DNA from: Candidatus Poseidoniaceae archaeon
GTDB lineage: Archaea > Thermoplasmatota > Poseidoniia > Poseidoniales > Poseidoniaceae
DNA: 23,399 bases
Assembly (NCBI GenBank): GCA_013330765.1
Contig: DUHU01000148.1
Span: 1,021-24,419, forward strand
Reading direction: 5' to 3'
Under the pieces are notes generated by a model. It was not told the DNA's origin. It searched no databases and was given only the letters and a program-made list of their open reading frames with translations. Below, piece by piece: positions 1 to 23,399 of the stretch; position 1 is the stretch's first letter; each line of letters starts with the position of its first letter. Both the position numbers and the translations under genes were made by a program.

Positions 1-260
1 CTCACCATGCGCATGACGGGCGCGGTCAACTCTGGACGCAAGGTGAGGTTCCGGCCGCCCTTGTCTTCGAAGGCGTAGAGTTGCCCGATGACGCCCGGGC
101 CGGACTTGGCGGTGAAGAGATCGAGCGACTCGAAGATGGGGGTTTGGACACGATCGAACCCCGCTCTACGGGCTTCGTCTTCGAGCACCAATTCCAGCAT
201 CCGACGGCGTCGGCTGGCCAGCGGTCCGAAGTCTCGGGTCCCTCGAGGACGCTGCACCAT
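1..260 (-). CDS. hisS: Histidyl-tRNA synthetase, N-terminal part (cut by window edge)
   Basis: Class II aminoacyl-tRNA synthetase that charges tRNA-His in the cytoplasm. About 86 codons are visible before the left edge. They begin with [13 protein letters not shown], the typical HisRS opening. The class II motif 1 region follows ([12 protein letters not shown]), then [17 protein letters not shown] and [12 protein letters not shown], all strongly diagnostic of this family. ATG at 260 was chosen because family members usually start two to five residues before the RPxGTRDF motif. The frame stays open to GTG codons at 326/329, and the GTG at 326 would overlap the stop of the upstream gene, so a 22-residue N-terminal extension is possible. 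No clear ribosome binding site precedes the ATG. The gene is probably the last visible member of the minus-strand run that starts at 4928. The catalytic motifs 2 and 3 and the anticodon-binding domain lie outside the window. Confidence 0.93.
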
Positions 261-322
261 GCGTGGACGTGGCGTGGTCCGCTTCAAGAGCCATTCGTCG
301 TGAACGGGCCCGAAGTGGGGGT

Positions 323-1039
323 TCACCACTCAACGTCCCAACCCTCGTCGGCCTCGACGACCTTGGCGACCCAACCCTCGTCCGCGGCTTCAGAAAAGTC
401 TGCAGCCGCCTTGGCTGCGGGTGCGATGACGTCCTCTTCAACGGCCTCCAGTGCATCGTCGAGCGCGTCCAAATCCGGCATTGAAGGCACGTCCACCGGT
501 GCGGGCTGCTCTTGACGCTCGTTCATGTCGCGCAGACGTTCGATCAGCTCCCAATCCGGTGCTGGGGCGCCGGCCCGGTCTTGTTCAAGGCTGACCTTGG
601 CCGGGCCCTCCACGTCGAGGTCTTCATCGTCAGCGACCTCCTCGAAGACCGCTTCGTTCACGAGGGCCTCTTCCGCGCCTGCCGTGGCCTTGGGGTGCGT
701 TGGGGGGCGGGCGTCTGTGGTTTTCGCTGGCTCTGTTTCAAGCCCGAGCGCCCCGAGAGCGGCTTCGACGTTGGCGGCCCGCGGCGCGGCTTGAGCCGCA
801 AGTTTTGCCCGCTTCCGGGCCAAAGATGCAGCCTCCTCGGCCGTGGCTTCCTCCGCCCTCATCCTGGCCTCAATTTGACGCCACATGCGCTCTTCTTCGC
901 GCTTCTTTCGCTTGGATTCCTCGTACTCAAGTTGCGCTTCAGTGGGCCGATCAAACCGCTTCCAGAACCAACGCACGACGGGAACCAGCACCGCCGCAAC
1001 GACGAGGCCGATGACCAAAAGCCGGACGAGGTCGTCCAT
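323..1039 (-). CDS. Acidic single-pass membrane protein with coiled-coil region, function unknown
   Basis: Not recognised. The 238-residue product starts with one strong hydrophobic helix (about residues 5-24). A basic patch (WFWKRFDR) and a charged, probably helical coiled-coil stretch (about 35-85, rich in K, R, E and A) follow. The remainder is an acidic, Ala/Glu/Asp-rich and low-complexity tail with repeated ADEGW motifs near the C-terminus ([19 protein letters not shown]). The positive-inside rule puts the bulk of the protein in the cytoplasm. A GGGG-rich sequence about 10 bases upstream of the ATG could serve as ribosome binding site. It lies 14 bases after the symporter gene and just before hisS, so it is likely cotranscribed with them. 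No catalytic motif is visible. It could be a membrane-anchored scaffold, but nothing in the sequence proves a role. Confidence 0.75.
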
Positions 1040-1053
1040 CGAGGCGGCCCCCT

Positions 1054-2745
1054 TCAGGCAGCGTCGGATTGACCGAGATGCTCGAAGCCGGGTGCGACTT
1101 CGCCGACCTGCACCACCAGTTCGTCGCTGCCACCGGGCAGCTGGCTGATGTCAACCTCAGCACCATCGGGCACGTTGCGGAACACGGGCCGCTGCACGAG
1201 GAAGCGGTTGAACGAGATGAACAAGGCCGCGACGACGCCCCAGAAGGCGAGGATAATGCCGAGACCGTTTGGATTGAACGGGTTCCAGACGTCTTCGGTG
1301 TTGGCGATCATGCTGCCGAAGTAGGACAACATGAGGATCGAAAAGAGGACGGGGAAGGCCAGGTAGAGCAAGAGGTCCCACCAGCGTCCAATCCATAGGT
1401 CGTTCTCACCGGTGTTGATGAAGTCGTCACGGAAGGCCGAGACCCCGACGTTGAGGTAACCTGCGATGCCGGGGTCGGCTTCACCGGCCTCGACTTGAGC
1501 GCGCCACTTCAGGAAGCCATAGCGCCAGATGGTGAACGCGATGAACAGTCCCGAGAACATCAGGCCGTAGCCCCAGATGTGGTCTTGCACTTCGAGGAAT
1601 TGCGGGAAGGCAACGCCTTCCGCGTCGAGTTTGACCCAAAGCACCGCGGAGGGGAGCCCAAACAGGAAGATGGCCGCGCCGGTCAACCAGACCGAGCGCG
1701 TGCGTTCGTAGCCGTGGTCAACGAAGTTGCGCACGCACAGTTCGACGGTGGAAATCATCGACGTGAGCGCGGCGAAGGACAGGGCGAGGAAGAAGCCCGT
1801 CATCATCAGGAAGGGTCCGACGTTGCCGCCAGGTGCTTGCGCGAACACCTCGGGCAGGGCCAGGAAGGTGATGGCCGAGGAACCGCCGGTCACCGTGGCC
1901 AAGGGATCGGCCTCGACCGCGAAAATCGCGGAGAGGACGGTCAGGCCGGCGATGATGGAGATGCTGTTGTTCGCGAGGCCCATCACGAAGGCGTTGAGGG
2001 TGGTGTCCTCGTCCTTGCGCATGTACACCGCGTAGGTGATCGCCATGCCCATGCCGGCGGACGCTGACCATGCGGACTGCGACAGCGCGTTGATCCAAAT
2101 CTCCGCATCGAACATCATCGACCGGTCGACGGTGAACATGAACAGGGCACCGTCGAGGGTCCCGTCGTTCATGTCCATGCTGAGGGCCATGAACATCGTC
2201 AGGAAGAGCAGCACCATGAGCGAGGTCATCAGCAGGACGTTGACTTTCTCAATCGCCTTGGCACCGCGGGAAATCGCAGCGAGGGTCAGGACGATCACAA
2301 TGAATTGGAAGAAAATCACTTGGCCAGGCGCTTGCAAGAACTCGTTCCACACCTGCACCGTGTCCACGCCGTCGCCGGTGAGTCCGCCGGTGATGCCCAG
2401 CTGGAAGTACTTCAGGCACCATCCGGCCACCACGGCGTAGTAGAAACCGATGGCCGTGGAAATCCACGCCGTCCACAGGCCCATCCATGCGAAGCGCTTG
2501 CCGGTGAAAATGCGGAAGGTTCCGATGGTCCCGGTGCGGCTTCGCTTGCCCATCGCGAATTCAGCGATGACCAGTGGAATGGACCACATGAAGAGGAAAA
2601 TCAGCCACGGAATGAGGAAGGTTCCACCGCCGTTGGCGCCGACCATTCGAGGGAAGCGCCAGATGTTGCCGGTGCCGATGGCCGCGCCGATGGTGGCGAA
2701 AATAAGCCCCAAACGGCCGCTGAATTCGTCCGACTGGCCGCTCAC
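1054..2745 (-). CDS. Sodium-dependent symporter, NSS/SNF (LeuT-like) family
   Basis: Predicted Na+-coupled transporter in the cytoplasmic membrane, importing amino acids or a related small solute. The 563-residue product shows about twelve hydrophobic segments. The family signature lies in the first helix: GRLGLIFATIGAAIGTGNIWRFP (about residues 10-32 including the unwound GxGNxWRFP region that binds Na+ and substrate), then NGGGTFLIPW. Length fits bacterial and archaeal NSS members. The start is a GTG whose first bases overlap the TGA of the upstream carboxypeptidase (GTGA), so the two are probably translationally coupled. The pairing suggests that amino acids released outside by the peptidase are taken up here. 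Substrate specificity cannot be read from the sequence; neurotransmitter-type names attached to this family by homology should not be taken literally. Confidence 0.93.
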   Translation of the reverse strand: MSGQSDEFSGRLGLIFATIGAAIGTGNIWRFPRMVGANGGGTFLIPWLIFLFMWSIPLVIAEFAMGKRSRTGTIGTFRIFTGKRFAWMGLWTAWISTAIGFYYAVVAGWCLKYFQLGITGGLTGDGVDTVQVWNEFLQAPGQVIFFQFIVIVLTLAAISRGAKAIEKVNVLLMTSLMVLLFLTMFMALSMDMNDGTLDGALFMFTVDRSMMFDAEIWINALSQSAWSASAGMGMAITYAVYMRKDEDTTLNAFVMGLANNSISIIAGLTVLSAIFAVEADPLATVTGGSSAITFLALPEVFAQAPGGNVGPFLMMTGFFLALSFAALTSMISTVELCVRNFVDHGYERTRSVWLTGAAIFLFGLPSAVLWVKLDAEGVAFPQFLEVQDHIWGYGLMFSGLFIAFTIWRYGFLKWRAQVEAGEADPGIAGYLNVGVSAFRDDFINTGENDLWIGRWWDLLLYLAFPVLFSILMLSYFGSMIANTEDVWNPFNPNGLGIILAFWGVVAALFISFNRFLVQRPVFRNVPDGAEVDISQLPGGSDELVVQVGEVAPGFEHLGQSDAA

Positions 2746-4928
2746 GCATCCACCGCCTCTTCGAGGAGAGCGTCAGCAAGGAGCACCTTGTCTTCGTCGT
2801 CGTTGCCGGCGAACATGGTACGCAACGAGGCACCCAATCCGCCCCAGACCGTACCCGCTACAACAAGGAACATGGCGATGGCTCCGAAGGTTGAGCCGTA
2901 GGACGCGCGATAGGACACCGAGAGGACGTAATACTCGCCGTCGGCGGGATATTGGTAGAAGTCCGAACCGCCAAGGGTGGAAATCCGTGCTTTGTAGTGC
3001 ACTTCGCCGGTGGCGGTTTCCCCCACGGGGATCATCGCACGCAGCAGGGTTCCGTTGCCGTCAGACGTGGAGCATGCGTTGCCGCCAACGACCTCCATCT
3101 GGACGGACTCCCATGGCGTGGTGGACCACTCGCGGGGACCGTAGTCGCTTTGCAGACGGCTGGGCTTGACCTGGCGCCACTTGACCACCGAGTTCTGAGT
3201 GCTGTACGGGAAGTCGTCCGAAACGCAGACGTCGATGGGGATGTCGCCCTCATCGGGAATCTCGATCGCATCAGGCTGCTTCAGGTAGTTCTGCTGCGAG
3301 ATGTTGGCGATGGCCAGGTCCGCGCGTTCGCGCGGGTTGTCGGCGATCTCCGCGATGTAGAAGCCGAGGCCGAGGTTGCGGACCGCGATGTGGTCGATGT
3401 CGTCCTCGTGCTGGTGGAAGGCGGTGCCGATTTCCGAGGTGTAGCAGTAGGAGCCGTGCACGCCGTAGTGCCAGTCGCAGAAGTCACCGGAGGTCGGGTA
3501 GAGGGAGGAGGACTGGAGGTTCGCGTATTGGGTCATGTCGGCCATCTGCTGGCCGTGGTACTCCAACTGGCTGTGGTCGGGGCTCTGGCAATCCGTGCAA
3601 TGGCCCCACGGCCAGAGGATCAATTCGGAGTAGGAGTGGTGGGTCAAGGTGGACTTGAATTCGCTCGCACCGTCGCCGGTGTCGTCGTTCATCTCGGTCA
3701 AGTCCTGGATGAACTTGGTCTCGGGCTCGGAGTTGCCGCCCCACCAGTCTTCGTCCGTCACGCCGTCAGCATCGTCGTCCTTGCCGTCGACGTGGTCTTC
3801 GTTGACCTGCCCGTCGCCGTCGTTGTCGCGATCGTCCACTGGACCGTTGTAGACGTCGTTGTTGGAGCCGTCAAGTTCGCCTTCTGCGGGCGTGCAGGTG
3901 CCGGGGATGATGGGTCCCGTGGCACCAAGCGGTGCGCCCCACTCGAACTGATAGTTGCGGTTCAGGTCCACGCCGTCGCAATCCTCGTCCACTTCTTCCT
4001 GAAGGTCAGGAAGCGGCGTCACGCCGGTGAAGGTGTTGTCGCGCAGGTTCTTCCTCCAACCGCCAGAGGGGCAGGATTCCCACGCAGGAGCAGGACAGAA
4101 GACCTCGCGATCGTAGATGTTCCCGTCCACGTTGAGCATCGGGATGATGTAGAGTTCGCGGCTTTCGAGCAGGTCGACGACCCACTGTTCGCTGTAATCC
4201 TCGTCCACGCCGAGGTCGCCTGGTCCACAAGGCGTTCCGTCACCGTTGGAATCCTGGTACGACGCGTCAAGCGCCAAACAGTCGCCGTCGTCGTCGAGCA
4301 CGCCATCGCCGTTGTCGTCGCCCCAGCCGTCCTCGTCCACTTGGCCGTCGCCGTCGTTGTCGTAACCGATGTTGTCCATGGAGAAAGCGATGACTTCGAG
4401 TTGCATCATCGGGACTTGGACCGACATCCACTCTCGGGCGTGATGGTTGCCGACGATGAGCACGTCGGGCCGGTCGGGATAGTTGCCGTTGTCGCCGACG
4501 AATTCGTTGTACTCGCCGCCGCTGACGTCTTCGGTGATCTTCATCCAAGGCGAGGAATGGCCGTAGTACCAGCCTTCGTAGGCGTCGGCCGTGGTCTGTT
4601 CTCCACGGGCGTTGGTGCCGCCGTTCATGCCTTCATGAAATTCGAAAATGTCCGGGTTGTCCTCGGCCAATCGCTGCATGCGCTCTTTCACCGTGTCGTA
4701 GGTGTGGTATTCCTTGAACTGCAGGATGCGTTCGTCCGCGTCCGCCCATGGGAAAATGTGGTTGATGTAGTCGTCCGACCACACCGCTTCTGGCGTGGAA
4801 CCGGCCTCTTCTTGGGCCACGCCAGCGTTGGCGATGGGCGCGCAGAGGGTCAACATCAGCGGGAGCGCCAACAGGAGCGCCGTCCTGCGAAGGTAGGCCT
4901 GCCGGGACCGGTCCTTGTCGAGCATCAT
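2742..4928 (-). CDS. Secreted, membrane-anchored M14 zinc carboxypeptidase with calcium-loop insertions
   Basis: Metallocarboxypeptidase that removes C-terminal residues from peptides outside the cell. The 728-residue product has an N-terminal signal sequence (about 10-36). Zinc ligands are visible in NHHAREW (H163, E166) and THHSYSEL (H431). The substrate-carboxylate Arg is in DLNRNY (R324) and the general-base Glu in YTSEIG (E499). Two Asp/Gly-rich blocks with DNDGDGQVDED-type calcium loops, as in thrombospondin type 3 repeats, sit inside the catalytic domain (about 190-245 and 365-394). A beta-rich domain follows, then a C-terminal helix (about 681-701) and a short acidic tail, so the enzyme is probably tethered to the membrane. 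ATG at 4928 was chosen: GAGGGGTGG lies just upstream. A GTG at 4937 and an ATG at 4925 are alternatives. Its stop overlaps the symporter start. Confidence 0.92.
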   Translation of the reverse strand: MMLDKDRSRQAYLRRTALLLALPLMLTLCAPIANAGVAQEEAGSTPEAVWSDDYINHIFPWADADERILQFKEYHTYDTVKERMQRLAEDNPDIFEFHEGMNGGTNARGEQTTADAYEGWYYGHSSPWMKITEDVSGGEYNEFVGDNGNYPDRPDVLIVGNHHAREWMSVQVPMMQLEVIAFSMDNIGYDNDGDGQVDEDGWGDDNGDGVLDDDGDCLALDASYQDSNGDGTPCGPGDLGVDEDYSEQWVVDLLESRELYIIPMLNVDGNIYDREVFCPAPAWESCPSGGWRKNLRDNTFTGVTPLPDLQEEVDEDCDGVDLNRNYQFEWGAPLGATGPIIPGTCTPAEGELDGSNNDVYNGPVDDRDNDGDGQVNEDHVDGKDDDADGVTDEDWWGGNSEPETKFIQDLTEMNDDTGDGASEFKSTLTHHSYSELILWPWGHCTDCQSPDHSQLEYHGQQMADMTQYANLQSSSLYPTSGDFCDWHYGVHGSYCYTSEIGTAFHQHEDDIDHIAVRNLGLGFYIAEIADNPRERADLAIANISQQNYLKQPDAIEIPDEGDIPIDVCVSDDFPYSTQNSVVKWRQVKPSRLQSDYGPREWSTTPWESVQMEVVGGNACSTSDGNGTLLRAMIPVGETATGEVHYKARISTLGGSDFYQYPADGEYYVLSVSYRASYGSTFGAIAMFLVVAGTVWGGLGASLRTMFAGNDDEDKVLLADALLEEAVDA

Positions 4929-5004
4929 GCATCCCACCCCTCACGCGCCTATCAAGCCGTCGCGCCGCCGGAACCGCCATGAAGGTCACTCCACAGCACG
5001 AGGC

Positions 5005-6102
5005 ATGGCTTGGCTGGACATGGTGCAAACCGCGGGTCCTGATGTGTTCGGAACAAACCGATGGACCCTGCTGGCTTTGCTTGGCTTGCTTCTGGCCGGC
5101 GTGGTCGCGAGGGCCCTTGCGATGGTGCTCGCTCCACGTATCTTCGGCGCCGTGGTCCGCCTTCCACGCACCGGTGAGGCGTTGAAGTCAAGCCAACGCG
5201 CACTGGGTACGGCCGCCGCTGCAGGCACCGTGCTTCTTGGCCTCCAACGCCTCCACGCGATGGCCGAAACAGGCTCTGATTTGGCCGAATTCCCCGGGAT
5301 GAGCGCGTTGACCTTGATCGGCATCGCCCAGTTCGTCCTCGTCGTCTCGCTTGTCCGGGCCGCCTTCCGAGCCGTCGACGTGGTTCAGGACGTGATGGAC
5401 CTGCTCGACGACGACGACGTGCTCGACGGTTCCGAACGTACCGTGGTCTCGGCCGTGGAAAGCGTGTTGCGTTTCCTCATCCTGTTCATCGGCGGTGTGT
5501 TCGTTGCCGACGCCTTTGGCTTGGACCTGACGTCGCTCATCGCCGGCCTTGGCATCAGCGGGTTGGCGCTTGCGTTGGCGGCCAAGGACACGATTTCGAA
5601 CTTCTTTGGTGCCATGACCGTCCTGATGGACCGTCCGTTCCGAATTGGCGATTGGGTGATCGTCGGCGGCACCGAAGGTGAAGTCATCGAGATCAACTTG
5701 AGAACCACCATTTTGCGAACCTCATTGGACACGGTCGTGACCGTCCCCAACGCGAACCTCGTCAACACCCCTGTGGAAAATTTCGGCAAGCGGCGCTGGC
5801 GCCGGTGGCAAACCATGCTCCACCTCGACCTCGGCTCAAACCCGGAAGCGGTGAGCGCCTTTTGCGACCAGGTCATCGCTGCAGTGCGAGCCAACGACCG
5901 CACCCTGAACGAAGACGCTTCATGGTGTGCCGTGGAAGGCATCTCCGCCCAGTCGATCGACGTCGCCATCAACCTCTACTGGAACCTGAACTCCTCGGTT
6001 GAAGAGCGCGAGGCCCGCGAGGACCTCATGCTCGACATCGTCCGCATTTCGCGCGAGTTGAACCTCGAGTTCCACGACGCTCGCGTTCGCCAGTCCCGCT
6101 GA
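5005..6102 (+). CDS. mscS: Small-conductance mechanosensitive channel, MscS family
   Basis: Membrane channel that opens under tension to release solutes during osmotic downshock. The 365-residue product has hydrophobic helices at about 18-41, 99-120 and 150-172. The pore helix is rich in Gly and Ala (about 173-195, LIAGLGISGLALALAAKD) and leads into the hallmark sequence TISNFFGAM, then DRPFRIGDWVIV and the beta domain with VVTVPNANLVNTPVENF. The C-terminal cytoplasmic vestibule domain is complete. ATG at 5005 is preceded by GAGG; the reading frame stays open to 4915, but that extension would overlap the divergent peptidase start and is poor in family features. ATG at 5020 is an alternative. 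The gene is transcribed divergently from the carboxypeptidase gene and stands alone, with the convergent neighbour ending one base after its stop. Confidence 0.93.
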   Translation: MAWLDMVQTAGPDVFGTNRWTLLALLGLLLAGVVARALAMVLAPRIFGAVVRLPRTGEALKSSQRALGTAAAAGTVLLGLQRLHAMAETGSDLAEFPGMSALTLIGIAQFVLVVSLVRAAFRAVDVVQDVMDLLDDDDVLDGSERTVVSAVESVLRFLILFIGGVFVADAFGLDLTSLIAGLGISGLALALAAKDTISNFFGAMTVLMDRPFRIGDWVIVGGTEGEVIEINLRTTILRTSLDTVVTVPNANLVNTPVENFGKRRWRRWQTMLHLDLGSNPEAVSAFCDQVIAAVRANDRTLNEDASWCAVEGISAQSIDVAINLYWNLNSSVEEREAREDLMLDIVRISRELNLEFHDARVRQSR

Positions 6103-6103
6103 A

Positions 6104-7255
6104 TCAGAACGGCCCCGGTTCAGCGGCCCTGTACCGCAACCATCCGCCGGCACCGACCGCGATCGATCCGGCGGCCAACGCTATGATCGACGCTCCTCCC
6201 ATCGCTTCGAGGGCATGGGCATACCACGTGGCAGCGAGGCCTGCTCCCCCGAGCCAAAGCAGCGAGCGCCACATCCTGAGCACGCCGAGTCGGGCCTGAA
6301 GACGGTCGACGTCCTCGAGCCATGATTTGGTGGCCTCCTGCAGGTCCTGTTCGCCCCATGCCAGAGCACGGCCCCGCCAGCGGAGCACGTCGGCATAGCG
6401 CCAAATCCAGAGCCCTCCGCGGTACGTGGACAAGGCCCGTGGTCGTGACCAAGCCGCTGGCGCACCCTCACTCCAGGCCTTGAACCACCGCTCTGGGCCG
6501 CCTTGGTCTGAGGCTCGGCCGGCTTCGACCGCTTCACCCTCCAGGCCCATGGCGTGGGCTAGACCGGGCCTTCGCCCGGTCACCGCGGTCAGGGCCTCGT
6601 CCACCGTGCGAGGGAGAAGTCGGAACCGGGGTCCTTCTGGACCCTCGACGAGGCCGTGCAGGGAGAGGTGCAGGTCGGGCAGCCCCACCGTCACTCGGTC
6701 GTGTGGCGCACGCCAGAGCGTCGAAGCTCCCAGCCGCTGCTCGACGGTGGCGATCGCGTCGTTCCATCGGCGTTCAACCGGAGGCGTGGACCAGGGCATC
6801 AACGTGCCAAGGACGGCCCCCGCCGCACGAAATTGGTCGTGAAGGTCGAGGTCTGCGTCGAGCGGAACGGCCGGTGCGTGCTTCCAGACCAGCAAGGCGT
6901 CATGGCCGTCCACGGTGCAACCTCCTACGGGGAGTTGCACGCGTTGCGAAGCGGCGATGGCCTCCGCGCGGTCCGCGTGTTGAACGAGGGACGAAAGAGC
7001 CCGGCCGGTGCCGAAGGTGCACAGGAGCAGGTCGTAGACCGTCCCGTCCTGCTCGGCGCGAAACCATCTGCCCAAACGATCGCTGTGGGTCGGCTCGACG
7101 TCCGCGCCCCCCGGCGTAAAACCCCAGGCTGCCCCATGTTCCGAAGACAGCAGGGCCTCAACCTTGCTCGACAGGACCCTCACGGGGCCCCACGCCGTGT
7201 GCGCCGTCCCCTCGGCCCCCTCTGCAAGGAGGCCCGTCGGCCATGGCACGGACAT
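6104..7255 (-). CDS. Unrecognised protein with C-terminal transmembrane hairpin
   Basis: Not recognised. The product is 383 residues if it starts at the ATG at 7255, which was chosen because the upstream extension (to 7318) runs through the divergent promoter region and looks non-coding. Most of the protein is soluble, mixed alpha/beta, rich in Trp, Arg and Ala. The last 55 residues contain two hydrophobic helices (LLWLGGAGLAATWYAHALEAM and IIALAAGSIAVGAGGWL), giving a tail-anchored topology with the large domain probably cytoplasmic. A stretch LPDLHLSLHGLVEG followed by FRLLPRTVDEAL loosely recalls the catalytic loop of kinase-like phosphotransferases, but the expected Asp and Asn residues are not in register, so this is only a hint, perhaps of a degenerate kinase fold. 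It is divergent from the cis-prenyltransferase gene and convergent with mscS, one base apart. Confidence 0.75.
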   Translation of the reverse strand: MSVPWPTGLLAEGAEGTAHTAWGPVRVLSSKVEALLSSEHGAAWGFTPGGADVEPTHSDRLGRWFRAEQDGTVYDLLLCTFGTGRALSSLVQHADRAEAIAASQRVQLPVGGCTVDGHDALLVWKHAPAVPLDADLDLHDQFRAAGAVLGTLMPWSTPPVERRWNDAIATVEQRLGASTLWRAPHDRVTVGLPDLHLSLHGLVEGPEGPRFRLLPRTVDEALTAVTGRRPGLAHAMGLEGEAVEAGRASDQGGPERWFKAWSEGAPAAWSRPRALSTYRGGLWIWRYADVLRWRGRALAWGEQDLQEATKSWLEDVDRLQARLGVLRMWRSLLWLGGAGLAATWYAHALEAMGGASIIALAAGSIAVGAGGWLRYRAAEPGPF

Positions 7256-7339
7256 GGTTGGACGAGGAAGGTTCCGCGTGTGAACCCTGCCCTCGTCGTG
7301 CGCATTCCTCAAGGGCAAGGTCGCTCACGGTGAAACGCG

Positions 7340-8119
7340 ATGGGGGTCAGTGACCGTGTGGGGGACGCCCTCGGGCGAGCCGTGGACCAGCGGATGCTAC
7401 GTGAGGTCTTGGCCCACGAGATTCGACCACAACACATGGCCATCATCATGGACGGGAACCGCCGTTTCGCGTTCCGAAACCGCCTGACTTCCGGCGTGGG
7501 CCACCGGATTGGCAAGGCCAAGCTGGAGGAAGTCTTGGACTGGGTTCTCGAATTGAACATCCCTTGGTTTACCGTCTACGCCTTGTCCACGGAGAACCTG
7601 AAACGGCCGGAAAACGAGTTGGATTCCCTCTTCAACCTGTACATCGAGGGGCTCAACGACATCGCCGAAGACGACCGAATTCACGCCAACGAAGTGCGCG
7701 TGCAGATCATCGGGCGACGTGACCTCTTGCCTGCAAAGGTCATCGAAGCCATCGACAACGCTGAATCCCGCACCGCAAATTACGACCGATTCGTGTTCTC
7801 TGTGTGCCTTGCTTACGGCAGCCGTGAAGAGATCCTTGACGCCATTCGGGCGATTGCGGCCGATCATGCCAGCGGCCAATTGGAGCTTGGCGACATCGAC
7901 GAAGCGGCGGTGTCGGACCGCCTGTACACCGCGGACATGCCCGATCCTGATTTGGTCATTCGAACCTCAGGAGAGGAACGCATCTCGAACTTCCTGCTCT
8001 GGCAAATGGCCTACGCTGAATTGTATTTCACCGACGTGTACTGGCCCTCGTTCTCGAAGCGGGAATTGTTGAAGGCGATCAAAGCCTTCCAACAACGCAA
8101 GCGCCGGTATGGAGCGTGA
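7340..8119 (+). CDS. uppS: Cis-prenyltransferase (undecaprenyl/polyprenyl diphosphate synthase family)
   Basis: Adds isopentenyl diphosphate units in cis to an allylic diphosphate, making the long polyprenyl lipid that archaea use as glycan carrier. The 259-residue product has the catalytic block AIIMDGNRRFA with Asp38, then GHRIGKAKLEEVLDW, TVYALSTENLKRP, and the C-terminal signature DLVIRTSGEERISNFLLWQMAYAELYF ending in the YWPSFS region. All family motifs are intact and length is normal. The ATG at 7340 follows GGTGA by six bases. The downstream NUDIX gene starts within or right after its last codons, so the two form one transcript. The nearby phosphomannomutase and DUF354-like genes fit a role in glycolipid or glycoprotein synthesis, but are not in the same operon. 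Product chain length cannot be read from sequence. Confidence 0.96.
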   Translation: MGVSDRVGDALGRAVDQRMLREVLAHEIRPQHMAIIMDGNRRFAFRNRLTSGVGHRIGKAKLEEVLDWVLELNIPWFTVYALSTENLKRPENELDSLFNLYIEGLNDIAEDDRIHANEVRVQIIGRRDLLPAKVIEAIDNAESRTANYDRFVFSVCLAYGSREEILDAIRAIAADHASGQLELGDIDEAAVSDRLYTADMPDPDLVIRTSGEERISNFLLWQMAYAELYFTDVYWPSFSKRELLKAIKAFQQRKRRYGA

Positions 8120-8123
8120 TTCC

Positions 8124-8561
8124 ATGGGCATCTGCGACCGTTGCCAGGGGTACGAAAACCCAAGCCTCGCGGTGGACGCGTGCGTCCGTCGAGGCGACGA
8201 GGTGTTGCTCATCCAGCGCAAACATCCGCCGAACGTCGGCTCTTGGGGCTGTCCGGGCGGTTTCATGGACGTCGGGGAAACCGCCGAAGAAGGCGCCTTG
8301 CGCGAGTTGGAAGAAGAAACCGGAATCCGTGGCTGCAACCCGCGCCTGCTGATGGTCATGAGCGACCCGGCACGAGACGAGCGCAAACACGTCGTCAGCA
8401 TCGTCTACGAAGTGGACATGGTGGATTCGACGCAGGAGCCTCAACCCGGTGACGATGCAGCCGATGCGCGATTTGTGCCCATCGCTGAGGTGCTGGCCGG
8501 CGCGTACAGGCTCAACGGCGACCACGAGGACGTTCTTCGCCGATGGCTTCAGCCGTCCTGA
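8124..8561 (+). CDS. NUDIX hydrolase
   Basis: Pyrophosphohydrolase that cleaves a nucleoside diphosphate linked to another group. The 145-residue product carries a complete NUDIX box, from GGFMDVGETAEE through RELEEETGI, with all metal-binding Glu residues. It opens with a short Cys motif (CDRC, residues 4-7), perhaps half a zinc site. ATG at 8124 was chosen because GGAG lies nine bases upstream; an in-frame ATG at 8109 would overlap the cis-prenyltransferase end by 11 bases and add five residues. The last 13 bases overlap the end of the convergent DUF354-like gene. Coupling to the prenyltransferase might mean it acts on a nucleotide sugar or a prenyl diphosphate, but the substrate cannot be inferred from the box alone. 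Confidence 0.92.
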   Translation: MGICDRCQGYENPSLAVDACVRRGDEVLLIQRKHPPNVGSWGCPGGFMDVGETAEEGALRELEEETGIRGCNPRLLMVMSDPARDERKHVVSIVYEVDMVDSTQEPQPGDDAADARFVPIAEVLAGAYRLNGDHEDVLRRWLQPS

Positions 8562-9568
8562 AGCAGGGCGTCAAACTCGGCCTTCGCATTCGGCCAAGGG
8601 TCGGGGGCCAACGCGTCGGTCAACGCCATGCCTGTGGCCCATCGAGCCCGAACGTCCAACCACGCTTCACCTTCGCATGCGCCTCGGTGACGAAACAACG
8701 GCCATCCTTCGGCCTCAACACGGTCAAGGTAACCACGCTCGGCCGCGGACACCAGCAGCGTAGGAACACCAAGATAGGCCGCTTCGGCCGCAAAGGTCGT
8801 GGATTGCGTGACCACGCCGTCCACGTCCGAGAGGCGGTCCAGAAGGCTCCACGCCATTCGGTCCGATGACCCACCTTCCTCGTCCCAGGCAAGGACTTGG
8901 AACCCGTCGATGACCGCGTCGGGCAACGCAACCATCTCGCCATGGTCATGCGATCCTGTTCCCAACAAACGCCGGACAAGGATGCGCGGTGGATCGGAAA
9001 GGTCGGCGGGTCGACGGATGGGCACGAGGTGGAGGTGCTGATGCGTTCCGTCCAGCCGGTGCAGCTGCCAACGACCTGCCGCGGCACCGCGTTTCCATGC
9101 AGCAAGGCGCCCGTCATCGAGGTCCTCGCGCCAGTGGGTCGGCACGACCAGGTCGGTCACCCCACGTTCGAGCCACCGGAGGTTGCGATGCTGAATTTCC
9201 GTGTCGACGGCGCACCAACGTCGGGAAAGCCTCGCCAGCCGACCGGCCCATGGCATGAGAGGTGCGTTCATCGCCACCATGCGGTGTTCTCCGGGCACGT
9301 CACGGCACCAGCGTTTCAGGTGGCGAACCGCATGACGAAGCCTCCGTTGGCCGCTCCATGCACCCGATGCTCGGGGGATCCATGCTGCACGACGAGACGG
9401 CAGGTGCCCGTCACGCTGCTCGTAGAGGGCGCGAACTTCGGCCCGGTCGGTCAACAGCAGCATGTCCTGCGTGCTTCCGTCCCTGAGAAAGGGAGCCAGG
9501 GCCCTGACGTGCGCAGGATGGTCCAACACCCAACACGTCGCCACATGCAGCGCTGGGGCCAACGGCAC
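8549..9568 (-). CDS. DUF354-like protein (glycosyltransferase-like fold)
   Basis: The 339-residue product resembles the archaeal DUF354 family, whose members have a GT-B glycosyltransferase-like two-domain fold and unproven substrates. Support: the N-terminal strand-helix VLDHPAHVRALAPFL followed by DMLLLTDR; a central block (LDGTHQHLHLVPIRRP, then PRILVRRLLG) matching the family's linker and second-domain start; and VTQSTTFAAEAAYLGVPTLLV, which corresponds to the sugar-nucleotide-binding helix where the family has a GGTM-type motif. The call rests on motif order, not on a search. The start is uncertain: GTG at 9568 is the first in-frame start and GTG at 9544 would fit the family length better. 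No strong ribosome binding site is visible. It is divergent from ridA (50 bases) and its 3' end overlaps the NUDIX gene. Confidence 0.7.
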   Translation of the reverse strand: MPLAPALHVATCWVLDHPAHVRALAPFLRDGSTQDMLLLTDRAEVRALYEQRDGHLPSRRAAWIPRASGAWSGQRRLRHAVRHLKRWCRDVPGEHRMVAMNAPLMPWAGRLARLSRRWCAVDTEIQHRNLRWLERGVTDLVVPTHWREDLDDGRLAAWKRGAAAGRWQLHRLDGTHQHLHLVPIRRPADLSDPPRILVRRLLGTGSHDHGEMVALPDAVIDGFQVLAWDEEGGSSDRMAWSLLDRLSDVDGVVTQSTTFAAEAAYLGVPTLLVSAAERGYLDRVEAEGWPLFRHRGACEGEAWLDVRARWATGMALTDALAPDPWPNAKAEFDALLQDG

Positions 9569-9618
9569 ATAGGCCCGCCGACCGGAGGTTGAAGGACCGA
9601 AGGACGGCTGGAATCAAC

Positions 9619-9993
9619 ATGACCACGAAGCAAGCCATCGCCATCGACGGCGGTGCTGTGTACGGCCCCTACACGCCCGGTGTTCGCTCAGGCAACAGCC
9701 TGTGGCTTTCAGGGCAAATCGCTCCAGAAGCCGGGGGCCTGGAAGCACAGGTCGCAGGGGCCTTGGCCAAGATCGACGCCTTGCTGGAGGCCGGCGGATC
9801 CAGCAAACACGACCTTGTCGCGGTGCAGGTCCTGTTGATGGACATCGAAGATTTCACCGCGATGAACCAGGTGTATGCGGCTTGGATGGAAGGCGTCCGG
9901 GTACCACCCACCAGGGCGGCGTTCCAAGCCGCGGCGTTGCCGGCAGGGGCAGCGGTCGAAATTGTGGCCCATGCGGTCCTCGATTCCGCATGA
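9619..9993 (+). CDS. ridA: RidA/YjgF family enamine/imine deaminase
   Basis: Small cytoplasmic protein that hydrolyses reactive enamine and imine intermediates made by pyridoxal-phosphate enzymes. The 124-residue product has the family pattern: GPYTPGVRSGNSLWLSGQ near the N-terminus, a central helix (VAGALAKIDALLEAGG) and the C-terminal block PPTRAAFQAAALPAGAAVEIVAHA with the catalytic Arg at 99 retained. That Arg marks the catalytically competent RidA subfamily. ATG at 9619 matches the usual family start; an in-frame codon at 9589 would add ten unlikely residues. The gene precedes the phosphomannomutase gene by 40 bases and probably shares its transcript, though no functional link between them is obvious. 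Confidence 0.93.
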   Translation: MTTKQAIAIDGGAVYGPYTPGVRSGNSLWLSGQIAPEAGGLEAQVAGALAKIDALLEAGGSSKHDLVAVQVLLMDIEDFTAMNQVYAAWMEGVRVPPTRAAFQAAALPAGAAVEIVAHAVLDSA

Positions 9994-10033
9994 GCAGAGG
10001 CGCGTTCAAGAGCAGCCCCGCACTGGAGGCACC

Positions 10034-11476
10034 ATGGCACCATGGCCCGAGCACTGCTTCAAGGCCTACGACATCCGAGGATTGGCCAACGGCGACGGCA
10101 CCGGGGAACTGACGCCTGCCTTTGCAGAGCGACTCGGCCGAGCCCTCGCCACCTACCTCGGCGCCAAACGATTGGCCGTGGGGCGTGACATCCGAACCTC
10201 CAGTCCTGCGCTGGCCGACGCACTGATGCACGGCATGCAGGCTGCTGGGGCCGACGTCGTCGACCTTGACGTGTGCACGACCGGCGCGTTGTACCACGCA
10301 TGTTGGACGATGGAGGTGGACGGGGGCGTGATGGTCACGGCCAGCCACCTTCCCATGCCGACCCACAACGGATTCAAGATGTGCCGAGGCAATTTGCCCT
10401 TGGCCGGCGATGAAATCCAAGCGCTTCGAGAGGTCTTCCTCCAAGGGGACTTCAACACCGGCGAAGGGAAGCGAACCCATGGCCCTCACATGCCGGCCTA
10501 CCTTGCGGCCATCACGGAAAGTGTCGGGCCTCTTGGTCGTCCTGTGCACGTGGCCGTGGACGCGGGTAACGCCGTCCCGGGGCCCTTCTTGGTCGACGTG
10601 CTGAAGGCCATCGGAGCCAAGGTCGAAGCGGTGCACTGCACGTGGGACGCGAGCGAACCAAACCACGGAGCCGACCCGACGCGCCCGTACAACATGACCG
10701 ACTTGGCCGCCTTGGTGACCGAGCGAGGATGCGAGTTCGGCCTTGGGAGCGACGGCGACGGCGACCGCATTGGAGCCGTGACCGAAACGGGCGCCTTCGT
10801 CTATCCCGACCGCCTTGTGGCACTGATCGTCGGAGACGTGTTGGCGGATCTTGACGACGACGCCACCGAGAACGAACGCACCGTGATCTACGACGTGAAG
10901 TGTTCCATGAACGTCGAAAGCGCCGTCCTTGCCGCAGGCGGAACGCCGATCATGGCGCGCACCGGCCACTCGTTCATGAAGCGGGCCTTGGCCGAGCGGC
11001 CTGGCTGTCGCCTCGCCGCAGAGATGAGCGGTCACATCTTCCCTGCTGATCGTGGATGGTACGGTTTCGATTGCTCCCTCTACAACGCCGCCCGCATCGT
11101 CGAATTCTGGTCCCGGCAAGCCTCTGAAGGCCCGACCTTCGGTCAGGCCCTCGACGCGGTGGCCCCGAATTTGCCCACCACCGGCGAATGCAAGGTGCCC
11201 TGTGATGAAGGCCGGAAGGAGCCCGTTGTGGCGGGCATCACCGCCGCCTTTGCCGACCTGCCGCACAGCACCGTTGACGGCGTTCGTGTGCGCTTCGAGG
11301 ACGAGCATGGGGTGCAACAGGGCTGGTATTTGGCCCGACGCTCAAACACCGAGTCCGTTCTCGTGATGCGGGCCGAAGCCCGAACGGAGGCCATGCTGGC
11401 CCACATCCGTCAGCACATTGAGGACCGGGTGGCTCCGCTGATCGACGTCGGCGGTTTCCTCGACGCGTTCGCGTGA
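10034..11476 (+). CDS. Phosphomannomutase/phosphoglucomutase (alpha-D-phosphohexomutase)
   Basis: Interconverts hexose 1- and 6-phosphates, supplying mannose- or glucose-1-phosphate for nucleotide sugars. The 480-residue product opens with FKAYDIRG, the family start. The phosphoserine loop reads TASHLP (Ser104), where most members have TASHNP. The magnesium loop is DGDGDR (Asp240, 242, 244), the sugar-recognition loop is EMSGH (330-334) and the C-terminal phosphate loop is RRSNTESVLVMRAEA. The SNTE-type loop resembles the AlgC/ManB branch more than GlmM. GGAGG four bases before the ATG supports this start; the longer frame open to 9875 overlaps ridA. Specificity for mannose, glucose or glucosamine phosphate cannot be decided from the motifs alone. 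The convergent secreted-protein gene ends three bases after its stop. Confidence 0.93.
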   Translation: MAPWPEHCFKAYDIRGLANGDGTGELTPAFAERLGRALATYLGAKRLAVGRDIRTSSPALADALMHGMQAAGADVVDLDVCTTGALYHACWTMEVDGGVMVTASHLPMPTHNGFKMCRGNLPLAGDEIQALREVFLQGDFNTGEGKRTHGPHMPAYLAAITESVGPLGRPVHVAVDAGNAVPGPFLVDVLKAIGAKVEAVHCTWDASEPNHGADPTRPYNMTDLAALVTERGCEFGLGSDGDGDRIGAVTETGAFVYPDRLVALIVGDVLADLDDDATENERTVIYDVKCSMNVESAVLAAGGTPIMARTGHSFMKRALAERPGCRLAAEMSGHIFPADRGWYGFDCSLYNAARIVEFWSRQASEGPTFGQALDAVAPNLPTTGECKVPCDEGRKEPVVAGITAAFADLPHSTVDGVRVRFEDEHGVQQGWYLARRSNTESVLVMRAEARTEAMLAHIRQHIEDRVAPLIDVGGFLDAFA

Positions 11477-11479
11477 GAC

Positions 11480-12196
11480 TCAGAGGGTTGCGTCGACCTC
11501 AATGTAGGGCGCGACGGTGAAGTCGAGCACGAGCAGTTCGATGGTCCACGACACGTCTTCACCGTTGTCGCTGCGTTGGCATCCTGGTCCTGCATTGCCT
11601 GCTGCTGCCGTCACGCCAATCACGATGTCGTAGGCGCCAAGGCCGTCGTCACCCGCGTTGAGTTCGTCCGAAATCTCGGTGCCGCTCAGGCCGCTGATGA
11701 CCTCTTCGTCGAGCAAAGAGAGGTTGACCCACGTGAGGTCCACGGTGTGGGAGCCTGGGTTTTCGCCCGAGCCGGAGTTGGTCAGCTCGTTGTGCTCAAG
11801 GGTAGCGGTGATGGTGTCGGGTGCGTCGCTTCCACTGGCAGCGAAGCAGGTGGCTCCGCTGACCTCCTCGTCTTCGTCATAGGTCAACGTAATGCGGACG
11901 CCGATGACGTTCCCGCCTGCGGTCTCAATCTCGTTTCGCACGGCGTCCGAGGTCTGACTCACGGGCCACTCGTCGCCGTCTTGGATGTATTCTCCTCCTT
12001 CCTCAAGGAGGATGGTTTCGACTTCTCCGTTGACCACGTAATCGCCAACGGCCGAAAGGCCGGCCGATTCCACGCCGGCGGCAGCGCTGGCGAAGACCAC
12101 GGGGAATGCGATGGTGAAGAAGAGGATGCCAGCGACCAAAATTTGCGCATCGCGCTCGGTCTTGACGCGCTCGACAAAGTCGGTCACCCTCGACAT
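11480..12196 (-). CDS. Small secreted or signal-anchored protein, function unknown
   Basis: Not recognised. The 238-residue product begins with a short charged segment (MSRVTDFVERVKTERDAQ), then a hydrophobic helix (ILVAGILFFTIAFPVVF) and an ASAAAG stretch that could be a signal peptidase site. The mature part is acidic, rich in Thr, Ser, Gly and beta-prone, with two Cys residues (in GATCFA and GPGCQR) that could form a disulfide. This resembles archaeal pilin-like or cell-surface proteins, but the class III prepilin processing motif (K/R-G before the helix) is not present. ATG at 12196 has GGAGGG seven bases upstream, which rules out the longer frame to 12238. It is convergent with the phosphomutase and lies 57 bases after the upstream unknown gene. 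Confidence 0.82.
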   Translation of the reverse strand: MSRVTDFVERVKTERDAQILVAGILFFTIAFPVVFASAAAGVESAGLSAVGDYVVNGEVETILLEEGGEYIQDGDEWPVSQTSDAVRNEIETAGGNVIGVRITLTYDEDEEVSGATCFAASGSDAPDTITATLEHNELTNSGSGENPGSHTVDLTWVNLSLLDEEVISGLSGTEISDELNAGDDGLGAYDIVIGVTAAAGNAGPGCQRSDNGEDVSWTIELLVLDFTVAPYIEVDATL

Positions 12197-12253
12197 GGTA
12201 CGCCCTCCGTGTGGACCGAAGTGCCTCGGACCTATCACTTTCTCGGCGCGAAG

Positions 12254-12760
12254 TCACGCCTCTTCGACCGTCGGGGGCCACACACGTGTGCTGGCCTGGG
12301 GCCATGTTTTCGAGCGTACATCGAACCCAAGCGCGCCGAAAGCGCGCTTGGATTTCCGCCAGGTGGGGAGAAGAAACCCAACGGTGGACCGTTCTCCAAA
12401 CGTCCACTTCCATGGAATGCGTGGAAGGGCATGGACCCAAGCGTGAATCAAATCGAGACCGAGGCCTGCATCTGTGCCTCCTGGAAGGAGCCAACTGACT
12501 TGGTGGACTTCGCCGGTTGAGCCTCGTGTTTCGGACCAAGCGGTGATCAGACCGCCGTGCAATGGCCCGTCGAGGATTTCCAAGCCGATGGTGCGGGTCG
12601 CTTGGGTCATGGGCATGATGATGGCAAACCGGTCCACCATTCGGGCACCTTCATGCCGGCGCATGGACCAACCTGCTGCCTCAATCGCGGACCGTACCGC
12701 ACGGATGGCCGCAATCGGGCTGACGCTGACCTCAAGGTCAAGCGATTCTGGTCGCACCAT
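12254..12760 (-). CDS. Unrecognised conserved-looking protein downstream of the ribosomal stalk genes
   Basis: Not recognised. The 168-residue product starts with VSPIAAIRAVRSAIEAAGWSM after a short lead, an alpha-helix following a beta strand, then a run of predicted strands (DRFAIIMPM, TIGLEILDG, GGLITAWSE, VHQVSWLLPGG) and a helix with several Trp residues (LIHAWVHALPRIPWKW). The composition, with alternating hydrophobic strands and no low-complexity tracts, looks like a folded domain, perhaps a small alpha/beta sandwich. No catalytic motif or membrane segment stands out. ATG at 12760 is preferred by compactness; ATG at 12787 in the same frame is possible, and neither has a convincing ribosome binding site. 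It follows the L12 gene by about 150 bases on the same strand and could be read through from that operon. Confidence 0.65.
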   Translation of the reverse strand: MVRPESLDLEVSVSPIAAIRAVRSAIEAAGWSMRRHEGARMVDRFAIIMPMTQATRTIGLEILDGPLHGGLITAWSETRGSTGEVHQVSWLLPGGTDAGLGLDLIHAWVHALPRIPWKWTFGERSTVGFLLPTWRKSKRAFGALGFDVRSKTWPQASTRVWPPTVEEA

Positions 12761-12841
12761 GTATCCAACCCTGTGCGGGCTGGGCATCAAGGTGTCGAGC
12801 GCGGTGTGCGATGGCCGGTGAGCACCGACGACGGTCGAGGT

Positions 12842-12909
12842 GGTCCCGCGTGGGACCGGCCATCAAGGCTGACGCAGGCAAGCCTGGGTCAGCACGACGG
12901 GTCGTCGTG
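12842..12909 (-). repeat. Three small inverted repeats after the L12 gene
   Basis: The spacer downstream of rpl12 contains GGTCCC-GCGT-GGGACC (12842-12857), CAGGC-AA-GCCTG (12876-12887) and CACGAC-GGGTC-GTCGTG (12893-12909), each perfectly paired. None is followed by a T tract on the minus strand, so they do not look like ordinary archaeal terminators. They could be 3' end structures or RNA processing and stability elements of the stalk operon transcript. In a GC-rich spacer some pairing is expected by chance. Confidence 0.4.
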
Positions 12910-12913
12910 GGGA

Positions 12914-13219
12914 TCAGCCGAAGAGCGAGCCGAGACCTTCGAAGCCAGCAGCGTCCTCTTCTTCTTCTTCGGCAGCCTCCTCAGCGGGGGCGGCGTCGGA
13001 AGCAGCGGAAGCAGCCGCAGCGGGAGCAGCGGCAGCGGGGGCAGCGACGGCCTGCGTCATGGCTTCAGCGATGTCGATGCCGCCGAGGGAGGCCACCAGG
13101 GCCTTCACTCGGGCAGCGTCGACGTCGACACCAGCGGCCGCCAGAACGGCGGTCACGGCATCATCGTTGATGTCTTTTTCAGCAGCGTGCAGCATCATGG
13201 CAGCATAGACGTATTCCAT
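12914..13219 (-). CDS. rpl12: Ribosomal protein P1 (archaeal L12)
   Basis: Acidic stalk protein of the large ribosomal subunit; dimers bind the P0 helices and recruit translational GTPases. The 101-residue product has the helical dimerisation domain ([49 protein letters not shown]), an Ala/Pro hinge and the acidic tail ending [10 protein letters not shown]. That tail is nearly the same as the P0 tail. ATG at 13219 was chosen: GAGG lies eight bases upstream. A GTG at 13228 falls inside the ribosome binding site and is unlikely. It follows rpl10 by 27 bases as the last gene of the L11-L1-L10-L12 operon. Confidence 0.97.
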
Positions 13220-13246
13220 TTCATTCACCTCATGTGTTTTGGTTGT

Positions 13247-14266
13247 TCAGCCGAACAGGTCTCCAAGGCCGCCAAAGTTGGCTTCCTCTTCTTCCTCTTC
13301 CTCTTCCTCGACCGCCTCGGCTGGGGCGGCTTCGGTGCTCTCGGCGACAGCGGCCGTGGCGACAGCAGCGTCAGCTGCAGCCCCCAACATGGCCGCCAAC
13401 TCGTCGTCGAGGGCGGAGGAATCGAGCGAACCCGCGACGCCCATGGCGGCGCGTTGGGCGCGGCCGAGCAGGTGCGGGAGGGTCGTGGTCGAGATGTGTG
13501 CCACCTCGAGGGCCACGGCCAGGGCTTCCGAGGAAGCCTTCGCGAGCAGGGTCGGGGTGGTCTCAGGCGTAAACCAGCCAACATGGCAGGCGACGTTGAA
13601 GGCGCCAGCCGCGAAGCCGATCAGGTCGGAGCGGAACGTATCGAAATCGATGTCGAGGACGTCCGGTCGGAAAATCACGCCGTCTTCGTAGGTCCCGATG
13701 AGACGGAGGCCCGTGACGATGGGGTTGATGCCAATCTTTCCGAGCATCATTCCGAGGTCACCCTCGAATCCTTCGCCTTCCTTGAGGACCACGGTTTGCT
13801 TCTGAATGTGGACGCTTCCGCCCATGATCTTCGCGGGAATCCCAACGGAGTTCAGTTCACCGACAATCGGACCGGGGGGCATGCCCGTGTCCATCTTTTC
13901 CACAACGATGTCATGGGGAGCGACGTCACCAGGCTTGGCGGCACGGCCGGCTTCTGTGGCCTTGAGTTCGGTGAAGAGTTCGAAGGAGTTCTTGCTGCTG
14001 GTCGAGACCAGGGCCGGCTGGACGGCCCCCTCAAACAAGGATTCCAAGGTCTCGTCGTCCTGTCCGACGTTCTTCCATGCGAGGCTCATCAAACGCTTCT
14101 TTGCAACGCGAATCTCCATGTCCTCACGGAGCGACTTGCGCATCTGAATCATGGTGTCTGCAGGGACGCCATGGATGTCGATGACGGCGATGGTTTCACC
14201 GGAGTTGATGAGCGATTCAAGGTCGGCGACGGTGTCGCGCTTCCAGGACATGACCTTGGGGATCAT
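13247..14266 (-). CDS. rpl10: Ribosomal protein P0 (archaeal L10)
   Basis: Stalk base protein that binds 23S rRNA next to L11 and carries the P1 dimers. The 339-residue product has the usual archaeal length. The rRNA-binding domain is at the N-terminus (MSWKRDTVADLESLI, VDIHGVPAD-like block, MRKSLREDMEIRVAKKRLM). The archaeal insertion domain follows (PGDVAPHDIVVEKMDTGMPPGP through IGTYEDGVIF), then P1-binding helices and an acidic Glu run before NFGGLGDLFG. The ATG overlaps the L1 stop (ATGA) and GGAGGTGG sits five bases upstream inside the L1 gene, so its translation is coupled to L1. All expected regions are present; in this species its rRNA partner L11 is shortened. Confidence 0.97.
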   Translation of the reverse strand: MIPKVMSWKRDTVADLESLINSGETIAVIDIHGVPADTMIQMRKSLREDMEIRVAKKRLMSLAWKNVGQDDETLESLFEGAVQPALVSTSSKNSFELFTELKATEAGRAAKPGDVAPHDIVVEKMDTGMPPGPIVGELNSVGIPAKIMGGSVHIQKQTVVLKEGEGFEGDLGMMLGKIGINPIVTGLRLIGTYEDGVIFRPDVLDIDFDTFRSDLIGFAAGAFNVACHVGWFTPETTPTLLAKASSEALAVALEVAHISTTTLPHLLGRAQRAAMGVAGSLDSSALDDELAAMLGAAADAAVATAAVAESTEAAPAEAVEEEEEEEEEANFGGLGDLFG

Positions 14267-14907
14267 GCCGCCACCTCCACCTTCACGGACGGACCCATGG
14301 TGGTCTTGACATAGAGCGAGCGGATGTTGTTGGGGCCGCGTTCGAGCCGGGTCATCACACGCTTGTAGACTTCCATTGCGTTGGCGGTCAACTCGTCGAG
14401 GGACTGGTTGGAGGTGCCAAAAGTGGCGTGGAAGGTCATCTTGTCACCGGACTTCACGACAACGGTGCTACGAAGGCCAGTGGCCACAACAGCGGGATCC
14501 AAAACAGGAGGGACGGGGCGGGGCATCTTTCCGCGGGGACCGAGGATGACACCAAGCCAGCGACCGACCAGACCCATGTGAGGGACTTCGGAGAGGAAGA
14601 AATCGTAGCGGTTGGCCACTTTCTTGCCCATGCCCTTGTTGGTGCCCATCTCTTCGATTTGAGCGGGGGCGAAGACGTCAACGCCACCGGCCTTGGCCTT
14701 CTCTGCGGCTTCACCGGCAGCGAACATGGCGACCTTGATTTCCTTGCCACGTCCGGAGGGAAGACGGATTTCTTCCTTGATCCGGTTGTTTGGGTTCTTC
14801 AGGTCAACGTCCTTGATGGTGAACGCAAATTCGATGGTTTCGACAAAGGCACGCTCAGGTGCCTTGTCGAGGGCTTCGGTGATGGCGGCGGTGATGTTGT
14901 CTTTCAT
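14263..14907 (-). CDS. rpl1: Ribosomal protein L1
   Basis: Forms the L1 stalk at the E site and is a known translational repressor of its own operon in bacteria and methanogens. The 214-residue product has the archaeal length and motifs: IKDVDLKNPNNRIKEEIRLP near the N-terminus, the second domain with GLVGRWLGVILGPRGKMPRPVPP, and the C-terminal return with VYVKTTMGP-like sequence (SLYVKTTMGPSVKVEV). GGGGTGA lies six bases before the ATG and directly abuts a hairpin in the L11-L1 spacer. The stop overlaps the L10 start. Confidence 0.97.
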   Translation of the reverse strand: MKDNITAAITEALDKAPERAFVETIEFAFTIKDVDLKNPNNRIKEEIRLPSGRGKEIKVAMFAAGEAAEKAKAGGVDVFAPAQIEEMGTNKGMGKKVANRYDFFLSEVPHMGLVGRWLGVILGPRGKMPRPVPPVLDPAVVATGLRSTVVVKSGDKMTFHATFGTSNQSLDELTANAMEVYKRVMTRLERGPNNIRSLYVKTTMGPSVKVEVAA

Positions 14908-14920
14908 GGTAAGTCACCCC

Positions 14921-14954
14921 TGCGGTCTGCGAGGCGACGAACGCCTCTCCCGCA
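14921..14954 (-). promoter_or_regulatory. Two-stem hairpin with asymmetric internal loop before L1 (candidate L1 autoregulatory site)
   Basis: In the 62-base spacer between rpl11 and rpl1 the minus-strand RNA can fold with an outer stem UGCGG/CCGCA, an internal loop of 2 bases (GA) against 5 bases (GCAGA), and an inner six-pair stem GAGGCG/CGCCUC closed by the pentaloop UUCGU. All eleven pairs are Watson-Crick. The 3' side touches GGGGTGA, the L1 ribosome binding site. L1 is known to recognise two short helices flanking an asymmetric internal loop both in 23S rRNA and in its mRNA target, so the topology and place fit autoregulation. The exact bases contacted by L1 were not matched here. Confidence 0.5.
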
Positions 14955-14969
14955 TTTCGTGAATCTTGT

Positions 14970-15245
14970 TCAGTTGAATCGGTCGTCCCACTCTCCGTTC
15001 TCAATGATTTTCAGCGCGTCCTTGGGCCAGTGGCCGTCAATCTTGACGCGCATCGCGACGCAGGTGCCAATGACCTCTCGGGTCATGGCCTTCAGGTCGG
15101 CACCGGTCAGGTCGCCTGCCTTGTCCTTGGCGACGCCGATGGCCTTCTCGAGAGGAAGGTCTTCGGTCGCCGCATCCATGGATCCGTTGCACTTCTTCAC
15201 ACCGAGCGCCTTCTTGACGAGCTCTGCGGTCCAAGGCTTGGCCAT
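14970..15245 (-). CDS. rpl11: Ribosomal protein L11, C-terminal rRNA-binding domain only
   Basis: L11 binds the GTPase-associated centre of 23S rRNA. This 91-residue product aligns throughout with the C-terminal half of archaeal L11: PWTAELVKKALGVKK matches the VPPTSxLIKKxLG start of that domain, then LPLEKAIGVAKDKAGDL, LKAMTREVIGTCVAMRVKIDG and the archaeal tail WPKDALKIIENGEWDDRF. The normal N-terminal domain of about 70 residues, with the proline-rich segment, is absent. An in-frame TAA lies seven codons upstream of the ATG and a TATA box about 50 bases upstream, so the gene is not mis-started. AGGATG seven bases before the ATG may be its ribosome binding site. It is the first gene of the L11-L1-L10-L12 transcript. 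Confidence 0.88.
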   Translation of the reverse strand: MAKPWTAELVKKALGVKKCNGSMDAATEDLPLEKAIGVAKDKAGDLTGADLKAMTREVIGTCVAMRVKIDGHWPKDALKIIENGEWDDRFN

Positions 15246-15256
15246 GAGAATGCATC

Positions 15257-15273
15257 CTGCACCTTACGTGCAG
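15257..15273 (-). promoter_or_regulatory. Hairpin at the predicted 5' end of the L11 operon mRNA
   Basis: CTGCAC-GTAAG-GTGCAG forms a perfect six-pair stem with a five-base loop on the minus strand, 12 bases upstream of the L11 ATG. The TATA box at 15293-15299 predicts a transcription start near 15270, so the stem would lie at or partly overlap the very 5' end of the mRNA. The loop contains the in-frame TAA that closes the L11 frame. It may protect the mRNA or affect L11 translation, or it may be an operator-like palindrome in DNA. Confidence 0.4.
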
Positions 15274-15292
15274 GTCGCGGACTTGACTCGTG

Positions 15293-15299
15293 TATATAA
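15293..15299 (-). promoter_or_regulatory. TATA box of the L11-L1-L10-L12 operon
   Basis: The minus strand reads ATTATATACA in a GC-rich context between the nusG terminator and the L11 gene. This is the clearest archaeal TATA element in the window. It lies 48-54 bases before the L11 ATG, so with the usual spacing of about 25 bases the leader would be about 25 nucleotides, long enough for the ribosome binding site. It separates the ribosomal genes from secE-nusG as an independent transcription unit. Confidence 0.7.
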
Positions 15300-15321
15300 T
15301 CGCAATGGAGGCGCAAAGCAG

Positions 15322-15348
15322 GAAAAAACGACGGCCTAACGGCCTCGT
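15322..15348 (-). terminator. Hairpin plus T tract after spt5/nusG
   Basis: On the minus strand ACGA-GGCC pairs with GGCC-(G)-TCGT around a GTTA loop, giving eight pairs with one bulged base, followed by a run of six to seven T residues (15322-15328). It lies 26 bases after the spt5/nusG stop and just before the TATA box of the L11 operon. The position and the T run fit a transcription terminator for secE-nusG. Confidence 0.6.
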
Positions 15349-15373
15349 AGTGCCACGTTTATGCCGTTCTGGC

Positions 15374-16291
15374 TCACTCGTTGACGCGCTCGATGACCCG
15401 CACGTGGTCACCGCGCATGCTGAGGGTCATCGGGATGACCTGCTCGTAGAGTTCCATGGTGACCTCTTCCTTGGTGTCGGCCACGGCGGTGATTCGGGCC
15501 TTTTCGCCCTTGAATGCGCCCGTCACGATCTCGACGATGCAACCGACGTCAATGCCGCTGGTCACGGCCTTCGGTTCGAGGTAGGGGAGGATGTTCTCTA
15601 GAGGCGCCTCGCCAGGAAGAACGGATTTTGCATTCTTCAGGGGCGTGAGGTTCAGTCCACGGCGAGCCTTTGGGTCGCGGCCGCCGGCGCGGCCGATGAG
15701 CTTCTCAACGTGGTGCTTGGCGCTGGCTTCGACGAACACGTAGCCCCGCATGCTGTGCGGGTGCACGATGGACATGATTTCGTCCTTCAGCGTACGGAGG
15801 CTTCCACTGCCGTGGATGCGCGCGTTCATCTCAGATGCCAAGCGCTGCTCGGAGCCGATGGCGGACTTGACGATGTAGAGGAACGAGCCGACGGAGCCGT
15901 ACATTTCCTTGAACAGCGTGTCAGCTCCTTCCATCTCAAGGTCAGAGAAAATGCAGTTGTAGTCTTGCAAGTTTCCGGGGTCAATCCACTCTGCGGCGTC
16001 GTAAACGCCGGCGGGAGTGACCTCGTCGCTGGACGACACCACAAGGTAGGGAATCACGTCAACGAGGGTCCGCCCCATGTCGATTCCGCGGTCGGGACCT
16101 TCCTTGTGGAGGGACAGCTGATCTGGGGAGAGGCCGGTGACTTCTGCGACACGGGCCAGCACTTCTTCAGGCGTGGACCCGCTGCCGTAGACGCCGTCCC
16201 AGAAGCCGGGGAAACTGGCGTCAGAACTGTGGCGGCGGAGGAGGAGAAGTTTCTCTTCGTGGCGAACGTAGGCAATGAAATCTGTCTGCAT
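15374..16291 (-). CDS. spt5: Spt5/NusG fused to an N-terminal degenerate NUDIX-like domain
   Basis: Transcription elongation factor that clamps archaeal RNA polymerase and links it to ribosomes. Archaeal Spt5 is usually about 150 residues; this product has 305. Residues about 136-240 form the NGN domain (FLYIVKSAIGSEQRLASEM, IVHPHSMRGYVFVEA) and 246-302 the KOW domain (GCIVEIVTGAFKGEKARI, ending GDHVRVIERV). Residues 3-112 are NUDIX-like: FIAYVRHEEKLLLLRR, FPGFWDGVYG, PEEVLARVAEVTGL, then LVDVIPYLVV and EWIDPGNL. In the box, the usual REUxEExGU glutamates are mostly replaced (R47, V48, E50, V51), so hydrolase activity is unlikely. GAGGTG six bases upstream of the ATG at 16291 proves that the extra domain is translated from this gene. 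The start is ten bases after the secE stop. Confidence 0.92.
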   Translation of the reverse strand: MQTDFIAYVRHEEKLLLLRRHSSDASFPGFWDGVYGSGSTPEEVLARVAEVTGLSPDQLSLHKEGPDRGIDMGRTLVDVIPYLVVSSSDEVTPAGVYDAAEWIDPGNLQDYNCIFSDLEMEGADTLFKEMYGSVGSFLYIVKSAIGSEQRLASEMNARIHGSGSLRTLKDEIMSIVHPHSMRGYVFVEASAKHHVEKLIGRAGGRDPKARRGLNLTPLKNAKSVLPGEAPLENILPYLEPKAVTSGIDVGCIVEIVTGAFKGEKARITAVADTKEEVTMELYEQVIPMTLSMRGDHVRVIERVNE

Positions 16292-16301
16292 GTCAAGCAC
16301 C

Positions 16302-16574
16302 TCAGGGAAGGGGGATGTTGAACACGTCATGGATCAACCATGGGAAGGTGTGATCCATCAGGAGGAGGATGAGGAAGCCAATGGCGCCCAGCACCAGCAG
16401 GCCAATGCCGCAAACGATGGACGTGCGGCGGAATTCTTCAGGGCTGGGCTTGCGTGCCATTCGGACAATGCGCGCCCAGGAACCTTTGGTGATGTTCCTG
16501 CGGACCCATGCCTCAACGGCATCTTGGCGGTCCTGAACACGTTGTTCAAACGAAGGATTCGCTTCCGTGGACAT
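16302..16574 (-). CDS. secE: Protein translocase subunit SecE/Sec61-gamma
   Basis: Small membrane subunit that clamps the SecY channel. The 90-residue product has the amphipathic helix with the archaeal/eukaryotic signature (WARIVRMARKPSPEEFRRTS) and a single transmembrane helix (about residues 52-74, IVCGIGLLVLGAIGFLILLLMD), followed by a short outside tail. A charged N-terminal extension of about 30 residues is somewhat longer than usual. GAGGT lies six bases before the ATG. The gene leads the secE-spt5 unit, the usual archaeal order, and is divergent from dnaJ. Confidence 0.95.
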   Translation of the reverse strand: MSTEANPSFEQRVQDRQDAVEAWVRRNITKGSWARIVRMARKPSPEEFRRTSIVCGIGLLVLGAIGFLILLLMDHTFPWLIHDVFNIPLP

Positions 16575-16610
16575 GGTGCAACCTCAGCCTGCCGAGCGAC
16601 CTGCCCTCTC

Positions 16611-16618
16611 ATTAAGAA
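16611..16618 (-). promoter_or_regulatory. Possible TATA element of secE-spt5
   Basis: The minus strand reads TTCTTAAT, the only AT-rich octamer in the divergent secE-dnaJ spacer apart from a T run. It lies about 40 bases before the secE ATG, which predicts a short leader that still includes the GAGGT ribosome binding site. The match to a TATA box is weak. Confidence 0.35.
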
Positions 16619-16629
16619 CGCATCGGCCG

Positions 16630-16651
16630 AAAAACGACCTCCAGCGGGAGG
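16630..16651 (-). terminator. Hairpin plus T5 on the minus strand in the secE-dnaJ spacer
   Basis: CCTCC-CGCT-GGAGG (16638-16651) forms a five-pair stem on the minus strand and is followed by TCG and five T residues. It resembles a small intrinsic terminator, yet no minus-strand gene ends here; upstream lies dnaJ on the other strand. It could insulate secE from antisense transcription or be chance pairing. Confidence 0.3.
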
Positions 16652-16681
16652 CTTCTTGAGGGGCCGTAGGCCAGCGGTAAC

Positions 16682-17560
16682 GTGGCCAGCGGTCGAGACC
16701 CCTATCAGGTGCTCGGCGTTGGCCGAGATGCCGGAGACGCGGAAATCCGTCGAGCCTACCGGAGGCTGGCACGGCAGTTCCACCCGGACAGAAACAAGGG
16801 GGATGCAGCCGCGGAGGCGCGGTTCAAGGAAGTCCAAGCGGCTTACGACAGCATCGGCACCGCGGAAGCGCGTGAAGCCCAGCGACGGCAGGCCTTCACC
16901 GGATTTGGCGGACCCGGTGGGTTCGGTGGGATGCCCGGAGGCATGGGTCAATTCGAGGACCTGATCGGTCAAATGTTCGGTCAGCGCGGTGGCCCCAGCC
17001 GTGTGCCGCCTCGGCAACCACGTACCGTTCCGAAAGGAGGCGACGTGACGGTGCACCTCGACCTTTCCTTGGCCCAAGCCACCGAGGGGGGGAGCTTTCC
17101 CTTCACGGTCCGTCGCCTTCGCTTGACGCCCAACGGAGGCGTGGAGACCAAAGCCGCCTCCCTTCGGATGACGCTCGAACCGGGACGAGCCCATGGTTCC
17201 TCCAAACGCCTTCGTGGCCAAGGGCATGAGCATCCAGAAGGCACGACTGGGGACGCCATCGTAACGCTCAGGGTCGACCCCGGGGAAGACCGACGGTGGG
17301 AAGAAGGGCGTCTGGTGCAATCGGTGCAGGTGGCCTACAGCACCTTGGTGTTGGGAGGGAAGGTCGAAGCAACCCTCCCCGACGGACGGGCCGGACGCTT
17401 GACGGTGCCTGAGGGCTCCCTGGTCGGAGATCGACGGCGCATGCCAGGCCAAGGCTACGCCGGAGGTGATCTTGACTTGGAATTCGAATTGGCTGAACAC
17501 GGCCCTCTTGACGAAGCGCAAACCAAAGCCATCACGGCGTTGAGGGACCTCGGGCTCTGA
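16682..17560 (+). CDS. DnaJ-type co-chaperone without zinc finger (CbpA-like, Hsp40 type II)
   Basis: Stimulates the ATPase of DnaK/Hsp70 and delivers clients. The 292-residue product has a complete J domain at 1-70 ([24 protein letters not shown] with the HPD triad at 34-36), a short Gly/Phe-rich linker ([19 protein letters not shown]), and the C-terminal substrate-binding beta domains ([19 protein letters not shown], then [26 protein letters not shown]). There is no CxxCxGxG zinc region, so it is not canonical DnaJ. The start is a GTG: an in-frame TAG lies four codons upstream, so no longer form exists. No strong ribosome binding site is visible. Its partner DnaK is not in the window. The exoribonuclease gene follows after 35 bases. 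Confidence 0.94.
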
Positions 17561-17595
17561 GGCCACCTTCATGGCAGACGGGTCCATGGGCAGCC

Positions 17596-19800
17596 ATGGA
17601 CCGGCGACGGCGGAACAACTCCGCTCGTCGTCAGCGGCAACAACGTGGCCCGAAAGCACCCGACGACGACCGACTCTGGCGTCGTCTTCACGACGCGCTG
17701 GGACAGCGGGCCGAGGACGTGCACGGTGCAGACGAAGTGTGGATGGCGGTGTGTGCTCGGGAAGGGTTGCCCACAGAAGGACCTGAGGCGCGAAAGGCGC
17801 GTTCCGCGTTTGACGCCACGCTGAGCGAAGCGACGAAGCGAGGTCAGCGCCTTCTTCGCGACGGAAAAGGAGTGCGCCTCCGTTCACGCACCGACATCGA
17901 AGCGGCCGAAAGCGCGCGTCTGCATTGGCAGGCTCGACTGGACGGATCCGACGCACCCGACGAGGTCCTTTTGGACGTACTGCGGTGCCATCTCTTCGAG
18001 GACCCGCTCCACACATGGCCCGAAACGTGGACCTTGATCCCGGGCGAGCGGGTGACGGCATGGGATACCTTCGACCTCAACACAGCACTGCTCGCTTGGG
18101 CCCGACGGGCCAGCGGTTTGCGGTTCCGCGAGGACGCCCCGCACGTCGCCCACCTCCTCCACGCCGCGGGGGCCGTTGGCCCGCGTGACTTGATCGAGGC
18201 CCGCCTTCGTCAACGTGCTCGTTTGCGCGAAAACCCCTTCCCAGAATCTTGGCAACCGCATTTGGTCGAATCCACCGCGGCCCTCAACGAAGTGGACGGC
18301 GATGTGGAAGTGGCCGCCGGTCGGACCGATCTTCGACACCTGCCGTTCGTGACCATCGACCCGCATGATGCAAAGGATTTCGATGACGCCGTATGCTTGA
18401 CGGAGGAGGGCGCGGTGTTGTGGGTGGCCATCGCTGACGTGGCTTCCTACGTCCGGTTGGATACCCCGTTGGACCGGGCAGCACGGGCCCGTGCAACGTC
18501 CGTCTACCTGCCCCATGCGGTGCTGCCGATGCTCCCACCGCGCCTCGCAGACGATTTGTGCAGCTTGCGAGCGAACGTCGACCGACGCGCCATGGTCTTG
18601 GAGCTCCGGTTGGACGGCCATGAGGTCGCAGCGTGTGTCCCTCACGAAGCCGTCATTCGCGTGGTTGCCAACCGCTCTTACGAAGACGTGTTGGAGAGCG
18701 GCGATGCGACCGATCTTCTCGACCTGGCCGCTGGAATGCGCAAAGGCGACTTGCGGCTGGAACTTCATCAGGCAGAATTGCGGCCTCGCCTCCGTGACGG
18801 TGACGCCATCCATGTTGAGATCAAGCGACCCAACGACGCCACGGCGATGATCGAGACCTTCATGGTGGCCGCAAATGCTGCGGTAGGTGACCTCCTGGGC
18901 AGCGCAGGCGCCCCGCTTCCGTGGCGCTGCCACCTCCCTCCGGATCGTGTCGAAGTGGAAGCCCTCAACGCACGCCTTCACGCCCTTGACGTGCCAATCG
19001 AACTGCCAATGCCGTCCCACCGAACCGCTGGCCAAAGCACCACGGAAGAATTGTCGGACCTGCTCGCCGGCTGGGCTGGAACCATCACCGTGGAGACCGA
19101 AGAGCCCAGCGTCGAGGAGGACCACCGCTCAGAGGTGATCGACCCTGAAGCGCGTCAGGCCATGCTCGACGCCTTACGTCGAGCCCAACATGCGGCAAGC
19201 GAATTGACCGGCGCCACCCGGCGCGTGGTCGATCAGAGCCTGTTCCAGCTGATGCAGCGGGCCAGCTACACCGCCACCAACACCGGTCACTTTGGCCTTG
19301 ATTTGGACGCCTACGCGCATTTTACAAGCCCCATCAGGCGCTACCCGGACCTCATCGCACACCGCCAACTGAAGGCCATGATGCGAGGGGAACCATGGCC
19401 GCACAATGAGGAGGACATGGAAACGCTGGCGGCGCATTGCGGCGACCGGGGGTGGGCCGCCAAACGGCTGGAATGGGAAGCCGTGGACCAAGCCTTTGCT
19501 CTCCACCTGACCATGACCGACAGCGAAACGTGGCCGGCCAGGGTGGTGGCCCTGCGCACGCCCTTTGTTCACCTTGACCTCAACGACGACGGCGCCCTGC
19601 ATGGCAGGCTTCACCTCAACGCCTTGAGCAAGCAAAACCGGCTCCACATCGACGATCACGGTCTTGTGGTGGAAAGCGAGGATGAACGCGAGCCTTTGCT
19701 TCGCCTCGGAGCGCGCTACCCTTGCCGGCTTCGAGGCCTGGACCTTTGGACCGGAAAACTCGACCTCGCTCCGGCCGGCCACCGGCCTGGTAACCCTTGA
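17596..19800 (+). CDS. RNase II/RNase R family 3'-5' exoribonuclease
   Basis: Processive exoribonuclease degrading RNA from the 3' end. The 734-residue product has a basic N-terminal tail, an unfamiliar region to about 240, and the RNB catalytic domain. The four metal-binding Asp residues occur in IDPHDAKDFDDAV (255, 261, 263, 264), with the same spacing as in bacterial RNase II. Other RNB motifs are VAIADVASYV, MLPPRLADDLCSL, IETFMVAANAAV and HFTSPIRRYPDLIAHR. The last 90 residues look like a divergent S1 RNA-binding domain. No typical cold-shock domains are evident at the N-terminus. RNB enzymes are uncommon in archaea, being best known in haloarchaea, while most others use the exosome. The gene probably shares a transcript with the preceding dnaJ-like gene. 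Confidence 0.94.
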   Translation: MDRRRRNNSARRQRQQRGPKAPDDDRLWRRLHDALGQRAEDVHGADEVWMAVCAREGLPTEGPEARKARSAFDATLSEATKRGQRLLRDGKGVRLRSRTDIEAAESARLHWQARLDGSDAPDEVLLDVLRCHLFEDPLHTWPETWTLIPGERVTAWDTFDLNTALLAWARRASGLRFREDAPHVAHLLHAAGAVGPRDLIEARLRQRARLRENPFPESWQPHLVESTAALNEVDGDVEVAAGRTDLRHLPFVTIDPHDAKDFDDAVCLTEEGAVLWVAIADVASYVRLDTPLDRAARARATSVYLPHAVLPMLPPRLADDLCSLRANVDRRAMVLELRLDGHEVAACVPHEAVIRVVANRSYEDVLESGDATDLLDLAAGMRKGDLRLELHQAELRPRLRDGDAIHVEIKRPNDATAMIETFMVAANAAVGDLLGSAGAPLPWRCHLPPDRVEVEALNARLHALDVPIELPMPSHRTAGQSTTEELSDLLAGWAGTITVETEEPSVEEDHRSEVIDPEARQAMLDALRRAQHAASELTGATRRVVDQSLFQLMQRASYTATNTGHFGLDLDAYAHFTSPIRRYPDLIAHRQLKAMMRGEPWPHNEEDMETLAAHCGDRGWAAKRLEWEAVDQAFALHLTMTDSETWPARVVALRTPFVHLDLNDDGALHGRLHLNALSKQNRLHIDDHGLVVESEDEREPLLRLGARYPCRLRGLDLWTGKLDLAPAGHRPGNP

Positions 19801-19819
19801 TAGAACGGACCGGTGAGTG

Positions 19820-22102
19820 ATGAACGTGACGGACCTGCATCGCCTCGACGTGAACGGGATGTCCTGTGGAGCATGCGTGGCCAGCGTCGAGCACATCGCC
19901 ATGGGCGTGTCCGGCGTCACGGCCGTGAATGTCAATTTGGCCCTCGAACGCGCCGTGGTTACACTTGGGCGCGACGGTTCACTTTCCGAAGTCATTGAGG
20001 CCATCAATCGGGGCGGTTTCCAGGCGTCGCAACCCATGGACCCGCTTGAACGCCGCCGTCAGGGACAAGACGAGTTGCGACGCAGAGGACAAAGCGTGGG
20101 ATTGGCCATTTTGGCCGCAGCCACGTGCATGGTGCTGACGATGTGGGCGCCAACGCTCGGTCATCTTGGACCAAGCGGCCTAGTCAGCATGGACGGGCAC
20201 GGTGCCATCGATGCAGACGGAATCCGCCTCAACCACCTCATCGCTTTGGTGCTCAGTGGCGTCGTGTGGGCGTGGGCCGGGGCCGGCTTTCACCGACGTG
20301 CATTCGCAGCCCTCCGTCGTGGTGCAGCAAACATGGACGTCTTGGTGTCCCTCGGCTCCAGCACCGCCTACCTTTGGAGTGCGACGGTGATCGCGGGGGC
20401 CTTTGCCGGGCATGTGCTCGGTGACGGAACGGTCTTCATCGATGGAGCAGCCTTCATTGTGGCATTTTTGTTGCTTGGAGATTGGCTCGAGGTAAGGGCT
20501 CGCTTCCAAGCCACCGACGCCCTGCATGGCCTGATGCGCCTGCGCCCGGAAGAGGCGTGGAAACTTGATGCTGAAGGCGTCACCACTACGGCCGTTCCCG
20601 TCGAAGCCCTTGCCCCAGGTGACGCCATTCGGATACGAGCAGGTGAAATCGTTCCTGTGGACGGCGTGCTTCTTTCCCAGCGCGTACTGATGGACACCTC
20701 GTCACTGACAGGAGAAGCATATCCTGTGAACGTCAAGGAAGGCGAAGACGTGCATGGTGGCTCAAGCCCCGTGGACGCAACAATCGAAGTGCGCGTAACC
20801 GTTCCTGCGGGTGGCACGTTGCTGGACCGCGTCATTGGATTGGTGGAAGCCGCGCAAAGCGGCAAGGCCCCCATCCAACGCTTGGTCGACCGGATCTCAA
20901 GGGTCTTCGTCCCTGTCGTCATCGCCCTTGCCGTTGGAGCGGCCTTGACCTGGTCCCTGTTTGGAGCGCCGGTGGAACAGAGCATGCTCGTGCTGGTGTC
21001 CACGTTGGTCATCGCTTGCCCGTGTGCGCTTGGGTTGGCCACGCCGACCGCCCTCGTGGTCGGAACAGGGATAGGCGCCCGTCATGGCATGTTGGTGAAA
21101 GGCATCGAAGCCCTCGAACAATCCACGCGCATTGACACCGTGGTGCTCGACAAGACCGGAACCATCACGCAAGGCAGCCCTCGTGTGGCCCATATCGAAT
21201 TGATTCACGGGGACATTCCACAGATGCTTGGTGTTGCGGCTGCACTTGAGGAGGACAGCACCCATCCCATTGCCGAGGCCGTGCGATGGTCGTGGTCAAA
21301 CTTCGACCGAATCCTCCCCGATGTCGGTCAGATCACCGTCCGCCCGGGCCGAGGCATCCGTGGTGAAACGGAACAAGGCACCGTGGCCGTCGGCAACCTT
21401 GACCTGATGGACGACGAAGGGTACGCCCTCGATCAGGACCATCGTGACCGCTTGGTGTCGAGAGCGAAAACCGGAGCGGGAATCGTGCTGATTGGCCAAC
21501 ACGACCAAGTTCTGGGTTGGCTGGAACTTCGCGACCATCTTCGGACCTCTTCGAAGGAGGCCATTGCAGGCATGCAACGTGCCGGCTTGGACGTCATCAT
21601 GCTGACAGGCGATCAAGAGGCCACGGCCAGTCATCTCGCTGAAGAAGTGGGCATCACCACCGTTTTTGCCAACGTTCTTCCAGACCAGAAAGGGGAAACC
21701 GTCCGTCAACTGCAAGGCGACGGACGGTGCGTGGCCATGGTGGGTGACGGCATCAACGACGCCGCGGCTTTGGCCACGGCGGACCTCGGCATCGCCATGG
21801 GCGGTGGAGCAGGCATCGCCGTCGACGCCGCACAGCTGGTGCTCTTACGGGACGATTTGATGGACGTGCGCGGTGCCCTCGACTTGGGTCGCAACACCAT
21901 GGGCAAAATCCGTACCAACCTTGGTTGGGCCTTCGGTTACAACGTGGTGGGCATCCCCTTGGCGATGGGGCTCCTCTACCCTTGGACGGGGTGGCTGCTT
22001 CCTCCAACCTTCGCGGCGGCAGCGATGAGCCTCTCAAGCCTGAGCGTGGTGGCGAACAGCCTGACCTTGCGTTGGTGGGCGCCGCGCCGTTACGAGAATT
22101 GA
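19820..22102 (+). CDS. copA: Copper-type heavy metal P1B ATPase
   Basis: Membrane pump that exports Cu+ (or possibly Ag+) using ATP. The 760-residue product has one N-terminal metal-binding HMA domain with GMSCGAC (Cys16, Cys19), eight expected membrane helices, the actuator TGE (about 297-299), the transport-site CPC motif in ACPCALGLATPTA (about 400-402), the phosphorylated Asp in DKTGT (444), the HP motif THPIAEA (482) and the hinge MLTGDQEA and GDGIND. The CPC motif places it among P1B-1 copper transporters. ATG at 19820 is preceded by GGTGAG; a GTG at 19817 is the only alternative. The small chaperone gene follows after 25 bases. No promoter or copper regulator gene is visible. Confidence 0.96.
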   Translation: MNVTDLHRLDVNGMSCGACVASVEHIAMGVSGVTAVNVNLALERAVVTLGRDGSLSEVIEAINRGGFQASQPMDPLERRRQGQDELRRRGQSVGLAILAAATCMVLTMWAPTLGHLGPSGLVSMDGHGAIDADGIRLNHLIALVLSGVVWAWAGAGFHRRAFAALRRGAANMDVLVSLGSSTAYLWSATVIAGAFAGHVLGDGTVFIDGAAFIVAFLLLGDWLEVRARFQATDALHGLMRLRPEEAWKLDAEGVTTTAVPVEALAPGDAIRIRAGEIVPVDGVLLSQRVLMDTSSLTGEAYPVNVKEGEDVHGGSSPVDATIEVRVTVPAGGTLLDRVIGLVEAAQSGKAPIQRLVDRISRVFVPVVIALAVGAALTWSLFGAPVEQSMLVLVSTLVIACPCALGLATPTALVVGTGIGARHGMLVKGIEALEQSTRIDTVVLDKTGTITQGSPRVAHIELIHGDIPQMLGVAAALEEDSTHPIAEAVRWSWSNFDRILPDVGQITVRPGRGIRGETEQGTVAVGNLDLMDDEGYALDQDHRDRLVSRAKTGAGIVLIGQHDQVLGWLELRDHLRTSSKEAIAGMQRAGLDVIMLTGDQEATASHLAEEVGITTVFANVLPDQKGETVRQLQGDGRCVAMVGDGINDAAALATADLGIAMGGGAGIAVDAAQLVLLRDDLMDVRGALDLGRNTMGKIRTNLGWAFGYNVVGIPLAMGLLYPWTGWLLPPTFAAAAMSLSSLSVVANSLTLRWWAPRRYEN

Positions 22103-22127
22103 AAGGTCATCCCTCTGTGGGCAAACC

Positions 22128-22334
22128 ATGCCAATGTTGGACCTCAACATCGCTGGAATGACGTGCGGTTGCTGCACGGGACGCGTGAAGCACGTTTTGG
22201 AAGCCCTGCCCGACGTGCATGGTGTTCACGTGGACCTCAGGATGGGTCGTGCCACCGTCGCGGTCGAATCCGACACGAATCCACAGGACCTCATCAGCGC
22301 CATCAAATCGGCGGGCTTCAATTGCTCACCCTGA
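22128..22334 (+). CDS. copZ: Copper chaperone, single HMA domain (CopZ-like)
   Basis: Small cytoplasmic metallochaperone that likely hands Cu+ to the ATPase encoded just upstream. The 68-residue product is one ferredoxin-like HMA domain: LDLNIAGMTCGCC with the metal-binding Cys13 and Cys16, VKHVLEALPDVHGVHVDL, and IKSAGFNCSP. Two more cysteines are unusual: Cys15 inside the loop, giving CGCC, and Cys66 near the C-terminus. ATG at 22128 or at 22134 could be the start; neither has a strong ribosome binding site, which fits translation coupled to copA. The thioredoxin-like gene converges, ending three bases away. Confidence 0.93.
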   Translation: MPMLDLNIAGMTCGCCTGRVKHVLEALPDVHGVHVDLRMGRATVAVESDTNPQDLISAIKSAGFNCSP

Positions 22335-22337
22335 CGA

Positions 22338-22670
22338 TCAACCCATGACCCGCTTGAGCCGGGCTTCCAAACGAGGCAGGCCTGCGCCGGCCCACTGCTT
22401 GACGACCTGGCCGTCGCGCATGAGGACGTTCATGGGCAACATGTCAACTTCAGCGACCCATGGATGTGCCATTTTGAACCGGGCAAGACCGGGACGGTCG
22501 AGCATGATTTTGACCACGCCGACGTCAGGATGGGTATGGTCCCATCCGGACAACTCCTCGGCCCATTCGGTGCACGCTTGACAGGTCGTTTTCCCGAGAA
22601 TGAGGAACGCAGAGCCTTCGCTCAGCGCGTCGGACCATGTCTTCGCGTCGAGTTCTAGGATCTCGACCAC
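22338..22670 (-). CDS. Thioredoxin-like protein
   Basis: Small redox protein with a thioredoxin fold. The 110-residue product has a CxxC site in KTTCQACTEW (Cys30, Cys33), in place of the usual WCGPC, and the cis-proline region in DMLPMNVLMRDGQ, followed by the last strand and helix. No signal peptide is seen, so it is cytoplasmic. The start is a GTG preceded by GAGGTGA, a strong ribosome binding site that overlaps the stop of the peroxiredoxin gene 11 bases upstream. That coupling suggests it reduces the peroxiredoxin, although a role in copper-linked thiol chemistry is also possible. Confidence 0.9.
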   Translation of the reverse strand: MVEILELDAKTWSDALSEGSAFLILGKTTCQACTEWAEELSGWDHTHPDVGVVKIMLDRPGLARFKMAHPWVAEVDMLPMNVLMRDGQVVKQWAGAGLPRLEARLKRVMG

Positions 22671-22681
22671 GGACGGTCACC

Positions 22682-23206
22682 TCAGGCAGCGTAGTCGTCG
22701 CCCTTCTTCCAGTTGGCACCGCAGAGGCCGCCGGCCATGGTGGCTTGGGCGGTGCGGAGCACTTCAGCAGGGCTGCGACCGGCGTCCATGTTGTTGATGC
22801 TGTACATCTGGACAAGTCCGTCGCTGTCGACGAGGACACAGCCGCGATAGCTGCAGCCAAGCCCGTCGTTCATCATGCCAAAGGCCTGACTGACCTTGTG
22901 CGTGGTGTCTGCAAGCACGGGGTGAGACACGCCTTCCGGGAAGGTCTCGCCGTCCTTGAACCACGCCTTGTGACTGTGGTAGGAGTCGAGGGAGCAGCCC
23001 ATCACGGTGATGCCGTCGTCGGCGAAGTCCTCTTGCAACGCCTCAAAGCCCACGATCTCGGTGGGGCAGATGAAGGTGAAATCGAAGGGATACCAGTAGA
23101 TGAGGTACCAGCCGTCTTGGTCGCTGCTGCTGATGGTTTTCTTCTCGCCATTGACGTAGGCCGTGGCGGTCCATTCTGGTGCGGGTTTGCCAATCATGTT
23201 GTCCAT
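22682..23206 (-). CDS. 2-Cys peroxiredoxin (AhpC/TSA family)
   Basis: Reduces hydrogen peroxide and organic peroxides in the cytoplasm. The 174-residue product has the peroxidatic Cys47 in FDFTFICPTE, the DSYHSHKAWF block and a C-terminal resolving Cys162 in GGLCGANWKKG, where typical members have VCPxxWxxG. Further cysteines occur at 71, 118 and 123. Family members begin close to an IGKPAPEW-like motif, so ATG at 23206 or at 23197 is the start; the frame runs on to 23335 only through an unlikely sequence with a TTG start. No obvious ribosome binding site precedes it, so it may be leaderless. The thioredoxin-like gene follows directly. Confidence 0.95.
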   Translation of the reverse strand: MDNMIGKPAPEWTATAYVNGEKKTISSSDQDGWYLIYWYPFDFTFICPTEIVGFEALQEDFADDGITVMGCSLDSYHSHKAWFKDGETFPEGVSHPVLADTTHKVSQAFGMMNDGLGCSYRGCVLVDSDGLVQMYSINNMDAGRSPAEVLRTAQATMAGGLCGANWKKGDDYAA

Positions 23207-23327
23207 GAATAACCGGAGGAGCGCAGGGCTCTTGAATCCTTGTTGCGAAAGAACAGGGTGTTCAGGCCACCACGTCTTCGTGAGGTCAGAGCAAGGGACC
23301 TCCTGGTCTTCGAATGAGCACGGAGGG

Positions 23328-23399
23328 ATGAGCAAAACACCCTGCAGTTGTTCGAACTACCGAGCGTTGCGCGATGTGGTGCAGGAGGCAGGATTCGAA
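23328..23399 (+). CDS. Possible start of a plus-strand gene (cut by window edge)
   Basis: Twenty-four codons without a stop begin at an ATG and run off the right edge (MSKTPCSCSNYRALRDVV...). The ATG directly follows GGAGGG, which is too close for a standard ribosome binding site; a GTG at 23280 in the same frame is an alternative. The arrangement would be divergent from the peroxiredoxin gene. The family is not recognisable from so short a stretch and the call may be wrong. Confidence 0.3.
   Translation, partial: MSKTPCSCSNYRALRDVVQEAGFE

Follow-up and report, generated by a model that had tools for sequence, protein, structure and literature searches.

A Nudix-derived domain stripped of its catalytic residues precedes NGN and KOW in the Spt5 of Poseidoniales

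The window analysed here, the whole stretch of 23,399 nucleotides from a Candidatus Poseidoniaceae archaeon (assembly GCA_013330765.1, contig DUHU01000148.1), carries an spt5 gene whose features and neighbours are collected in Table 1. A preliminary description of this DNA had proposed one uninterrupted 305-residue frame, which is borne out on the minus strand, from an ATG at 16291 to a stop codon ending at 15374, the plus-strand frame from 15374 being interrupted by a stop. The strong ribosome binding site that it had placed ahead of the N-terminal part likewise stands, with gaggtg spaced six bases from the ATG and a Shine-Dalgarno sequence of at least four bases at the N-terminal start in 48 of 49 distinct relatives (L004, the 50th sequence, was left out for an ambiguous residue). 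It had also considered translation starting near residue 130; in the column of Met130, 43 of the 49 relatives have an ATG codon and three a Shine-Dalgarno sequence of that length, and since this compares with 48 at the N-terminal start, neither initiation there nor a second, short isoform made from it is supported. An alternative longer start (ATG 16330, 318 aa) is less likely because it falls within the secE-like gene. A secE-like gene upstream and the genes for L11, L1, L10, and L12 downstream form the usual archaeal spt5 neighbourhood. The window also contains another, independent Nudix gene (8073-8558, plus strand), whose box is intact (PF00293, E 2e-24).

Table 1. Positions of spt5, its parts, and its neighbours in the window
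Feature	Position	Strand	Basis
spt5 gene, 305 aa, Nudix-derived domain + NGN + KOW	15374..16291	-	frame, Pfam, TIGR00405, relatives
Putative pseudo-Nudix domain, N-terminal, residues 1-112	15956..16291	-	hhalign 110 columns; AlphaFold2
Nudix box, degenerate, residues 36-54; Arg47 codon 16151-16153 replaces RE glutamate	16130..16186	-	alignment
Linker/helix, residues 113-137, length differs between families	15881..15955	-	alignment
NGN domain region, residues 138-240	15572..15880	-	PF03439 over 138-199; archaeal Spt5 chains
KOW region, residues 248-303	15383..15550	-	PF00467 sub-threshold 252-279; TIGR00405 to 303
Shine-Dalgarno gaggtg ahead of N-terminal start	16298..16303	-	also present in relatives
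secE-like gene, directly upstream of spt5	16302..16574	-	PF00584 21.0 bits, just below cut-off 22.7
Ribosomal protein L11 gene, C-terminal domain only, directly downstream of spt5	14970..15245	-	PF00298
Ribosomal protein genes L1, L10, L12	12914..14907	-	PF00687, PF00466/PF17777, PF00428

The C-terminal part of the protein is recognisable as Spt5, with NGN and KOW behind the N-terminal domain as first described. The NGN profile PF03439 matches with E 1.1e-9 and 38.6 bits (cut-off 22.4) over residues 138-199 and is found at E<=1 in all 40 aligned relatives, while the KOW profile PF00467 stays below its cut-off (19.5 against 22.3 bits) in a region covered by the Spt5 model TIGR00405, which scores 96.9 bits (cut-off 69.95) over residues 139-303. 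The nearest solved structures are archaeal Spt5 chains (PDB profile search, E 1.3e-28 and weaker), and named database records among the best 120 of 792 protein matches call the fused proteins Spt5 or NusG. One Spt5 match was detected in the source genome (G000, 60% complete) and one in a relative assembled as a single contig (G018). An Spt4 match is present in 22 of 24 Poseidoniales genomes searched, the two without one being G000 and G014. As the sole detected copy, in a ribosomal-protein neighbourhood, the gene product is the cell's general elongation factor Spt5. It resembles archaeal Spt5 of known structure (PDB 9bct, 3p8b, 4zn1) in NGN, KOW, gene neighbourhood, and the presence of Spt4, but adds about 135 N-terminal residues forming a Nudix-derived domain.

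Searches short of profile-profile comparison barely detect this N-terminal domain: the source protein gives only a weak Nudix match (NF006961, E 0.04), PF00293 reaches E<=1 in 7/40 aligned relatives (best 6.8e-4), the same profile run over six whole Poseidoniales genomes does not retrieve the fused gene at E<=0.1, and a profile of the domain matches solved Nudix chains at E 0.1-1 at best. Profile-profile comparison settles the question of homology for residues 1 to about 112. Aligned by hhalign with a canonical Nudix family of Thermoplasmatota, the domain gives E 3.6e-15 with six sequences and E 4.6e-17 over 110 columns with 30, and reciprocally the profile of that standalone family picks up the fused domain (E 1.0e-13 in G040). 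The standalone family, whose records are named NUDIX domain-containing protein or MutT-like, matches solved Nudix structures at E 5.9e-11 at best (5cfi, 3grn, NudI, MutT). A structure prediction, proposed in the preliminary description, agrees in part: the elements of the AlphaFold2 model follow a Nudix-like order, with block mean pLDDT of 79-95 over residues 1-120 and a helix (41-52) among strands at the place of the Nudix box helix, but the full-length model is poor in its NGN-KOW part (mean pLDDT 71.8, pTM 0.58) and the placement of the domains relative to each other is therefore not predicted. A quick 88-row tree, built on few columns and with a long fused branch (2.19), places the 32 fused domains in one group (SH-aLRT 99) that shares a side with 33 standalone members, apart from 23 other Nudix rows (SH-aLRT 94). 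The Nudix-like domain first described thus holds, and its origin can be refined: its nearest relatives appear to be this separate, canonical-box Nudix family (A3/A5) of other Thermoplasmatota, which is homologous over the 110 columns but is encoded away from spt5 at the loci read and keeps the canonical acids. The window's other Nudix gene was rejected as the source, the fused domain grouping with another family.

The box glutamates, described at first as mostly replaced, prove to be altered systematically across the order in 238 fused sequences. The glutamate of the RE pair is Arg in 237 and Lys in one; the second glutamate of the EE pair, the last box position, is non-acidic in all 238 (Ser, Cys, Ala, Val, or other); and the first is Glu in 193, Gln in 21, Asp in 13, and another residue in 11. 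The strict box GX5EX7REUXEEXGU is absent from 241 fused rows, some being fragments, and the core [RK][ED]xxEExG occurs in none of these 241 rows as against 28 of 30 standalone rows. A D-W-E motif found in 33/33 standalone members, followed by His (29) or Asn (4), is also replaced in the fused form, in which Arg10, Asp32, Arg47, Tyr97, and Asp104 are invariant (32/32 rows) and are not so in the standalone family; the two share Leu16, Arg20, Trp31, Gly36, Gly53, and Trp102. With the box acids and the D-W-E-H segment replaced and new invariants in place, the metal site and the adjoining segment have thus been rebuilt. The fused domain thus reads as an order-wide, catalytically degenerate pseudoenzyme of Nudix derivation, in keeping with the degenerate domain fused to Spt5 that had been proposed. 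It is kept by purifying selection while evolving faster than NGN-KOW: where computable (11/13 pairs, dS being close to saturation in many), dN/dS is 0.012-0.152 for the N-terminal domain and 0.002-0.049 for NGN-KOW, two pairs being not computable for the N-terminal domain, and its dN is the higher in 13/13 pairs.

The fusion is spread across the order. A full-length match, from residue 1-4 to residue 303-305, was obtained in 56 of 59 genomes including the source genome, spt5 being in pieces or cut in the other three (G012, G019, and G028), and in a sample of the class the N-domain profile matches 227/271 Poseidoniales genomes (233/292 overall, six of them in the sister family f3). A second search, made with the full-length profile, took in G029 and the 44 Poseidoniales genomes lacking a match: 40 of the 44 gave no Spt5 match and the other four (G012, G085, G091, and G224) only a C-terminal piece running off the end of its stretch, which is taken as a contig end; none of the 44 shows an intact Spt5 of NGN-KOW only. 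The full-length matches, the breadth of the class sample, and the absence of an intact short Spt5 together rule out an artefact of assembly or gene prediction. Both named families of the order carry the fusion, f1 being Poseidoniaceae (protein P0094 is 99.7% identical to L029) and f2 Thalassarchaeaceae (P0157, about 72% to L047/L056). In the sister family f3 of the same class, 18/21 genomes have an Spt5 match, each NGN-KOW only (profile positions 135-140 onward), and 7/21 have a Nudix domain at another place. In one Poseidoniales genome, G033, a second, diverged piece of the N-domain (contig 252, 3011-3475; 59% identity, 162-residue frame) was found in addition to the complete gene on contig 72, perhaps through a mixed bin.

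Beyond the order, the N-domain profile at E<=1 finds nothing within the Spt5 frame at any of 35 non-Poseidoniales loci, which were chosen partly for long frames. In a sample of the phylum it matches 131/144 Poseidoniales genomes, the weakest of them, a piece in G087, at 1.9e-21, as well as 110 non-Poseidoniales genomes, the best at 3.8e-17; the top four outside frames opened (G532, G478, G553, and G542) are canonical Nudix proteins without an Spt5 part. A DUF126-like sequence precedes the Nudix domain, by eye, in most of these four. Fusion of the same canonical Nudix family behind a DUF126/AcnX swivel domain was also seen in Methanomassiliicoccales and others (L208, L219, L221, and L223) and in proteins P0261, P0284, and P0298; AcnX-type proteins act in the archaeal mevalonate pathway. 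Protein searches for relatives covered the best 120 of 792 and the best 120 of 3102 matches, and a third covered all 74 of its matches, reaching only relatives with exact words in common; a fusion outside Thermoplasmatota is possible among the weaker protein matches. A viral relative was sought among 29 stretches fitting a pattern, none of which encodes one.

Archaeal Spt5 is given as NGN and one KOW in part of a review (PMC3382729). The preliminary description likewise treated NGN-KOW as the norm, and this does not carry across Thermoplasmatota, where 18 of the 35 outside loci, read in a set favouring long frames, have a different N-terminal domain before NGN. Such domains, of roughly 110-130 residues, belong to Spt5 of other Thermoplasmatota families (L144-L159, L161, and L183), and that of L155 is predicted by AlphaFold2 to be all-beta, with block pLDDT mostly 85-93. 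Acidic low-complexity tails before NGN were noted by eye in further non-Poseidoniales Spt5 (L160, L162, L163, and L172-L174).

The neighbouring L11 gene is itself short, encoding 91 aa of the C-terminal RNA-binding domain. The L11 N-terminal domain (PF03946) exceeds its cut-off in 0/27 Poseidoniales genomes, five of which give weak matches (E 0.05-0.47), as against 7/7 other genomes and 14/14 controls. Among 58 Poseidoniales loci, a count that takes in near-copies, 52 have the short form and the other six show none; a literature search found no description of it. The truncation and the fusion lie on the same branch, which shows no causal tie between them.

Of what the domain does, the reading we prefer, and hold with about even confidence, is that a fusion on the line leading to Poseidoniales would have made of a former enzyme a docking module without catalysis, which NGN anchors to the elongation complex and to which a partner protein binds. 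For the pre-termination complex of T. kodakarensis, passages of PMC11616081 place NGN with Spt4 on the two large subunits of the polymerase, in contact with non-template DNA immediately upstream of the bubble; FttA is bound by KOW. Since NGN holds Spt5 on the polymerase together with Spt4, a domain ahead of NGN should protrude where the bubble has its upstream edge, close to the non-template strand. In that position it might offer a rigid surface bearing Arg10, Asp32, Arg47, Tyr97, and Asp104 to a partner belonging to the elongation complex or the following ribosome, and so act as a recruitment site in addition to KOW. The mean pI of 4.4 and net charge of -12.4 over about 128 residues (-3.6 in the standalone family) lean towards a protein partner, although five N-domains, ranked among 128-residue control windows drawn from uncurated open frames of one relative's genome, fall between the 8th and 31st percentiles, so that acidity is weakened as a strong argument. 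This unexceptional acidity counts against the docking module, as do the poor NGN-KOW model and the long fused branch in a tree of few columns.

Ligand sensing and a bridge between polymerase and ribosome, both put forward in the preliminary description, are candidate roles. It is possible, if on the unlikely side, that the domain is instead a ligand sensor, binding a nucleotide or another phosphate without metal and changing how Spt5 acts on the polymerase. Precedents for a Nudix-type domain reused in regulation or sensing are the inactive NUDT9H domain of TRPM2, which binds ADP-ribose according to the part consulted of PMC4974056, and the NrtR regulators, with a Nudix-like domain whose effector is ADP-ribose as told in part of PMC10311068. 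Their partners are an ion channel and an HTH-like domain rather than an elongation factor, and the C-terminal HTH-like domain of the NrtR type is absent from Poseidoniales Spt5, for which Pfam gives NGN and KOW only. The exchange of an acid for Arg at position 47 and the invariant Arg10, Arg20, Trp31, and Tyr97 would suit such a ligand; the acidity of the domain would not, and the standalone family's conserved D-W-E-H segment has been lost along with the box acids, which argues against sensing of the ancestor's own ligand. Rather unlikely, too, is a specific proposal of ligand-gated elongation, in which a small nucleotide signal bound metal-free via Arg47, Arg10, Asp32, and Tyr97 would switch Spt5 between processivity, termination by FttA, and ribosome coupling; were it true, the one universal transcription factor would be a metabolite sensor.

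A grip on nascent RNA or upstream DNA is improbable, the net charge of about -12 over about 128 residues telling against it even though the domain would lie beside upstream DNA (passages of PMC11616081). CFIm25 (NUDT21) offers a parallel as an inactive Nudix domain in a transcription-coupled machine, and in Entamoeba CFIm25, an RNA binder, three of the four box glutamates are Lys according to part of PMC3695940; it is, however, a separate RNA-binding subunit of eukaryotic 3'-end processing. More doubtful still is a purely structural cap that stabilises NGN or replaces a polymerase contact and has no partner of its own. The changes A32 to Asp and E47 to Arg, opposite in charge and both invariant, could pair in a salt bridge that closes off the former metal site, yet dN of the domain exceeds that of NGN-KOW in every pair compared, and Arg10, Tyr97, and Asp104 are kept in both families of the order all the same. 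A histone chaperone role like that of eukaryotic Spt5N, whose acidic part also lies directly ahead of NGN, is unlikely because a histone-family match exceeds the cut-off in only 2/27 Poseidoniales genomes, one of them strong; Spt5N is moreover largely unstructured and histone-binding in the portion consulted of PMC8886531, whereas the Poseidoniales domain is predicted to be folded. The strong match, to the histone fold and split in two (E 9.3e-16 and 1.3e-4), lies in the Poseidoniaceae genome G014 (contig 15, 11936-12180; L263). An active hydrolase, even one with an unusual active site making use of the first EE glutamate (Glu in 193 and Asp in 13 sequences), is very unlikely with the RE and last box glutamates gone in 238/238, the strict core in 0/241, and D-W-E lost.

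The evidence describes a true Spt5 headed by a pseudoenzyme domain of Nudix derivation, a fusion apparently undescribed in the open literature: no description of a Nudix domain in Spt5 or NusG was found among the open-access PMC articles listed. According to the part consulted of a 2022 paper (PMC8886531), only eukaryotes have the acidic N-terminal tail; additions ahead of NGN as such are not confined to eukaryotes, an unrelated domain predicted to be all-beta standing there in other Thermoplasmatota. In Poseidoniales, which a passage of PMC6461757 names as the most abundant archaea in the plankton of surface ocean waters, a former enzyme has been added ahead of NGN in every genome in which an uncut gene was found. 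That former enzyme is now part of the machinery that reads the genes, probably as a binding arm, and it poses a compact question for recombinant protein, namely what the N-terminal domain holds, and when.
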